A stretch of 64,000 bases of DNA from Arachidicoccus terrestris (GTDB taxonomy: Bacteria > Bacteroidota > Bacteroidia > Chitinophagales > Chitinophagaceae), in NCBI RefSeq assembly GCF_020042345.1, contig NZ_CP083387.1:1984001-2048000 (forward strand). Reading direction: 5' to 3'. The notes under the pieces were generated by a model. The model was not told the origin of the DNA. It saw only the letters and a program-made list of their open reading frames with translations, and ran no database searches. The position numbers and the translations under genes were made by a program. Below, piece after piece: positions 1 to 64,000 of this stretch (its first letter is position 1; each line of letters opens with the position of its first letter).

Positions 1-84
1 CTGATTTAAAAAGTCTTTATTACAACTCAATGTAAGAAGTAGGAGCACCCCTGCTAACCATGTATATTTGATTGATCGTTTCAT
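1..84 (-). CDS. SusD/RagB-type nutrient-binding lipoprotein, N-terminal fragment
   Basis: Only the first 28 codons lie in the window; the gene continues past the left edge. The visible protein starts MKRSIKYTW, has a hydrophobic stretch, and reaches a lipobox-like LLTLSC with Cys21, followed by NKDFLNQ, the usual start of a mature SusD. It begins 29 bases after the stop of the SusC gene in the same direction, which is the standard susC-susD order. A SusD protein is an outer-membrane surface lipoprotein that lids its SusC partner and binds oligosaccharide. The family call rests on the signal peptide, the short mature N-terminus and the position, not on the body of the protein. Confidence 0.8.
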   Translation of the reverse strand, partial: MKRSIKYTWLAGVLLLLTLSCNKDFLNQ

Positions 85-113
85 CTTTATATTTTTTGTC
101 ATAGGATGTATAA

Positions 114-3100
114 TTAAAAGCTGAATCCAAAACCAACTGCATAGGTCTTGGTATTTGGATAAGTATCCCCTCTTCCATTGCCCAATTCAACATCATAGAT
201 CTTAAAGGGGCTAAAAGTCAACAGATTAATCCCTTCCAAAAAGAAATAGGCATTCTTAAGGCCCATTCGCTTCACAGCAGCTTTGGGAAGATTGTAATTG
301 AGCGTCAAACTCTTTAAACGTAAATACTTCCCATTTTTTAACCACCAGGTACTATTTTCATAATTGTCATTGATGGTACCGGGGGTGAGTCTGGGATAAA
401 ATGCGTGAGGGTCAGGGTTTTGTTCACTCCATCTGTCATTGATATTGCTAAGCACATTGCCGCGGCTTAACCCCTGCTGAAAAGGCTGCAATCCTTCCCC
501 GCTGAGCATTAAGTCAACATTGCCTACGCCCTGGAAAAGGCCGGACAGGGAAAAATTTTTGTAACTAAAAGAAAACCCAAGGCCATACACCATTTCAGGA
601 ATAGAGCCGTAGCCAATGGGAACCATATCGTAGCTATCGATCTTTCCGTCGCCATTCATATCCTTGAATTTTATATCTCCCGGACGCACATCGCCGTTTT
701 GGGCAGGGCTGTTTTCGATCTCTGCTTCACTTTCAAACAGGCCTAAGGCCACATAACCGAAAGTCTGATTGACCTTTCTACCTTTACGTTCCATCCACGG
801 ATACTTATAATTTGGCAGATCATCTTCAATAACCTTGTTTCTGGACCAGGTGAAATTGCCCATAAACTCATAACTGAAATCTCCCATTTTGCCTCTCCAT
901 GTTAAAGTCCCGTCTATACCATGGTTGTCGATGATCCCGACATTACCATACGGATTGGCCTGCAAGCCTAAATAGTAAGGCAACGATGCTCTTCTGAGGA
1001 AGATCCCCGTTCTGTGCTCCTTAAATATATCTGCCTGTAAACTGATCTTTCCATCCAGGGCATCCAGATCAATCCCAAGGTTAGTCTTTTTAGCCACTTC
1101 CCAGGTAACATCAGAAGCATAATCACCGATATCCTTTCCACCATACTTGTTATCCATTTTCTCCCCAAACGTATAGCCACTGGTATTGTCTACGGTAGCA
1201 ATATAGGCAAACCTTCTCCCATAAACCTGACTGCTGTTGACATCAATCTGACTGCTGCCTACCTCGCCATGTGAAAATCGGAATTTCAGCAAGGAAATCG
1301 CATCTCTGAGTGGCTCAAAGAACTTTTCTTTAGAAACCACCCAACCCAGGCCGATAGAAGGAAAAAAGCCATAACGATTTTCCGGAGAGAAGTTTTCTGA
1401 ACCATTATAGCCAAAATCAAACTCTGCAAAATAACGGTCATCAAAACCATAAGAAGCTCTTCCGGCAAGGCCCCTGAATCTGAACGGGAGTGAAGTAATC
1501 ACGTCATCCGCCTGGGTATTAAGCTTATCACTTTGATTATAGAGTAACATGCCGCTGACGTCATGTTTACCGAAATTTCTTCGATAGTTCAGAGAAAACT
1601 CATTATAGATCGTTCTGTCACCTTTTTTAACCAGGCTATAATTCAAATACTCAGTTCCTTTACCCGGATTGGTTAACTGTTCAATTAATTGGCCATTTTC
1701 ATCCCTTCCTATTGCCAAATAGGTATCCGGTACTTTTTCCCGGTGCATGCTGGTATAGTTATAGGTATCGAAAGCAAACTTGCCGTTAATGCTCAGCCCC
1801 TTCGTTATAATATCAAGATCCTGGGTCACCTGAAGATTGGATGCTAACTGGCTGCGCCACTGGTTAATATAACCGGTTTGAGTAAGCTGTGCATAGGGAT
1901 TGGTTAAACCGGAACTGGCCACATCGGGTGTCTTTCCGTCAGAATACATAATGGGATGGATGACGGGCGTTTTCATAAAAGCGTTGCCAAAAATGGTACC
2001 CATTCCTGTTCCCGGATAATTGACATTGATCAGATACCCTCGGACCCCTAATTTCACTTCTGTCGTCTTAGTCACATTCACCGTCAGGTTGGAAGTAACA
2101 TTATACCGTTTAAGGCTATTTTGTGAGTCATATTTTTGCAGTGAGTCCTGCTTATACATACCGGTTTCATTATAATAGCTTAATCCAATGTAATATTTTG
2201 CATTTTCTGATCCCCCACTAATATTCGCGTTGGCATTTCTCTGATGCCCCATATTACGGAACAAAGCATCATACCAGTCCACATCGGGATAAAGATCCGG
2301 ATCTTCGCCACTGGCCGTTTTGTCAATATCTTCCTGACTATATACCTGCTGACCGCCTCTCGTAACGGAAGCCTCATTAGCCGCTTTCATATAATCCACG
2401 CCACCGGCGAAGGAAGGCAGTTTCGTAAACTGAGTAAGCCCTTCATTGTACCTCACTTTGATAACCGGCTTACCAATCGCACCTGTTTTGGTGCTGATCA
2501 AAATAACGCCATTAGCGCCTCTGACGCCATAGACCGCCGTTGCGGCGGCATCTTTTAAAATAGAAAAACTCGAAATGTCTTCGGGGTCGATATCTGAGAA
2601 GTCCCTCGGGACACCGTCTACTAACACTAACGGCGCGCTGAGGCTGCTGGAAAATGTTGAAATACCCCGAATCCAGATATCTGCGCCTTTTGATCCCAGC
2701 TCTCCGCTTCTCTGTACAGAAACAACACCTGCCAGACGACCGGCCAGCGCCGTATTCAGATTGGCCGTAGGTAATTTAAGTTGTTTTACATCTACCGTAC
2801 TTTGGGCGCCGACCATACTGATCTTTTTCTGACGGCCATAGCCTATTGCCACCACTTCATTTAAACTACCGGATATAGCTACCATGGTCACATTCAGATC
2901 CACCCGGTTCTTGACAGGTAAGGTGATGGTTTCATAACCTACAAATGAAAACTGCAGTGAGTCTGTCGGCTTAACGTAAAGCTTATAATGACCCAGGGAG
3001 TCGGTCACCGTCCCTTCACTGGATCCGATGATCTGAACAGAAACCCCCTGTAAATTATTATCCAGCGGGTCTTTTACTGTACCTGTAATAGTGACCTGTT

Positions 3101-3458
3101 CAACGATCTTCTCCTGTTCATGATTTACCTGTTTTCTGGCTCCGGGATGAATAATGATTCTGCCGCCCACCTTCTTGTAAGTCAATCCGGTTCCCGACAA
3201 TAGCTTTTCCAGCACAACATCTAGAGTAGCATTGCTGGCCAAAACACTGACCTGTTGCTTTAGATCCCCGACAGAGCTATAGATGAAATCAACGCCCGTC
3301 TTTTGATGCAACTGCTTGAATGCATCTTCTAACGGTATGTTTTCAAGGCGGACGGTAATCTTGTCCGTTTGCTTAATCTGGCCATAACTCTGGACAGCAA
3401 TTCCCGACTGGAGTAGCAATAGCATCCCCATAAGGCATGTAAATAGACCTTTGTTCAT
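114..3458 (-). CDS. SusC/RagA-family TonB-dependent receptor with STN signalling domain
   Basis: Outer-membrane receptor that imports oligosaccharides with energy from TonB. The start at 3458 (MNKGLFTC) is preferred to one 24 codons upstream because it places a normal signal peptide at the N-terminus; this gives 1114 residues. Order of domains: signal peptide, STN domain (about residues 35-105), carboxypeptidase-regulatory-like beta domain (about 123-205), plug with the typical VLVDGVPRD and GVRGANGVILI motifs, then the 22-strand barrel ending in GFGFSF. The STN domain is the part that signals to a FecR anti-sigma factor, and a FecR gene lies directly upstream, so this receptor probably controls its own transcription on substrate binding. 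The substrate cannot be read from the sequence. Confidence 0.95.
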   Translation of the reverse strand: MNKGLFTCLMGMLLLLQSGIAVQSYGQIKQTDKITVRLENIPLEDAFKQLHQKTGVDFIYSSVGDLKQQVSVLASNATLDVVLEKLLSGTGLTYKKVGGRIIIHPGARKQVNHEQEKIVEQVTITGTVKDPLDNNLQGVSVQIIGSSEGTVTDSLGHYKLYVKPTDSLQFSFVGYETITLPVKNRVDLNVTMVAISGSLNEVVAIGYGRQKKISMVGAQSTVDVKQLKLPTANLNTALAGRLAGVVSVQRSGELGSKGADIWIRGISTFSSSLSAPLVLVDGVPRDFSDIDPEDISSFSILKDAAATAVYGVRGANGVILISTKTGAIGKPVIKVRYNEGLTQFTKLPSFAGGVDYMKAANEASVTRGGQQVYSQEDIDKTASGEDPDLYPDVDWYDALFRNMGHQRNANANISGGSENAKYYIGLSYYNETGMYKQDSLQKYDSQNSLKRYNVTSNLTVNVTKTTEVKLGVRGYLINVNYPGTGMGTIFGNAFMKTPVIHPIMYSDGKTPDVASSGLTNPYAQLTQTGYINQWRSQLASNLQVTQDLDIITKGLSINGKFAFDTYNYTSMHREKVPDTYLAIGRDENGQLIEQLTNPGKGTEYLNYSLVKKGDRTIYNEFSLNYRRNFGKHDVSGMLLYNQSDKLNTQADDVITSLPFRFRGLAGRASYGFDDRYFAEFDFGYNGSENFSPENRYGFFPSIGLGWVVSKEKFFEPLRDAISLLKFRFSHGEVGSSQIDVNSSQVYGRRFAYIATVDNTSGYTFGEKMDNKYGGKDIGDYASDVTWEVAKKTNLGIDLDALDGKISLQADIFKEHRTGIFLRRASLPYYLGLQANPYGNVGIIDNHGIDGTLTWRGKMGDFSYEFMGNFTWSRNKVIEDDLPNYKYPWMERKGRKVNQTFGYVALGLFESEAEIENSPAQNGDVRPGDIKFKDMNGDGKIDSYDMVPIGYGSIPEMVYGLGFSFSYKNFSLSGLFQGVGNVDLMLSGEGLQPFQQGLSRGNVLSNINDRWSEQNPDPHAFYPRLTPGTINDNYENSTWWLKNGKYLRLKSLTLNYNLPKAAVKRMGLKNAYFFLEGINLLTFSPFKIYDVELGNGRGDTYPNTKTYAVGFGFSF

Positions 3459-3550
3459 AAAAACGTAAATATTAATATGGATTAAAAGTATTCCCTTAGG
3501 CCCCGCAAAGACACCAGAGCATAGGCACATTTTTAAAGGCGCTCACGGCA

Positions 3551-4525
3551 TCAATGCATTTCAGTGATCAAAATTTTTTTCCCATTCGCTTTATATTCAG
3601 CATTTATCGTTAGACACAATATTTCCAGTAATTCTTTCGCATCTTCTATTTTACCAAAGTTACCCGAGACCTCCGTTTCACTCAGGGAAGGATTAGCAAA
3701 GCTGACTGCCAATCCGTAGTTCCTTTTAATATAACCAGCTATATCTTCCATTTTGGTATGATAAAATACCACTTCTTTTCTGATCCAGCTAGGCTGTTGA
3801 TCGTGTGCAAAAACCTCACTATTAAGTTCATGGCTTCTTTTATCATACTCCAGCTGTTCGCCTGGGTGAAGAATAGCTGCTGGCGTCTTCTGCTGCCTGG
3901 TAGATTGAACCGCCACTTTACCTGAAAGAACGGATACGGTAACATCATTGTCTTCCATATAGTCTGAAACATCAAAATGTGTTCCCAGGACGGTCACCTG
4001 CCAGCTGGAAGTGTGTACGACAAAAGGCCTTTTTGTATCCCTTGAAATTTCAAAATATGCCTGTCCATCCAAATACACATCCCTTGAATGACTACCAAAA
4101 CTATCGGTATAACGAAGACGGCTTTTAGCATTGAGCCAAACTTTGCTGCCATCACTGAGCTGCAATTGTTTTATTTGTGCCATATTTGTTTCAGCTACCT
4201 TTTCAATAACCACCTTAGTGTTTATTTCAGCAGAAGGTTTCATCCATAAAACATAGACTGGAATCATCAGCAAAATAATCACTGATGCAGCGGCTAGCCA
4301 TACCCAGCTGGTGCTTCGTCCTGTATTCTTTTTTCCCGGTAGTTTTGCCGTATTAATCCTGCTTTTTAGATCAGTTAGAAAAGCAGCTTTCTTATCTTCA
4401 CTTAAGTTTTCCCATGGGTTGTTGCCTTGTGTTGCACTGTCCAGCCACATTTCTACTTTCTTGGCTTCTTCATCGGAGACGGTTCCTTTTAGAAATTTTT
4501 TTAATAAATTTTTCTTTCTTCCCAT
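3551..4525 (-). CDS. FecR-family anti-sigma factor
   Basis: Inner-membrane regulator that holds an ECF sigma factor until the outer-membrane receptor signals. The start chosen (MGRKKNLLKK, 324 residues) matches the usual family N-terminus; an in-frame start 17 codons upstream at 4576 is possible. A cytoplasmic sigma-binding helical region (about 1-70) is followed by one membrane helix (about 74-94), a periplasmic FecR beta domain (about 120-215, including DGSKVWLNA and VLGTHFDVS) and a C-terminal DUF4974-type domain resembling STN. It lies between the sigma gene and the STN-carrying SusC, all in one direction, with 92 bases to the SusC start. The standard model is SusC STN to FecR to sigma. 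Confidence 0.93.
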   Translation of the reverse strand: MGRKKNLLKKFLKGTVSDEEAKKVEMWLDSATQGNNPWENLSEDKKAAFLTDLKSRINTAKLPGKKNTGRSTSWVWLAAASVIILLMIPVYVLWMKPSAEINTKVVIEKVAETNMAQIKQLQLSDGSKVWLNAKSRLRYTDSFGSHSRDVYLDGQAYFEISRDTKRPFVVHTSSWQVTVLGTHFDVSDYMEDNDVTVSVLSGKVAVQSTRQQKTPAAILHPGEQLEYDKRSHELNSEVFAHDQQPSWIRKEVVFYHTKMEDIAGYIKRNYGLAVSFANPSLSETEVSGNFGKIEDAKELLEILCLTINAEYKANGKKILITEMH

Positions 4526-4667
4526 GGATATCACAACTGATTTATCGCCCTGATCGTATTGTAAGTCGTTCAACAATTATACAGGTACTATGTAAAAATT
4601 AAAAATATCGAATTTTTCGAGTAACGTCTCAAAAGCGGCAGGTATTGATAAGAATAAAAAGAGCGCC

Positions 4668-5246
4668 CTACAGCGTGCTGCCTAACAGCCATATTAATAA
4701 TGGGATCAATGCGATCCTATTTAAAACAACCCTTAGTTTCTTCAAAGCGGTAGATAATTGATTTTTAACCGTCTGTTCGGAGACCCTCATTTCTGCAGCA
4801 ATCTCAGTGACACTCAAATGATGCTGTCTGCTTAGAATAAATGTTTCACGCATCCGGCCGGGCAGGCGACTCACTTCCTGATCCATTATACAATTCAGAT
4901 TGTTATAGACTGTCTGATCGAATACGCTCTCTTCTGTATGCTGATCCATTGACAACACCATTTCCTTGTAATATTTCCTATGGGTATTCTTACGGATATG
5001 GTCGATCATTTTGTATTTGAGAGCAGCAAATAGATAGGTCCTGACAGAAACATTCAGGTCGAGGGTTGCCCGACGCTCATAAAAACTGACAAAAACATCA
5101 TGAACAAGGTCCCGGCTTTCCTCCAGTGAAGATAAGCGGGCGGCACTATAGTTGATGAGCTGAGGCGCATAAGTATTATAAACAGTTTCAAACGCCTTAG
5201 GGCAATCAGCCTTTAATTTCTCTATAAACATTGTATCAATGGTCAT
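4668..5246 (-). CDS. ECF RNA polymerase sigma factor (Bacteroidota sigma-70 family)
   Basis: Alternative sigma factor of 192 residues. Region 2 lies at about 20-90 (YAPQLINYSA through YKMIDHIRK) and region 4 at about 128-172, with a helix-turn-helix LSVTEIAAEMRVSEQTVKN. After region 4 the protein ends in a hydrophobic tail (about residues 178-192, IALIPLLIWLLG) that could contact the membrane or FecR; tails of this kind are seen in some Bacteroidota ECF factors. It is followed by FecR, SusC and SusD, so it most likely activates this glycan-uptake operon. A start five codons later (MFIEKL) is equally possible. Confidence 0.93.
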   Translation of the reverse strand: MTIDTMFIEKLKADCPKAFETVYNTYAPQLINYSAARLSSLEESRDLVHDVFVSFYERRATLDLNVSVRTYLFAALKYKMIDHIRKNTHRKYYKEMVLSMDQHTEESVFDQTVYNNLNCIMDQEVSRLPGRMRETFILSRQHHLSVTEIAAEMRVSEQTVKNQLSTALKKLRVVLNRIALIPLLIWLLGSTL

Positions 5247-5646
5247 CAGCTTTACCTCTTTAAATGATTATACCTCTGGAACGGTTTTATTGTCCGTGCA
5301 GCAATGCTCTCTTTATAATATGAGATTAAAAAACGCAAACTTCCTGTATCTGTTTAACTCAATTATTGTTTTAGTGTTATGCCAATATTATATTCCGCTA
5401 ACACTGCTCTCACCTCCGGCCAGTACGGGCAGATTCCGGCAAACTTTCACCAGGGCTTCAAAACCCACAATAAAGCATTTTCTATCTGAACCTGTTAATT
5501 TCGAATCGAACGGTTTTATACCTCTAACCCTTTCCATAACAATCATTTACATGCTAGAATAGTCCAAGTTCGAAATTTTTCGAAAACAAATATAACTAAA
5601 CAAAACAATTGATTCCAAAATTAAATGAGACTTTCCGGGATTATAC

Positions 5647-5660
5647 GCAAACGATTGACA
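5647..5660. promoter_or_regulatory. Operator-like motif GCAAACGATTGACA
   Basis: The core GCAAACGATTG is an imperfect inverted repeat around CG, as in LacI/GalR-family operators. Thirteen bases are identical to the motif at 24492-24504, and the core resembles sites at 32259-32270 and 50607-50618. It lies about 400 bases upstream of the sigma gene of the left-hand SusC operon. Function is inferred from the recurrence. Confidence 0.35.
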
Positions 5661-5773
5661 GGCTACATCTGTTTATAAATCAATTCATTACTGAATCCGA
5701 AACTCTAAATCGATATGCCGGCCGGCTTATCCTTCCCGGCGAAAACTCCGGCTTTCTAATGATCATGACGCCA

Positions 5774-5814
5774 AAAACCCCCTGTGTGGCTTTTTATGCA
5801 ACACAGGGGGTTTT
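5774..5814 (-). terminator. Strong hairpin terminator after the permease gene
   Basis: Two perfect 14-base arms (5774-5787 and 5801-5814; AAAACCCCCTGTGT) with a 13-base loop, flanked by A and T runs, so it could work in both directions. It lies 90 bases past the stop of the minus-strand permease gene and is the likely end of that transcript. Confidence 0.8.
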
Positions 5815-5904
5815 ATTTTATCAGCTAGTTTCGGACATTTGTTTGTCAAAAACTTTCCTGCAATAGCCGTTATGATCGGTCATCCGTTCAGATAAAGGGT
5901 AATT

Positions 5905-8334
5905 CTATTCCGCTTTCAGGACCTTCACCGGATTAGCGAGCGCGGCTTTAACAGACTGGAAACTGACCGTCACCAGGGCAATGAAAAGTGCAGCGCCTCC
6001 TGCCACGACAAATATCCACCAGGCAATATTCGTTCTGAAAGCAAATTCCTGTAACCAGGAGTGCATAAAGAACCACGCAATCGGGGCAGCGATCACGAAA
6101 GCCAGCAGCACAAGAAATACGAACTCCCTGCTCAACAATTGAACGATCCCCACATTACTGGCACCGAGTACCTTTCTAATACCGATCTCTTTCGTTCGCT
6201 GTTCTACTGCAAACATTGCGAGCCCGAATAGGCCCAGGCAGGCTATAAATATGGCCAGAGAGGAAAACACGATAGAAGTCGTTCCAGCCCTTGTCTCCGC
6301 CTGGTACATATCATTAAAGGAGTCATCCAGGAACCTATAGCTGAATGGCATCCCTGGCGCAAACTTCTCCCAGACATGCTTAATTCGGCCAATCAGGGCC
6401 GCAATATCAGAAGTACTGATTTTAAAGGAAGCTGTATATGGGCTGCGTTTCAGGAATAGCCCCAATGGCCCGATATTACTATGCAAAGATTCATAATTGA
6501 AGTTCTTCAGAACACCGATGACATGATATTTAAGAACATTGCCCTTATTGTCGGTGCTATACAGATACTTCCCAATCGGATCACCGGCGCCCAGGTATTT
6601 TGCGGTTGTCTCATTAATAACGACGGCCGTCGAATCGCTGACAAAGTCCCTGGAGAAATTCCTGCCTTTTATCAACTGCATACCTAAGGTACTGATGTAA
6701 TCTTCATCCACCTTCCAGTTCTGCATGGAAAATCCATTGGTCGACGTCATAACCGGTGCGGTCGAATAGGTGTTATCGCCCCTGAAAGAGTTAGACACCG
6801 GTAAATAAGCACTAAATGTACCTTCCTTTATCTCAGGCATTTTAAGCAGTTCATTTTTGAATGCCTCAGCATGGTCACCTAATGGGCCGGTCTCATTTAA
6901 TATCAGCACCTGATCTTTGACAAACCCAATATTTTTTGTCTGTATATAATGGAGCTGTCTGTACACCACTATCGTTGCAATGATCAGAACGATTGAGATC
7001 GAAAACTGAAACACCACTAGTCCATTTCTGAATTTGCCGGATCTACCTCCCATTTTGAGTTTCCCTTTTAACACCTGAACCGGTCTGAAACCAGAAAGGA
7101 AAAACGCCGGATAAATCCCGGCAATAAAACCAACCAATAACGGCAACAAGACAATCGTAACCAGGAACGCCGGTGTAAACAGCGTGGAAAAATGCAGGCT
7201 TTTGCCCGCTAGCTGATTGAACCCGGGAATGGCGAAAAAGTCGATCAAAAGCGCGAAAACCATAGCGACAACGACCATTACGATTGATTCCAGCAGGAAC
7301 TGAAAAACCAGCTGCTTCCTATCGGTACCAAACACCTTTCTCATGCCAACTTCCTTGGCACGGGCCCCAGACCTGGCCGTCGTCAGATTAATAAAATTGA
7401 CGCACGCCATCAACAAAATAAACAGCGCTACCGCACTAAAAATATACACATACTGAATATTGCCACCGGGTGATATCTCTAATACCCGGTCGCTATGCAA
7501 ATGCACATCCGTCAAGGGCATCAGGGAATAGGTCAGTATTTTATTTACTTTATCAGCGCCAATCGAGGAAACATCAATAAATCTGGCAGCGTAAGGAAGT
7601 ACATATTTCCGCACATAATCGGGAAAATGCTTTTCAAATGCATGGTAGTCGGTCCCTTTTTTAAGCTTTAAATAGGTATAGAAATTATGGCTGGTCGCTG
7701 CACCCCAGTTATACTGGACATCTTGCATATCGAACAAAAAATCAAACTGGAACTGGCTATTGGCAGGAATATCTTTAATAACAGCTGTGACCAGAAATGG
7801 CTTCAACGAATCTCCGTGTTTAACCTCTAAGCGTCTGCCCAGGGCATCTACTGTTCCAAAATACTTCTTTGCGGAACTGGCCGTCACAACGACAGTGCCG
7901 GGCTTATCTAAAGCATGCCTGGCATCGCCGGCAATCACCGGCAACTGAAAAACATCAAAGAAAGTAGAATCTACGCTGGCAACCCGTTTCTCATTGAAGT
8001 ATTCATTACCCTTTTTAATTAATCTGGCACCGTCATTATTATATATTCTGGTATAAGCTTCTACCTGCGGATAATCTTTCTTCAGTGTCGGCCCCATTAT
8101 ATCTGAGCTCTGCGCCATACGCATTTCCCTTCCCCCAAAATTAAAATCAGTATTGACTCTGACAATCTGCTCTTTACCCGGGAAGAACCGGTCATAGCTT
8201 AATTCATCCACAACATATAGGATAATCAATATGGAGCAGGCAAGGCCAATGGCCAGGCCCGTTATATTAATAATGGAGTTGACTTTATGTTTGATCAGAC
8301 TGCGCCAGGCAGTTTTCAGATAGGTCTTGAACAT
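5905..8334 (-). CDS. ABC transporter permease, FtsX/MacB type, two-module
   Basis: Inner-membrane protein of 809 residues with the duplicated Bacteroidota layout. The N-terminal membrane helix (about 19-44) is followed by a MacB-type periplasmic domain, then an FtsX unit of three helices beginning near residue 300 (ACVNFINLTTARS, EVGMRKVFGT). A second periplasmic domain and a second FtsX unit follow (LGLFGLAMFAVEQRTKEIGIRKVLGAS), and the protein ends in the family signature NPVKVLKAE. Such proteins work with a separate MacB/LolD-like ATPase as mechanotransmission or efflux systems, but no ATPase gene is adjacent. It appears to be a single-gene transcript with a terminator downstream. Its substrate is unknown. 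Confidence 0.92.
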   Translation of the reverse strand: MFKTYLKTAWRSLIKHKVNSIINITGLAIGLACSILIILYVVDELSYDRFFPGKEQIVRVNTDFNFGGREMRMAQSSDIMGPTLKKDYPQVEAYTRIYNNDGARLIKKGNEYFNEKRVASVDSTFFDVFQLPVIAGDARHALDKPGTVVVTASSAKKYFGTVDALGRRLEVKHGDSLKPFLVTAVIKDIPANSQFQFDFLFDMQDVQYNWGAATSHNFYTYLKLKKGTDYHAFEKHFPDYVRKYVLPYAARFIDVSSIGADKVNKILTYSLMPLTDVHLHSDRVLEISPGGNIQYVYIFSAVALFILLMACVNFINLTTARSGARAKEVGMRKVFGTDRKQLVFQFLLESIVMVVVAMVFALLIDFFAIPGFNQLAGKSLHFSTLFTPAFLVTIVLLPLLVGFIAGIYPAFFLSGFRPVQVLKGKLKMGGRSGKFRNGLVVFQFSISIVLIIATIVVYRQLHYIQTKNIGFVKDQVLILNETGPLGDHAEAFKNELLKMPEIKEGTFSAYLPVSNSFRGDNTYSTAPVMTSTNGFSMQNWKVDEDYISTLGMQLIKGRNFSRDFVSDSTAVVINETTAKYLGAGDPIGKYLYSTDNKGNVLKYHVIGVLKNFNYESLHSNIGPLGLFLKRSPYTASFKISTSDIAALIGRIKHVWEKFAPGMPFSYRFLDDSFNDMYQAETRAGTTSIVFSSLAIFIACLGLFGLAMFAVEQRTKEIGIRKVLGASNVGIVQLLSREFVFLVLLAFVIAAPIAWFFMHSWLQEFAFRTNIAWWIFVVAGGAALFIALVTVSFQSVKAALANPVKVLKAE

Positions 8335-8655
8335 GACGGACTACTTTTAATGGATGATCCAAATTGCTTTTGCCCATTTGATGAAAGGTGGCCACAAAGA
8401 TCCTTAAACAGTATGCCAATAATACAATCACTGACAATCAGCTTGTTACAAAACAGACTCTTAATAAAGTGTTCATTTTTGATACAATTGCTTTATCAAC
8501 TGTCCGTTTTTAGACCAGTCTCAGACAGAAAACAGCAACAGGTACCCTAACCCTGACAAGACGATACAAGACACGCAACAAAACGGCCAGCCTGCTCTTG
8601 TAGTGAGTGGGACGGCCTATTTGCATCTCAGATTGGTATAGCTTTTTGACAGAGC
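8335..8655. other. Intergenic region between permease start and iron operon end
   Basis: About 320 bases without a supported gene. It must contain the leader of the permease gene and the 3' end of the iron operon. I see no strong hairpin and no clear promoter element. Confidence 0.5.
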
Positions 8656-9918
8656 TTAGGCCTCGGATGGCAGCCATTTAATAGCAGTGATCGTGCCACC
8701 TTCTACTTCCAGTCCACGGCTGGCGGTTGCGGCCTTCGCGTCGAACTTATACACTGCGCTCTTACCGTCACTCGTCGTGATGCCTACATAACCCGTATTG
8801 CCATCTTTAGGCGAGTAGCTATTAAGGTAAGAAACACTCGTAATTTTTGCGGGATCCGGTGTACCGGTTACCCATGTAAAATCCCTGTCATATACATTGG
8901 CCACGGCAAAACGGTCGATTTTACCACTGGCCGGGTTATCCGGGTTTGTCATCCCTAAAAGAAAAACACCCTTACCTAAGTACAGTTTATAGCCAATATA
9001 AGAAGGGCCGGACTTCTCAGTAATATTGAAAAAATAATCCTGATCATATTCTGTAGTGCCACGATTGATACGCATAAAGGCGCACGGCTTAGTGGAAGTG
9101 ATCTCGCCGTTGGTTGTCGCCTGCGGAGAAGAATAAGCATATACGTCACCTTTCTCATCCACTTCCAGACCATCTGTAAAATAAGCGCCGATAAAGCTGG
9201 TCCTGTTATCACGAATCACTTTATCCAGGGTCATATCCGGATAATTGAATACGGCGATCCAGGAGCTGTCCGGATAATTGGTCCCGAACCCATCCTTGCC
9301 ATCTGCCTTGATACTGAAATACGGCGCAAATACTTTGTCGCCCACTTGCCTGATCCAGGAAAAATGTGCCATTTCTCCGTTACCCGCCAAGGTTTTTGTA
9401 TTGATCTCTCCTTCTCCGGCAATTTGCAGAGACTCAGTATTCACCTTATACCAGTGCGAGATCTCATTGGTAATGCTACGGGACACTTTCACCATCAGGA
9501 TATCGTCATTTACCGGTGCAAAAGCCTGTACAGTCTCGGTTTGAAAATTAGTCAGTTTTTGCATTTTACCGGCATCATCCAGCTTATAGGCCGTTACGGC
9601 ACCGGGATTCCCCTGGCCATACAGCATACTGAAAAACAGATTCCCGTTGACGGTATAATATCGCCAGGAGCCATCCTGCTCAATTCCGTTGCCCGCGGTA
9701 CTGAGGGTACCTGCGTCCAGATTGTCAGCGGTCAGCAGATAATCTGCTACTCCTTCGGTCGCAGCAGGCGTGGCCGCAATGACGAACTTGCCTTCCGTTG
9801 ATCCATTTCCGCTACCATCGTCAACAGGGCTATCTGATTTGCTACAGGCTGTCCAAAGACTCAATGCCAGTAAGCCGCCTAATAAGAGTTTTGTTCTTTT
9901 CATGGTACTCCGTTTCAT
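8656..9918 (-). CDS. DUF4374-family lipoprotein, XusB-like siderophore binding candidate
   Basis: Secreted lipoprotein of 420 residues. The signal peptide ends in LALSLWTAC with Cys25, followed by a Ser/Gly/Asp-rich linker and then a repeated beta pattern consistent with a propeller (for example ISHWYKVNTESL, SWIAVFNYPDM, GYVGITTSDGKSAVYKF). The pattern fits DUF4374. In Bacteroides, proteins of this family sit beside a TonB receptor and a PepSY protein, and XusB, which captures ferric enterobactin at the cell surface, is to my knowledge one of them. Here it is the last gene of the operon, 16 bases after the receptor. The start at 9918 could instead be 9903 (MKRTKLL). The ligand is inferred from context only. 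Confidence 0.8.
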   Translation of the reverse strand: MKRSTMKRTKLLLGGLLALSLWTACSKSDSPVDDGSGNGSTEGKFVIAATPAATEGVADYLLTADNLDAGTLSTAGNGIEQDGSWRYYTVNGNLFFSMLYGQGNPGAVTAYKLDDAGKMQKLTNFQTETVQAFAPVNDDILMVKVSRSITNEISHWYKVNTESLQIAGEGEINTKTLAGNGEMAHFSWIRQVGDKVFAPYFSIKADGKDGFGTNYPDSSWIAVFNYPDMTLDKVIRDNRTSFIGAYFTDGLEVDEKGDVYAYSSPQATTNGEITSTKPCAFMRINRGTTEYDQDYFFNITEKSGPSYIGYKLYLGKGVFLLGMTNPDNPASGKIDRFAVANVYDRDFTWVTGTPDPAKITSVSYLNSYSPKDGNTGYVGITTSDGKSAVYKFDAKAATASRGLEVEGGTITAIKWLPSEA

Positions 9919-9934
9919 TTAAGATGTGATTGAA

Positions 9935-12364
9935 TTATTTCGATTTGTTACTGATAAAATACCGGAACTTGACGGCAAAAGACCTTCCCGGCTTCTGCAG
10001 GCTAAAATTGTCATAAAGCAACCTGTCGGCCAGGTTGTGCCCTTCCAGAGCGACATTATACCGTCCGTTCTTCATAGAGTATACGATACTGGCGTCATGG
10101 GACAACTGCATCGGTATCCCATATTTGTTTTCCTGGGTGCCCCTGCTCGGCCAATAGAGATAAAATGCATGTACATACAGAAGATTATAGCCAATGGTCA
10201 GATGGTCACCTTTCGCAAAAACATCATGGAAAAACAGCGAAGCGTCGGCATTCCCATAGAGATAGGGTACATTTGGCAGTCTGTCTTTATATACAACGCT
10301 GACAGATTCATATTCCGGCTCATATTTCTGCATATTACGCAAGTCCTGATAGGTAGCAGATACCCCTGCAGAGAATAATTTTTTATAGGAATACCTCAGT
10401 TCCGCCTCCACACCTATATTCCGGACCCCATCCAGATTGGCTGCAATCAGTTTGGTCTGGTTATTATTAAAAATATTATAGATATAGTCTGTTGAATGCC
10501 TATAGATCCCGGTCGCAGACAATAAAAAACGGTGATCTTCCCTTATATCAAAGTTATATATGAACCCCAGATTGAGATTTTGACTAGACTCAGGCTTTAG
10601 GTCAAAATTGCTTTCCTGATTGACCATATCGCCAAATAGCTCTTCATTGCCCGGGAGGCGGTTTGCTTTTTCATAGGAGAGTTTAGTCTCCAGGTTGTGT
10701 GTCGGGTAGTAGGATAAAGCGACAGCATAGCCCATTTTGTCGGTATTGGCTGAAACAGCTTTATACGCCACATCCCCCCAGTTGCCACTGGGATTATAGG
10801 AGAGCTTGGTGTAGGCATGTTGATGCAGGTGTTTACCAATCACGGTGACACTTGCTTTGTGTCCAAGGTCATACTTATAACTAAGTCCCAGAATATTCTT
10901 GTCCGTTTTCTGTGGCTGATTATATATGTCGCTGCCTTCCAGTAACAGATCCTTTGTCTTTCGGTTAAAATGTGTAAATACGTTATTGAGTGCCAGCTCC
11001 TGATTGTCTGCAATATGATATTGTAGCGAAGCTGTCGCGATTCCAAGATTGTTCCCAAATTCAAAATAGGATCTGGACCGCTCCCCTCCCAGCCCCTCAT
11101 ACTCTTTGTAATTACCATACCAGTCATATCTCCTGTTGGCGGTGTCGATGGATTTTTCTTCCCCGAAGTTGTAATTTGCATGAATCCTGACATCCAGGCC
11201 CCTCAGCAAATCTCTTTTTTCATATTTCAGGCTAGGCATTAAGATGTTGCCGCGGGTATGATAAGCGCCGAATACGGACGTCATTCTGGCACCTGTCTGG
11301 ATCTGTCTGTAAACTTTACCCGCCGATATACCCACTAAAAACTTATCAGCCCACTTTCGGTTTAGAAAGCCCATGTTAACGACTACCATTTCATTGTGGT
11401 ATCGGTCATGAAATCTCCTGACTGTTGCGTTGGGTTTATAGGCACCTGTATTGATGTCAGCTACATCCAGCGTTACCTTATAATTATTGTCTGAATAGTT
11501 CTGGTAGGCATTCAGTTGAACAGTGAAGCCATTTTTGGCCGTAATGGCAGCAGCCAGATTTGTTTTATGGGTATTAAAGGAACCAAAGGAATAAGAAGCG
11601 TCTACATAATTGGCGTGCCTGTTACCGGTAATAATATTCACGGCACCGCCCAATGCATCCGATCCCAGCCAGATCGGCACGACGCCTTTATACACTTCTA
11701 CCCTTTCTGCAAAATTAACCGGGATATTATTGATCTGGAAAGAAGTGCCCAGATCATCCATCGGAATCCCGTCAATAAAAAACTTCACCCTGCCTCCTGA
11801 GAAACCGTTAAGGGAAAAATTAAAATCAGAGCCCACTCCTCCGCTTTCTCTTACCCGGACGCCGGAGACCCTGTCAAGCACCTGGGCAATATCCATTGTA
11901 GAATTGTGTAGTTTTTTTGCATCAATAGAGGTGACATTATAAGACTGCCTACCGGCCAGATCATTAACAGAACGTCCCAATACAGAAACATCTTCCAAAG
12001 TTGACTCGTCATTCTTATCAAGCACGACCCGCAGGTAAACCGGTTTGTTATCAGTTTCTAGTCTTTTAATAAAAGTTTCTTGCATTTTATATCCGACAAA
12101 AGAAAACTGCAGGGCGTACCCTTGTTCTTTGGCAGGGAGGCTCAATGAAAACGCACCAGCAGTGTCTGTCAGGGTGCCGAGCTGTGTTCCTTTCACATGG
12201 ACAGCCACTCCTTGCAGAGGCGCTCCGCTTTGACCGAGTACCTGTCCTTTAATGAAGTGTGTCGGTGATTTTTCCGATTGTTGCTGAGCTTGGGCATGCA
12301 GGACCGGCAAACAGAAAGGCGATAACAATAGCACAATGCTGCGCATTACTGATCTAAATAACAT
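9935..12364 (-). CDS. TonB-dependent siderophore-type receptor (XusA-like)
   Basis: Outer-membrane receptor of 809 residues, much shorter than the SusC proteins nearby and of the siderophore/haem class. It has a signal peptide ending near LHAQA, a carboxypeptidase-regulatory-like domain (about 37-115), a plug (about 130-240, with INNIPVNFAERVEVYKGVVP and GGAVNII), and a barrel ending in SFAVKFRYFIS. It lacks an STN domain and no sigma/FecR pair is linked, so regulation is probably not by surface signalling. It lies between the PepSY gene and the DUF4374 gene on one strand. A start six codons later (MRSIVLLL) is possible. Confidence 0.92.
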   Translation of the reverse strand: MLFRSVMRSIVLLLSPFCLPVLHAQAQQQSEKSPTHFIKGQVLGQSGAPLQGVAVHVKGTQLGTLTDTAGAFSLSLPAKEQGYALQFSFVGYKMQETFIKRLETDNKPVYLRVVLDKNDESTLEDVSVLGRSVNDLAGRQSYNVTSIDAKKLHNSTMDIAQVLDRVSGVRVRESGGVGSDFNFSLNGFSGGRVKFFIDGIPMDDLGTSFQINNIPVNFAERVEVYKGVVPIWLGSDALGGAVNIITGNRHANYVDASYSFGSFNTHKTNLAAAITAKNGFTVQLNAYQNYSDNNYKVTLDVADINTGAYKPNATVRRFHDRYHNEMVVVNMGFLNRKWADKFLVGISAGKVYRQIQTGARMTSVFGAYHTRGNILMPSLKYEKRDLLRGLDVRIHANYNFGEEKSIDTANRRYDWYGNYKEYEGLGGERSRSYFEFGNNLGIATASLQYHIADNQELALNNVFTHFNRKTKDLLLEGSDIYNQPQKTDKNILGLSYKYDLGHKASVTVIGKHLHQHAYTKLSYNPSGNWGDVAYKAVSANTDKMGYAVALSYYPTHNLETKLSYEKANRLPGNEELFGDMVNQESNFDLKPESSQNLNLGFIYNFDIREDHRFLLSATGIYRHSTDYIYNIFNNNQTKLIAANLDGVRNIGVEAELRYSYKKLFSAGVSATYQDLRNMQKYEPEYESVSVVYKDRLPNVPYLYGNADASLFFHDVFAKGDHLTIGYNLLYVHAFYLYWPSRGTQENKYGIPMQLSHDASIVYSMKNGRYNVALEGHNLADRLLYDNFSLQKPGRSFAVKFRYFISNKSK

Positions 12365-12455
12365 GATGATATAATTCTAGTATTACGATTTTGATAATAT
12401 AAGGTCAGGACCACGGTCAAGCGGCCAGTAAGATGTAATTAATTTGATGCTATTT

Positions 12456-14045
12456 TCAGCTCGGAGACAGTGACAGAGCCATTTTCAGCTTTCCCTGCTG
12501 TTTTCTGACTAATAGAACCCAGGTCACCAGCGTTGTTACACCCATTATTACCCACAATAGATCTATAAATAAAAGGTCATAATAGGCATTTTTCCAGCTG
12601 ATCCAAATCCAATTGCCGGTCACTAAACCATTTACAATAGGGATGGCTAGCCCCAGCAAGCCTCCCACTAAGAGACAATCTCGGGTGGCCTTATAAATAT
12701 TTCTTCTCAGTATCAGCAGTATGGTGACGGCCAGCCAGACCCAGAAATAAAAGTTGTAGATAAACGCTCTTCCTCCGCCCGGATTTAATTTTACGGCAAT
12801 AAAAACCGCAGCCGTCACAGGGTACATGCTAACAGAAGAAGATAAATAAATATTCGCCAGCCACTCATTAAACCTGCGTTTTCTTTCCGGGATACTCTTC
12901 TTCTTTCTTGCGACCAGCCAGATCATAACTCCTGAAATAATCACTATACAGCCGGCGATTCCCAATAAAAAATATAGGATCCGTACAGTATTACCCCCGA
13001 AGTTGCCAAAATGAAGGGTATACATAAGGTTATCCACTGCTTTATCATAGGAAGAGGGGCCCTCTAAAGGGGTAAACCGCTCTACTTTCCCCGTGACACC
13101 ATTATAGACCACAGAAGCTGTTCCGGTAAAATTTTTATGCGGGTTAGTACCATGCACTGTAATACGCATGCTCTGATCGCCATAGTTACTGATTACAATG
13201 TTTCTGACTTTCGCACCCGGCATCCTTTTCCTTGCATCCTGAAAATACGCGTTCAGGTCAGGAGCCTTCTGAAAGGGCCGGTGGGCCAAATCATAACGGG
13301 TTATACGGGTATTGGTGGCATTCAACAATGAATCAGTGCTGCCACCATACTGATATGCCGCCACCGGCTGGCTGACCAGCGGAAAGCTAATCAGATAGTA
13401 TGCACCCGTCACCGCAAATACAAACAGGAAGGGTAGGGTAATCACTCCCAGTGCGGTATGAATATCTGTCCATAGGGTCTTTAGTTTCTCCCATGGCCGG
13501 AATACATAAAAATTACTGACGATCTTCTTCCAGTGAACCAAGGTTCCCGTAATGATCGCAAACAGGAATAAAAATGCGACAATTCCAGCCAGATAATACC
13601 CAAATGGAAAGCCTCTTCCTCCTATTACATTCAATGGTGCCAAAAAGTGCAGCCTGTATAAAAATTCGCCAAGATCGTAGCTTTCCCTGTAATCATTCTT
13701 TTGGAAGGTGGCTGCATCCATATAAAAATACCCCCCACGGCCTTTTACAGTCGTATCCTTAGAAACCGTCGCGGAAACAACCATACGCCGGGTCCGGTCA
13801 TTTAGGGTGATATACAGATCCCTGCCATATAAATCCATACCAGCGGCCATAGAATCCCGAACCCGATTCATGTCAATCTGGTTTTTCTGGGCAACGGCGT
13901 TAGGCGTATTATGCTGCCAGTTAGAGATCTCACTCTTAAAAAAAGCAAAGGAGCCCGCAAAAAAGATCACATACAAAATCAGCGAAATAATAATACCGCT
14001 GACAGTATGTGTATGAAAATAAATATTATAGTTTCTTAAGTTCAT
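12456..14045 (-). CDS. PepSY-associated membrane protein, ferric-siderophore reductase candidate (XusC/FoxB/PiuB-like)
   Basis: Inner-membrane protein of 529 residues. A first helix (about 16-36) is followed by a periplasmic PepSY-like region. Helices then come near 150-172, 193-220 (with LWTDIHTALG, a conserved His in a helix) and 340-372, and about four more lie toward the C-terminus. Proteins of this layout include FoxB and PiuB and are thought to reduce ferric iron from siderophores in the periplasm; the reaction is known only for some members. It is 11 bases after the DUF3649-like gene and 91 bases before the receptor gene, in the same direction. Confidence 0.9.
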   Translation of the reverse strand: MNLRNYNIYFHTHTVSGIIISLILYVIFFAGSFAFFKSEISNWQHNTPNAVAQKNQIDMNRVRDSMAAGMDLYGRDLYITLNDRTRRMVVSATVSKDTTVKGRGGYFYMDAATFQKNDYRESYDLGEFLYRLHFLAPLNVIGGRGFPFGYYLAGIVAFLFLFAIITGTLVHWKKIVSNFYVFRPWEKLKTLWTDIHTALGVITLPFLFVFAVTGAYYLISFPLVSQPVAAYQYGGSTDSLLNATNTRITRYDLAHRPFQKAPDLNAYFQDARKRMPGAKVRNIVISNYGDQSMRITVHGTNPHKNFTGTASVVYNGVTGKVERFTPLEGPSSYDKAVDNLMYTLHFGNFGGNTVRILYFLLGIAGCIVIISGVMIWLVARKKKSIPERKRRFNEWLANIYLSSSVSMYPVTAAVFIAVKLNPGGGRAFIYNFYFWVWLAVTILLILRRNIYKATRDCLLVGGLLGLAIPIVNGLVTGNWIWISWKNAYYDLLFIDLLWVIMGVTTLVTWVLLVRKQQGKLKMALSLSPS

Positions 14046-14056
14046 TAATACAAAGG

Positions 14057-14347
14057 TTATATACCAGTCAGCCTTAATAGATAAGGTAAAAAGAAAAGGA
14101 GGCTAAGCCCTAAATAAATGCCCCATATCTTCCATCCGTTTGTTGACAAAAATGCCAGAATCATCAATACACACCATAAGATATAGACAGAAAACTTCAT
14201 GGTCATGAATACCGTTGACTTATCCAGAAAGGTCATTAATAGCAAGTGAAGGCTCATGGTCACCATATAGCCTCCGATAAAGGCAGCCGTTATCTTCAGC
14301 AGCCTTTGCCAGGGAGAGGCGGTAAGATGTTTTTTATTGGCAGGCAT
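14057..14347 (-). CDS. Small membrane protein, DUF3649-like iron-uptake partner
   Basis: Protein of 96 residues with three predicted membrane helices: about 18-40 (ITAAFIGGYMVTMSLHLLL), 46-66 and 70-92. The AAxxGGY start of the first helix and the overall size fit DUF3649. In proteobacteria, DUF3649 genes sit next to PepSY iron-reductase genes and DUF3325 genes, and the same three-gene order is seen here. It is separated from the upstream gene by one base and from the PepSY gene by 11 bases, so it is almost certainly co-transcribed. Its molecular job is not established; a role as an accessory subunit of the PepSY protein is inference. Confidence 0.75.
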   Translation of the reverse strand: MPANKKHLTASPWQRLLKITAAFIGGYMVTMSLHLLLMTFLDKSTVFMTMKFSVYILWCVLMILAFLSTNGWKIWGIYLGLSLLFFLPYLLRLTGI

Positions 14348-14348
14348 A

Positions 14349-14681
14349 CTAAAAGATTAAAAGTTCCAAGAAAAAAGCGGCTGCACCCAATGCAAGAATA
14401 TGATTGCGCCTTATCAGTCCGAAGGGAGCCAGTGCGACGATGTAGCATGCAGCTGCCATAACCATCAACAAGAAATGCAATACACCCATGACAGCTCCGT
14501 TGGTATAAATCAACGCTAAAAAAGTACCCGTAATGCATCCGAGGCCTAATAACCTGGCGGACGCCTGATGTGACTGCAGCCAGATCTCCAGCTGCCCTTG
14601 TCTGAAAAGCCTGGCCTTCCTGGAAGTGTTATACAGGCAGAAAAAACCTGTACAGCAAAATAATAAGATAAGTGTATACAT
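14349..14681 (-). CDS. Small membrane protein, DUF3325-like, first gene of iron operon
   Basis: Protein of 110 residues if started at MYTLILLFCC, which places the first membrane helix at the N-terminus; an upstream in-frame start at 14714 would add a polar extension. Further helices lie at about 45-63, 66-84 and 92-108, and a basic stretch (SRKARLFRQGQ) follows the first. Size, pattern and linkage to DUF3649 and PepSY genes fit DUF3325. Its stop is one base from the next start. A TAGTTTTG promoter element lies 31 bases upstream. The family call rests on pattern and context. Confidence 0.7.
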   Translation of the reverse strand: MYTLILLFCCTGFFCLYNTSRKARLFRQGQLEIWLQSHQASARLLGLGCITGTFLALIYTNGAVMGVLHFLLMVMAAACYIVALAPFGLIRRNHILALGAAAFFLELLIF

Positions 14682-14711
14682 AATTGACCGATTCTCATCA
14701 TCATTGAACCG

Positions 14712-14719
14712 CAAAACTA
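14712..14719 (-). promoter_or_regulatory. Candidate -7 promoter element TAGTTTTG of the iron operon
   Basis: On the minus strand TAGTTTTG matches the Bacteroidota vegetative element TAnnTTTG exactly and lies 31 bases before the chosen start at 14681, giving a plausible short leader. No TTTG at the expected -33 spacing is evident, so this is a partial match. Confidence 0.4.
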
Positions 14720-14772
14720 CATTTGCCTCTCAAGCTTCATTTTTCAAAAAGGGAAATCTGTTTACGCAAAGA

Positions 14773-14788
14773 GGAAATATTGATTTCC
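14773..14788. promoter_or_regulatory. Inverted repeat GGAAAT-ATTG-ATTTCC between iron operon and sulfatase
   Basis: Perfect 6-base arms around a 4-base spacer, about 92 bases upstream of the iron-operon start and about 167 bases upstream of the sulfatase start. It has the form of a dimeric repressor site but does not match a classical Fur box. Function is a guess. Confidence 0.25.
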
Positions 14789-14954
14789 AATCTGTTTCGA
14801 CAATTTAGTCGCACTTTCAAATAAATTGTTATCAGCCCGCCAACAATTGAATTCTTCGGAGAAAGTCCCTAACTTTAGTTTGCCGTGCATTCAGGGATCT
14901 AAGACCATTCAGCTATTCATTCTAACCAAACAACTTATTTTTAAACGCTCAATT

Positions 14955-16343
14955 ATGTATTCATTAAAAAGATGGCTACTCTTCGTATTTTCTTTCTTTT
15001 TCTTCGGCGTACAAGCGCAGGAGAAACCCAATATTATCTTCATATTGACCGATGATATGGGTTATAGCGATATCAGCTGTTTTGGCGGACAATTTGTCCC
15101 CACGCCCAATATTGACCGGATTGCCGCTGAAGGCACCAGGTTTACGCAATATTATAGCGCCGCTCCGATTTGTAGTCCATCCCGAACAAGCCTGCTGACA
15201 GGTATGTTCCCGGCGGAGTGGAACTTCACGACTTTTTTAAATGATCGGCGCAGTAACGGATTAGCAGAACAGGCCAATTATCTGAACGTTAACGCACCTT
15301 CGATCGCCAAAGTCATGAAAACCGCAGGCTACGCCACCGGTCATTTTGGCAAATGGCATATGGGAGGCGGCAGGGACATCAAAAATGCGCCTAATTTTGA
15401 TAAATACGGTTTTGATGAACACGTCAGTACATACGAAAGCCCCGATCCTGATTCTTTAATCACCGCCACGGACTGGATATGGTCTGATAAAGACAGCATC
15501 AAACGCTGGAACAGAACGCAGTATTTTGTAGATAAAACACTGGATTTTTTAAGGCGTCATAAGGGCCAGCCTTGTTTTGTTAACCTATGGCCGGATGACA
15601 TGCATACGCCCTGGGTGCCTGAAGTCGACCGTGCCTATGAAGGTAAGTTCCCGATGAATCCCCAGCAGGAGAAGGCATTTAAATTAGTCCTGAAAGAATA
15701 CGATAAACAGATCGGCAGGCTACTGGACGGTCTCAGGGAGCTCGGTATTGATAAAAATACGATCGTCATTTTTACGAGCGATAATGGGCCATTGCCAAGT
15801 TTCAGGGGCAGCAGAGCGGCGGGCTTGAGAGGCACCAAACTTTCTTTATATGAAGGTGGGATCAGGATGCCCTTTATAATCAAGTGGCCGGGACACGTTC
15901 CAGAAGGAGCTACAGACACCGCCTCTGTACTCAACTCAACAGATATCTTACCAACTCTTGCGGCGATAACAGGCGCAATGCTACCCAGTAATTATAAAGG
16001 TGATGGAGAAAACAGAGTCTCAGTCTTGTTAGGAAAGCCATCGGCCAGACATAAAGATATGTACTGGGAATATGGAAGAAACAGCTATGCCTTCAATTAT
16101 CCAAAAGGCCGTGACCATAGTCCCAATTTGGCTATCCGGTCCGGCAAATGGAAACTGTTGATGAACTTCCACGGAAAGTTGACAGATGCAGAATTATACG
16201 ATATGGATAAGGATAAATATGAGACCACCAATGTCGCAGGCCAACATAGGGAGCTCGTAAAAAAACTGGCTGCAAAACTCAGTACTTGGAGAACTTATCT
16301 GCCAGACTTAACGCCTGACAGAGCAGATCCGGCAAAAAACTAA
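14955..16343 (+). CDS. Arylsulfatase-type sulfatase (Cys-type, formylglycine-dependent)
   Basis: Secreted enzyme of 462 residues that removes sulfate esters, probably from sulfated glycans. The start at 14955 (MYSLKRWL) gives a clean signal peptide ending near GVQAQ; the open frame extends 43 codons further upstream without signal character. Visible catalytic features are metal-binding LTDDMGYSD (Asp33, Asp34), the activation motif CSPSRTSLLTG in which Cys73 is the residue converted to formylglycine, and FTSDNGP near the middle. It needs an anaerobic-type or other formylglycine-generating enzyme, not present here. It is a single-gene transcript ending at a strong terminator. It resembles family S1 sulfatases; subfamily and substrate cannot be told. 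Confidence 0.93.
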   Translation: MYSLKRWLLFVFSFFFFGVQAQEKPNIIFILTDDMGYSDISCFGGQFVPTPNIDRIAAEGTRFTQYYSAAPICSPSRTSLLTGMFPAEWNFTTFLNDRRSNGLAEQANYLNVNAPSIAKVMKTAGYATGHFGKWHMGGGRDIKNAPNFDKYGFDEHVSTYESPDPDSLITATDWIWSDKDSIKRWNRTQYFVDKTLDFLRRHKGQPCFVNLWPDDMHTPWVPEVDRAYEGKFPMNPQQEKAFKLVLKEYDKQIGRLLDGLRELGIDKNTIVIFTSDNGPLPSFRGSRAAGLRGTKLSLYEGGIRMPFIIKWPGHVPEGATDTASVLNSTDILPTLAAITGAMLPSNYKGDGENRVSVLLGKPSARHKDMYWEYGRNSYAFNYPKGRDHSPNLAIRSGKWKLLMNFHGKLTDAELYDMDKDKYETTNVAGQHRELVKKLAAKLSTWRTYLPDLTPDRADPAKN

Positions 16344-16367
16344 CCGGCAGAACAGCTTACCAAGCTT

Positions 16368-16425
16368 CTTAATAAGAAAGCCCCGTTTTAATTGAAAGAA
16401 ATTAAGACGGGGCTTTCTTATTAAG
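16368..16425 (+). terminator. Very strong hairpin terminator after the sulfatase gene
   Basis: Perfect 19-base arms (16368-16386 and 16407-16425), extended inward by about seven more pairs with one G-T, around a short AT-rich loop. The GC core CCCCGT/ACGGGG is flanked by pyrimidine-rich sequence on both sides, so it may serve the sulfatase gene (+) and the small lipoprotein gene (-). Confidence 0.85.
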
Positions 16426-16469
16426 ATACATATATTCAAACCACCCTATATAAAATTCCTTAGGAAAAA

Positions 16470-16646
16470 CTATTTATTATGCCCGGGTGCAAAATCCCTG
16501 GCCGATTTTTGGCCATAGATCTTCTTTGCCTGGCCTGGAGGAACCTTACCGCTTCTACCTGCTTCACGATAAGGGGTACAGGAAACAACAAGTGACATCC
16601 AAACAATGGCCGAAACGGCTAGTAAACAAACAGATCTCAATTTCAT
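16470..16646 (-). CDS. Small Bacteroidota lipoprotein with PPGQAKK motif
   Basis: Protein of 58 residues starting MKLRSVCLLAV, with a signal peptide and a lipobox near SLVVSC, then a short tail with VPPGQAKKIYGQKSA and FAPG. Short lipoproteins with this PPGQAKK...KSA..FAPG pattern are widespread in Bacteroidota and are often labelled quinol oxidase subunit 4, a name without functional support that I know of. The start at 16646 is preferred to 16673 because the signal peptide then begins at Met. No partner gene is adjacent. Confidence 0.8.
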   Translation of the reverse strand: MKLRSVCLLAVSAIVWMSLVVSCTPYREAGRSGKVPPGQAKKIYGQKSARDFAPGHNK

Positions 16647-16885
16647 GATTATAATTTTAAACAAATATCCCAATTTTCAGGCCAATACTGATTTTTTTTG
16701 CATAACAGCCACGTAACCATCTAATAGTCAAGCAGATAATTAGAAACCCAATTACGTAATGGAACACCATTTTTACTTTATCAGTCAAAAATTGGCTTTC
16801 CTGCAATCTGGCTACCAGATACGCAGATTTGGATACATCTGCAGTTGCTGCAGGATGCACCTTTGCCTAAACAAAGCAAATATTC

Positions 16886-17779
16886 ATGAAAGTAATATTA
16901 ACGGGTTCAACGGGCCATATCAGTAAGCCTCTCGCCGTTGAGCTTATTGAAAAAGAACAACAGCTTACTGTTATCAGCAGCAAGGCCGAAAAGCAGAAAG
17001 AAATTGAAAATCTTGGCGCTACAGCAGCCATCGGAAGTTTGTATGATGCCAACTTCCTGAAAGCGGCATTTGCCGGAGCTGACGTCGCATATTGCATGGT
17101 GCCCCCTCCTGAGTTCCATCAGCCGCTACAGAAAATTCTCGACGGATATGTTAATATAGTCGAAAACTACAAGGAGGCCATTATGCATGCCGGCGTGAAA
17201 AAAGTGGTTATCCTGAGTACGGTCGGTGCTCACATGGATAAAGGCAATGGCCTTTTGTGTTATGCCAACCTGATAGAAAAGCTGTATAACAGACTACCGA
17301 AGGAAGTACATATTAAAACAATGCGCCCTGTGGGATTCTATTATAATTTACTGGCCTTTATTCCCCAGATAAAAAGACAGGGACAAATCGCCTCTAACTA
17401 TGGTGGAAATGTCAGCAAACCGTGGGTTTCTCCCAAGGATATTGCTGCTGCCATCGCGGAGGCGATCCTGAGTCCTTTTAAAACCAGGGAAATAAAGTAT
17501 ATATCCAGCGAGGAGCTGACCTGTAATCAGATAGCCCGGATACTGGGCGTAGAAATCGGCCAGCCTGATCTGCGGTGGAATATCATGACAGATGAACAGA
17601 TGCTATCCAATTTTAAGCAGATGGGTATGGATTCCACAACAGCAGAGGCCATGGTGGAGATGAACGCCAGCATGAATAGCGGAATTTTATATGAAGACTA
17701 TCAGAGACATGAGCCATACAGGGGCAAAGTTACAATGGCTGAATTTGCAAAGCAGTTCGCCCAAATCTTTAATCAGTAA
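16886..17779 (+). CDS. NmrA-like NAD(P)-binding oxidoreductase/sensor
   Basis: Cytosolic protein of 297 residues with an atypical short-chain dehydrogenase fold. The dinucleotide motif GSTGHISKPLA lies at about residues 7-17. LGATAAIGSLYDANFLKAAFAGADVAYCMVPP is spread over about 45-77, as in NmrA/quinone-reductase relatives. The YxxxK catalytic pair of classical SDRs is not apparent. It is 29 bases upstream of an SDR gene and in the same operon-like run as an AraC regulator, facing a FAD monooxygenase. The substrate is unknown; a role in stress or quinone/xenobiotic metabolism is inference from similar neighbourhoods. Confidence 0.85.
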   Translation: MKVILTGSTGHISKPLAVELIEKEQQLTVISSKAEKQKEIENLGATAAIGSLYDANFLKAAFAGADVAYCMVPPPEFHQPLQKILDGYVNIVENYKEAIMHAGVKKVVILSTVGAHMDKGNGLLCYANLIEKLYNRLPKEVHIKTMRPVGFYYNLLAFIPQIKRQGQIASNYGGNVSKPWVSPKDIAAAIAEAILSPFKTREIKYISSEELTCNQIARILGVEIGQPDLRWNIMTDEQMLSNFKQMGMDSTTAEAMVEMNASMNSGILYEDYQRHEPYRGKVTMAEFAKQFAQIFNQ

Positions 17780-17808
17780 GCTTTGCTGCTTACTTTAACA
17801 GCAAAACA

Positions 17809-18528
17809 ATGAAAACAGCATTCATCACCGGAGGGAATCAGGGCATCGGATTTGAAACTGCCCGGCAATTGGAAAGATCAGGCTATTTTGTATATATTGG
17901 CTGCAGGGATGCAGCCAAAGGCCAACAAGCCATTGATCAGTTAAATCAATCCGGCTCCCTGCATATCGCCTTCATCGAGATAGATATCACAGATACCCAA
18001 TCCATTCGCCGGGCAAGGCAACGTCTGGAAGGAGCAATTGAAGTACTGGATGTCCTGATCAATAATGCAGGCATAGCCGGTACTGAAAAACAAAACATAG
18101 ACGTTGTTGAAATAAACGAATTAAAAGCAGTATTTGATACCAATGTCTTTGGAGCCATTCAGCTGACGCAAGAACTTATACCCCTGCTGCAGAAATCCAC
18201 GCTACCGATTATTGTAAATGTATCCAGCGAATTAGGATCACTTAAAACACATTTAGGAACTGAAAATCCCAATTACCAGTTGTACGATGCATATAGTGCT
18301 TCCAAAACAGCGCTCAATGCATTTACAGTGCTGCTGGCAGGACAGTTAAGGCATACAAGATTTAAAATCAACAGTGTGACCCCGGGTTATACCGCTACCA
18401 ATCTCAATAACTATCAGGGGGTCAAAACCCCGGCAGAAGGAGCCAGGGTCATTGTTGAATATGCCACATTAACCAGTGACGGACCCTCCGGGGGCTTCTT
18501 CGGGCAGCAGGGTACCATTCCATGGTGA
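17809..18528 (+). CDS. Short-chain dehydrogenase/reductase (SDR)
   Basis: Classical SDR of 239 residues. Visible motifs are the cofactor-binding TGGNQGIG near residues 7-14, NNAGIAG near 84-90, the catalytic Ser in VNVSSELGS and the catalytic YSASK near 162-166. Such enzymes reduce or oxidise alcohol/carbonyl pairs with NAD(P)(H) in the cytosol; many plant-carbonyl-reductase-like members in bacteria have unknown substrates. It follows the NmrA-like gene closely and precedes the AraC gene by 44 bases. Confidence 0.92.
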   Translation: MKTAFITGGNQGIGFETARQLERSGYFVYIGCRDAAKGQQAIDQLNQSGSLHIAFIEIDITDTQSIRRARQRLEGAIEVLDVLINNAGIAGTEKQNIDVVEINELKAVFDTNVFGAIQLTQELIPLLQKSTLPIIVNVSSELGSLKTHLGTENPNYQLYDAYSASKTALNAFTVLLAGQLRHTRFKINSVTPGYTATNLNNYQGVKTPAEGARVIVEYATLTSDGPSGGFFGQQGTIPW

Positions 18529-18572
18529 GAAAGCACTATGCTCATCTAATGACTATTTAATACCTTTGACAT

Positions 18573-19481
18573 ATGGCCAATAACAATATCCTCCGCATTA
18601 AAACCATCAGTGAGCTTCATCAGCTACGAGGATTACCCCAGCCTGAGCATCCATTAGTTAGCGTGGTGGATTATGCCGCTATGAAACCAGGCAAAAGCCA
18701 ATGGATCACTTTAGATTTTTACTCCATCGCCATTAAAAGAGGAGTCGGCCATTTAGGTTATGGACAACAGCAATATGATTTTAATGAAGGCGTGATGTTC
18801 TTTTTAGCACCCAGCCAGGTATTCAGAACATTCTCAGATACCATTCCAAGCCATGAAAGATCAGGATGGATCTTATACTTCCATCCTGATTTTCTATGGA
18901 ATACGGCACTTGCAAAAAACATCCATCAGTATGATTTCTTTGATTACGCTGTCAATGAAGCCCTATTTCTATCCTCAAAAGAAGAAACGGTGATTAACGG
19001 ACTCATTAAAAATATTCAGCAGGAATATCACACCAATATTGACAAATTCAGTCAGGACATTATTGTATCCCAGATAGAGACCCTGCTGAACTATTCCAAA
19101 CGATTCTATGAACGCCAGTTCATCACCAGAAAGATCTCGAACCACCAAATACTGGACCGGCTGGCGCAATTACTGGAAGACTATTTTGAAAATGGCAAAT
19201 CTGTCCAGGAAGGTTTGCCAAGCGTACAGGCCATCGCTGAAGCGCTCAATATTTCCCCGGGCTATCTTAGCGGCTTATTGAGAAGCCTCACCGGCAAAAG
19301 CACTCAGGAGCATATCCACGAAAAGCTTATTGAAAAAGCAAAACTCAAACTGTCCACAACGCAGTTAACCGTCAGTGAAATCGCTTATGAACTGGGCTTT
19401 GAGCATGTTCAGTCCTTCCATAAACTATTCAAAACAAAAACAAATCAATCGCCGCTTCAGTTCAGAGCAAGTTTTAATTAA
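18573..19481 (+). CDS. AraC-family transcriptional regulator
   Basis: DNA-binding regulator of 302 residues. The N-terminal half looks like a cupin-type sensor (FYSIAIKRGVGHLGYG, FNEGVMFFLAPSQVF). The C-terminal 90 residues carry the two AraC helix-turn-helix motifs, with the family core LTVSEIAYELGFEHVQSFHKLFKTKTNQSPLQFR. It is last in the plus-strand trio and next to the convergent FAD monooxygenase, so it probably controls one or both oxidoreductase units. TACCTTTG at 18561-18568 matches the -7 consensus but lies so close to the start that the transcript would be nearly leaderless. Confidence 0.94.
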   Translation: MANNNILRIKTISELHQLRGLPQPEHPLVSVVDYAAMKPGKSQWITLDFYSIAIKRGVGHLGYGQQQYDFNEGVMFFLAPSQVFRTFSDTIPSHERSGWILYFHPDFLWNTALAKNIHQYDFFDYAVNEALFLSSKEETVINGLIKNIQQEYHTNIDKFSQDIIVSQIETLLNYSKRFYERQFITRKISNHQILDRLAQLLEDYFENGKSVQEGLPSVQAIAEALNISPGYLSGLLRSLTGKSTQEHIHEKLIEKAKLKLSTTQLTVSEIAYELGFEHVQSFHKLFKTKTNQSPLQFRASFN

Positions 19482-19525
19482 AATTTTTGCAACTCCCCCG
19501 GTAAAGGACCATCGATCTCGTCCCT

Positions 19526-20629
19526 CTATTTAAAATGATCGACAGAACGTTTTAAATCTTCTGCCGTCGGGGGCAGTAACCAATTCAGGCCGCGAAGAAT
19601 CTTCGCCTGTGCCGCGTCGACAGCCGGTCTGAACTTGCGATCGTACTCTACGAATGCCCGTTGGAAGCCGCCATCCGTTTCGTGAATGGCCTCAGCCAGT
19701 AATGTGGCCCCCTGCATGGCCAGGCTCGTTCCCATGCCTGTCGGGAATCCGGCCGTATAAGCAGCGTCTCCTACCAGGGCCACCCGATGATCAGACCAAC
19801 GGGGCATATGAATCTGGCAAACCTCATCAAAATACAGCTTATCTGACTGAAGCATTTTATGCAGTATGTCAGGGATTCTCCAGCCGCTATCCACAAAATG
19901 ACCGGCTAAAAACGCTTTATGCTGTTCCATGTCTTTATAATCCCAGTCCAGTACCGGTGACCGAAATGCCAGCATAGCCGTAATATTATCTTTATAGGGA
20001 TATAAGGCAGCTGCTTTCCCGACCTCCTGATAGATAAGCGCGCCCTCAGCGGGCCGATCAAAGTTCATGTCGGATATCCCGACAGTGGCAAAATATGCTC
20101 CGAATGATTTAACAAAGCGCGAATCTTCTCCAAAGACAAGCTGCCTTACAGCTGAATGTGTTCCATCTGCACCAAACACAAAATCAAACCTTCTTTGCTG
20201 ACCATCTTTAAATGTGACATCCACATAGTCTTCATGCTGCCTGATATCTGTCAGTCGATTTTCAAAGATCAGTTCCACATTCTTTTCAGCAATACTGTCA
20301 GACAGTATACCCATCAGATCATCTCTGTGGATCTCAATATCTCCCAGGTATTCAGTTCGTGTATTCAGGGCAAACTGAACCAGAATTTCGTCTTGCGCAT
20401 TCACAATTGCATCTCGATGGATAAACTCCTTTTTCTTAATTTTATCCAGAATACCCATTTTTCGGGCCACCTCAAGGGCGTCTCCCCGTACATCAATGGG
20501 TGAACCCCCTGTCCTGAACCCCTTCGAAAGTTCAACAACCATCACCTGATAACCATACTGATCCAGCCAATAAGCTAAGGTCAGACCGGCCATACTTGCG
20601 CCTGATATCAATATTTTTTGTTTCTCCAT
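19526..20629 (-). CDS. FAD-dependent monooxygenase (TetX/PHBH-like flavoprotein)
   Basis: Flavoprotein hydroxylase of 367 residues. Features are an N-terminal Rossmann motif (GASMAGLTLAYWLDQYGYQV, about residues 10-29, a GxSxxG variant), Arg in the DVRGDALEVAR region, the DG motif VFGADGTHSAVRQ and the FAD ribityl-binding GDAAYTAGFPTGMGTSLA. The layout fits group A aromatic monooxygenases, which include TetX, but I see no evidence that it acts on tetracycline. It is convergent with the AraC gene with a 44-base gap and no hairpin terminator. Confidence 0.9.
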   Translation of the reverse strand: MEKQKILISGASMAGLTLAYWLDQYGYQVMVVELSKGFRTGGSPIDVRGDALEVARKMGILDKIKKKEFIHRDAIVNAQDEILVQFALNTRTEYLGDIEIHRDDLMGILSDSIAEKNVELIFENRLTDIRQHEDYVDVTFKDGQQRRFDFVFGADGTHSAVRQLVFGEDSRFVKSFGAYFATVGISDMNFDRPAEGALIYQEVGKAAALYPYKDNITAMLAFRSPVLDWDYKDMEQHKAFLAGHFVDSGWRIPDILHKMLQSDKLYFDEVCQIHMPRWSDHRVALVGDAAYTAGFPTGMGTSLAMQGATLLAEAIHETDGGFQRAFVEYDRKFRPAVDAAQAKILRGLNWLLPPTAEDLKRSVDHFK

Positions 20630-20821
20630 ACTTATCTAATTAAAGGCTTCTCAATAACTCCCTTCAAACGCTACCTTTAATTTAAATTCTGGATCATAAC
20701 GTTTTCTTTTTTGTGCCAGAATGCAAAAATCAATGACTTTATGTAATTACCTGTATCTAATTTCGCCGGACCAAAATAGGGGCGCAACGCACAGTGAGTA
20801 AAGTTATAAATATCTGCATCC

Positions 20822-20860
20822 TTATTCTGTTTTATTTCCGGATGAAATAAAACAGAATAA
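20822..20860. repeat. Perfect 17-base inverted repeat overlapping a stop codon
   Basis: Arms TTATTCTGTTTTATTTC (20822-20838) and its exact complement (20844-20860) with a 5-base loop. It covers the last nine codons and the stop of the small membrane protein gene. A U-run is missing after it on either strand, so it may be an mRNA-stabilising 3' hairpin rather than a standard terminator. Confidence 0.6.
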
Positions 20861-21086
20861 TTGCAAACGAAATGATAGTGTATGCAGCCAAATAGATAGT
20901 TAATCGCTTTCGCTTTTTGAGGTTGTAATTTTTTATAAATAAACCAGATAAAATAAATAAAATTGAAAAGTATATGACTGCTGGAATGCCAATCGTTTCA
21001 CCAAATATCTGATCCCTAAAAAAACGGCCTATTACAATTATATAAATTATTATAATAAACGCATATATCTTCGCTTTCATATTCAT
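20832..21086 (-). CDS. Small membrane protein, unknown function
   Basis: Protein of 84 residues with three predicted membrane helices (about 4-21, 33-50 and 62-80) separated by short basic loops (NYNLKKRKRL). I recognise no family. It is AT-rich compared with the surrounding operons and lies 5 bases after the small Cys-rich frame, so the two may be co-transcribed. The 3' end lies in a perfect hairpin. MKAKIY two codons in is an equally good start. Confidence 0.5.
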   Translation of the reverse strand: MNMKAKIYAFIIIIYIIVIGRFFRDQIFGETIGIPAVIYFSILFILSGLFIKNYNLKKRKRLTIYLAAYTIISFAIILFYFIRK

Positions 21087-21091
21087 ATTTT

Positions 21092-21421
21092 TTATAGATA
21101 TTTATCGGCACATTCTGCAATTCCATCGGCTGCATAAGCTACAGATCCTGCGAGGCATAAGGGGGTGGCAACGCCACCAGAGGCAGCCTCACACGCCGCT
21201 AGGAGTAGCCCTCCTTGAAATGCAACAGAAGCTGCACATAATGAATATCTCCAACCTCCAGCCTCCGAAGCGACTGTTGCTGTTTCTGGAGTTTCTTGCA
21301 TACTTATAGTCTTTATTTGTAAATCTCTACTGTTCTTTATCTTGGTTGCTTTCTCGAATACATCTTCTGTCAATCCACCTTTAAAATGAGCCTGAAAGCT
21401 TTTATAGCTGGGAAGAATTGT
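21092..21421 (-). pseudogene. Cys-rich hydrophobic C-terminal half of an interrupted lipoprotein frame
   Basis: This open frame continues the lipoprotein at 21422-21751 in the same reading frame, separated only by one TAG at 21422-21424. The region starts ILPSYKSFQAHF and contains a Gly/Ala/Cys-rich block with Cys residues in SLCAAS, LAACEAA, PLCLAG and AECADKYL, suggesting two disulfides or a compact helical hairpin. It has no good ATG of its own near the beginning; TTG at 21371-21373 would give 93 residues and the first ATG about 69. It could be the tail of a gene broken by a nonsense mutation, or a separate small secreted peptide. I do not recognise the family. Confidence 0.5.
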
Positions 21422-21751
21422 CTAAGTGGCTTTTATTAATGTTTGTTTGTCAGATAATTTGAACTCCTTTGCAAGAAAAGTATATTGTTCTTCCAGTGAC
21501 ATGTTTTGAGTCTTTGCTAATTCAATTTTTGAAATCAGATCCTCGATTTGGTCTCTATTAAAATTCTTAAGGATACTATCTACCAATGCATTATAATTGT
21601 CTGAATATTGGTTGAAATCAGAATCAACTGATAGTTCTTGGGCAGTGATATTGCTTACGTCTTGGACGCTGACATCTCTATTTTTTTGGCAGCTGATTAT
21701 TAATCCAATTGCAGCAGTAATAAACAAAAAGGATGATACAAATCTCTTCAT
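21422..21751 (-). CDS. Small lipoprotein, unknown function, probably truncated by an in-frame stop
   Basis: Protein of 109 residues if started at MKRFVSSFLF; the frame opens 11 codons earlier without signal character. The signal peptide ends in a lipobox-like LIISC followed by QKNRDVSV. The rest is helical and charged (DQIEDLISKIELAKTQNMSLEEQY). It stops at TAG, after which the same frame stays open for 109 more codons to the end of the Cys-rich region, so the native product may have been about 220 residues. AT-rich like its neighbours. Function unknown. Confidence 0.55.
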   Translation of the reverse strand: MKRFVSSFLFITAAIGLIISCQKNRDVSVQDVSNITAQELSVDSDFNQYSDNYNALVDSILKNFNRDQIEDLISKIELAKTQNMSLEEQYTFLAKEFKLSDKQTLIKAT

Positions 21752-22452
21752 TGTTTTCAAGTTTGCAATCAAATAAAACACCATAGTCGAATGTTGTTTT
21801 ATGAGATCTGGTTATTATTAAATTCTGGCATTCAACTTCTTATATGACTGCAATATAGTTAATTTATATTAAACTTGAGCTTCGGACCTAAAAATAGGGG
21901 TATTTGTACTTAGAGTGGGATCACTATGAATACAATTGTAACTGATTTCCGTGAGCGCCATCTCCTGCCCGACTTGCTGATAATTTGGAATGTGCAGGCG
22001 GAACCAGCACGGAAACATATGTTGTAAGGCTACGCACATTCTGCACTATTCAATAGTGATTTTATATTTTATAGTAGGGGGCTTGCATTAAGCCTGAGAA
22101 ACTAAGCATCTCCTCTTTTTTTAGTTCCTCTGTCCTTCCGTTTTCCGTGTCGCTTATCCTTCTCGAATATTAAGGAGGGGCTTTCTTATCAAATTCGATT
22201 CTCGCAGGAGTTGACCTTTTTATTTTCTGTTGTTTTATAACAAAATAATTTTGGGTTTAAGCAATAGACCAGTCAAATAGTACTTTTTGTAAATTCTCAG
22301 TGCCTCCTGAAAAAACTGTCAACCTATATCCGGGCAAGACAAATATGCCTGATAAGAATTAGATTGTCAGTGTTAAGGCATAGTAAAAGGCTTCATCGAT
22401 TTACCAGAAGCAATACCGATGAGGCCTTTTACTGACAATACCGTTTGAACGG
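21752..22452. other. AT-rich intergenic region
   Basis: About 700 bases without a convincing gene. A 33-codon frame begins at about 21925 (MNTIVTDFRER) but has no support. The segment 22169-22190 matches one arm of the sulfatase terminator (19 of 22 bases; GGGGCTTTCTTAT identical), without its partner arm. The 3' end holds the terminator of the GH123-like gene. Confidence 0.45.
22383..22432 (-). terminator. Hairpin terminator after the GH123-like gene
   Basis: 16-base arms (22383-22398 and 22417-22432; GTAAAAGGCTTCATCG against CGATGAGGCCTTTTAC) with one G-T pair and an 18-base loop. It starts 20 bases past the stop codon, and the second arm on the minus strand ends in CCTTTTAC. Confidence 0.75.
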
Positions 22453-24291
22453 CTAAAATTCTGCGATAACCGACTCAACGGCACTGACCAGTTTTGAGGC
22501 CCCCTGCTCTCTGAGTGAGGTTACGGTGCAATCGCCTACCACCTGACTGATCTTTTGAAGCCCTACCTGATCATTGTCAGCTTTCAGTTTTGCTCTAATC
22601 AGACGAATCTTCTCAAAGTCCTGAATGCCGCGAATCAGCTGTTCATACCGGATGGAGCTGCCCGGGCCTGGGTAAACAAAATACGTGTCCCCTGAAGACC
22701 AGCTACCAAACCGACTATCCGTCCATGGCGTTGAAGGCCATGCATTATAAGCCCATCGCAAATAGCCACTCAGATTCCTGGACGCAGCCAGCAGTGGAAT
22801 AAATGCTGCTTCTGCCGGCGGAGAAAAGCTGAATGTATTTGGATGATCCTCTGTACAACAAGTATAATAAGTTGTCGGCAAATGAGCCTTCTTCCTTCTG
22901 CTTAACACATCACCGTCAAATTTTTCTCTGGTAGGAATACAATAATCATAGATATCCTTGTCCAGTGAAGGGTGATAGCCGCCTGCCAGTGATATCTTAA
23001 ACGGATCAGGCAGTCCTTTAATAAGCTGAATTACTTTTTCCATGGATTCCAGTGGCCGCTCGTCCATGGCAATGGTGGTTATATTAAACCAGCCTTTCTT
23101 TTTCAGATGCTTTGCAAAATCGATCAGCATTCCTTTCCAGAATTTGTTATATTCAGCTGTACCAGGCTTGGCAACAAGAGCCTTATCCTTTCCGCTTGCC
23201 TCATCAAAATATGCAAAAGTATTATGCCATGGCACCATTGAATAGCAATTGATCTGCTGGCTGATTCCCAGTGCTATCATATAACTGACCCATTTATCAA
23301 AAATGCTGTAATCATACGTCCAGGTGCCGTCTTTTTTCTTCGTCCACTGTACCATAGAGGTATACGGATCATATGTCTGTCCATTCCAGGGATCATTAAT
23401 AATACTGGTCGTAATCACTTTCTGGCCTGCATCAGCCAACATTTTCATATAAGGCTTCATTTTGGCAAAATGCTCTTCCGACCATGGCTTGACATGATAC
23501 CATCTGGCAATTGATTCCGGGTACTGCCAGAGATCCAGGTGAAATTTCCAGGCTGCAGGAGCCGGTAATGTTCTTTTATTGACTGTCACTTTATAGGAAA
23601 GCGTTTTTTTCTCAGGTACCCGCTTTTTATCATCTGTACCCGCAACGACATATGAGACTTCCAGCTGTCCTTTATACTTGCCAGGTGCGGCATCTGCCGG
23701 AACCTGTAAAGTCAGCCAGATAGGCTGATTCTTACCAGCCTTTACAGACGTCCGCTTTTTGTACTCAATACCATCTGCCACAATAAAGGCCAGATGTTGA
23801 GTAGCCGTGTCAATACCGCATCCGCTTCCCGATTTGCCAACTCCATTTGACAGCACATACCGTACAAATCCCGTTTTGATCGCTGATGCACTGATCACCC
23901 CTTTATTGCCGGTTCCTGTATTGGTTAACCGCAGGTCACCAGGCAGCACTTGTAGGTCTGAGATCTCTTTCCCCGCCTGAACAAGTAATTGCATGCCAAC
24001 ACGCTCTCCTTTCCAGGCATTGACCGTATATGTATCTGCCAGGTTAATGTTTGCAGACTGACCTGTTTTAGCATTGTTCCAGGTTTCTTCGTACCTGATA
24101 TCGGGGCTGCCGAAACCGATATTCAGCGTATTATCAGCCTGTTTCTGGTTTTGTGCTGAGGCGCTGCCCGCCATAAAGAGTATTCCTCCACAGACGACCC
24201 CCAAAAAGGGACTTCTCATTTTACGCAGCCATCCTCCAAATTCAGGGTATCTGGAAGAGCCATTCCTTTTCCCATAGGTTGTACCATTCAT
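22453..24291 (-). CDS. GH123-like glycoside hydrolase (DUF4091 domain), exo-beta-N-acetylgalactosaminidase candidate
   Basis: Secreted enzyme of 612 residues. The signal segment lies at about 26-46 (ending GSASAQ), after a polar stretch; the start could be Met25 (MRSPFLG). A beta-sandwich N-terminal domain (about 55-240) precedes a TIM-barrel catalytic domain of the GH123/DUF4091 type. IAMDERP places Asp410-Glu411 where GH123 enzymes have their adjacent Asp-Glu catalytic pair, and the C-terminal WAYNAWPSTPWTDSR with YPGPGSSIRYEQLIRGIQDFE fits the DUF4091 signature. GH123 enzymes release beta-linked GalNAc by substrate-assisted catalysis. A single-gene transcript with a terminator and two operator-like palindromes upstream. 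The family is likely; the exact substrate is not proved. Confidence 0.82.
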   Translation of the reverse strand: MNGTTYGKRNGSSRYPEFGGWLRKMRSPFLGVVCGGILFMAGSASAQNQKQADNTLNIGFGSPDIRYEETWNNAKTGQSANINLADTYTVNAWKGERVGMQLLVQAGKEISDLQVLPGDLRLTNTGTGNKGVISASAIKTGFVRYVLSNGVGKSGSGCGIDTATQHLAFIVADGIEYKKRTSVKAGKNQPIWLTLQVPADAAPGKYKGQLEVSYVVAGTDDKKRVPEKKTLSYKVTVNKRTLPAPAAWKFHLDLWQYPESIARWYHVKPWSEEHFAKMKPYMKMLADAGQKVITTSIINDPWNGQTYDPYTSMVQWTKKKDGTWTYDYSIFDKWVSYMIALGISQQINCYSMVPWHNTFAYFDEASGKDKALVAKPGTAEYNKFWKGMLIDFAKHLKKKGWFNITTIAMDERPLESMEKVIQLIKGLPDPFKISLAGGYHPSLDKDIYDYCIPTREKFDGDVLSRRKKAHLPTTYYTCCTEDHPNTFSFSPPAEAAFIPLLAASRNLSGYLRWAYNAWPSTPWTDSRFGSWSSGDTYFVYPGPGSSIRYEQLIRGIQDFEKIRLIRAKLKADNDQVGLQKISQVVGDCTVTSLREQGASKLVSAVESVIAEF

Positions 24292-24354
24292 ATAATAGAT
24301 TTTTGTAAAAAAGTGGATCCGAGCTCAAACAAATGCATACTGTGTTTACTTACA

Positions 24355-24368
24355 CAGGCATATGCCTG
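24355..24368. promoter_or_regulatory. Perfect 14-base palindrome CAGGCATATGCCTG
   Basis: Self-complementary over all 14 bases and 64 bases upstream of the GH123-like start, a usual place for a regulator site. It does not match any other palindrome in the window. Confidence 0.3.
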
Positions 24369-24491
24369 CAGCACCCTCTAAACAGATTACTAAATGCATT
24401 TCTTTTAAAACGCCTTCCGCCCAATGTGTAGCAATAATACCCATTATTATTGTAAATATTTGCTTATGAGGGCGCTAAAAAAGAAATTTAA

Positions 24492-24504
24492 GCAAACGAT
24501 TGAC
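24492..24504. promoter_or_regulatory. Operator-like motif GCAAACGATTGAC upstream of the GH123-like gene
   Basis: Thirteen bases identical to 5647-5659 and close to 50607-50618 (flanks TTTAAG also shared with the latter). About 200 bases upstream of the glycosidase start. The form GCAAnCGnTTG is typical of LacI-family operators. Role inferred from recurrence. Confidence 0.38.
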
Positions 24505-24876
24505 CAGTATAACTAATTAATATTAAATAGATTACAAAATTAAAATCCGGCATTTAGCAGTCTCCGGTCATCAAAATCTAAGTTGCATGATTTCGCCTTA
24601 TCAGTTCGTTTATCCGATCCACTCCAATTCGTCTCTCAATCGTTGTGAACCTTGGTAAACCGTTTCAATTATAGTCACTGCCTGTTGACATTACTACATT
24701 AACCATAGCTCTGTCTGCTAACATTCTCTCTGGACAAAGCGAGAATTTTTCTTTCCAATATACTTGTTATTATACAGCTAGGGATCCTATTACATTTGTC
24801 GTAAGCAACCTTCTGACTTTTATTACTCGCCAAATCTATACTTTTTTTAGCACATTTGGCAGGTAATAATTTTTCT

Positions 24877-26307
24877 ATGCAACATACAATTATTGGCAGA
24901 ACAGCTGAAATTAAAATCCTTGAATGGTTGCTAAAAAGCAATCAGCCTGAATTGCTGGCTATTTATGGAAGGAGGCGGATAGGCAAAACCTATCTCATAA
25001 AAAATTACTTTTCAGAGCATTTGAAGTTTGTTTGCAGCGGAGAGTCCGGTGGCAGTATGAAAACACAGCTCGCCAATTTCCAGCAACAACTTAATTTCTG
25101 GTTTCCAGAAAACAGGCAAATACAGGGACCTGAAACCTGGCAACAAGCTTTTGTCCTTCTACGCAATTGCCTGGACACACTTAAAACAAAAAGAAAGAAA
25201 GTCCTTTTTTTTGATGAACTTCCCTGGCTGGACACGCATAAATCCGGATTTATTTCAGCCTTTGGCTATTTTTGGAATATATACCTTTCTGAAAGGTCTG
25301 ATATACTCGTCGTGATTTGCGGTTCCGCAGCCTCTTGGATGATAAAAAAAATAGTCAATAATAAAGGAGGATTATATAACAGAATTACACAAAAGATTCG
25401 ACTGCGACCTTTTACCTTAAAAGAAACAAAAGAGTACCTACATTACAGGCATATCCGATTTAGCGACTATCAGGTATTACAATTATATATGATAACCGGG
25501 GGTATCCCGCATTACCTGAATGTGGTAAAACGTGGTGAAAGTCTGCATCAGTCAATTAATAATGCCTGCTTTAATCCTAATGGTTTGCTGGCGGGAGAAT
25601 TTCAAAACCTTTATGCAGCGCTGTTCAATAACTATGAAAGACACATCCAAGTCATACAAGCACTGGCCCAAAAAAATAAGGGCCTGACCAGAGCCGAGCT
25701 ATTGTCCACCGGGAGGTTAATGACAGGAGGTGGTCTTTCCAATGTACTAGAAGAGTTGACAGAAAGTGGATTTGTGGAAAAAACAGAGCCCTTTAACAGG
25801 AAAAAGAAAGAAGGTCTTTATCAACTGATAGATGGATTTTCCTTGTTTTATTTGAAATTTATGCAACGGAACTACAGCAAGAATGACTGGCTAACCGTCA
25901 GCCAAATGGCTCAATATACTACCTGGTGTGGATATGCTTTTGAAAACGTATGCATGAAGCATATTAACCAAATAAAAACAGCATTAGGTATATCCGGTAT
26001 AAATGTTTCGTATTGTTCCTGGTACCAGTCAGGCAGCAAAGCCACGGACGGCGCACAAATTGATCTTTTACTGGACCGCGCTGATGACATCATCAATATT
26101 TGCGAGATAAAATTCAGTGTAAATCAATTTCTCATAGACAAGCGGTATAACCAGTCTTTACAGCAAAAAATAAACGCATTTAGGACGGGCATGCCAAAAG
26201 GCAAAGCGACCGTCTTAACTTTTATAACTACATATGGAGTGGCGGATAATGAATATAAATTAAATCTCGTAGACAATGAGATTACAATGGAGTCATTGTT
26301 TCTCTAA
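24877..26307 (+). CDS. AAA-type ATPase with DUF234 C-terminal domain
   Basis: Cytosolic protein of 476 residues, started at MQHTIIGR (a TTG start 7 codons upstream is less likely). Features are Walker A GRRRIGKT (residues 31-38), Walker B VLFFDELPWLD, a sensor-like ICGSAASWM, a winged-helix region, and a C-terminal DUF234 domain with AQIDLLLDRADDIINICEIK, a PD-(D/E)xK nuclease-like pattern. Archaeal and Bacteroidota genomes carry many of these orphan ATPases; their role is unclear, with defence or DNA-related work suggested. It stands alone in an AT-rich patch between carbohydrate genes, consistent with an accessory gene. Confidence 0.9.
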   Translation: MQHTIIGRTAEIKILEWLLKSNQPELLAIYGRRRIGKTYLIKNYFSEHLKFVCSGESGGSMKTQLANFQQQLNFWFPENRQIQGPETWQQAFVLLRNCLDTLKTKRKKVLFFDELPWLDTHKSGFISAFGYFWNIYLSERSDILVVICGSAASWMIKKIVNNKGGLYNRITQKIRLRPFTLKETKEYLHYRHIRFSDYQVLQLYMITGGIPHYLNVVKRGESLHQSINNACFNPNGLLAGEFQNLYAALFNNYERHIQVIQALAQKNKGLTRAELLSTGRLMTGGGLSNVLEELTESGFVEKTEPFNRKKKEGLYQLIDGFSLFYLKFMQRNYSKNDWLTVSQMAQYTTWCGYAFENVCMKHINQIKTALGISGINVSYCSWYQSGSKATDGAQIDLLLDRADDIINICEIKFSVNQFLIDKRYNQSLQQKINAFRTGMPKGKATVLTFITTYGVADNEYKLNLVDNEITMESLFL

Positions 26308-26322
26308 GAATTAGTGGTTTCA

Positions 26323-26347
26323 ATCCCCTGGTAACATCCCAGGGGAT
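26323..26347 (+). terminator. Weak hairpin after the ATPase gene
   Basis: 9-base perfect GC-rich stem ATCCCCTGG/CCAGGGGAT with a 7-base loop, 16 bases past the stop codon. No following T-run, so termination is likely but not certain. Confidence 0.5.
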
Positions 26348-26535
26348 CTATCCTTGGCGCGAAATTTACCGTTACGAATTCAGTAAGCCACCATTATTCA
26401 AAATCAGGTGCCATCAAAATATCAACAGAAACTAACTAAAATGTTAATCACATTAGGCTTTTCGCCTATTGATCACCAGGAAATTGCCGGCACATTTTAG
26501 ACTTGCTTAACAAAATAGTTGCAGATATCATAAAC

Positions 26536-26550
26536 AATTGACAATCAATT
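26536..26550. promoter_or_regulatory. Inverted repeat AATTGA-CAA-TCAATT upstream of SusC
   Basis: Perfect 6-base arms with a 3-base spacer, 84 bases before the SusC start at 26634. Possible operator; AT-rich arms make chance occurrence fairly likely. Confidence 0.25.
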
Positions 26551-26633
26551 CCAGTCGATTAAACCCGGGTATGTTTTTTGTGTCGCGTCCCATTGCTATA
26601 CCTATTTATATTTAACCTGAAAAGCATCTATTT

Positions 26634-29600
26634 ATGTTTATGAAAAGAGGCCTTGGCCTACTCATATCAGCTGGATTGCTGACGGTAGGAATTGCTGGCT
26701 ATGGACAAGTGCTTCCAGATGGAAGTCACCCGCCAAAAGATTCCCTACCTGACAAGTCCAATCAAGATAGCACAGGTCTTCCTGTTGCGACACCCCTCTC
26801 CAATTCACCGTCAGATACGGTACCCAGGCAATCCCCTCCAACCAGTAAACCCCTTCAAGACACTAATGCGCTTCCTGCAACAACACAGCAGGCGCCAGCC
26901 TCTGATACTACGGGAAAAGATTCTGTAGAATATGTGATGGGACTGGTCACGACCAAGAGCGGTGAATCCCTTGCCGGAGCCACGATCAAAGCTACGACAG
27001 GTGAAACAGTATCTGCCGGCAATAGCGGTGGATTCAAGCTTGTCTATAAACCTGGCATGCAGGTCTCATTCAGTAATGTGGGCTATAACGACACGACTAT
27101 TACAATCAGCAATCCCGCCACATTTTTAAAGGTGGTTCTTTCCAGTAATAAAGACCAGCATAACCTCTCGGACGTAAAAGTTACCGCGCTGGGAATTTCT
27201 AAAAACGGCAATAGCGTAGGTTATTCTGTTCAGGAGATCAAAGGCGCAGCGGTACAGACAGCCAAAGAAACCAATTTTGTCAATTCCATGCAAGGTAAAC
27301 TGGCCGGTGTGCAGATCAGCGGGAATACCGGATCCATGGGAGGCTCGTCCAAAATCACCATTCGCGGTAATAAATCGATCACGGGTAATAATAATGCACT
27401 GTTCGTGGTTGATGGTGTTTTTATGGGCAATAGTAATCCGGTACCGAGCTACAACCAGGCCATCGGCGGTGGCGGGTTTGATTATGGCAGCCCTATTCAG
27501 GATATCAATCCAGACGATATCGATCAGATAAGCGTACTGAAAGGTGCCGCGGCTACTGCGTTATATGGCAGCAGAGGATCCAATGGAGTCGTACTCATCA
27601 CTACAAAAAAAGGGAGCGGCGGAAAACTGGGCATCAGCTATAGCATGAATGCGCAGGTGGACAAAGTCTATATTTTGCCCAATTACCAAAACACCTATGG
27701 CGGCGGTGCTGCCACCAGCGATTACAGTGAAGGTGTTTTTGATACACTATGGCAGAAAGAGCATCCGGAGCAATTTAAAAACGGCCCCACTTATACAGAT
27801 CCCGTAAAAGGCGGTTATGACCTGATGCCACAATATGCAGTTGATGAGTCCTGGGGCCCTAGACTGGAAGGCCAGATCATCCGGCCTTATTACTCTTTTG
27901 ATAAAGACAAGAATAACCCTTATTTTGGAATGACAACGCCCTGGTCACCTCAGCCGGACAATGTGCGCAATTTCTTTAAGACCGGCATTACCGTGACCAA
28001 TAGTGTCAGTTTAGGCGGCAGCAATGAAGATGGTGCCTTCAGGCTTTCCTACAGCAATATGGACCAACATTATATTATGCCGGGGTCCCGGCAGGTCCGC
28101 AATAATATTGGCTTCAACGGATCTTATAAGCTGATCCCCAACCTGACCGCTATTGTCTCCGCCAACTACTCGGTCAACGATGTAAAAGGGCGTATTGGTA
28201 CCGGATTCTCGGGGCTTAACCCCATGGAGCTTTTCTCCATGTATAGTCAAAGACAACTGGAAGTCGACAAGCTTAAATATTATCAGTTCCCCGATGGGTC
28301 TCAGGTCAGCTGGAACCGGAAGGCTTTTAATGACCCGACGCCGGCATCTGCAACATCTCCCTATTGGAATGCGTATAATAACTATGAAACAGATGTCAGA
28401 AAGCGCCTGTTCGGCCAGGCCGGCCTTGAATATAAGCCAGTGGACTGGCTGAACCTTTCAGCCAAAGTATTTATGGATCATTACAATACTTTGCAACAGG
28501 AACGCACGGCTCAGGATCTGCTCAGTGGCCAGACCGGCGGCTACGCCAGGACGGAACTGGAACATGAAGAGATCAACTATCAGTTCATGGCGACCGCCAA
28601 AAATGACCTTTCTTCCAGGTTCGGCATTAATGCAACCGTCGGCGGTAATATAATGACTCAAATGGATGCCGTTAATGCCGGCTCTTTTGCCGGATTGATC
28701 GTACCAGGCCTGTATAGCCTGACAAACTCAAGTGGCCGGGTTACCTATTCTGATTATCTGTTCAAAAAAAGGATTAACTCCTTATTTGCGGATGTGATAC
28801 TAAGCCTGGACGACAACCAGTATCTGGAACTCACCGGAAGAAATGACTGGTCATCCGCATTAGCAAACGGAAATAACTCCTATTTCTATCCCTCTGCTTC
28901 ATATTCTATGGTATTCTCCAACTGGCTTTCTAACTGGAAATGGCTCTCCTATGGTAAGTTCCGTGCCAGTGTCGCACAGATAGGCAGTGATACCGATCCC
29001 TATCGGACCAGTCTCGCCTATGCAGCTCCGGTCGTATTTGGTGGCGGTTCTTATGTATTGAAAGATCCGAACCTGTTCAACGCCGGCCTTAAACCGGAAA
29101 GAAGCACCGAATATGAAACGGGTGTTGAACTCAAATTCCTGAATAACAGGATCGGTCTTGATCTGACGGTATACAGCCGGACCACAAAGGACCTGATCAT
29201 TCCGCTGTCGGTCTCAAATGCCACGGGGTATAGCACGTTCTATGCCAACGCGGGTAAATCCAGAAACCAGGGACTGGAAATACAGTTGACAGGACGTCCC
29301 ATTCAGACGAAAGATTTCTCCTGGGATGCGACGATCAATTTCTCTACCAATAAAAGTAAATTGTTGTCCTTAGATATTCCTAACAACCCTGATATCAATC
29401 AATATGTTGTCGGCACAGAGCGCCGCCGCCACTCCGTCAGTACGACGGCGATTGTCGGACAGCCGCTATTTGTCCTCACAGGTACCGACTATACTTATCT
29501 GAATGGCAAAAAGGTCATTGACAGCAGCGGCCACTATGTACCTTCTGAGCCGGGCCAGATACTAGGCAACACAGAGCCAGACTTTATCGGCGGCTTCAGC

Positions 29601-30104
29601 AATACATTTACTTATAAGAATGTCAGTCTAAGCGCGCTGGTTGACTTCCAGAAAGGAGGCAGCTTCTTCTCCTATACGAATATGTATGGGCTCTCCTCTG
29701 GTCTCGTAGAGGAAACAGTAGCCAATAACGTGCGGGAAAACGGCGTGGATGTTTCAGGTGTTCTGCCAACAGGAGAAGATTATAATGTCCACTTAAATGC
29801 GGCCGATCATTTTAAAAATAATTTTGGCACTAATATCAATGCAGCCAATGTATATGATGGAAGTTATATTTATCTGAGAGAAGTCACACTGGGCTATGCC
29901 TTACCGGCAAAGTGGGCAGATGCCATTCATGCGGCAAATGCCAGGATATCTCTTTACGGTCGTAACCTTTGGCTGATCCATAGCAACGCGCCCAATGTAG
30001 ATCCATCCAATATCATTAATTCAACCAGTAATATTACCGGTATGGAAGGTGGGGCGCTGCCCTCTGTGCGTTCTTATGGTATCAATCTTAATATCGGCTT
30101 CTAA
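26634..30104 (+). CDS. SusC/RagA-family TonB-dependent receptor with Pro/Ser/Thr-rich N-terminal linker
   Basis: Outer-membrane oligosaccharide importer of 1156 residues. A signal peptide (about 1-24, ending GYGQ) leads into an unusual low-complexity linker at about 26-97 with 13 prolines and many Ser, Thr and Gln. A carboxypeptidase-regulatory-like domain (about 98-172), plug (ALFVVDGVFMG, ALYGSRGSNGVVLI) and barrel ending in GINLNIGF follow. There is no STN domain and no linked sigma/FecR pair, so control is likely by another regulator. The SusD partner starts 13 bases after the stop. MKRGLGLL two codons in is an alternative start. Confidence 0.95.
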   Translation: MFMKRGLGLLISAGLLTVGIAGYGQVLPDGSHPPKDSLPDKSNQDSTGLPVATPLSNSPSDTVPRQSPPTSKPLQDTNALPATTQQAPASDTTGKDSVEYVMGLVTTKSGESLAGATIKATTGETVSAGNSGGFKLVYKPGMQVSFSNVGYNDTTITISNPATFLKVVLSSNKDQHNLSDVKVTALGISKNGNSVGYSVQEIKGAAVQTAKETNFVNSMQGKLAGVQISGNTGSMGGSSKITIRGNKSITGNNNALFVVDGVFMGNSNPVPSYNQAIGGGGFDYGSPIQDINPDDIDQISVLKGAAATALYGSRGSNGVVLITTKKGSGGKLGISYSMNAQVDKVYILPNYQNTYGGGAATSDYSEGVFDTLWQKEHPEQFKNGPTYTDPVKGGYDLMPQYAVDESWGPRLEGQIIRPYYSFDKDKNNPYFGMTTPWSPQPDNVRNFFKTGITVTNSVSLGGSNEDGAFRLSYSNMDQHYIMPGSRQVRNNIGFNGSYKLIPNLTAIVSANYSVNDVKGRIGTGFSGLNPMELFSMYSQRQLEVDKLKYYQFPDGSQVSWNRKAFNDPTPASATSPYWNAYNNYETDVRKRLFGQAGLEYKPVDWLNLSAKVFMDHYNTLQQERTAQDLLSGQTGGYARTELEHEEINYQFMATAKNDLSSRFGINATVGGNIMTQMDAVNAGSFAGLIVPGLYSLTNSSGRVTYSDYLFKKRINSLFADVILSLDDNQYLELTGRNDWSSALANGNNSYFYPSASYSMVFSNWLSNWKWLSYGKFRASVAQIGSDTDPYRTSLAYAAPVVFGGGSYVLKDPNLFNAGLKPERSTEYETGVELKFLNNRIGLDLTVYSRTTKDLIIPLSVSNATGYSTFYANAGKSRNQGLEIQLTGRPIQTKDFSWDATINFSTNKSKLLSLDIPNNPDINQYVVGTERRRHSVSTTAIVGQPLFVLTGTDYTYLNGKKVIDSSGHYVPSEPGQILGNTEPDFIGGFSNTFTYKNVSLSALVDFQKGGSFFSYTNMYGLSSGLVEETVANNVRENGVDVSGVLPTGEDYNVHLNAADHFKNNFGTNINAANVYDGSYIYLREVTLGYALPAKWADAIHAANARISLYGRNLWLIHSNAPNVDPSNIINSTSNITGMEGGALPSVRSYGINLNIGF

Positions 30105-30117
30105 TTTTAAAAAATAC

Positions 30118-31587
30118 ATGGTTATGTTACAAGATAAAATAAAACGCTATATACTGATGATAGGTGTCGGGTTCCTGCTGATGCAATCCTGTACGAAAGG
30201 ATTCGACTCACTGAATCAGGATCCGACCAGGCCGACCGACGTCACCCCCTCGGAAATGATTACCGGTGTGGAAAAATCAGCATCAGACATTGTTTACAGT
30301 CTAAGCGCCAATGGCAACCTGGGGATGTTGTATGCACAATTTTATGCCCAGACACAAAAAGAATCCTCCAGTCATTATCAACTCGATGAAGGGACCAATA
30401 ATGTTCTGTGGAGCCTGTACAGTTCGCCCCTGTCCAATATACAGGAAATCCAGCGACTGAATACGGTCAGCCCCGAGCCGGGCGCACAAAATGAAAATGC
30501 AATAGTGCAGATACTGGGTGTCTGGATCTACCAGATACTGACGGACGTATATGGAAACGTTCCATATACTGAAGCACTCGAAGGCAGCGCTAATCTAACA
30601 CCGGTCTATGATGACTCCCAGAAGATCTATGACTCTTTGGTATTAAATCTGGACCATGCGATGAGTCAGCTGGACAGCAGCCAGCCCAGCTTTGCGACCG
30701 GGGAGCTGATCTATAATGGAGATGTCGTTTTGTGGAAGAAACTAGCCAATTCTTTAAAACTAAGGATTGGGATCCGTATAGCGGATGCAGCCCCGGCCAA
30801 ATCCAAAAAAATTGTAGAAGAAGCTGTGGCCTCCGGCGTCATGACATCTGCAGCGGATGAAGCGAAATTCCCGTACCTGGCCACTGTTCCGGATCAATTC
30901 CCGTTTAATGAAGAAAGAGGAACAGGCCTGCCCAATGACTTTCAGGTAACAGAAACGCTCGTGAACTTTTTGAAAGAAACCAAGGATCCCCGCCTGACGA
31001 TCTACGCAAGACCGGCAACAAAAACAAATGAATATGTGGGTAAGCCCTATGGTCTGGGCTCCTTTGAAGCGGGATTCGAGGGGTATTCTTATCCGGGAAA
31101 AGCTGTCTACAGCCCTACCTTTCCGGGATATATTATGAGTTATGCGGAAGTGGCCTTCGCGCTTGCAGAAGCAGCACAGAGAGGCTATAAAGTCGGAGGA
31201 GACGCCGCCGGCTTCTATGAGGAGGGTGTTAAAGCCTCTATGTCATTTTGGGGTGTCAGCGATCAGGATGTAACGACCTTCCTTGAAAACAATCCTTATA
31301 CAACCGGTAATTGGAGAGATGTCATTGGGACACAAAAGTGGCTGGCACTTTATAATCAGGGATTACAGGCCTGGTTTGAGCGAACCAGATTACAATTCAA
31401 AAAACCGGACGGTTCTCCGCTCTTTGTCGCACCGGCTCAGTCCCTGGACCCCAATGTCAAAATGGTACCGACCCGGCTCACCTATCCCATCTCAGAACAA
31501 TCCAACAATCAGAAAAACTATAACGATGCTGTAGCAGATCTGGGTGGAACAGACTCAAAAGGCCTGACACTCTGGTGGCAGAAATAG
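30118..31587 (+). CDS. SusD/RagB-like lipoprotein (SusD-like_2 type)
   Basis: Surface lipoprotein of 489 residues that pairs with the preceding SusC. The start at 30118 (MVMLQDKIKRY) follows the SusC stop by 13 bases; the open frame overlapping SusC has no signal character. The lipobox is near FLLMQSC with Cys25, then FDSLNQDPTRPTDVTPSEMI, which is typical of the SusD-like_2 (nutrient-binding) subfamily rather than the canonical RagB group. Its mature region is helical with TPR-like repeats (ILGVWIYQILTDVYGNVPY). Transcription ends at the terminator 48 bases past the stop. Confidence 0.92.
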   Translation: MVMLQDKIKRYILMIGVGFLLMQSCTKGFDSLNQDPTRPTDVTPSEMITGVEKSASDIVYSLSANGNLGMLYAQFYAQTQKESSSHYQLDEGTNNVLWSLYSSPLSNIQEIQRLNTVSPEPGAQNENAIVQILGVWIYQILTDVYGNVPYTEALEGSANLTPVYDDSQKIYDSLVLNLDHAMSQLDSSQPSFATGELIYNGDVVLWKKLANSLKLRIGIRIADAAPAKSKKIVEEAVASGVMTSAADEAKFPYLATVPDQFPFNEERGTGLPNDFQVTETLVNFLKETKDPRLTIYARPATKTNEYVGKPYGLGSFEAGFEGYSYPGKAVYSPTFPGYIMSYAEVAFALAEAAQRGYKVGGDAAGFYEEGVKASMSFWGVSDQDVTTFLENNPYTTGNWRDVIGTQKWLALYNQGLQAWFERTRLQFKKPDGSPLFVAPAQSLDPNVKMVPTRLTYPISEQSNNQKNYNDAVADLGGTDSKGLTLWWQK

Positions 31588-31634
31588 CTTCCGCGGACAA
31601 GGATATTGCGCACCCAGCATTTCCTCATTAACAT

Positions 31635-31672
31635 AAGGCTCCGTAGTGTACAAAATGACACTGCGGAGCCTT
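31635..31672 (+). terminator. Hairpin terminator after the first SusCD pair
   Basis: 15-base arms (31635-31649 and 31658-31672; AAGGCTCCGTAGTGT against ACACTGCGGAGCCTT, one G-T pair) with an 8-base loop, followed by TTCG. Located 48 bases past the SusD stop. Confidence 0.85.
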
Positions 31673-31991
31673 TTCGTATTCGGCAAATGTGATTGACAGG
31701 GCCATTATAACTTTTTTAAGAATTTCTTTAGGTTTATTTTGAAGTTTTAGAATATTATTTTTACTTTCGTTTATGTAATATATGCGTTAATATTGAAAGA
31801 CATTAGAAAGCATTGGAAATCAATCTGCCTCAATACAGAACACGATATTTATGCCTCTTTGCGTGGTCGATTATGGGTCAGCCAACCTTCGAAATAATCA
31901 TTCTAAAATAGAATTAATGCCTATGTTTCCATCCAAAGATTACGGATTTATTAATTCTTTGTTTCACTTGAAAGGAAGTATCTGATCTAAT

Positions 31992-31999
31992 TAACTTTG
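31992..31999 (+). promoter_or_regulatory. Candidate promoter element TAACTTTG
   Basis: Matches the Bacteroidota TAnnTTTG element; ACTTG about 21 bases upstream could serve as a degenerate -33 TTTG. It is about 350 bases upstream of the next SusC start, so it may drive a long leader or a decayed gene. Confidence 0.35.
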
Positions 32000-32258
32000 C
32001 GCGCATTAAAACAAAGAACAGAGGAAAACCCTTGCGTGTTCACGGAAGTATTAGTGAGTGCCAAGGGCGTTAAAGAGATTATGAAGCGTTTATGGCCATA
32101 GCTACAAAAGCTTCAGATTATTACCGGGGCAGGGGGTCGGATAGGAACTGGTTGCGCAAGGATACCTACCTCTTATTTCAAGACAGAGATGTTTAGTGAC
32201 TAGCTATAGTCAGGGATAAAAGAGCCCTGGATTATGGCCTGAACTTCTATTGCCTTTC

Positions 32259-32270
32259 GCAAACGTTTGC
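32259..32270. promoter_or_regulatory. Perfect LacI-type operator palindrome GCAAACGTTTGC
   Basis: Twelve-base perfect palindrome with the central CG typical of LacI/GalR operators, 80 bases upstream of the SusC start at 32351. It is the most symmetric of four related sites in the window (5647, 24492, 50607). A LacI regulator is encoded at 58974-59996, but which protein binds here is unknown. Confidence 0.55.
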
Positions 32271-32350
32271 ATTCACCACAGATGTCAAAATATGCTTTCA
32301 ACAGATTTACTTCTTATTTCATTTAAACAATTCATCTAAACTTCGAGACT

Positions 32351-35300
32351 ATGGCTAAAAGTATTTTATTCTTTATCGGCCTGTTTTTCCTGATGCAAAC
32401 GAGCCTTAAGGCTCAGCGGCAAATAGCTGGAAGAGTTGTCGACCGTGAAACGAGGCTGCCCGTTACGGGAGCCTCCATTACACTTCCCGATAATGCGGCA
32501 GGCGCTTTAACCGATAGTAGTGGCCGGTTTACATTAAATCTGCCCCCCTCTGCACAGTTTTTCCGGGTCAGCTCAGTTGGCTACAAACCGCAGACCGTCA
32601 ATTTCAGAAATGAATCAGACACGTTCAGGATCTTTCTGGAATCCAATGTCGCCACACTAAATGACGTAGTTGTAGTGGGATACGGCACACAGAAAAAAGG
32701 TGATTTGACAGGAGCCATATCCACGGTCTCTGTCTCGGAATTAAAACAGGTCCCCGTAACAAACCTGACCAATGCGCTTGCCGGAAAGGTGCCGGGTGTC
32801 ATCGCCATCAACGGAAGCGGTGAACCGGGAAGTGCGGGCTCAAAGATACTGATCCGGGGAAACCATGGATTCAACAATAACGCACCGCTCATCGTCATTG
32901 ATGGCGTACCTTATGCGAATAAGTCGCTCGGCACCCTTGATGCAAATGATATTGAAAGTATGAGTGTGTTAAAGGATGCCACAGCATCTATATACGGAGC
33001 GGAAGCCGCCAACGGGGTTATACTGGTAACGACCAAACATGGCATCATGAATTTAAAGCCTGAGGTTACTTTTAACTTTAACCAGGGTTTTACACAGCCT
33101 ACCCGTACACCGGAGATGGCGGATGCACCGACCTATATGACCATGATCAATGAGTCAGCCCTGTATGATGGCGGGACACCGAAATTCACACAGGAAGATA
33201 TCGATGCCTACAAGAGTCCCAATAGAGATCCCTGGCTATACCCAAATACCGACTGGTATAAGGAGACCTTAAAACCACTCTCACCCCAAACCACCGGAAA
33301 TCTCTCCGTTCAGGGGGGCTCTTCCAATCTGTCTTATTTTGTTTCTGTTGGTGCCAAGACCCAGGAAGGCTATTATAAAAACAGTGCGACCCGGTACAAT
33401 CAGTTTAATATCCGAAGCAATATCACGGACCAGGTCACCAAAAACATCAAAATTGGCGTGGACCTTTCAGGGCGCAAAGAAGACCGTAAATATCCGCTTG
33501 TCTCTGCCGCGCAGAACTTCAGGATGATCATCAGGGGCCGCCCGACGGATCCTGCGTTCTATCCTAACGGACTGCCGGGTCCCGACCAGGAAGGCGGCGT
33601 CCAGCCAGCCGTCACCGGTACCACCCAGACGGGAACTGACCGCAATCAGCAATACTATTTTACCGGCAACCTGACCATGGACATCACGATTCCGGGCCTG
33701 GATGGATTCAATATCCGTGGACTGCTCTCCTACAACAAGGAGTTTGAAGAAATTAAATACTGGAGAATACCCTGGACCTTATATGCTTTCGACCGGTCGG
33801 CCTATGCCAATAACGGCATGAAAGACCCGGAGAGTTATCTGACGGCCCAGCAAAAAGGGCCGACGGACCCCGAACTTAAACAAACCTATTTACAACAGGA
33901 AAAGATCCTGGGCAATGTCGTTGCCAGTTATAAACGCAATTTCGGGGATCATCACTTTACCGTGATGGTGGGATCCGAAATGCAGAAATTCAACGGCAAC
34001 ACCTTTAACGCCTACCGGCGCCACTTTATCTCTACTGCCATCCCTGAACTCTTCGCCGGTGGGCAGGAAGACTGGTCCAATGACGGTTCTGCAGAACAAG
34101 GCGCCCGCCTGAGTTATTTTGACCGTCTTGAATACAACTATAAAGGAAAGTACCTGTTTCAGTTTGTAAGCCGTATTGACGGATCTTACCTCTTCCCTAA
34201 AGACCACCGGTTCGGCTTTTTCCCTGCCATCTCCGCCGGCTGGCGAATCTCCGAGGAATCCTTCTTTAAAGATAATATCCACTTTTTAGATGATCTGAAA
34301 TTAAGAGCCTCCTGGGGCAAGACCGGTAATGACATTTCAGACCCGGATGCATTGGTGGAAGCACAGCAATACCTGAATGGCTTCGAATTTGGTCCCGGTT
34401 ATGTCTTTGGTGTCGACCAGAGCGTCGTACTGGATCTTCAGCCATCTGTGGTCGCCAACCCCTATATTACCTGGGAAAGGGCCAATCAGTTTGATTTTGG
34501 CATAGACGGGACTATGCTTGGCCGGAAGCTTAATTTTACGATTGATTACTGGCATCAGTTAAGAACGGGCATTCTGATAGAGCCATCGGCATCGGTGCCC
34601 CAGAGTACCGGAATGGACTTGCCCCGACAAAACATCGGCAAAGTAAAAAGCTGGGGCTATGACGGTAACGTCAACTGGGATCAGACAGTCAATAGCGATT
34701 TCAGTTACCATATAGGTCTCAATGGGGGCTTCTCCAATTCCCAGGTGGTTTTTGCAGACGAGGTGCCCAATATCCCCTCCTATCAGAGAAAGACCGGCAA
34801 ACGGATCAGCACATCTTTATACTATAAAGTCCTTGGTGTCTATCAGGATCAGGCACAGGTTGACGGCTCCGTCCATATGGACGGTGCAAGAGCCGGAGAT
34901 CTGATCTTCGCCGATGTCAATAACGACGGCGAGATTAACGCAGATGACATGATCCGGGTAGATAAGAATTCTACGCCTAACTGGACAGGTGGATTGTCCC
35001 TGGGTGCCAACTGGCGTGGGCTTAGCCTTTCTGTCTTCTTTCAGGGCTCTGCCGGTGCCGTTCAGTATGTATCTACAGAATCAGGAGATATCGGAAACTA
35101 CCTGGCAGAAGATGCCAGGATCCGCTGGAGACCGGATCCTGCTGATGAAACCGGGTTGACGCCAGACCCTTCGGGCCTGCCTTATTCCGGCCCCAGGACC
35201 TTTAACAGGGGTGACACCTACTGGTCACCACAGGGCGCCAACGCCAGCACTTATTATCTACGCAATACAGATTATGTAAGGCTCAAAACCGTTGAACTGG

Positions 35301-35488
35301 GTTACAACCTGCCGGATAAACTGCTGGCCCGAATGGGCTCTATCAATAGTTTCAGGATCTATGTAAACGGCTACAATCTAATTACCTGGGACAAATTCAA
35401 GATTATGGATCCGGAAGCCAGCAATGCGGCGGGTGATTATTATCCACAGTCCAGGATTTTCAACGTGGGCTTAAACGTTACCTTTTAA
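32351..35488 (+). CDS. SusC/RagA-family TonB-dependent receptor
   Basis: Outer-membrane oligosaccharide importer of 1045 residues. Signal peptide (about 1-21, ending LKAQ), carboxypeptidase-regulatory-like domain (about 24-95), TonB-box-like region before the conserved VVVGYGTQKKGDLTGAIS, plug (PLIVIDGVPYAN, IYGAEAANGVILV) and barrel ending in NVGLNVTF. No STN domain and no linked sigma/FecR pair. It is the first gene of a two-gene unit, with its SusD 11 bases downstream, and carries a LacI-type palindrome in its leader. Confidence 0.96.
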   Translation: MAKSILFFIGLFFLMQTSLKAQRQIAGRVVDRETRLPVTGASITLPDNAAGALTDSSGRFTLNLPPSAQFFRVSSVGYKPQTVNFRNESDTFRIFLESNVATLNDVVVVGYGTQKKGDLTGAISTVSVSELKQVPVTNLTNALAGKVPGVIAINGSGEPGSAGSKILIRGNHGFNNNAPLIVIDGVPYANKSLGTLDANDIESMSVLKDATASIYGAEAANGVILVTTKHGIMNLKPEVTFNFNQGFTQPTRTPEMADAPTYMTMINESALYDGGTPKFTQEDIDAYKSPNRDPWLYPNTDWYKETLKPLSPQTTGNLSVQGGSSNLSYFVSVGAKTQEGYYKNSATRYNQFNIRSNITDQVTKNIKIGVDLSGRKEDRKYPLVSAAQNFRMIIRGRPTDPAFYPNGLPGPDQEGGVQPAVTGTTQTGTDRNQQYYFTGNLTMDITIPGLDGFNIRGLLSYNKEFEEIKYWRIPWTLYAFDRSAYANNGMKDPESYLTAQQKGPTDPELKQTYLQQEKILGNVVASYKRNFGDHHFTVMVGSEMQKFNGNTFNAYRRHFISTAIPELFAGGQEDWSNDGSAEQGARLSYFDRLEYNYKGKYLFQFVSRIDGSYLFPKDHRFGFFPAISAGWRISEESFFKDNIHFLDDLKLRASWGKTGNDISDPDALVEAQQYLNGFEFGPGYVFGVDQSVVLDLQPSVVANPYITWERANQFDFGIDGTMLGRKLNFTIDYWHQLRTGILIEPSASVPQSTGMDLPRQNIGKVKSWGYDGNVNWDQTVNSDFSYHIGLNGGFSNSQVVFADEVPNIPSYQRKTGKRISTSLYYKVLGVYQDQAQVDGSVHMDGARAGDLIFADVNNDGEINADDMIRVDKNSTPNWTGGLSLGANWRGLSLSVFFQGSAGAVQYVSTESGDIGNYLAEDARIRWRPDPADETGLTPDPSGLPYSGPRTFNRGDTYWSPQGANASTYYLRNTDYVRLKTVELGYNLPDKLLARMGSINSFRIYVNGYNLITWDKFKIMDPEASNAAGDYYPQSRIFNVGLNVTF

Positions 35489-35499
35489 AATTATCAATT

Positions 35500-37278
35500 A
35501 TGCGAAAGTATATTCTATATAACATTGCGCTACTGAGTATTTGCTTTATGATGACCAGGTGTAATAAAATTCTGAACGTAGAACGGCTCGATCAGATCAC
35601 CGGCGAGGCCATCTGGAAAGATTCCTCACTGATGCAAGCGTATATCAACAATATTTATTCCGCCCTGGGCAAAGGAGAATACAACTCAACCAGTGGCATG
35701 AGCGTATTAACTGATCAGGCGATCTGGACCAACGGCGCCAAGGCGGTTGTCCAGTCTACTGTCACGGCATCCAACATGGATATCCTCGGCGGCTCCAGGT
35801 TCAGCTACCTGAACTGGGGCACACTCTATGCCGCGATCAGAAAATGTAATGAGTTTCTGATCAATTCTGCCGAGTCGCCCCAGGCAGGTGCTCAGTCAGT
35901 TCAAAGGATGCGTGGTGAAGCTTATTTTCTAAGAGGTTATTATTACCACAACCTGCTACGCAACTATGGGGGCGTTCCGCTAATCTCAACAGTCTACGGA
36001 TTGAAAGATTCTACGGCTATTGCGCGCAGCAGCTTTAAAGAGACGGTGGACTATATTGTTGCAGATGCTGATTCAGCTGCCGCTTTACTGCCTCTGGAAT
36101 ATTCAGATGATAATCTGGGCCGAGCCACGAAAGGCGCGGCACTTGCCCTTAAATCAAGGGTATTACTCTATGCAGCCAGTGACCTGTACAACCTTAATCC
36201 CTCAAAGCGGGAAGAGGTAGGCTATATGGACGGAGGCGCAGGCCGCCAGGCGAGATGGCAGGCGGCTAAAGATGCGGCCAAGGCCGTTATGGACCTGGGA
36301 ATCTATCAGCTATACGGTGCAGATCCGGCTCCGGGTGATTCAACAGCCAAGAACTATTCAGACCTGTTCCTGGCCAAGCAAAGCCCCGAGACGATATTCT
36401 GCCGTTTGTTCAGTGCCAGTGGTGGAGCGCCCAATGTGGGCCTGTGGTTCAGCCCCAATGGCTATGGCGGCTATGGCGAAAATTCACCTATTCAGCAAAT
36501 GGTGGATTCCTATGAGATGAAAGACGGCACCAAATTCAGCTGGAACAACCCGGAGCAGGCCAAAAACCCCTATGCCAACAGAGATCCGAGGTTTTATGCG
36601 ACTGTCTTCTATGACGGCGCCCACTGGAAGCCCCGGTATTCCGACGGCACGCCCTATGACCCTGTAGGTATTATACAGGCTTTTACTACACTGACACTTC
36701 CCAATGGTAAAACGCTTCCGGGCATCGATACCCGTAACGGTCCTATCGAAAACTGGAATGGCAGCCTGTCCAATTACTACCTCCGTAAATTCCTGGATCC
36801 GAACAATGATCACAAGGCGATCGTCCAGGAAGTGCCCTGGATATTCTTCCGATACGGAGAGACTTTACTCAACTATGCAGAGGCCTGTATCGGATTAGGA
36901 CAAGACGCTGAGGCCAGAGAGGCTCTCAATCAGATCCGCCGCCGGGCGGGCATGCCTGAATTTACAGCCTCTTTGACGGGAACAGCACTGAGGGACGAGT
37001 ACCGTGATGAACGCAAGATCGAAATGGCCTTTGAGCACCAGCGTTTCTATGATATGCGCCGCTGGATGATCGCCCCGAAAGTGATGAATGAGCCGGCATT
37101 GGGTATTAAAATTACGGTAAAAGGCACCGACCGGGCAGATAGAAGTACTTATCATGATTACGTGTATACGACCTTTAAGATCCAGGACCGGCACTGGGAC
37201 GACAAAATGTATTTCTTAGCGATACCTTATGATGAGACGCAGAAAAACAGCTTACTGGTCCAGAACCCTGGCTGGTAA
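35500..37278 (+). CDS. SusD/RagB-family nutrient-binding lipoprotein
   Basis: Surface lipoprotein of 592 residues and partner of the preceding SusC. The signal peptide ends near MMTRC with Cys21, followed by NKILNVERLDQITGEAIW. The canonical RagB/SusD pattern is visible: RGEAYFLRGYYYHNLLRNYGGVPLI near 140-165, and near the C-terminus EALNQIRRRAGMPEF and RDERKIEMAFEHQRFYDMRRW. It ends in the usual LLVQNPGW. A strong terminator follows about 70 bases after the stop. Confidence 0.96.
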   Translation: MRKYILYNIALLSICFMMTRCNKILNVERLDQITGEAIWKDSSLMQAYINNIYSALGKGEYNSTSGMSVLTDQAIWTNGAKAVVQSTVTASNMDILGGSRFSYLNWGTLYAAIRKCNEFLINSAESPQAGAQSVQRMRGEAYFLRGYYYHNLLRNYGGVPLISTVYGLKDSTAIARSSFKETVDYIVADADSAAALLPLEYSDDNLGRATKGAALALKSRVLLYAASDLYNLNPSKREEVGYMDGGAGRQARWQAAKDAAKAVMDLGIYQLYGADPAPGDSTAKNYSDLFLAKQSPETIFCRLFSASGGAPNVGLWFSPNGYGGYGENSPIQQMVDSYEMKDGTKFSWNNPEQAKNPYANRDPRFYATVFYDGAHWKPRYSDGTPYDPVGIIQAFTTLTLPNGKTLPGIDTRNGPIENWNGSLSNYYLRKFLDPNNDHKAIVQEVPWIFFRYGETLLNYAEACIGLGQDAEAREALNQIRRRAGMPEFTASLTGTALRDEYRDERKIEMAFEHQRFYDMRRWMIAPKVMNEPALGIKITVKGTDRADRSTYHDYVYTTFKIQDRHWDDKMYFLAIPYDETQKNSLLVQNPGW

Positions 37279-37348
37279 ACGCAGCCAAAGACAAACGTAG
37301 CTGGCGGATAACAGCCAGGCGGCCTTCTCTCACATAGCTGCAAAATAG

Positions 37349-37395
37349 AGCGTCCCGAATAAAGCAATAGAAGTTAATGCTTTATCCGGGACGCT
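37349..37395 (+). terminator. Strong terminator after the second SusCD pair
   Basis: 18-base arms (37349-37366 and 37378-37395; AGCGTCCCG core) with one mismatch and an 11-base loop, followed by a T-run to 37400. It may also stop the convergent GH89 gene. Confidence 0.85.
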
Positions 37396-37531
37396 TTTTT
37401 AATGCCTTACCACACCACACACTCTCTCTGTGTATAAATATATATTTTCCCCCTACAACACATTCTACTGCCGGCAAACATGCCATCCACTCAAAGGAAC
37501 AACAGCGTTCGCGCTGATGAGCAATTTTGTC

Positions 37532-39748
37532 TTAGGGTTCTAATCTACCCATTATTTTCGGTAAAATAGCCCCCAGTTTGCCAGGGCTTTGTGGCGTTTT
37601 TGGGTCTGCAGCAAGGACGCTCCTGGCTGTTTTTTCCACCCAGTCACGCTCCCATTTGAAGAAATTGACCGGAGGCGCGCTTTCCCCCTTCAGATTTGCC
37701 GTCAGGTAGCTGAAAAAAAGTACCCACCTTTGTTTGTAATAACTTTCCATCATGGGCGCCCATTCTTTATAGGCATATTCATGCAGGTTGTCCTCCTTCG
37801 GATCGTTACCTCCCCAATAGGTATTTAACATCAGCAGGTTATCAATATTATTTTTAACAGCAGCTTTATTGTTATTCAACGCTTTCGCCTGATGGACATA
37901 GGTCGGCAGTTGATAAAAAGGATCCGTCTCCAATAAAGACGTCGCATCATCTAAAAGAGAAAGGAATCTTTTAGTAGCGGCGTTATAGGCCGCAATGTCT
38001 TTTTGCATATACGCGTTTATCACTTCTGTATAGACTGAATCGGCACATGTACCCATTTGCTGCATGATCATACCTATCAGATCAATTCTGTACGTCCTTT
38101 GGTCTTTATATTGCGGCCAGGCCTGGGCAAATAAATCTACGGCTTTCTTAAATGCATTCAGGTCATACTTCTTTGTCCGGCTTCCCCAGGTGGATACCGA
38201 CTTTATTTTTAAAGCGGGCCGTGCGCAGAGTATATTCTCGGGCGGCCCCTCCGCATAACCCAGATCACTGCTATAGGCAGATTCAAGCAAGAGCTCCCAG
38301 GCTTCCAGCATCACCGGATCAGTCTTGCCATATCGGGCATAAACATAGTCCTTGATCCACCGGTGCACATCCACCTTGTCTTTATGCCAGCCCAGCTCCA
38401 GCATCAGCTCATACACAACAGGATTGTTATTGATTCCTTCCGGCATAATGCCAACACCTTTACAGAGTCCGCCATAAGAACTATGGCGCACCCGGTAAAT
38501 TTCGTCAGCAAAACGCTGAAGCTTTCCATTGATACCGGGCCGCTCTCCAAAGTTGGTTACGGTGCACCAGATAAACGGCGTCCCTTCATAGCCCTTCCGA
38601 TCCTCCCAATTGTGGGTATTTTCCCCAAAAAGCTCCTGGATGAGGATGTCTTTTTTGTTAACCGCTGCAATAAGATCCTTGTCTGGATTTGCCTGCCACC
38701 CTTGCAAAACCCAGACAGAGCCGGGGAATGCCTGCTGCATGGCAGACTGAATCTTTACACCTGCAGTGGTCAGATTGATATCCCCGTGTTTACCGCCTTC
38801 ATGGAAAGGGTCACCGGAAAAGAAATGGATATCCTTGCCATAGAGCTTTTTGGTGGCACTATAAAAAAGGTCACTTATCACGGCAAAAAGACTGTCCGAC
38901 GGGTCCAAAATATCAGGGCGCTCGAAATACCCCCATTTCCCCTGTTCAACAATATGTGCCTTCCGTTTTTGTTTTAGGGAAGAGGGCACCATCCCGAAAA
39001 AGGCAGGCATCACCGGCTGAATTCCTAACTGCTGCATGCGTCTGAGCATTTTCTGCACAAGACGGCTTCTCTGGGCAATGACCGGCCTGGTCATCGGGCC
39101 ACCCCAGCCTTGTACATTACCCATCAGCCACCAGGCATTGAAGGCCGGGCCGGTAATAAACGCATCGATTTCTTTTTGTGTATAGCCCAACTGATCAAGG
39201 ACGGACTGCCAGACAGCCTCCTGGCCATTAGCCACCAACATCAGGTTTACCCCATTGAGGGCCATATAATCCAACTCCCTTTGCCAGTCCGTCCAATTAT
39301 AAAAGCTCATGGTATAATTATACGTGCAATAATTTAACGCATACCTATACTTTGCCAGGCCCTCCAGATGCACCGGACGGGTCATAACGGGTAATTTGTC
39401 AACCGGAGCCAGATTATCTCCCATATGGCTCATAGACCGGTGGCAATAATATTTAAGATCCCAATGCACCCCAAAAGCGGCTGCACTGGTAGAATTCGCC
39501 TCCACCTGAACTTTACCCCTACTATAGCTTAACGTAAAGGCATCAGCGGTATCATCCTGCTTTTTTATATCAGCTGCAAGGCCAGGCGCTCCCTGCTTTT
39601 CAAACAGCACCTTTTTTAAAACAAGGTGCTGTTCCAACCAGGGGACTCTTCTGTGAACCAGATCCCGGACGCCGGGAAAATCCTGCGCCCGGACCGTTAC
39701 AGTAAAACAGCAAAAAGAAATAAGGGAGAAAATGAATGTATGTTTCAC
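37532..39748 (-). CDS. Alpha-N-acetylglucosaminidase, GH89 (NAGLU-like)
   Basis: Secreted enzyme of 738 residues with a signal peptide (about 1-21, ending VRAQ). It removes terminal alpha-linked GlcNAc, as found on gastric-type mucin glycans and in heparan sulfate. The three-domain layout is visible: small N-terminal alpha/beta domain (about 25-125), TIM barrel (about 130-450) and an all-helical C-terminal domain. Diagnostic motifs are RYALNYCTYNYTMSFYNW, NGVNLMLVANGQEAVWQ, GPAFNAWWLMGN and GWGGP. Glu317 in SGDPFHEGG and Glu437 in MPEGINNNPVVYELM match the two catalytic glutamates of the family (316 and 446 in human NAGLU). It follows the beta-helix gene by 41 bases. Confidence 0.95.
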   Translation of the reverse strand: MKHTFIFSLISFCCFTVTVRAQDFPGVRDLVHRRVPWLEQHLVLKKVLFEKQGAPGLAADIKKQDDTADAFTLSYSRGKVQVEANSTSAAAFGVHWDLKYYCHRSMSHMGDNLAPVDKLPVMTRPVHLEGLAKYRYALNYCTYNYTMSFYNWTDWQRELDYMALNGVNLMLVANGQEAVWQSVLDQLGYTQKEIDAFITGPAFNAWWLMGNVQGWGGPMTRPVIAQRSRLVQKMLRRMQQLGIQPVMPAFFGMVPSSLKQKRKAHIVEQGKWGYFERPDILDPSDSLFAVISDLFYSATKKLYGKDIHFFSGDPFHEGGKHGDINLTTAGVKIQSAMQQAFPGSVWVLQGWQANPDKDLIAAVNKKDILIQELFGENTHNWEDRKGYEGTPFIWCTVTNFGERPGINGKLQRFADEIYRVRHSSYGGLCKGVGIMPEGINNNPVVYELMLELGWHKDKVDVHRWIKDYVYARYGKTDPVMLEAWELLLESAYSSDLGYAEGPPENILCARPALKIKSVSTWGSRTKKYDLNAFKKAVDLFAQAWPQYKDQRTYRIDLIGMIMQQMGTCADSVYTEVINAYMQKDIAAYNAATKRFLSLLDDATSLLETDPFYQLPTYVHQAKALNNNKAAVKNNIDNLLMLNTYWGGNDPKEDNLHEYAYKEWAPMMESYYKQRWVLFFSYLTANLKGESAPPVNFFKWERDWVEKTARSVLAADPKTPQSPGKLGAILPKIMGRLEP

Positions 39749-39789
39749 GAGATAAGCTTTTCTGGTTTCCGGTAATACGGGTGGCTAAG

Positions 39790-41367
39790 TTAGGGAATCT
39801 GGGCAGCACCGATGCTTATTTTTTTATTGTCAATTCTGGGCGCGCCATAGATATCGGTCATTCCAAATAAAGAGATGTCTTCTAATAAATGACCCGCATT
39901 CCAAACAGGCGAATGAAGCGATAAATGCAAATCCGGTTTTTGCAGATCTTTACATCCAGGGTCTATTCCATAAACCGAATGGGTGTCCTGCCCACTTACT
40001 TTTTGCCAGTTGGAGAAATCCGCAATATTTTCATCATCCTGGATATGATTCCAGTTCCATGCACCACCATCTGGACTGTAATAACAATTATAGTCAATCG
40101 TATTATCCTTTCCTGATCCGGTATACTTATGAATAAATATATCTCCAGGACCTCCATAGATCAGGTTATTCATAACAACGTTATTCTCGCAGTGTTCCGT
40201 TAGCCTGATCTCACCTTCTGTTTCCCCAAACGCGCCTTTCATACGATTATTTTGAAACAGCGTATTATTCAGTATATAACAGTTTTTTGTTCCGGATCCG
40301 ACAAAATTCAGGTAGTCACCCATGTATATTCCTGTTCTGTTACAATTGTAGACATAGTTATTCCTGACAATACAGTCTCTGCTGGCATATAGATTACTCT
40401 CACTGATCAGGCCGATTCCCCGGTCTGAATCATATACAATATTGCGCTCAATAATCGTACCCGCCCCACCACATACATAGATGGCAATCGCCCCATACAT
40501 ATCCCCCCATATATCGAGGCTATTGCCCATCGATATATTATATAAAGTATTATCACTGACGATGCCATTGCGGGCAAAGTTAGTAGCAGGGTCTCCTTTG
40601 GGGTTCAGATTATCGCCGCCGGCGATAATGATGCCTATATTTTCCGTATGATACAGCGTATTACCGCTTACTTTGAACCCGTCTATATTACCGGCGAGGG
40701 TAATATTCTCGCTGGTCCCTGTCTGTGTATCATGTACGGTACAACCGGTAATCTCCAGTCCGGTTATAGGTTCACGGCCCGTACCCAGTACCAGGATCGC
40801 GTGACCACTGCGCCCTTTTGCAAGCGGTGCATTATTTTTAATATTATAAATCCGGCACTGCCTGATATGAATGTTTCTTGCGGTACCTGTAATTTTAATG
40901 CCTTCAGGATCCGTACCGCCATCTCCGGTTACAAAATTAGCCATATCGATCCCTTCCAGGCAAATATTGCTGACATCCGTCATATTCACCAATGCCTGCC
41001 AACCGGAAACGGAAAGCATACTACCATCTATAACAGGTATTTCTCCGGGATACGCCTTGAAAGTAATGTACTTATCCTCGGTACCGCTTCTTGTAACCGT
41101 GACGGGCTGGTAATAATGTCCGCCTCTCAGCAAAACCGTATCGCCGGGGGCCAGTTTAGGCATTACCGCATTCACGGACTGAAGCGGATCTCCGATGGTT
41201 CCTTTTCCATCATCATGCCCATCAGGAGATATATAATAAACATGTTGCCCGGTCTTGCTCCCATTTTTATTTTTGTCAGTCGGAAGAGAAGCTTTCGAGC
41301 AGCTTAAAAAAATCACGCTCACTGACAGAAGCCATATTCTTTTATGACAATTCATCAACCACGTCAT
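39790..41367 (-). CDS. Right-handed parallel beta-helix lipoprotein, polysaccharide-lyase-like
   Basis: Surface or periplasmic lipoprotein of 525 residues with a signal peptide ending VIFLSC (Cys23; a start four codons later is possible). The mature part begins YYISPDGHDDGKGTIGDPLQSV, the DUF1565-type opening common to PL and GH beta-helix proteins, then many short beta turns with Asn ladders (VSGNTLYHTENIGIII, VRNNYVYNCNRTGIYMG). It is the first gene of a pair with the GH89 gene. No specific catalytic residues can be assigned, so it may be a lyase, an epimerase or a binding protein. Confidence 0.85.
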   Translation of the reverse strand: MTWLMNCHKRIWLLSVSVIFLSCSKASLPTDKNKNGSKTGQHVYYISPDGHDDGKGTIGDPLQSVNAVMPKLAPGDTVLLRGGHYYQPVTVTRSGTEDKYITFKAYPGEIPVIDGSMLSVSGWQALVNMTDVSNICLEGIDMANFVTGDGGTDPEGIKITGTARNIHIRQCRIYNIKNNAPLAKGRSGHAILVLGTGREPITGLEITGCTVHDTQTGTSENITLAGNIDGFKVSGNTLYHTENIGIIIAGGDNLNPKGDPATNFARNGIVSDNTLYNISMGNSLDIWGDMYGAIAIYVCGGAGTIIERNIVYDSDRGIGLISESNLYASRDCIVRNNYVYNCNRTGIYMGDYLNFVGSGTKNCYILNNTLFQNNRMKGAFGETEGEIRLTEHCENNVVMNNLIYGGPGDIFIHKYTGSGKDNTIDYNCYYSPDGGAWNWNHIQDDENIADFSNWQKVSGQDTHSVYGIDPGCKDLQKPDLHLSLHSPVWNAGHLLEDISLFGMTDIYGAPRIDNKKISIGAAQIP

Positions 41368-41396
41368 TGAATAATATTAAACAGTATTTAAAAGAG

Positions 41397-41435
41397 TCAA
41401 AAGGACAGCCTCATTTTGGGAGGCTTTCCTTTTGA
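41397..41435 (-). terminator. Terminator at the end of the sigma-FecR-SusCD-NHL operon
   Basis: 16-base arms (41397-41412 and 41420-41435; TCAAAAGGACAGCCTC against GAGGCTTTCCTTTTGA, one mismatch) with a 7-base loop, 18 bases past the stop of the IPT/NHL gene. It separates that operon from the beta-helix/GH89 pair. Confidence 0.8.
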
Positions 41436-41453
41436 ACAGTCATCCCCTGAGTG

Positions 41454-42773
41454 CTACTCAGAAATAATCTTTCTGACGACATTATTATTTTTATCAATCA
41501 CATAAACGGTTCCGTTCTTATCAACTGCCACGCCACCTGGCGCGCTAAATGACGCTGCCGACCCGACTCCTTCCAGATATCCGGCGGTTCCACTTCCGGC
41601 AAAGGTGCTTACTTCCCAGGTCCCGTTCTCGATGTACCGGACACTCTGGTCCAGATTATCCGTTCCTCCGTTCCAGGTACCATTGCCTGCTACATACAGG
41701 TTGTCGTTTTTATCAATGGCCATCCCCCAGGGCAAACAGAACCGCGCATCAGCACCCTTCCCGTTGACATATCCGGCTGTACCCGCCAGCCCGGCGATAT
41801 CAGTAGCATTCCAGGTAGTGGCATCAAATCGGGTGATGACATTTCCCCCGTTTATAGCCGCTATCAGATTTCCTTTTGAATCAAGGCGTATACAGGAAGG
41901 GTAGTTCAGGCCGTCAATAATCACTTCAGCAGTGGTGTACGGTGCTTTTACCTGGTAAACCGGGCCGGGAATCCGGCAGCTACTGTAATAAATTGTCTGA
42001 TCCTTTTCATCCATCGTCAGAGTCCAGGGATCAACGCTGGTGTAAAAAAGGGTCGTCACCTCTCCTTCCGGTGTGACCTTACGAATATTCCAGTTTCCGG
42101 GATCAGCTACGTAGAGATTACCGGACTTGTCAATGTACAGATCATAGGGAAGACTGAATGTTGCCTGATTTCCTTTCCCATCCGCATTTCCGGAAACAAA
42201 TGGATTACCGGCCAGTGTCGTAACATTACCCGCCGTATCAATTTTCCGAATACAGTGATTGCCGGGATCCGCCACATACACATTCAGATCATCGTCCACA
42301 ACGATACCCATACTGCGATACCAGTTGTTTACGGGATCTGTAAAATGAAACTGTGCGCTTAAGCCACTGCCGTTACTAAAGCCAGACTGCCCGTTGCCCG
42401 CTAGTGTACTGACCGTGCGGGTGAATAAATACTGAAAGATCCCTTCGCTTTTCGCACTGTCCTTACCGATTCTGACACTTACAGGCCCCGAACCGCATTT
42501 TTTCGGCACGACAACCATGATCTGCTTCGTACTGGCAGCAATGACTTTCAGTATCGTTCCATTGACGGACACCTCAAGCATAGAGGTATCAGAGGTGAAA
42601 TTCTGTCCGCTGATCAGCATTTCGGTCCTTCCGCTTCCGCGGCTGGGCGTAAAACTGTCAATGATGATTGTTCCGGCCGGGCTGTAATCTCCCTGCTGGT
42701 CCTTTTTACATCCTGTCGTGGACAATAAGATAGCCCATATGGATATACATAATATAAAGATGAACTTTTTCAT
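41454..42773 (-). CDS. IPT/TIG and NHL-repeat lipoprotein, surface glycan-binding candidate
   Basis: Lipoprotein of 439 residues with the start at MKKFIFILC (42773); the frame runs 19 codons further upstream without signal character. Its lipobox is near STTGC. An IPT/TIG immunoglobulin-like domain follows (about 37-115: TIIIDSFTPSRGSGRTEMLISGQNF), then an NHL six-bladed propeller, seen as repeated blocks such as NVYVADPGNHCIRKIDTAGNVTTLAG, NLYVADPGNWNIRKVTPEG and TVYVIDKNNNVVRKI. It lies third after SusC and SusD, where PULs encode surface glycan-binding proteins. A role in capturing the substrate at the cell surface is inference. Confidence 0.9.
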   Translation of the reverse strand: MKKFIFILCISIWAILLSTTGCKKDQQGDYSPAGTIIIDSFTPSRGSGRTEMLISGQNFTSDTSMLEVSVNGTILKVIAASTKQIMVVVPKKCGSGPVSVRIGKDSAKSEGIFQYLFTRTVSTLAGNGQSGFSNGSGLSAQFHFTDPVNNWYRSMGIVVDDDLNVYVADPGNHCIRKIDTAGNVTTLAGNPFVSGNADGKGNQATFSLPYDLYIDKSGNLYVADPGNWNIRKVTPEGEVTTLFYTSVDPWTLTMDEKDQTIYYSSCRIPGPVYQVKAPYTTAEVIIDGLNYPSCIRLDSKGNLIAAINGGNVITRFDATTWNATDIAGLAGTAGYVNGKGADARFCLPWGMAIDKNDNLYVAGNGTWNGGTDNLDQSVRYIENGTWEVSTFAGSGTAGYLEGVGSAASFSAPGGVAVDKNGTVYVIDKNNNVVRKIISE

Positions 42774-42839
42774 GCGATATTTTTTTTCTTTTAATCTTGC
42801 GTTAACTACTTCAAAACACGATCTGTACACCCCTACCTG

Positions 42840-44720
42840 TTACCATAATGGATTTTGTACCAATGCCTGGTCCTTATCCAGGTCGTCCTGGTAAATAGGA
42901 AATAAATACATTTTATCGTCCCAATAGCGGACCTGCAAGACTTCGCGTTTATAATAGTCTTCAAAAGCGAACCCCTGACCATTGTCATTTTCAGAAACAT
43001 TCATTCTGTAAATGGTCTGAATTTTCGGGTCATTCATCATTTTGCGACGTATCAGGGTATAATAGCGGTCCCCCTCGAAGCATAGCTCAATCTGACGCTC
43101 ATGGATGATCACTTTTCTCATTTCAGCCTGTTTGCCTATTTTCTCAGGATAGACACTGGCAAAACCGGGCAATCCGGCCCTGGTTCTGATCGCATCAAGA
43201 TATTTAACGATATCCGGATTGGTCGGATCATACTCATTGAGCGCTTCAATATAATCCAGCAGGATCTCTGCATACCGCATATGAATAAAGGGCCTGTAAA
43301 CGATCGTATTGGTTCTTGTATTTGATGCCGGGTTGGCGCCTTTCAAAGGGAGATATCCGGTCACATCTCCTGTCGTAACGGGGACACCTGCCTTTCCGCT
43401 GTAATAGAACTCCACCCTGCCCCTGCCGTCGACGTTTTGCGGCGAAGAATAAAAATTGCGGTCATCTACTGTAGGGGCGGCGATCACCGGAGCACCATTA
43501 TAAAGGATGGCAGCATAAAATCGGGCTTCCCGGTCAACATACATATTGCTGTTACCGGCAACATAGCCTCTTTTGACCCCATCCCTGCTCAACCCCCAGC
43601 CGGCAGGGTCGTCATGCTGAACAAATCCTTTTTCCGTATAGCCGCTGGCCGGGTCATCAATCGTCCTGCCGTTGCGCATATAAAACGCATCCACCACATT
43701 TTGCGTGGCGTTAGTCATATTATAGCCGCCGGGCGCCGGCGCGATCCGTATTTCATGCCCCCAATACCAGTCGCCGACTATATTCGTGGAGAAAATGATC
43801 TCGCTATTCCAGTTCGTGATAAAGAGGTCCCTGAAAGATAAATACGGGTCAAAGGTCGCATCACCTTCGTCTATATTGGTAAACAATTTATAGACCCCCA
43901 TGTCGATTACTTCTTTTGCTGCATCCGCAGCAATTTTCCATTTGTTCTGATCATAATTTACCGGCACCAGTAGGCTGCCGTCCTTGTTTTTAAAATCTTT
44001 GAATTCAGAGTTGCCATTATACAGAGGGCTTGCAACGAGCAGTGCCAACTGGGCTTTGGCGGCTTTACAGGCTCCTGACGTAGGCCTGCCGTAGTTCGAT
44101 GCATTCCAGGAATCAGGAAGGCCTGCGGCTGCCCTGTCCATCAGGCTATTGATCGTAGCGACACAAGTGTCAAGCGGTGCCCTCGGATACTGATTAAAAT
44201 CCTCATTCAAGCTTAGTAAATGATCTAATTTAACAAAGGGACCGTATTGCTTTAATAATTCCAGATAGAACCATCCTCTTAAAAATAACACCTCATGCTT
44301 ATACTGATTCTTAAGATCAGCGCTTAAAAGGTCATTAGGTACACGATCAATATTCTGTTCAAATACGATGGACTGCCTGATGCCGGCATAATAACTACCC
44401 CAGGTCTGCCAGAAATTGCTCTGCGCATTCCAGTTGCCTGAGGTCATCAGGCGCACCGGCACCCCGGCGATGCTGCAAGAGGTTTCATCACTTCCACCTA
44501 AACGCGTGTAGCGATCATCCACATTATTGGCGGCGACATAACTATATACCTGGTTTAAGTAAGCTTCTGCATTAGCCCTGGTCTGCCAGATCATATCCGA
44601 GGTCAGTAAATTATCCGGTTTTTGATCCAGGTATTTGCTGCAACCTGTCGTCATGAGCAAGGTTGTCAGCAGGATCAGCATTAAACAAAGGCGAGATTCT
44701 GTTATATTATTGCTTTTCAT
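42840..44720 (-). CDS. SusD/RagB-family nutrient-binding lipoprotein
   Basis: Surface lipoprotein of 626 residues. The signal peptide ends LLMTTGC (Cys27), followed by SKYLDQKPDNLLTSDMIW. RagB/SusD features are HEVLFLRGWFYLELLKQYGPFV, LDAIRTRAGLPGF and HERQIELCFEGDRYYTLIRRKMMND, with the end ALVQNPLW. It starts 23 bases after the SusC stop and is followed by the IPT/NHL lipoprotein gene, 66 bases on. It is part of the sigma/FecR-controlled unit. Confidence 0.96.
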   Translation of the reverse strand: MKSNNITESRLCLMLILLTTLLMTTGCSKYLDQKPDNLLTSDMIWQTRANAEAYLNQVYSYVAANNVDDRYTRLGGSDETSCSIAGVPVRLMTSGNWNAQSNFWQTWGSYYAGIRQSIVFEQNIDRVPNDLLSADLKNQYKHEVLFLRGWFYLELLKQYGPFVKLDHLLSLNEDFNQYPRAPLDTCVATINSLMDRAAAGLPDSWNASNYGRPTSGACKAAKAQLALLVASPLYNGNSEFKDFKNKDGSLLVPVNYDQNKWKIAADAAKEVIDMGVYKLFTNIDEGDATFDPYLSFRDLFITNWNSEIIFSTNIVGDWYWGHEIRIAPAPGGYNMTNATQNVVDAFYMRNGRTIDDPASGYTEKGFVQHDDPAGWGLSRDGVKRGYVAGNSNMYVDREARFYAAILYNGAPVIAAPTVDDRNFYSSPQNVDGRGRVEFYYSGKAGVPVTTGDVTGYLPLKGANPASNTRTNTIVYRPFIHMRYAEILLDYIEALNEYDPTNPDIVKYLDAIRTRAGLPGFASVYPEKIGKQAEMRKVIIHERQIELCFEGDRYYTLIRRKMMNDPKIQTIYRMNVSENDNGQGFAFEDYYKREVLQVRYWDDKMYLFPIYQDDLDKDQALVQNPLW

Positions 44721-44743
44721 GTTCTTTACTTTTTTAAACTTTA

Positions 44744-47700
44744 CTAAAAGTTGGCCCTGACACCCAGTGTGATCATTCTGTTGATCGGATATTTGGCTCC
44801 GTTAGACCCTAGTTCAGGATCCCATAACTTAAACTTGCTGAATGTAAACAGGTTCTGTCCGGAGAGGTAAAAGTAAAGACTTGAAAGCCCGGCGCTTTTC
44901 ACCTTCCTGGAAACAACTGTATAACCGATAGAAGCCTGTTTTAAACGCATATAATCCCCGCTTTTTAACCATCTGGTACTGTTCAGATAATTATTATCCG
45001 TCAGTGAACCAATGGTGATTCTCGGATAATAGGCATCCTGCCTGGGGTCTTGCGCCGTCCACCGGTCTTTGAGTATGGCCATTGTGTTATTGGGGAATTG
45101 TCCGATACCCGAAAAAGGTATAACGCCTACGCCGTCAGCGCCGGCGCCATTACCACGGATTTCAGAGCCATTGGCCATGATGCCCACACCTGATACACCC
45201 TGAAAGAGCATGGACAGGTCAATATTATGCCAACTGACCGTAAAGCCGGCCCCATAGGACCATTCAGGAAATGGAGATTTACCCAGATAAGTCCAGTCAT
45301 TAGCATCTACGACATTGTCATCTTCCGGATTCAGGTTCTTATACTTAATGTCGCCGGGTGCCACCACGCCAAACCCCTGGGTGGCATGCCCTGAAATATC
45401 ATCCGCATCAACAAAGAGACCTTCATCAATATAGCCGGTGAATTCTCCATACATGTGACCGGTGCTTCGCTGATAGCCATACTTTCTGATCGGCTCATCC
45501 TCAAAAACTGTTCTGTTCTTGGCATAGGTCGCATTGGCATAGACCCTTAACCCCAGTTCACCGATCTTGTCATTATATTCTATCGTTCCGTCAAGTCCCC
45601 GGTTATTCATCTTCCCCAGATTGGCATAGACGGCCGAGTTGTTATATCCTGCAATAGAAGATAAGGTCTTGCGCGCGATAAGCAGGTTCTTACGATCATC
45701 CTTAAAATAATCTAGGGTAATGCTCACCCGGTCCTTAATGCCTACTTCAAGGCCGATATCTGTTTTGTAGGACTTTTCCCAGGTCAGATCCTGCACACCG
45801 ATAACACTTTCATTAAGGCCGCCAAGGGCGCTTCCATTTAGTCCGAATCCGGCTGTTCCTCCTCCTGTAATTTGCGTAATATACGGGAACCGGCCGCCTC
45901 TTCCGATATTATCATTACCGACAATCCCATAAGAAGCCCTAAGCTTTAAAAGCGAGATCGTATTGTTTAAGGTTTTAAAAAAATGCTCCCTTGAAATCAC
46001 CCACCCACCGGAGACGGAAGGGAATAGTCCGAATTTCCTACCCGGTTCAAAATTCTCCGAGCCCGTATAGCCTGCATTGAGTTCCAGCAGATACCGCTCG
46101 TCATAACCATAGGTCAGTCTGCCGGCAAGGCTCTGGTTGCGATAAGGAATTGAGCTGACAGCATCACCTGCTGAACTTACTAAGCGATTGCGCATATTAT
46201 ACAGTACCATGGCTCCAACGTGATGCAGGCCGAACCGGCGATCATAATTGATATTGCCCTCCAGATACATCGTCCTTTCTCCGGTTGAACTTTTAGAATA
46301 GTTCAAAAATTGCTGGCCAAACCGGGTCTGCACAAAAACCAGCTGGCCATTATCATCCCTGCCGGACGCTGCATAAAGATCATTTTGTCTGGCCCGGCGA
46401 TTATCAAACTCCCCATAGCTATCAAACGAAAAGCGGCCATAGGCACTCAACCCTTTGGTAATGGCATCTAATTTCTGGTTGACGGTAAAAACAGATTGCA
46501 CGGTGGGCCTGAACTCTTTTGAATAACCGTTATTCTGTACTTCATTTAAAGGATTAGAGCCTCCGTTGCCAATGGGTCCCGCCCACTTTTCATCTGAAAA
46601 TTTTACCGGGAAGCCTACAGGTGTCGTTGCATAAGATATATACCACAGAGATCCCGCAGAGATCCCCGGATACTTCGCATTAACCAGCATGGCATCCAGG
46701 TTCATGGACAAAATAGTACTCTTGGTCAGATTGATATCCAGATTTGTTCTGAAATCATAGCGTTTAAAATTCAGGTTAGGATTAAAGTCGTTCAATGTTT
46801 TCACATTATATGGCCCGTCCTGATTATAGAAAGAGGCAGATACATAATAACGTACGGCTTCGCTACCGCCTGAAACATTTAAATTGACGTTGGTCAGAGA
46901 GGAGCTTTTCCCGTAAACTTCTTTCATCCAATCCACATCAGGATACATGTAGGGGTCCAGTCCGCTGGCTGTTTTCTGAATTATTTCGTCTGAATAAGCG
47001 GGCGCCAGTCCCATGTTCCGCCGCGCTTCATTATAGAGTTTCATATATTCGACACCATTCAGCATTTCTGGTGTCTTCGTAAAGCCCGTAAGTCCTGTTT
47101 CTGCTTTCAAAGAGATTTTAGGCTTACCGGCGATCCCCCGTTTAGTCGTAATGATAAGTACGCCGTTAGCACCTTTCGCACCGTACATGGCCGTTGAAGA
47201 CGCGTCTTTTAAAAGGCTGATGCTGGCGATATCCTCCGGGTCGATATTATTGAAGGACCCGCCATAAGAGCTGTTCACGTCATCTCTTTGTACACCGTCC
47301 ACAATAATCAGTGGCGAAGTATTACCCGTAAATGTACCGATACCCCGAATAGTAAACTGCGCATTGTCATATCCGGGTTCTCCGCTGGACTGGACGGAAA
47401 TCACGCCGGCTACCTTGCCTGCAAGGGCGTTGGTGAGGCTGGGTACGGAAGTCTGCATGTCTTCCATATTAACAGAGGAGACGGCGCCTGTGACTGTCAG
47501 CTTGGACTGTTTGCCATATCCGACGACAACCACATCATTTTGAATGGTTGGCTTAGCAACCAGTGTTACTTTCATCGTTCCTTTTTCGGGGACAGCGACC
47601 TCCTGACTGATCATACCCACCATGGAGACCGTTATGGTCGCACCGGGCTTCGCTGCCATCGCAAACGCACCCAGCACATCTGTGAGCGTTCCCTCATTGG

Positions 47701-48196
47701 AGCCATTCACCAAAACAGTAGCCCCGGCTATGGGTTTTCCATCGACATCCATCACCGTCCCTCTGATACGATTGCTGTCAACCGCGGGGAGATCAGCCGG
47801 CGACTTTTCTTTGGGAAGAGATGGCGCTTTGACCTTTTTGACAATCAGGATCTTGTCTCCTTTCAAGGTATACTGAACAGGCATTTTTGCAAATAACATA
47901 TTCAATACCTCTCCTACCGGCTTCGATTTACAATCCAATGTAACCAATTGGCCATCATCTAAAACATCATTGGAATAGAAAAATATCAGCCCTGTCTGTT
48001 TTTTTAACGAACGTAAGACATTCAACAGAGGTGTCTGCTGCTCATGTAAAGTTACCGGTAGTTTGAGTTTTTCGGGAGCCTGCTGAGCCATTACCCGGGG
48101 ACCTGACAGCAGCAACAAGAATGCGCCGCAACAAAGACACAGGTTCAAATACACTTTTAATCTACGCCATTTTTGACGTGAGGCAATCATGTGCAT
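44744..48196 (-). CDS. SusC/RagA-family TonB-dependent receptor with STN signalling domain
   Basis: Outer-membrane oligosaccharide importer of 1150 residues with the start at MHMIASRQKW (48196); the frame opens 31 codons earlier but with a second hydrophobic segment that would be abnormal. Signal region at about 17-37, then STN domain (about 45-120: KLPVTLHEQQTPLLNVLRSL), carboxypeptidase-regulatory-like domain (about 138-215), plug (PLIIVDGVQRD, MYGAKGANGVLII) and barrel ending in TLGVRANF. The STN domain pairs with the FecR encoded upstream, as in the first locus of the window, so transcription is likely turned on when substrate binds. Confidence 0.95.
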   Translation of the reverse strand: MHMIASRQKWRRLKVYLNLCLCCGAFLLLLSGPRVMAQQAPEKLKLPVTLHEQQTPLLNVLRSLKKQTGLIFFYSNDVLDDGQLVTLDCKSKPVGEVLNMLFAKMPVQYTLKGDKILIVKKVKAPSLPKEKSPADLPAVDSNRIRGTVMDVDGKPIAGATVLVNGSNEGTLTDVLGAFAMAAKPGATITVSMVGMISQEVAVPEKGTMKVTLVAKPTIQNDVVVVGYGKQSKLTVTGAVSSVNMEDMQTSVPSLTNALAGKVAGVISVQSSGEPGYDNAQFTIRGIGTFTGNTSPLIIVDGVQRDDVNSSYGGSFNNIDPEDIASISLLKDASSTAMYGAKGANGVLIITTKRGIAGKPKISLKAETGLTGFTKTPEMLNGVEYMKLYNEARRNMGLAPAYSDEIIQKTASGLDPYMYPDVDWMKEVYGKSSSLTNVNLNVSGGSEAVRYYVSASFYNQDGPYNVKTLNDFNPNLNFKRYDFRTNLDINLTKSTILSMNLDAMLVNAKYPGISAGSLWYISYATTPVGFPVKFSDEKWAGPIGNGGSNPLNEVQNNGYSKEFRPTVQSVFTVNQKLDAITKGLSAYGRFSFDSYGEFDNRRARQNDLYAASGRDDNGQLVFVQTRFGQQFLNYSKSSTGERTMYLEGNINYDRRFGLHHVGAMVLYNMRNRLVSSAGDAVSSIPYRNQSLAGRLTYGYDERYLLELNAGYTGSENFEPGRKFGLFPSVSGGWVISREHFFKTLNNTISLLKLRASYGIVGNDNIGRGGRFPYITQITGGGTAGFGLNGSALGGLNESVIGVQDLTWEKSYKTDIGLEVGIKDRVSITLDYFKDDRKNLLIARKTLSSIAGYNNSAVYANLGKMNNRGLDGTIEYNDKIGELGLRVYANATYAKNRTVFEDEPIRKYGYQRSTGHMYGEFTGYIDEGLFVDADDISGHATQGFGVVAPGDIKYKNLNPEDDNVVDANDWTYLGKSPFPEWSYGAGFTVSWHNIDLSMLFQGVSGVGIMANGSEIRGNGAGADGVGVIPFSGIGQFPNNTMAILKDRWTAQDPRQDAYYPRITIGSLTDNNYLNSTRWLKSGDYMRLKQASIGYTVVSRKVKSAGLSSLYFYLSGQNLFTFSKFKLWDPELGSNGAKYPINRMITLGVRANF

Positions 48197-48487
48197 AATT
48201 ATCTTTTTTAAGTAGCATGGGAGAAATAGAAGAAGAACCTTGTTCTTCATAAATAAATAACAACGATTCGTTAAAAACGGGTGAACCATTCTTAACTTTT
48301 ATTTTTAATTTTTCGCTCTTACCGCTAGAAAAAAATAAAACACCCTCATTGCCAATGGCTTGCTTCCGGAAAAAAAATCGAGTGCCGATAGTTTCCGTTG
48401 TGTCCAAACATCGAAGTATGACATACCCAAAAGAAGAAAAAGGCGGCGTGACAATGATGTTATTAAGATCAACCTTTCGAATATATC

Positions 48488-49771
48488 TTATTGCAAATAA
48501 AGATGATCATCTTTATAGTAAGGCCGCACACCGGCAGTCACAGACAGATCACTTAATAGTTCAGGAAGATTACTGCGGTTCATTACACCGGTTACCGAAC
48601 GGGCGCCTGTTTTCGCATCAGCTACCGTTACCGGGACACCAAAATTTCTGGAAATAACTTTTGCCAGCTGGTCAATCGTCATATTATGGAAATAATAGAC
48701 TCCGTCCAGCCATGATAGAACGTCATCCTTATCAAATGCATGCGTTTTAAACCCATTTTTGACTTCAAAGGAAGCTTCGTTGCCTGGTCGAAGTAAGATC
48801 GGCTTTCTGGCAGAGCTATTGTCTTTGGTGGAAATACTGCCCTCCACCAGGGCGGCTTTAACGGCACCTTTCTGGTAAGTGTTCACATTAAATTTAGTCC
48901 CCAATACCCTAATAGAAGTAAGCGGCGTGTGAACAATAAATGGATGGGCAGGATCTTTTGTTACCGAAAAATAAGCCTCCCCATCTACATATACCTCACG
49001 GGTAGCACCGGTAAAGTGAAATGGGAAACGTAAGCTCGTCGATGAATTAAGTGTAATTTTTGTGCCGTCACCCAGCGTTATACGGTAAAACCTTCCGCCC
49101 GGTACAGTCAGCAGATTCTGGGCCGTGTCCGCTGCATTAAATGTCAGGCTATCTGTATTCAAGGCGATAGCACCACCTTTTATCTGGATTGTCCGGCCGG
49201 GTTGTTGAGCAGCGATGGCCACTTTTTTACCACTGGCCAGTTGCAGCTCAATCTCTTTTTTATCTTGGCGGACAATTGAAGCGATTTTTTCGATATTGGT
49301 TATCTTTTCGCTGCGGGTAATCCAATATCCCAGGCCTGATAGGCAGGCCAGCACAAATACAGCTGCAGCCCATCTCCACATATGACGAATCATCCTGGAA
49401 GGCGTTTTGCCTAACGCGTCCGGCTTGTTTGCAGAATCCTTATTCTCATTGGTATCAATCGCTCTCTCCTTTAGATTACCTGCCGTCGCAAATGGATCAT
49501 CTGACAGGTTATTTACATTGCCGGCGTCTCGCTGGTCCTGCTGTCGCTGATTTAATCTCGTTTTTACCTCCTGCAGCGCTTCGTTTTCATCGATCAGTTT
49601 AGAGAACTCTTCTACTTTCAGATTCTGTCCTTCTTTTTCCAGGGTCAGCCATATTTGTCGAAATGCTGCATTATCTTCTAACTCCTGTTGCACAAAAGAC
49701 TGATCCTCAGGCGAAATGATGCCCGTGATTGTTTCAAAATACAAGAGGTATATTTTATCCTTAACATTCAT
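48488..49771 (-). CDS. FecR-family anti-sigma factor
   Basis: Inner-membrane anti-sigma factor of 427 residues, longer than the one at 3551-4525 because of an Asn/Asp/Lys-rich segment (about 75-128) before the membrane helix (about 132-151). The periplasmic FecR domain (about 215-330) includes GDGTKITLNSSTSLRFP and VLGTKFNVNTYQKG, and the C-terminal DUF4974-type domain ends the protein (YFHNMTIDQLAKVISRNFGV). It lies between the sigma gene and the STN-type SusC gene. The stretch of about 290 bases before SusC carries no gene. Confidence 0.93.
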   Translation of the reverse strand: MNVKDKIYLLYFETITGIISPEDQSFVQQELEDNAAFRQIWLTLEKEGQNLKVEEFSKLIDENEALQEVKTRLNQRQQDQRDAGNVNNLSDDPFATAGNLKERAIDTNENKDSANKPDALGKTPSRMIRHMWRWAAAVFVLACLSGLGYWITRSEKITNIEKIASIVRQDKKEIELQLASGKKVAIAAQQPGRTIQIKGGAIALNTDSLTFNAADTAQNLLTVPGGRFYRITLGDGTKITLNSSTSLRFPFHFTGATREVYVDGEAYFSVTKDPAHPFIVHTPLTSIRVLGTKFNVNTYQKGAVKAALVEGSISTKDNSSARKPILLRPGNEASFEVKNGFKTHAFDKDDVLSWLDGVYYFHNMTIDQLAKVISRNFGVPVTVADAKTGARSVTGVMNRSNLPELLSDLSVTAGVRPYYKDDHLYLQ

Positions 49772-49810
49772 GATTCTAATAGCAACAGTTATAATAGCAT
49801 ATGGGTTAAT

Positions 49811-50368
49811 TTAATTTTCGTTTTTTGCGCCTTTTCTCAATACTTTTAACGCGCTTTTTAAATGAGTCTTAAGTGAGTTGACGCCAATACCCATCTCCTC
49901 AGCCGCTTCACTATATTTCTTTTTCTGAAAATAAACCAGGTTAAGCGCCGTCTTCCTTTGACCTTTCAACCGCTCCATTAACCGGGATAGAAGAACAGAA
50001 TAATTCCTATCAGCGCCTTCCAGATCTTCTTCAATAAAACGGTCCGTATACATTAACTGGTACTCAAGCTGCTTTTCTATCTTTCTCTCCCGTGCTTTAA
50101 TAGCATTAAAGCACCTGTTCCGGATTGCCAAAAATAGATAACCTTTCAGGTCCTCATGAAAATTTTCATATAGTTTCTTTTCCCAGATATCCATAAAAAG
50201 ATTCTGTGTAAGGTCATAAGCCTCACTTTCATCCTTAAGAAAATAAAAGGCGCTCACAGCCAGCAGCTTAAAGTATTTTTTGTATAAAGCATCAAAAGCC
50301 TGCAGATCACCATTTTTTAAGCGATCCAATAATTCGTCATTGCTGTAATGGGCATTTTGCTGATCCAT
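49811..50368 (-). CDS. ECF RNA polymerase sigma factor
   Basis: Alternative sigma factor of 185 residues. Region 2 lies at about 20-95 (ALYKKYFKLLAVSAFYFLKDESEAYDLTQNLFMDIWEKK) and region 4 at about 130-178 with the helix-turn-helix YSEAAEEMGIGVNSLKTHLKSALKVLR. Unlike the sigma factor at 4668-5246 it has no hydrophobic tail and ends in a basic/acidic stretch. It is 39 bases upstream of FecR and probably drives the SusC-SusD-NHL operon. Confidence 0.93.
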   Translation of the reverse strand: MDQQNAHYSNDELLDRLKNGDLQAFDALYKKYFKLLAVSAFYFLKDESEAYDLTQNLFMDIWEKKLYENFHEDLKGYLFLAIRNRCFNAIKARERKIEKQLEYQLMYTDRFIEEDLEGADRNYSVLLSRLMERLKGQRKTALNLVYFQKKKYSEAAEEMGIGVNSLKTHLKSALKVLRKGAKNEN

Positions 50369-50774
50369 TTCTAATAATGCTAGCTAGGCAGTTCTTTTTT
50401 TCAAAGCTTTCCTTTCCGAAAATCGGATAACCCAGTCTTTACTTGCCGGCAAAGCGCCACATCGCCATACGCCAATCGTTTCTTTCCTAATTTCAAATTA
50501 CTGGCAACAGAGTTATGAAAGCAATTTATCCATCTGCACGCAATAGCAATATTAAACTTTATATTTTATAAAGCATCATGTATAGACAATAAAACAAATA
50601 TTTTAAGCAATCGATTGAGTTAGATAAAAATTTGATGCTCAATTAGCAACTCAACTGCAGCCGGCAGAACGAGAAAACCCAAACAGAAATCATACCAGTC
50701 ATTATGATCTTGCAGGGCATTCAACTTTATGGCGGGTTCGCGCATCACAGACACGCTCCTTTTCCCGCATTCAG
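50369..50774. other. Intergenic region upstream of the second sigma operon
   Basis: About 405 bases between the GDPD gene stop and the sigma gene start, all minus-strand transcription. It holds the LacI-type motif at 50607-50618. No clear terminator for the large upstream operon and no gene can be seen. Confidence 0.5.
50607..50618. promoter_or_regulatory. Operator-like palindrome GCAATCGATTGA upstream of the sigma/FecR/SusCD operon
   Basis: The core CAATCGATTG is a perfect 10-base palindrome, and with flank TTTAAGCAAnCGATTGA it matches the site at 24488-24503. It lies 239 bases upstream of the sigma start, so this operon may answer to a LacI-type regulator as well as to its sigma factor. 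Confidence 0.4.
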
Positions 50775-51659
50775 CTAGTTAATCATTCCCGCAAACAAAG
50801 CCGGGTAGTCCGTTTCGATAATATCAGGCCGCTTAATCAGTTCTTTTATATAGGCATTTTTGCGTTGCGCATTTGTTCTCAGTTTGTCGAACGTCGGGGG
50901 AAAGGAATAAAAGCACATGACGCCTTTATGTCTTAAAAAACGGCAAATATCATTTGTGTTATCTGAGACTGAATCTCCAACATAGGCGATAATCCGGTTA
51001 TATGGAATCTTGGTTGCAATGAAAGCGTTCAGATCTTCCTTTTTTTTAATCGCCACGCACAATAAAACATTATCCAACCGATTATAATAATACAATGCCT
51101 CCTTCATAGAGCGAACACTTAAGATCAGATTCGGATACTTATTATCCTTAAACATTTCAACATACCTTGACCAGGGTATATTTTTATTATCCAGATTAAA
51201 GATCGTCTTGTCTTTGCCCCATTCTAAGGCTTCTACCAACGTTGGAATTCTATAACTCGTCAGGTTCCCCTGACGATCCTTCAGTCTTGCGTTTTTAATT
51301 TCCGCATAGGTATGCGCACTTACCTTTCCTTTCATATCAGATACTCGCTCCAAATCATCATCATGCATCAATACAATAACGCTGTCTTTCGTAAACCTGG
51401 GATCAATTTCAAAAAACGAAGGCATTAAAGTGAGCGTCTTTTCCATGGCTTCTATTGAATTCTCCGGATAACCTGGCAGTAGCCCACCCCGATGTCCGGA
51501 AATAATTACAGGCTTATCGTCTTCATAATGAAAAAACTGCTGCAACTCAGCCATGTTTTTTATAACAGTTCTATGAAGTTTTCTCTGAGCCACACAGGTC
51601 GCTATCGTTAAAACCAGTAAACCGAACAATAATGCAGGGCATTTCACATTCTTAATCAT
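50775..51659 (-). CDS. Glycerophosphodiester phosphodiesterase family (GDPD) protein, secreted
   Basis: Exported phosphodiesterase of 294 residues with a signal peptide (about 1-24, ending TCVAQ). Catalytic and metal-binding residues are in place: His56-Arg57 in GHRGG, PENS at 65-68, Glu84 and Asp86 in FFEIDPRFTKD, and His99 in VLMHDDDLERVSD. The family cleaves glycerophosphodiesters to glycerol 3-phosphate and an alcohol; some members act on teichoic acids or related phosphate-linked polymers. It is the last gene of the long minus-strand array, its start overlapping the sugar-kinase stop by 4 bases, so it is translationally coupled to sugar metabolism. Confidence 0.93.
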   Translation of the reverse strand: MIKNVKCPALLFGLLVLTIATCVAQRKLHRTVIKNMAELQQFFHYEDDKPVIISGHRGGLLPGYPENSIEAMEKTLTLMPSFFEIDPRFTKDSVIVLMHDDDLERVSDMKGKVSAHTYAEIKNARLKDRQGNLTSYRIPTLVEALEWGKDKTIFNLDNKNIPWSRYVEMFKDNKYPNLILSVRSMKEALYYYNRLDNVLLCVAIKKKEDLNAFIATKIPYNRIIAYVGDSVSDNTNDICRFLRHKGVMCFYSFPPTFDKLRTNAQRKNAYIKELIKRPDIIETDYPALFAGMIN

Positions 51660-52555
51660 ATTAATGAACTTTTAAAATTCTCTAAATCTGTTAAAGTATA
51701 GGGGGGACAGCCTCCATTACGCGTCGCAATATAAGCGCTCAAAATAGCAGCCTCTTGTAAAACCTCTTTGTTACCCTTCCCAGAAAGCTTTCCATTTATG
51801 AACGCTGCTAAAAAGGAGTCCCCACTTCCGACAGTATCCTGAACCTGTATTTTGACTCCACGCACATTTACAGATACATCCCTATTATAATAAGAGGCAC
51901 CCTCTGCCCCTTTTGTAAGTATCACTTCGTCCAAATTATCAAAAGCTGATAAAACCAAAGATACCCCTTCATTTTCACTACTACATGATCCTTTACATAA
52001 CCGGCATAGGAAATACAGTTCTTCCAGATTGATTTTAATACTCTTACATGCCCTTATAAGTGGCATAATCACCTCCGGTTCACAATAGGGCTGGCGGAGA
52101 TTGAGATCCAGTATCGGCCAGTTGCAGACTTTAAGATATTCCAGCAACACATTTCTGGTCATTTGGTTTCTGGCGGCTAATGTTCCATACACAAAAGCAT
52201 CCGAATCTGCAATCTCTCCGGCGAGGGTGTCATTGTAAGTGAGGTAATCCCACGCTACAGCCTCTGTAATATCATACTTTACCTCTCCTTCAGGTAAAAG
52301 ATTAACCACCACAGTAGATGTGGGATAGGTTTGTGTCTGAGGGCAGAAGCGTGTATCTATTCCCCAATTTGCAATATGACTGATAAGCTTAACTCCAAGT
52401 GCATCCTGACCCACCTGAGAAACAATGATCGGTTGTCTGTTTAGTTTAGATAAGTGATAACACACATTGAGCGGCGCCCCACCAATTGTTTTTGTCACAC
52501 CAAAATCATCCCACAACACTTCCCCAAAACAAACTATTTTTTTCCCCATTATCAC
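51656..52555 (-). CDS. PfkB-family sugar kinase, fructokinase-like
   Basis: Cytosolic kinase of 299 residues. The N-terminal FGEVLWDDFG and the IGGAPLNVCYHLSKL region match fructokinase-type PfkB proteins, and the C-terminal signature DTVGSGDSFLAAFI supplies the catalytic Asp in GSGD. It phosphorylates a sugar with ATP; fructose is the likely substrate if the preceding dehydrogenase converts mannitol to fructose, but ketoses from other polyols are possible. Its start overlaps the dehydrogenase stop by one base and its end overlaps the GDPD start, so the three genes are translationally coupled. Confidence 0.9.
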   Translation of the reverse strand: MIMGKKIVCFGEVLWDDFGVTKTIGGAPLNVCYHLSKLNRQPIIVSQVGQDALGVKLISHIANWGIDTRFCPQTQTYPTSTVVVNLLPEGEVKYDITEAVAWDYLTYNDTLAGEIADSDAFVYGTLAARNQMTRNVLLEYLKVCNWPILDLNLRQPYCEPEVIMPLIRACKSIKINLEELYFLCRLCKGSCSSENEGVSLVLSAFDNLDEVILTKGAEGASYYNRDVSVNVRGVKIQVQDTVGSGDSFLAAFINGKLSGKGNKEVLQEAAILSAYIATRNGGCPPYTLTDLENFKSSLI

Positions 52556-54042
52556 TAAGATTCTAATAATTGATGAATAAATAACCTTCTCAGTTGGATA
52601 TCAGAATTTGATATACCCTGAACATAGGCAACAAATAACGACTGTGCCGCATCTGAAGACCGAACGGCCTCCAACCCGGGGCCATTGTCCCAGAAAATGC
52701 CAGCATCAAATCCATCAGTGCGGAACAATTCTAAGAGCGTCTCTTTATTCTGATCTACCACCATCGCCATTTCATCCCTTTTAAAAGCAGTTGCCAGGTA
52801 GTAATACCAGGCCGCAATAATCAGCATCCCCCATTTAATCTTTCGGCTTTTTGCGGCCAATTGGTCTGAGATGACCGGTAAAACAAACTTAGGCAGCTTA
52901 TCTGTAGAACCTGATATGATTCTGGCTGTACTGTCGTTGATCATCGGGTTGCTAAACCGGCGTACCAGTTCGTTAATATATTCCATATAATGCACTTCCT
53001 GTATTTCATCCAGCGTATCCATCACTTCCTCCTGACAATAGTGGATATAAACGGCTTTAATAAGAGGATCCGCAATGGCCGTGTGGATTCTGTCATATCC
53101 CAGCAGTTCTCCCAATAGGCCTGTTAAGGAGTGTCCGCCGTTAAGTAGGCGCAGCTTCATCTTTTCATAGGGGGCAACATCTTCGACCAAGGTGGCGCCC
53201 ATCGCTTCATAGGGCAATCCTTTCAGTCTGGGATCATCTTGAATAACCCATTGAAAAAAATCTTCACAAACCACCAGGCATCTATCTTCTAATCCGTAGC
53301 TGGCTGCAAACTCATTTTTCTGTTGCGTGGAAGCTACCGGTGTGATTCGATCCACCATTGTTTTCACAAAGCTAACATGCTCCTCCACCCAGATGATCAA
53401 ATCCCGATCAAATTTCTTTAAAAATTCCAATAGAGCAAAACGAAGGATATCGCCATTGTGTTGCACATTATCACAGGACATCAGTGCGATACCTTGCGCA
53501 CCTGCTTCCATCCGTTGCCTTAGTCCTTCAGCCAGAATTCTGAATATGGTTTGAGGCGTATCTGCCCGTTTCAAGTCACTTTGAATCGAAGGTGTTTCCC
53601 ATATGAATATATGCTTGTCATAATCTACATTATATCCACCTTCCGTAATGGTAAAGCTAATCACTTTTGTATCGTCGCTAGCGATCTTATCTAATATGGC
53701 AGCGTAATCTTTTATGGGATGTAGTAATTCTTTAATGGCACTTACCAGCACATCATGTCTCGAGCCATCTGCCGCGAAACTTTGTACAAAATACAGGCAG
53801 TCCTGCACACGAAGTGCTTCCACAAACGGCAAGTCTCCCGGTAGAATACAAAGACCGCAAATACCCCAGTCGGCATATTTTTCCCGGAAGTTATTTTTTA
53901 AATTTTGCAATGCCCATGCCTGATGCGCCCTATGAAAACCGCCCACTCCGAAATGTACAATAGGCATGACAACGCTTTTACTTTGTTTTTGTGGCAAACT
54001 CAGCAAATCAGCCGACAATGCACTTTCATAGTTTAATATCAT
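52555..54042 (-). CDS. Mannitol dehydrogenase family (long-chain polyol) oxidoreductase
   Basis: Cytosolic NAD(P)-dependent enzyme of 495 residues. The Rossmann region has FGVGGFHRAH (31-40), followed by ISFTITEGGYNVD (about 128-140), characteristic of mannitol 2-dehydrogenase and relatives. The catalytic KxxxxNxxH motif is complete: Lys296, Asn301 and His304 in KLRLLNGGH. The family covers mannitol 2-, arabinitol 4- and related dehydrogenases as well as fructuronate and tagaturonate reductases. Next to a fructokinase-like gene and a sugar importer, oxidation of an imported polyol to a ketose is the simplest reading. The exact polyol cannot be told. Confidence 0.92.
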   Translation of the reverse strand: MILNYESALSADLLSLPQKQSKSVVMPIVHFGVGGFHRAHQAWALQNLKNNFREKYADWGICGLCILPGDLPFVEALRVQDCLYFVQSFAADGSRHDVLVSAIKELLHPIKDYAAILDKIASDDTKVISFTITEGGYNVDYDKHIFIWETPSIQSDLKRADTPQTIFRILAEGLRQRMEAGAQGIALMSCDNVQHNGDILRFALLEFLKKFDRDLIIWVEEHVSFVKTMVDRITPVASTQQKNEFAASYGLEDRCLVVCEDFFQWVIQDDPRLKGLPYEAMGATLVEDVAPYEKMKLRLLNGGHSLTGLLGELLGYDRIHTAIADPLIKAVYIHYCQEEVMDTLDEIQEVHYMEYINELVRRFSNPMINDSTARIISGSTDKLPKFVLPVISDQLAAKSRKIKWGMLIIAAWYYYLATAFKRDEMAMVVDQNKETLLELFRTDGFDAGIFWDNGPGLEAVRSSDAAQSLFVAYVQGISNSDIQLRRLFIHQLLES

Positions 54043-54057
54043 CTAAATAAAATAATT

Positions 54058-54987
54058 TTAACTGCGTTGAAAAAGAACTGCTGCAATAATGATCACCCCC
54101 TTTATAATCTGTTGCAGGTAGGAGGTGATATCCAATAAATTCATGACATTACCGATCATGCTAAGTATAAACACACCCAGTAGTGTATTTAGTAGAGACC
54201 CCCTGCCGCCGGCAAGCGAAGCACCTCCGATCACCACGGCAGCTATCGCATCCAGCTCAAGGCCTATTCCTATATTTGGCGTACCCACGCCGGTACGACC
54301 AACCATTAATAATGCGGCTAAAGCTGTAAGTACGGTACAGATTGCATATACAGCAAACTTTGATTTCTTAACCGCAATTCCAGATAAACGCACCGCTTCT
54401 TCATTGGAACCAATGGCCAGGACAACGCGCCCAAACACATTAAATTTAAGCAGTATATATAAAATAAAGAATACTATTAAAAGAACGACAGCAGAGATCG
54501 GAATTCCCGCTATCGAACCAGACCCGAGGATAAATATATCAGAAGAATGAGGACCGACACTTACCGGTGCTCCCTTTGAGAGCAGGTAGCCGGCGCCTCT
54601 GATCATCGTCATCATTGCTAATGTGACGATAAAGGAAGCAATCTTCCTATAGGCCACAAGGTAACCTGAAATCGCACCCAGCACCAGCCCGATTAACAAG
54701 GATAAAGCAAACGCTACAGGAAAATATACTTCATAGCTCAACAGCGAAAAACAAACACCTATCATTGCAACAACCGATCCGACCGATAAGTCAATGCCCC
54801 CTGTCAGTATTACTAACAACATTCCCATACTTATCAAACCGATCGGCGCAGATTGCCGGATCAAATTGGAGATATTATTTACTGAAAAAAAATTCTGTGT
54901 AATCAGCCCCGATACAATCAACATTAGAATAAAAATAGCGATTGTATTGTACTGATAAAATTTACCAAGGGTTGTTTTAATCCTCAT
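54058..54987 (-). CDS. Ribose-type ABC transporter permease (RbsC-like)
   Basis: Inner-membrane permease of 309 residues with about eight to nine helices. It shows the family motif MGMLLVILTGGIDLSVGSV near 60 and, toward the C-terminus, AAVVIGGASLAGGRGS, the loop that contacts the ATPase. It belongs to the CUT2 class, which imports monosaccharides such as ribose, xylose and polyols. It lies 24 bases after the ATPase gene and 15 bases before the dehydrogenase gene. Confidence 0.94.
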   Translation of the reverse strand: MRIKTTLGKFYQYNTIAIFILMLIVSGLITQNFFSVNNISNLIRQSAPIGLISMGMLLVILTGGIDLSVGSVVAMIGVCFSLLSYEVYFPVAFALSLLIGLVLGAISGYLVAYRKIASFIVTLAMMTMIRGAGYLLSKGAPVSVGPHSSDIFILGSGSIAGIPISAVVLLIVFFILYILLKFNVFGRVVLAIGSNEEAVRLSGIAVKKSKFAVYAICTVLTALAALLMVGRTGVGTPNIGIGLELDAIAAVVIGGASLAGGRGSLLNTLLGVFILSMIGNVMNLLDITSYLQQIIKGVIIIAAVLFQRS

Positions 54988-55011
54988 TATTTAGCTTTTA
55001 TAATTTTATGG

Positions 55012-56484
55012 TTATTCTATAGCCAGCCGAAGCAACTTCTCTTCAGAAAAGCCTTCTTTTAACACCTCTCCTGTAAATACCCCTTTTTTCATTACAGCCA
55101 CCCTGTCACATATGGTCATCAGCTCTTCCAGATCAGAGGAAACGACAATTAACGTTTTTCCTTTATTAGCTAAGTCAAATAAAATATCATATATCTGCGC
55201 TCGTGCTCCGACATCCACACCCCGGGTGGGCTCATCAATCAATAAAATATCTGCACCGCTGTTGATCCATTTGGCAAGAATCACCTTCTGCTGATTGCCT
55301 CCGCTTAGGGAGCCCACTTCCGAATCTATAGATGCGCATTTGATCTTAAGCCGGTCCACGAGGGAGGTAACATTTTTTTGCTCTATCTTCTCTTGAATAA
55401 ATCCAAATGCATTCTTGATCAGGGCGTAATTCGTCATTGAAATATTATCGCGTATGCTACGGCTGAGAATGCCACCATCCTTCTTTCTGTCCTCGGGAAC
55501 CATACCAATCTTCCCGGCCACGCTCATCTTTGGGGAATCTGTCTGAATGTTTACATCATCAATGGACACCTTTTTCCTCTTAGCTCCATCAGCACCGAAA
55601 ATCGCTCTTAAGAGCTCCGTCCTGCCCGATCCTACCAACCCCGCAATGCCCAAAATTTCTCCGGACCTTGCCTCCAATTCAACGTCAGCATTGCCCATGG
55701 GAAGTCTTACGCCTGAAACGCTGAAGATAGAAGGCCGGTTTAAATGTTCCACCGGATTTCTAAACACCCGTTGAAGCGATTTACCTAACATTAAAGCAAT
55801 TAGCTTATCATTGTTCAAATCCTTGTTTTCAACGGTCGCAACAGATTTGCCGTCTCTTAAAACGGTAATACTATCTGAAATCTCCAAGATCTCCGGTAAA
55901 TGATGGGATATATAAATAATGGCAATATTCTTTTTTTTGAGCTTATCCAGTACCTTATACAAAATAGCCACTTCATGCGCCCCCAAGACATCTGAGGGCT
56001 CATCAAAAATTATGAGTTTTATATCTGAAGTCAAGGCTTTAGCAATTTCCACGATTTGTTGTTCAGCAACGCTCAGATTTGCCACCTTTTTCCTTACATC
56101 CAACTGAAACCCCAGACTTTCAATTAAATGGGCAGCATTTTTATAGAGCGCTTTCCAATCAATCCAAAATGAATCTCCCAGTTGATTTAAATATATATTT
56201 TCGGCAGCCGTCAGTTCAGGAACAAGTGAGAACTCCTGATAGATAATCCCTATCCCTTCTTCCCTTGCAGACTTAGGAGAGTCTATATCCCTTTCCTCTC
56301 CATCTATGCGAATTATGCCGGTATCCTTTTTAACAGCCCCCGAAAGGACTTTCATTAATGTGGATTTCCCCGCACCATTTTCACCCAACAAAGCATGGAT
56401 CTTTCCGTATTCAATAGTAAGGTTCACATTATCCAGTGCCTGAATTCCCCCATAACTTTTCGAAATGCCCTTAAGCTCTACCAT
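55012..56484 (-). CDS. Ribose-type ABC importer ATPase, fused double domain (RbsA-like)
   Basis: ATPase of 490 residues with two fused nucleotide-binding domains as in CUT2 importers. Domain 1 has Walker A GENGAGKST (34-42), a degenerate signature LSVAEQQIVEIAKAL and Walker B LIIFDEPSDVLG. Domain 2 has the altered Walker A GLVGSGRTEL (normal for this family), signature LSGGNQQKVILAKW and Walker B ILLIDEPTRGVD. It begins one base after the binding-protein stop. It powers the permease encoded next. Confidence 0.95.
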   Translation of the reverse strand: MVELKGISKSYGGIQALDNVNLTIEYGKIHALLGENGAGKSTLMKVLSGAVKKDTGIIRIDGEERDIDSPKSAREEGIGIIYQEFSLVPELTAAENIYLNQLGDSFWIDWKALYKNAAHLIESLGFQLDVRKKVANLSVAEQQIVEIAKALTSDIKLIIFDEPSDVLGAHEVAILYKVLDKLKKKNIAIIYISHHLPEILEISDSITVLRDGKSVATVENKDLNNDKLIALMLGKSLQRVFRNPVEHLNRPSIFSVSGVRLPMGNADVELEARSGEILGIAGLVGSGRTELLRAIFGADGAKRKKVSIDDVNIQTDSPKMSVAGKIGMVPEDRKKDGGILSRSIRDNISMTNYALIKNAFGFIQEKIEQKNVTSLVDRLKIKCASIDSEVGSLSGGNQQKVILAKWINSGADILLIDEPTRGVDVGARAQIYDILFDLANKGKTLIVVSSDLEELMTICDRVAVMKKGVFTGEVLKEGFSEEKLLRLAIE

Positions 56485-56485
56485 C

Positions 56486-57505
56486 TTAGAATAAGGATTG
56501 CGGATTATAAAATTGATTTACATTCTCGGCGTCAATTACCACTGATTTCGTATAATTCACCTGCTTAATACCTTTTTCATCATTTAAATACCGAACGACC
56601 ACATTTACCATATTCCCTCCTAAAATATCCGGACTGTTTTGAGCCGTAACACTATAAATTCCTTTTTTAATCAATGCATACGCTTCCTTCTGGCCATCGA
56701 CACCCACAACTGCGATTTTCCCTTCCAGCCCCATTTCTTTTATGGTTTTTAAAGCACCGATGGCCATTGCGTCATTTTCTGCAAAAAGCACATTCACATC
56801 CTTGTGTGCCACCAGAATATCTTCCATCGCCTTCAGGCCGCCGTTATTCGTCCAGCCTCCCCAACCCTGGGTAATAATTTTGAAACTCGTGTGATTTTCA
56901 TTATGCAACTGTGCATCTGCGAGTCCTCTAACAAAACCGAGCCTCTTTTCCCGCCCTACTGGATTACCTTGATTCCCACTAATGAAAGCGATTTTAAGCT
57001 GTGACTTTCCAACATGATTGACAACCCACTGTCCAAGCAATTCTCCATTCAACTGATTGTTGGCAACAACGCTGGAAATATACGGAGCGGCGTCATCAAT
57101 AAAACTGTCCAGAATGAACACCGCGACTCCCATTGACTTGGCCTTCTCTACTACCGGAATCAACGCTTTAGGGTCCAGCGGATTAAGAATCAGCACTTTT
57201 ATCCCTTTAGACAGCAAATCCTCTACTGCCAATACCTGTTTATTAATATCGCCCTGACCATCAGTAGACAGATATTGCATTCCATAATGCAACGTATTTT
57301 CCCGAACGGCCTTTTCCAGCGCAACATAAAATGGCGCGCTCAGTGAGGGCGTACAGTAGCCAACTACAATAGCAGACAAATCTTTCTTAGAAACATACAT
57401 ATCCGTGCTATCCTTTAAGGAAAGCTGTTTTTGGCCACGCTGCCCCTCAGGAAGACAAGATGAAAGTAATAAACAAAAAAGTAAACTATAAATACATGAC
57501 TTCAT
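56486..57505 (-). CDS. Sugar-binding protein of the ribose-type importer (RbsB-like), lipoprotein
   Basis: Periplasmic substrate-binding protein of 339 residues. The N-terminus has a lipobox LLSSC with Cys17, so it is probably membrane-anchored rather than free, less usual for an RbsB of a Gram-negative cell. The periplasmic-binding-protein type 1 fold is clear: VGYCTPSLSAPFYVALEKAVRE, KGIKVLILNPLDPKALIPVVEKA, VAVFILDSFID, then AENDAMAIGALKTIKEMG and VVGVDGQKEAY. The ATPase gene follows after one base. The ligand is unknown; polyols or a pentose fit the neighbouring enzymes. Confidence 0.93.
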   Translation of the reverse strand: MKSCIYSLLFCLLLSSCLPEGQRGQKQLSLKDSTDMYVSKKDLSAIVVGYCTPSLSAPFYVALEKAVRENTLHYGMQYLSTDGQGDINKQVLAVEDLLSKGIKVLILNPLDPKALIPVVEKAKSMGVAVFILDSFIDDAAPYISSVVANNQLNGELLGQWVVNHVGKSQLKIAFISGNQGNPVGREKRLGFVRGLADAQLHNENHTSFKIITQGWGGWTNNGGLKAMEDILVAHKDVNVLFAENDAMAIGALKTIKEMGLEGKIAVVGVDGQKEAYALIKKGIYSVTAQNSPDILGGNMVNVVVRYLNDEKGIKQVNYTKSVVIDAENVNQFYNPQSLF

Positions 57506-57517
57506 AATCGATAGGTC

Positions 57518-58957
57518 TTATTTTGTGGGTTGATTCCAGTTGTCGAGTCTGAACAAAGAAACCGGCAATCCATTGCTGGAATATAAATTCGTTAATGTAG
57601 TATCTGAAAAAGCGTATCTCACTGAAACGGGATGCTGGATGGATGGGTTAAACACGATCAGCTTATTTCCGTCAATTTTGTAGGATGCCGGCAAAAATTT
57701 TCTGTCCTTACCTGCTATATATAATCCATGTATTATATCTCCATTATGTACTTCAAGCTTTTCATGATCCATATAATGAAAAGAAATAATGATTCTATTT
57801 TTTTCAATTGTATAGCTTTTTAAAATGGGAGAATAGGGGTTCTTAGAAATTGCATGATAAACATTTACCAGCGCAAGATCCGCCATCCGGATGGCAACTT
57901 CCTTTTTTAGGATCGGATGGATATCATTGATATTATTTACCAGATCCGAGGTCAATACCATAGCGGCATTCTCAACAGACAAAGAAACCTGATTTTGAGC
58001 TTCCCGTACAAGGGCTCCCCGCTGTAAGCCTTTATTCTTATAATTATAGGGGGCTATCTGTGCAAAATAAAACGGAAAATCCTTTTTCCATTTTCTGTGC
58101 CAGGAGTTTATTAGTTTAGAGAACAACCTTGCATAACCGTCCCATGAAACCGTGTTATTTTCACCCTGATACCATAAAGCACCAGTTATTCCATAACCAA
58201 CAAAGGGGTAAATCATCGAGTTCCAGGCCTGGCCGGGCAAATGGGGTTTAAAGGGCGCCAGTTTCTGAAGTCTTGATTTTGCAGAGAGGAAACTATCCGT
58301 TAACACTTCTCCGGCAGGAAGCCAGACTTCTGCACAAGTTCCGCCCCAACTGGCATTAATGACACCAACCGGCACATCCAACGTTTGACTTACTTTCTGA
58401 GCAAAAAAATAGGCTATGGCCGAAAAGGGCCTTAAAGAAACAGAATCACATGTCTGCCACATATCATAAATGTTATCCTGTGGTGTCTCAGATGCAATAT
58501 CCCGTACATTTAAAATTCTAACCTTATTGTTAAATGGGCCATGCAGCACGTCGAGCATTTGGGGTAACTTATGCGCCGCACTTCGCTGCATATTTGACTG
58601 CCCGGAACAAATCCATACTTCGCCCAGCAGCACATCATTTAAAACCAGCGTATCATTTCGACAAATGACACTGATCTTATACGGGCCACCTGCCTTGGCA
58701 GTAGGCAAATCAATTTTCCATTTCGCAGTACCCAATGCCACTGTCTTGATCGTGTCTTCCATCCAACTGGCCTTTACAAAGACTGGCTGTCCCCTCTGCG
58801 CCCATCCCCAAAAGGCGGTTGTCGTATCACTTTTGAGCACCATGTGGTCAGAGAAAAACCTGGGCATTGTAATCTGTCCATACCCAGATAGCAAGAAAAG
58901 AGCCAATATAGCTGTTATCAATATCCTTGTCCGGATTCGCCTTTGCATAGAATACAT
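57518..58957 (-). CDS. Sialate O-acetylesterase-like SGNH hydrolase
   Basis: Secreted esterase of 479 residues with a signal peptide (about 8-28; MQRRIRTR three codons in is an alternative start). The catalytic Ser121 lies in ICSGQSNMQ. The second SGNH block is GALWYQGENN, and the final His in NDIHP with nearby Asp completes the triad. Relatives remove O-acetyl groups from sialic acid or other sugars, and are common in PULs for acetylated glycans including xylans. It lies between LacI and the binding protein gene with 12 to 16 base gaps. Confidence 0.9.
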   Translation of the reverse strand: MYSMQRRIRTRILITAILALFLLSGYGQITMPRFFSDHMVLKSDTTTAFWGWAQRGQPVFVKASWMEDTIKTVALGTAKWKIDLPTAKAGGPYKISVICRNDTLVLNDVLLGEVWICSGQSNMQRSAAHKLPQMLDVLHGPFNNKVRILNVRDIASETPQDNIYDMWQTCDSVSLRPFSAIAYFFAQKVSQTLDVPVGVINASWGGTCAEVWLPAGEVLTDSFLSAKSRLQKLAPFKPHLPGQAWNSMIYPFVGYGITGALWYQGENNTVSWDGYARLFSKLINSWHRKWKKDFPFYFAQIAPYNYKNKGLQRGALVREAQNQVSLSVENAAMVLTSDLVNNINDIHPILKKEVAIRMADLALVNVYHAISKNPYSPILKSYTIEKNRIIISFHYMDHEKLEVHNGDIIHGLYIAGKDRKFLPASYKIDGNKLIVFNPSIQHPVSVRYAFSDTTLTNLYSSNGLPVSLFRLDNWNQPTK

Positions 58958-58973
58958 AATTAAAGTTTATAAA

Positions 58974-59996
58974 TTATTGTCTGTCTGAAGACCTTCGTAT
59001 CACTAATTTTCCAATGAATTCATTTGGTTTTTCGATTAAACCCTGCTCTTTTTGATCAATCTCTTTCAGTAAATATTCGATCGCCGTCTTGCTCATTTCA
59101 GGCAGCGGCTGTTTATAATATGAAACGGGAGTCCTGAATATATCATAGGCCTTGGCTTCATCAAAACAGACAATTCCCAACTGTCCCGGAACTGCTATGT
59201 CAATAGCGGCTATCTTGGACAGTCCCGTCATCGCGACCTTATTGGTAAAGAAACAAAGCCCATCTACTTTATCTCTGTATAAGGCGTTATTAATCACCTC
59301 ATCCATCTGAACATCCATTTGATCCTCTTCCAGCTCATAAATAAACGGGCGGCTACCCAACAATTCCGATGACGCATCCATAAACCCTTCTTTACGTTCC
59401 TGAAGACTAACCAGATTCCTGTTAATCGTTACCGCGCCCAATCGTTTAAACCCGTTATTATAGAGGTGCTCTACAATACTTTTTGAGGCGGCCCGGTTAT
59501 TGAGAAGAATGGCAGGTATCTCAGGATATTCATAAAATTTCCTATCAATTATAACAAAGGGCTTACGCTGATCCTTAAGCATCTGTATGCAAGACTCGGT
59601 TTTTTCCGGCATCGCCAAAATCAGTCCGTCAACTTGCCTGGAGAGCAAAAGTTGTAAGATAGAGTTAAACCTCTTTGGATCTTCATGTGCGCTTCCATAG
59701 ATCACACGGTAGCCGTACTTATCTGCCTCTTCCTCTATATATTTCGCAATTGAAGAATAAAACAAGTTAGAGATATCCGCTACAATCAGGCCCAAAGTTT
59801 GCGTTCGGTTGGTCTTAAGGCTTTTAGCGATTTGATTAGGCGAATAATTCATCTTAGCGGCGAGATCCTTTATCCTGGCAGCTGTATTTTCATTGATTTT
59901 ATCTGTTTTCTTCCCGTTTAACACATAAGATACCAAGGCTACGGAAACTCCGAGTTCGCCTGCAATATCCTTCATTGATACTTTTCTATTTCCCAC
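58974..59996 (-). CDS. LacI-family transcriptional regulator
   Basis: Repressor or activator of 340 residues. The N-terminal helix-turn-helix is VSMKDIAGELGVSVALVSYVLNG (about 5-27) with the hinge segment NYSPNQIAKSLKTNRTQTLG, then the ligand-binding core. It is internal to the array, 36 bases after the phosphoesterase gene, so it is probably autoregulated with its neighbours. LacI-type palindromes with the core GCAAnCGnTTG occur upstream of four other carbohydrate genes in the window, but none is visible directly upstream of this gene. The likely effector is a sugar or polyol moved by the linked importer. Confidence 0.95.
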   Translation of the reverse strand: MGNRKVSMKDIAGELGVSVALVSYVLNGKKTDKINENTAARIKDLAAKMNYSPNQIAKSLKTNRTQTLGLIVADISNLFYSSIAKYIEEEADKYGYRVIYGSAHEDPKRFNSILQLLLSRQVDGLILAMPEKTESCIQMLKDQRKPFVIIDRKFYEYPEIPAILLNNRAASKSIVEHLYNNGFKRLGAVTINRNLVSLQERKEGFMDASSELLGSRPFIYELEEDQMDVQMDEVINNALYRDKVDGLCFFTNKVAMTGLSKIAAIDIAVPGQLGIVCFDEAKAYDIFRTPVSYYKQPLPEMSKTAIEYLLKEIDQKEQGLIEKPNEFIGKLVIRRSSDRQ

Positions 59997-60032
59997 TGAC
60001 TAAATTTTAGACATGAAGTTATAATTAAATGC

Positions 60033-61598
60033 CTAATTTACATAACTGGCAATTCCGGTATAATCGGTCTGTAGACGATTACAACGATAGACGTTTCCAA
60101 ACTTATCCTTTGCGATAATTTCAAAATTAGCATTTGAAACATCACCATTCAACCGGCCTTCAAAAAAATGATTCTCCGATTTATCAAAATCTGATCCCAC
60201 GGCTTTCCCTAATTCTTCCATATGATAATAGGTCGCCCAATAATCCCGGGAGGTAACTCTTTTCATAAGGCCCAGGCTTTTACCATTCTGGTATAATTCC
60301 ACAGTCCAACTGTCATCCGCATCCCAGACATTTGCGACAATCCATCCATCGCCGGAAAGATTCAGGTTCACCGGTGCGCTATAATAATATGTGAATTTCC
60401 CTGCCGGCCCGAAAGCCTGCCGGGCATCGTATGCCCTGATCTGAAAGGAGCGATCATAGTTTGTCGCTTTATAGAATTCATCGACGATCTTTCCATTTTC
60501 AATTTCGAAAACACCATAGCCATTCGGCGTGCCATCTGCACAGACATTTGAATTCCACCACGCCCCGCATGCAGCACCATGAATATACTCATAAATTTTT
60601 TTGCCATTGACTTCATGAATATATTTATCCGGATAGTGTGTGTGCCCTGTCATGATATATGCAGAAGAGAATCTAGATAATAGCTGTAACACCTCGTTAT
60701 AATGCACGTTTGTATTAACGCGACTGCCCGAGCGAAATGGAATATGGGACGCAAAAATCACCATATAATCATCTGAAACATAGGAAAGATCCTGTTCCAG
60801 CCACGCTAATTGCGCATCCGTAATACCACCACTGTACTCCTGTTTCCCGCTGTAGATTACATTATCCATGGCGACCACATGTGTTTTCCCTCTATTAAAT
60901 GAATAATCCGTAGGACCGAAAAAATGCCTGAAATTTTCAGCACTCGCCTCTTCATTCGGCGCAGTTTCGAGGTGATCATGATTGCCAATGACCTGAAAAA
61001 AGGTGACTTTCTGCTTGGACATTGATGCCTTCATTTCACTCCATAAATCAGGAGCATCAAAAACAATGTCTCCCAGTGTCATTGCATAGGGATTCGTTAG
61101 GGAAGGTACAATCTCATTGATGTCAGGGATTGTCTCGTTCCTATAGCGCGATACTTCCTGAATGTTTCTACATTGAGGATCTGCGACGAATAAAAAAGTG
61201 AACTTGGATTCAACAGGCTGGGCAGTTAAGATAAAGTCCTTCCTTATCCATTTGTCAACAGACTCAATCGACTGATAAAAGACAGGATTGTTATCTGCAT
61301 CTACAGCAATTTTATAATTAGAGGGTGTGCTATAGAAAACAAATTTTGCGCGCTTATCCCGTTTGATCTGATAAACACCGTTGGCATCTGTCTTTACTGA
61401 AGAAAAACCATCACTTACCACAACTTCTTTTACAGGTGTACCTTTATCATCTGTAATGACCCCATACAAAGTAGTGCTGTCGCCAATTTTCGTATCATTA
61501 ATGACACCTGGCGGAGGTGCAGGTTGCAGCGTTTCCTTATCTTGCTTGCTACAAGAAAGCAATAGGCATATAAAAGACAGTATATATAGCTTTTTCAT
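60033..61598 (-). CDS. Calcineurin-like metallophosphoesterase lipoprotein
   Basis: Exported lipoprotein of 521 residues with a lipobox CLLLSC (Cys16). Three domains are visible: an N-terminal beta sandwich resembling metallophos_N (about 40-125, YGVITDDKGTPVKEVVVSDG), the phosphoesterase core and a C-terminal metallophos_C-type domain (about 385-521). Metal ligands are Asp140 and Gln142 in VADPQ (Gln where His is usual), Asp177 in LGDIVFD, Asn206-His207 in GNHDH, His285 and His319/His321 in GHTHYPDK. The substrate is unknown. It is 8 bases after SusD, so it is part of the PUL, which points to a phosphorylated glycan. Confidence 0.92.
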   Translation of the reverse strand: MKKLYILSFICLLLSCSKQDKETLQPAPPPGVINDTKIGDSTTLYGVITDDKGTPVKEVVVSDGFSSVKTDANGVYQIKRDKRAKFVFYSTPSNYKIAVDADNNPVFYQSIESVDKWIRKDFILTAQPVESKFTFLFVADPQCRNIQEVSRYRNETIPDINEIVPSLTNPYAMTLGDIVFDAPDLWSEMKASMSKQKVTFFQVIGNHDHLETAPNEEASAENFRHFFGPTDYSFNRGKTHVVAMDNVIYSGKQEYSGGITDAQLAWLEQDLSYVSDDYMVIFASHIPFRSGSRVNTNVHYNEVLQLLSRFSSAYIMTGHTHYPDKYIHEVNGKKIYEYIHGAACGAWWNSNVCADGTPNGYGVFEIENGKIVDEFYKATNYDRSFQIRAYDARQAFGPAGKFTYYYSAPVNLNLSGDGWIVANVWDADDSWTVELYQNGKSLGLMKRVTSRDYWATYYHMEELGKAVGSDFDKSENHFFEGRLNGDVSNANFEIIAKDKFGNVYRCNRLQTDYTGIASYVN

Positions 61599-61606
61599 TT
61601 TACTAT

Positions 61607-63424
61607 TTATTTATTTTTCCACAAGTAGTTTTGCTCAAGATTAGGATTTCTGGTAATCGCTTCTAGCGGTATGGGCCGCAGATACTTATATTCTTCCCAG
61701 ACTCGAGGATAATTCCATATCAGATTACCATCCGCGTCCCTGGAAAAGGTCTGAATAGCTCCGGCACCATTTAATTTAATAGAGTTGGGGGACTCACTGG
61801 AGCCGATCTGAAAATCAGTAACGCCGTCACCATTGAAATCATAGGGCTTGCTTACGTCTGGGACATAGATGCCCTTCCAGGGATTCTCGCTGGAATTCAG
61901 CAATTCTCCTAAATGCCAACGCATCAGATCATCCCAACGAAGGCCGTCTTCCAGGCAGAGCTCAATTGCCCTTTCTCTTCTAATTTCCAACAAAACCGGA
62001 CTGGTTACAGTGTTTCTATAATAAGCCAAAAGATAGGGGTCCGCAGTTGCCGGATAAATTGCCTTAACGCCTGCTCTGTCTCTGGTAAGAGCGATGGTCT
62101 TATTCCAGTCCTCAACCGTAAAAGTCCCCAGCTCTGCTTTAGCTTCTGCATAATTTAGAAGCACTTCTGCATACCGGATGATCGGTAGACTGTTCCAGCT
62201 GGCGGCCCTGGCGGTCACTCCACCTGCATCATTGTCTAAAGAGAATTTAATTGGCTGATATCCCGTTTTTGTGACTAACCAATTAGGCGCATAAAGTTTT
62301 GTGACATTATTCTGAGTCATCATATACTCAGGTGATATAACAGTTTGCATCAAGCGGTAGTCCCTGTTCGTAAACTCTTCAGAAAATGTCTTTGTCTTAT
62401 ACGACGAACTATTCGTGAAAGGGGTGCCATCCAGGTTCAAATAACTATTAATAAATGTCTTTGTGAGAGATACCCTACTACCATAAGTAGGTGAAAAGTA
62501 TAACCAGGTAAGATCATGTAAAATAGCTAAGTCATTACTATAGGACCTTCCCCAGATCACTTCTTGCTTCTTTAAAGCAGCGGAGGTGAACAAACTTCTG
62601 TAAGCCGTTTTAGGATCACCTGTAACTAAGCTATAAACACCGGAATTCATGACCATTGTTGCGGCGTCAACAGCAGCGGTCAGGAACTTTTTAATAGCCG
62701 CATCCCTGTTTTGCCAACTCTTTCCGGTTGATGGGTCAGTTGCATGATACTTCCTATAGGTGCCTTCAAAAAGGGCCACCCTGGACAGATACGCGGCAGC
62801 AATCCATTTATTGATAACCGATGCGCTACTGGTATATTTATCCGAGGACGAACAATTTTCAACTGCAAACTGCAGGTCCTGAAGGACTTTGTCCATAACA
62901 AATTCACGGGAGTCCCTGGGCTTTTGCAGTGCATCCACATCACTGCTGTTGATAACCTCCTGGTAATAAGGTACACCTCCAAAGGTCTGCACCTTATCAA
63001 AGTAAAATACGGCTCTCCAAAAACGGCCTACACCTTCATAGTGGTTATAAACTTCTTCGCTAACTTTTCCTTTGGCCCTGGGTAAGTTATTTAAAAAATA
63101 ATTTATATTCCTGAGGTTCGACCATGAACTCTCAGACCAGCCCCCTTGATTTTCCGGAGAGACATTTCCGTCAGTTCTCAAAAGATCTGTTGGGATCTGG
63201 ACGGCGCAATAATCAGCATTAATATCACTGTAGCCTATAGTAGATGCAGAGGGTGTCATTTTCTGAATAAATCCATTGGCATACAATTCCAAATCCGTCT
63301 CTGACGCAAAATAGCTTCCTGCGCTCACTGAATCATAGGTATCACGGTCCATAAATTTGGAGCAACTTATAGTGCCCATTACGAGGCTACAGCTCACTAT
63401 CGTATATATTAATCTTGTCTTCAT
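61607..63424 (-). CDS. SusD/RagB-family nutrient-binding lipoprotein
   Basis: Surface lipoprotein of 605 residues. The signal peptide ends VMGTISC with Cys21, then SKFMDRDTYDSVSAGSYF. RagB/SusD signatures are present: VGRFWRAVFYFDKVQTFGGVPYYQE, YAEVLLNYAEAKAELG, ALTRDRAGV and EIRRERAIELCLEDGLRWDDLMRW. It starts 10 bases after the SusC stop and is followed 8 bases later by the metallophosphoesterase gene. Confidence 0.95.
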   Translation of the reverse strand: MKTRLIYTIVSCSLVMGTISCSKFMDRDTYDSVSAGSYFASETDLELYANGFIQKMTPSASTIGYSDINADYCAVQIPTDLLRTDGNVSPENQGGWSESSWSNLRNINYFLNNLPRAKGKVSEEVYNHYEGVGRFWRAVFYFDKVQTFGGVPYYQEVINSSDVDALQKPRDSREFVMDKVLQDLQFAVENCSSSDKYTSSASVINKWIAAAYLSRVALFEGTYRKYHATDPSTGKSWQNRDAAIKKFLTAAVDAATMVMNSGVYSLVTGDPKTAYRSLFTSAALKKQEVIWGRSYSNDLAILHDLTWLYFSPTYGSRVSLTKTFINSYLNLDGTPFTNSSSYKTKTFSEEFTNRDYRLMQTVISPEYMMTQNNVTKLYAPNWLVTKTGYQPIKFSLDNDAGGVTARAASWNSLPIIRYAEVLLNYAEAKAELGTFTVEDWNKTIALTRDRAGVKAIYPATADPYLLAYYRNTVTSPVLLEIRRERAIELCLEDGLRWDDLMRWHLGELLNSSENPWKGIYVPDVSKPYDFNGDGVTDFQIGSSESPNSIKLNGAGAIQTFSRDADGNLIWNYPRVWEEYKYLRPIPLEAITRNPNLEQNYLWKNK

Positions 63425-63434
63425 AATTATTTGC

Positions 63435-64000
63435 TTAAAAGTTTACTGAAACACCCAAAGTGATGTTTTTCAACATCGGATAAGAATAACCGTTTCCTGT
63501 TCCACCCAGGCCTGCCGTTGTTGAAGCGGCAAAATCAGTATCTCCGGATTCGATCACTTCCGGATCAAACATTTTTGTATGTTTAAACATAGGAGAATAG
63601 GTCCATAAATTTTCTCCAGTCAAAAATATTCGCGCGGATGTAAACCCGATAGCTTTTATCCATGTTGCAGGGAGATTATAGTCAATGGTAATATTCTTTA
63701 ATCTCACATAAGCCACATTTTGCAGATAGTGTGAATTCTCCCATGTAAGTGGTCCATCATTTCGATTGGCAGCCAGTGAGACCGAACGGGTCCAGTAAGG
63801 ATTCTTATCCATATTGGTAACCACCCAATTTTCCGTCGTCTTATCGACCTGTACGATATTGTCGCCTGTTTGAGTCTTCAGCAAGCTATTATAAGCCCGG
63901 TTATGCTGGCCCCAGAAGAAGCCGGATTCTGTCCACGGGTACCAGTCACGTTTTAATACACCCTGGAAAAATGTAGATAGCCCAAACCCTTTCCAGTTCA
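63435..64000 (-). CDS. SusC/RagA-family TonB-dependent receptor, C-terminal fragment
   Basis: Open frame of 188 codons reaching the right edge of the window; the gene begins beyond it. The reading frame stays open through 64000 without a start (visible residues WKGFGLSTFFQGVLK, YPWTESGFF). The C-terminal barrel pattern of SusC proteins is clear, with YVRLKNITIDYNLP, FLTGENLWTYSP, FDPEVIESGD and the end ITLGVSVNF. It is the first gene seen of the large minus-strand array. Confidence 0.93.
   Translation of the reverse strand, partial: NWKGFGLSTFFQGVLKRDWYPWTESGFFWGQHNRAYNSLLKTQTGDNIVQVDKTTENWVVTNMDKNPYWTRSVSLAANRNDGPLTWENSHYLQNVAYVRLKNITIDYNLPATWIKAIGFTSARIFLTGENLWTYSPMFKHTKMFDPEVIESGDTDFAASTTAGLGGTGNGYSYPMLKNITLGVSVNF

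Follow-up and report, generated by a model that had tools for sequence, protein, structure and literature searches.

A LacI-associated gene row of Arachidicoccus terrestris combines a mannitol-type ABC importer operon with SusCD and phosphoesterase genes

The gene row at the end of the 64,000-nucleotide window (the whole stretch of Arachidicoccus terrestris DNA analysed here) is built around an inner core, a LacI regulator with RbsB-RbsA-RbsC-MDH-(PfkB)-GDPD, which recurs in four of the 393 other genomes of the same family (f1). It is this core that is shared between loci, and not the eleven-gene order of the row. New here are the GDPD gene behind the core in every such locus, an exchangeable SusCD pair and a common palindrome. 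We lean, by a little, towards a LacI-controlled locus organised around a mannitol operon of the Zobellia type, which would free a hexitol from phosphodiester-linked material, import it by an ABC system and convert it to fructose-6-phosphate. The genes are:

50775..51659, minus strand: GDPD (glycerophosphodiester-phosphodiesterase-like, 3MZ2 subtype), last gene; Pfam GDPD
51656..52555, minus strand: PfkB kinase, fructokinase-like; Pfam PfkB
52555..54042, minus strand: long-chain polyol dehydrogenase, mannitol 2-dehydrogenase-like (MDH); Pfam Mannitol_dh and Mannitol_dh_C
54058..54987, minus strand: RbsC, CUT2 permease; Pfam and NCBIfam
55012..56484, minus strand: RbsA, CUT2 double ATPase; Pfam and NCBIfam
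56486..57505, minus strand: RbsB, solute-binding protein; Pfam Peripla_BP_4, lipoprotein-like start (by eye)
57518..58957, minus strand: SASA-family O-acetylesterase; Pfam SASA
58974..59996, minus strand: LacI-family regulator; Pfam LacI and Peripla_BP
60033..61598, minus strand: metallophosphoesterase; Pfam MetallophosN/Metallophos/MetallophosC, lipoprotein-like start (by eye)
61607..63424, minus strand: SusD; Pfam and NCBIfam
63435..64000, minus strand: SusC, 3' part only, the rest lying beyond the window (complete gene L009:13435-16764)

From SusC to MDH in gene order, the intergenic gaps measure 10, 8, 36, 16, 12, 1, 24 and 15 bases, and MDH/PfkB and PfkB/GDPD overlap by 1 and 4 bases. The eleven packed minus-strand genes of the first-pass annotation, with gaps of 36 bases or less, are therefore real, and their families are confirmed by Pfam and NCBIfam; its several overlaps exist but number two, and its title had omitted the LacI regulator in the middle of the row. 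We infer that all eleven genes would be read as one transcript; a promoter and terminator scan of L009 returned counts at or below those of shuffles (40 vs 42.8; 11 vs 15.3) and is therefore uninformative. Past the window, a divergent plus-strand arm leads away from SusC with a BACON lipoprotein, an fn3 lipoprotein and an Exo_endo_phos/FG-GAP protein whose nearest match, a weak one, is a mannosyl-6-phosphatase; GH43, GH3 and GH92 genes lie farther out. The metallophosphoesterase, compared with solved structures, gives weak matches to purple acid phosphatases only. SusC and SusD are adjacent, 10 bases apart, and accompanied by degradative genes, as in a polysaccharide utilization locus, and no glycoside hydrolase or polysaccharide lyase family was matched among the eleven genes. 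The earlier statement that no glycosidase is present thus stands for this row but not for its relatives, as the homologous locus in G623 carries two GH106 genes behind SusCD.

Across the four orthologous core loci (G623, G414, G425 and G612), identities reach 62-80% for RbsB, 66-79% for RbsC, 51-74% for RbsA and 46-68% for the LacI homologues. The conservation of the whole eleven-gene order, which had been put forward for checking, does not hold up: SusCD occupies two alternative positions in three of the four loci, a search of 40 kb at the G414 locus did not find it, and the metallophosphoesterase is unmatched in all four stretches. The SusC proteins are only distantly similar between loci (24-34%). 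The SASA esterase has a 73% copy at the equivalent place in G623 and is absent inside the core of G414, G425 and G612, the SASA matches of G414 being of only 34-40%, about 8 kb beyond the core and on the opposite strand. The G414 locus comprises importer, dehydrogenase and GDPD without PfkB, and its LacI frame was read without a DNA-binding start. These comparisons indicate that a nutrient locus can exchange its inner half, for import and catabolism, separately from its outer half, made up of SusCD and hydrolases.

The two halves have a palindrome in common, ATTTAAWCGWTTAAAT, which recurs ahead of LacI, SusC or an extra GDPD in the core loci. In the A. terrestris locus it lies, as ATTTAAACGTTTAAAT, 116 bases upstream of the SusC start (L009:16881-16896), outside the window; no site of its 14-bp core TTTAAWCGWTTAAA within two mismatches was found inside the window, as is expected if the promoter precedes SusC. 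The five core genomes hold eight exact sites of this 14-mer, all eight inside the locus, most of which served to define the motif, the GDPD site of G612 being outside the regions from which it was read. As ten control genomes contain four stray matches, and the reversed pattern has a single match in G623, in G425 and in one control, G396, the rarity of the motif is modest. The palindrome stands upstream of SusC in G623 and of an extra GDPD in both G425 and G612. This supports a common operator-like element that ties SusCD to the importer genes, including those of G623, in which the two are separated; LacI is its predicted binding protein.

In the reading that we favour, the metallophosphoesterase, the GDPD, the Exo_endo_phos protein of the divergent arm and the O-acetylesterase would cut a hexitol from a larger phosphodiester-linked molecule at the surface or in the periplasm, with SusCD carrying that larger molecule across the outer membrane. 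RbsB would then bind the hexitol, RbsAC would import it with ATP, the mannitol-2-dehydrogenase-like enzyme would oxidise it (to fructose in the case of mannitol) and the PfkB kinase would deliver fructose-6-phosphate, an inducer freeing LacI from its site between SusC and the divergent genes. The first-pass annotation had spoken of a complete path: SusCD, a CUT2 importer, a polyol dehydrogenase and a sugar kinase do compose one plausible hexitol path, whereas its ester or phosphoester substrate, phosphodiester-linked in our proposal, stays putative.

The catabolic enzymes bear on which polyol is imported. The nearest solved structure to the dehydrogenase is 1LJ8 (151 of 400 aligned columns identical), and the nine residues that we take to be the catalytic and substrate residues of this mannitol 2-dehydrogenase (E133, N191, D230, E292, K295, N300, H303, R373 and K381) are all kept. 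The hexitol is probably mannitol. The same nine residues are kept in 13 of the 14 polyol dehydrogenases compared, and hence they do not single out mannitol. RbsB is nearest to 4RY9 by sequence (41%) and likewise by fold, its structure model of low confidence (pLDDT 65.3) having been used solely for the fold match; the ligand of 4RY9 is presumably D-talitol. With its tandem ATPase and RbsC-like permease, the RbsB-like protein completes a CUT2 importer. Ribose was rejected as its cargo, all three components falling far below the NCBIfam equivalog cut-offs (RbsC 259/398, RbsA 458/745 and RbsB 122.5/337 bits).

A pentitol or a rarer hexitol (D-arabitol, altritol/talitol or sorbitol), derived for instance from fungi or lichens, could take the place of mannitol, and we regard this as a credible if rather unlikely alternative. 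The best NCBIfam model for the dehydrogenase, at 299.1 bits and below its cut-off of 600, is D-arabinitol 4-dehydrogenase (NF043014), and the core dehydrogenases stand apart in the tree, on a long branch of their own; further, the best-ranked plasmid permease (52%) comes from the lichen isolate Lichenicola cladoniae, where an FGGY kinase and SDR enzymes are its neighbours. However, the adjoining PfkB, whose nearest solved structure is the fructokinase 2QHP (E 2.2e-41), fits a ketohexose, and none of the eleven genes gave an FGGY kinase match. Separately, a scan of genome contigs with the dehydrogenase as query found one locus, in Pseudomaricurvus, whose transporter genes are, by eye, of other types.

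The GDPD, last gene of the row, has a signal-peptide-like start (by eye), a partial match to the Pfam GDPD profile (65.3 bits) and 3MZ2 as its nearest solved structure (E 4e-67). Residues H56, R57, G58, E66, N67, E84, D86 and H99 are invariant in the five orthologues and include the His-Arg, Glu-Asn, Glu-x-Asp and His that we take to be the motif residues of the family. It is a candidate for cutting a hexitol phosphodiester; chains titled beta-1,3(4)-glucanase are also among the matches of the middle GDPD in G425, and therefore the family name is no proof of phosphodiester cleavage.

The GDPD, the metallophosphoesterase and SusCD might instead be hitch-hikers on an ordinary operon for free mannitol or mixed polyols, serving general scavenging of phosphate or lipid headgroups unlinked to the hexitol. 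We consider this unlikely: all five f1 loci retain the GDPD immediately after the core, G425 and G612 possess three GDPDs apiece (the middle one of G612 seen by tblastn only), and the same palindrome precedes an extra GDPD in each of these two, as it does SusC in G623. It does account for two genomes of another family (G1201 and G1177, f55), in which five genes for importer, dehydrogenase and kinase stand in the same order, without GDPD or SusCD; for the G414 locus, with importer, dehydrogenase and GDPD but without SusCD; and for the relatives of the GDPD that in 7 of 10 stretches come last in an operon of another catabolic kind (2-hydroxyacid dehydrogenase, two FGGY kinases and histidine phosphatase; checked with Pfam in one of the seven). 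A myo-inositol locus, with CUT2 inositol import, PfkB as IolC and phosphoinositides as feed, is highly improbable and was set aside: iolC is the top NCBIfam model for PfkB (76.7 of 300 bits) and RbsB has the myo-inositol-binding protein 4IRX as one of its matches, but IolE is above cut-off in none of the five core genomes (weaker matches occur in all five), no inositol dehydrogenase family was matched among the eleven genes, and PfkB is nearest in structure to a fructokinase.

A more specific form of the phosphodiester proposal, which we hold to be doubtful, is a locus dedicated to hexitol-phosphate polymers or lipids, for instance the poly(mannitol phosphate) wall polymers of some actinobacteria; the existence of poly(mannitol phosphate) wall polymers, stated in PMC6801904, also speaks for the broader phosphodiester reading. 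SusCD would import fragments, the GDPD and partner phosphoesterases would free the hexitol in the periplasm, and ABC uptake and mannitol-type catabolism would follow. Such a locus would give Bacteroidota a feeding system of the teichoic-acid type, with outer-membrane and phosphodiesterase modules grafted onto a mannitol operon. More generally, if the phosphodiester reading is true, it would point to a feeding route on polyol-phosphate wall polymers, for which our searches of openly licensed papers found no such locus.

The claim that sugar ABC importers are rare in the phylum is supported at the level of the class and the order sampled: a CUT2 permease homologue (E<=1e-20) was present in 10 of 395 class genomes, including the source genome, and 25 of 396 order genomes had one. 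Plant-associated Bacteroidota are reported, in PMC11892949, to do without solute-binding proteins for monosaccharides, lacking high-affinity sugar ABC importers and depending on TonB-dependent uptake. Here, an importer of the high-affinity type shares one packed gene row with SusCD, and a palindrome is common to both in a second genome (G623). A first tree, before the f55 operons entered, still allowed the ABC cassette to have passed straight from Pseudomonadota into the source family; once they were added, the Bacteroidota cassettes of this type formed one clade (support 1.0), so that direct transfer was rejected and any transfer would be older. The tree rows were selected from the best plasmid hits and a few from the spread list, with Dysgonomonadaceae, R. 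beringeri and G327 left out as incomplete or over-long and G166 and G783 not entered.

The polyol-type CUT2 importers of Pseudomonadota (plasmids of Rhizobium, Sinorhizobium, Paraburkholderia and Lichenicola, and 4RY9 of Verminephrobacter) resemble ours at 40-42% for RbsB, 43-46% for RbsA and 43-52% for RbsC, and group in a single clade (support 0.999) with the cassettes of f1 and f55. Their annotated stretches L108, L109 and L137 differ in listing an FGGY kinase (two of the three) and other dehydrogenases (all three), L110 carrying no annotation, and L108-L110 and L137 gave no GDPD or mannitol-dehydrogenase match in flanks of 9-10 kb. Another neighbourhood, in G242 (L086), also has SusC and SusD within 1 kb after its CUT2 genes, all on the same strand, but its RbsB is just 21% identical, and our dehydrogenase, kinase and GDPD are unmatched in the 17 kb examined.

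The mannitol operon of Zobellia galactanivorans, said to have been described by Groisillier and colleagues, reportedly has three ABC importer genes and, after them, those for mannitol 2-dehydrogenase and fructokinase. That work (Groisillier et al., 2015, Appl Environ Microbiol 81:1799) is cited in PMC6298971 and PMC9296495, the former also mentioning growth of Zobellia on free mannitol. Our locus has the families of that reported operon adjacent and in the same order; three CUT2-type ABC genes precede the dehydrogenase and the kinase. The importer-dehydrogenase-kinase set is thus not the new combination that it had seemed, for it resembles that operon and occurs without SusCD in the two f55 genomes, to whose copies our dehydrogenase is just 38-39% identical. 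Unlike the Zobellia operon, our loci add LacI, the recurring palindrome, the GDPD (five of five loci) and SusCD (four of five). With the SusCD polysaccharide utilization loci of Bacteroidota, the A. terrestris locus shares the SusCD pair, lipoproteins, hydrolases and a dedicated regulator; in contrast to their usual form, its regulator is a LacI protein encoded in the operon, import across the inner membrane falls to a CUT2 ABC system, and phosphoesterases and an esterase replace glycosidases among the eleven genes.

The first-pass annotation had described eleven packed minus-strand genes with gaps of no more than 36 bases and several overlaps. The window spans C1:1984001-2048000 of a 4.9 Mb genome. 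In the gene listing of the window and the adjoining stretch the row is present with a spacing of 1-36 bases, which bears out the gap sizes, while the overlaps come down to two. SusC is interrupted at the window's end, and its remainder was taken from the adjoining stretch. Lipoprotein and signal-peptide assignments below were made by eye (L numbers are fetched stretches, G numbers genomes).

Window and adjoining stretch, minus strand, in transcription order: SusC, SusD, metallophosphoesterase (MetallophosN/C), LacI, SASA esterase, RbsB, RbsA, RbsC, mannitol-dehydrogenase family (MDH), PfkB, GDPD
Upstream of SusC, transcribed away from it: divergent arm of a BACON lipoprotein, an fn3 lipoprotein and an Exo_endo_phos/FG-GAP protein adjoining SusC (weak best structure match, mannosyl-6-phosphatase 4C1R)
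L010:1936-16000 and L062:1-5196, minus strand, past the divergent arm and to the right of the window: GH43 and GH3, two GH125-like proteins whose GDE_C or GH94 matches are weak, and GH92 (one by Pfam, a second by eye), followed on the minus strand by SusD- and SusC-like frames (by eye)
L061:3604-12756 (C1:2818604-2827756), same genome: a second, unrelated CUT2 importer, accompanied by transketolase-like frames (by eye), a GlpK-like kinase and a protein with weak similarity to sulfoquinovose isomerase (86 of 700 bits)

The GH43/GH3/GH92 group adjoining the window is probably an alpha-mannan PUL.

Among 393 other genomes of the family (f1), RbsB was matched at E<=1e-25 in five, four of them at 62% identity or more; the fifth match (32%) is something else, a 959-residue frame adjoining a different SusCD. 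The four homologous loci read as follows.

G623: LacI-SASA-RbsBAC-MDH-PfkB-GDPD, then SusC-SusD-GH106-Exo_endo_phos-GH106
G414: LacI-RbsBAC-MDH-GDPD and a pectinesterase, lacking PfkB
G425 and G612: extra GDPD, LacI, SusC, SusD, BACON/FGE lipoprotein, second GDPD, RbsBAC-MDH-PfkB-GDPD
L052:14183-15574 and L054:12780-14204: BACON and FGE-sulfatase fusion proteins, each between SusD and a GDPD

The eleven-gene order, whose conservation had been proposed as a check, is thus not maintained: the inner core is kept, and SusCD is placed otherwise or, in G414, not found within the 40 kb fetched. The metallophosphoesterase is unmatched in all four homologous stretches, and a close SASA copy occurs among them in G623 only. 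The window's SusC is just 24-34% identical to those of the homologous loci, and its best matches in the same four genomes (33-39%) lie away from the core loci; the outer-membrane half of the locus has therefore been swapped, with the inner half retained. A 28% relative of the BACON/FGE fusion was seen in L127, shortly after two GDPD-like genes.

The GDPD lies behind the core in all five f1 loci, and matches at E<=1e-40 occur in 12 of 186 family genomes, core genomes counted. We examined 10 of 12 further places with relatives of 31-43%; in seven, the GDPD comes last in a different operon, which also encodes a 2-hydroxyacid dehydrogenase, two FGGY kinases and a histidine phosphatase (families by Pfam for L124, by eye for the remaining stretches).

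L121-L127, e.g. L124:9671-16403: 2-hydroxyacid dehydrogenase/FGGY/GDPD operon, with an MFS transporter in front in L124

This recurrence at the end of another catabolic operon suggests, without proving, a role in carbon catabolism for the window's GDPD subtype. Caution on function is called for, as the chains matched by the middle GDPD of G425 include some titled beta-1,3(4)-glucanase. The nearest GDPD structure is 3MZ2.

Among solved structures the dehydrogenase best matches mannitol 2-dehydrogenase of Pseudomonas, 1LJ8 (identical in 151 of 400 aligned columns), and it has all nine residues of that enzyme's active site; PfkB is closest to fructokinase 2QHP. By sequence RbsB is nearest to 4RY9 (VEIS_2079, Verminephrobacter; 41%), whose ligand is presumably talitol, and a fold comparison with a low-confidence predicted model (pLDDT 65.3) again places 4RY9 nearest. 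RbsB, RbsA and RbsC fall under all NCBIfam cut-offs among the matches listed, including those of ribose models.

In a phylum sample of 183 genomes, RbsB was matched at E<=1e-25 in five, the window's included. Two genomes of another family, f55 (RbsB 41% and 45%; RbsC 54%), carry a compact RbsB-RbsA-RbsC-MDH-PfkB set preceded by an unassigned gene of about 300 codons; within the 18-20 kb fetched, neither the GDPD nor SusCD was matched at either operon, and a LacI-family gene (26%) lies some 6 kb off in one genome and in the other is absent. In trees of RbsA+RbsC (FastTree, selected rows), the f1 and f55 cassettes group together (support 1.0) and adjoin four Pseudomonadota polyol-type importers (0.999), separate from 20 other Bacteroidota CUT2 systems. 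Across a class sample of 395 genomes the dehydrogenase was matched to some degree in 51, and at 34% or more in five beyond the window's genome; within 12-20 kb these five places gave no match to a CUT2 importer or GDPD of the window's type, their neighbours including an MFS transporter in two and a 571-573-residue protein without Pfam match in three. One of them, L057, shows a 27% generic ATPase match.

Other CUT2 loci were surveyed in 22 further stretches (nine class-sample genomes, four of seven further places and nine order-sample genomes, the last set leaving out 10 matched genomes, mostly weak matches of family f80). SusC or SusD was matched in six, and SusCD follows the importer on the same strand within 1 kb in one (G242), so that the pairing is rare yet not unique.

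L086:5101-13971 (G242), one strand: RbsA-RbsC-RbsB-SusC-SusD, with a different binding protein

A search over 14 intergenic regions recovered a palindrome, ATTTAAWCGWTTAAAT, with slight variants, at all five core loci: in two copies, one degenerate, upstream of SusC in the window's genome, upstream of LacI in the four others, and also upstream of SusC in G623 and of the extra GDPD in G425. The exact 14-mer TTTAAWCGWTTAAA has eight sites in the five core genomes, all inside the locus, a count that is partly circular because the motif was discovered in these same loci. One of these, upstream of the extra GDPD in G612, lies outside the regions first scanned and is hence predicted rather than fitted. 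Ten control genomes gave four matches (reading frames by eye): in a phage-like stretch, before an aquaporin-like gene, in an unrelated stretch and near a 38% LacI homologue; the reversed pattern, serving as the search's built-in control, gave a single match in each of G623, G425 and G396. A SusD-like match lies 8 kb from the aquaporin-like-gene site. The window holds no 14-mer site at up to two mismatches, in line with a putative single promoter upstream of SusC. The LacI homologues of the core loci are 46-68% identical; the G414 frame as read begins after the DNA-binding part.

The locus is best explained as a Zobellia-type hexitol operon to which a LacI switch, a phosphodiesterase and SusCD modules that can be exchanged were added. 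A phosphodiester-linked hexitol would be its natural substrate. Brevibacterium iodinum is documented to have wall polymers of poly(mannitol phosphate) (PMC6801904), and nothing in this analysis ties them to the window's locus. Searches of openly licensed papers, judged by title and opening lines, gave no account of such a locus; mannitol operon work by Groisillier et al. (2015) is cited in PMC6298971 and PMC9296495. The locus is real, rare and coherent. The f55 RbsB-RbsA-RbsC-MDH-PfkB sets have the gene content that the mannitol operon of Zobellia galactanivorans reportedly has; the core is already known in kind, and what is new is its coupling to phosphodiesterases and SusCD.
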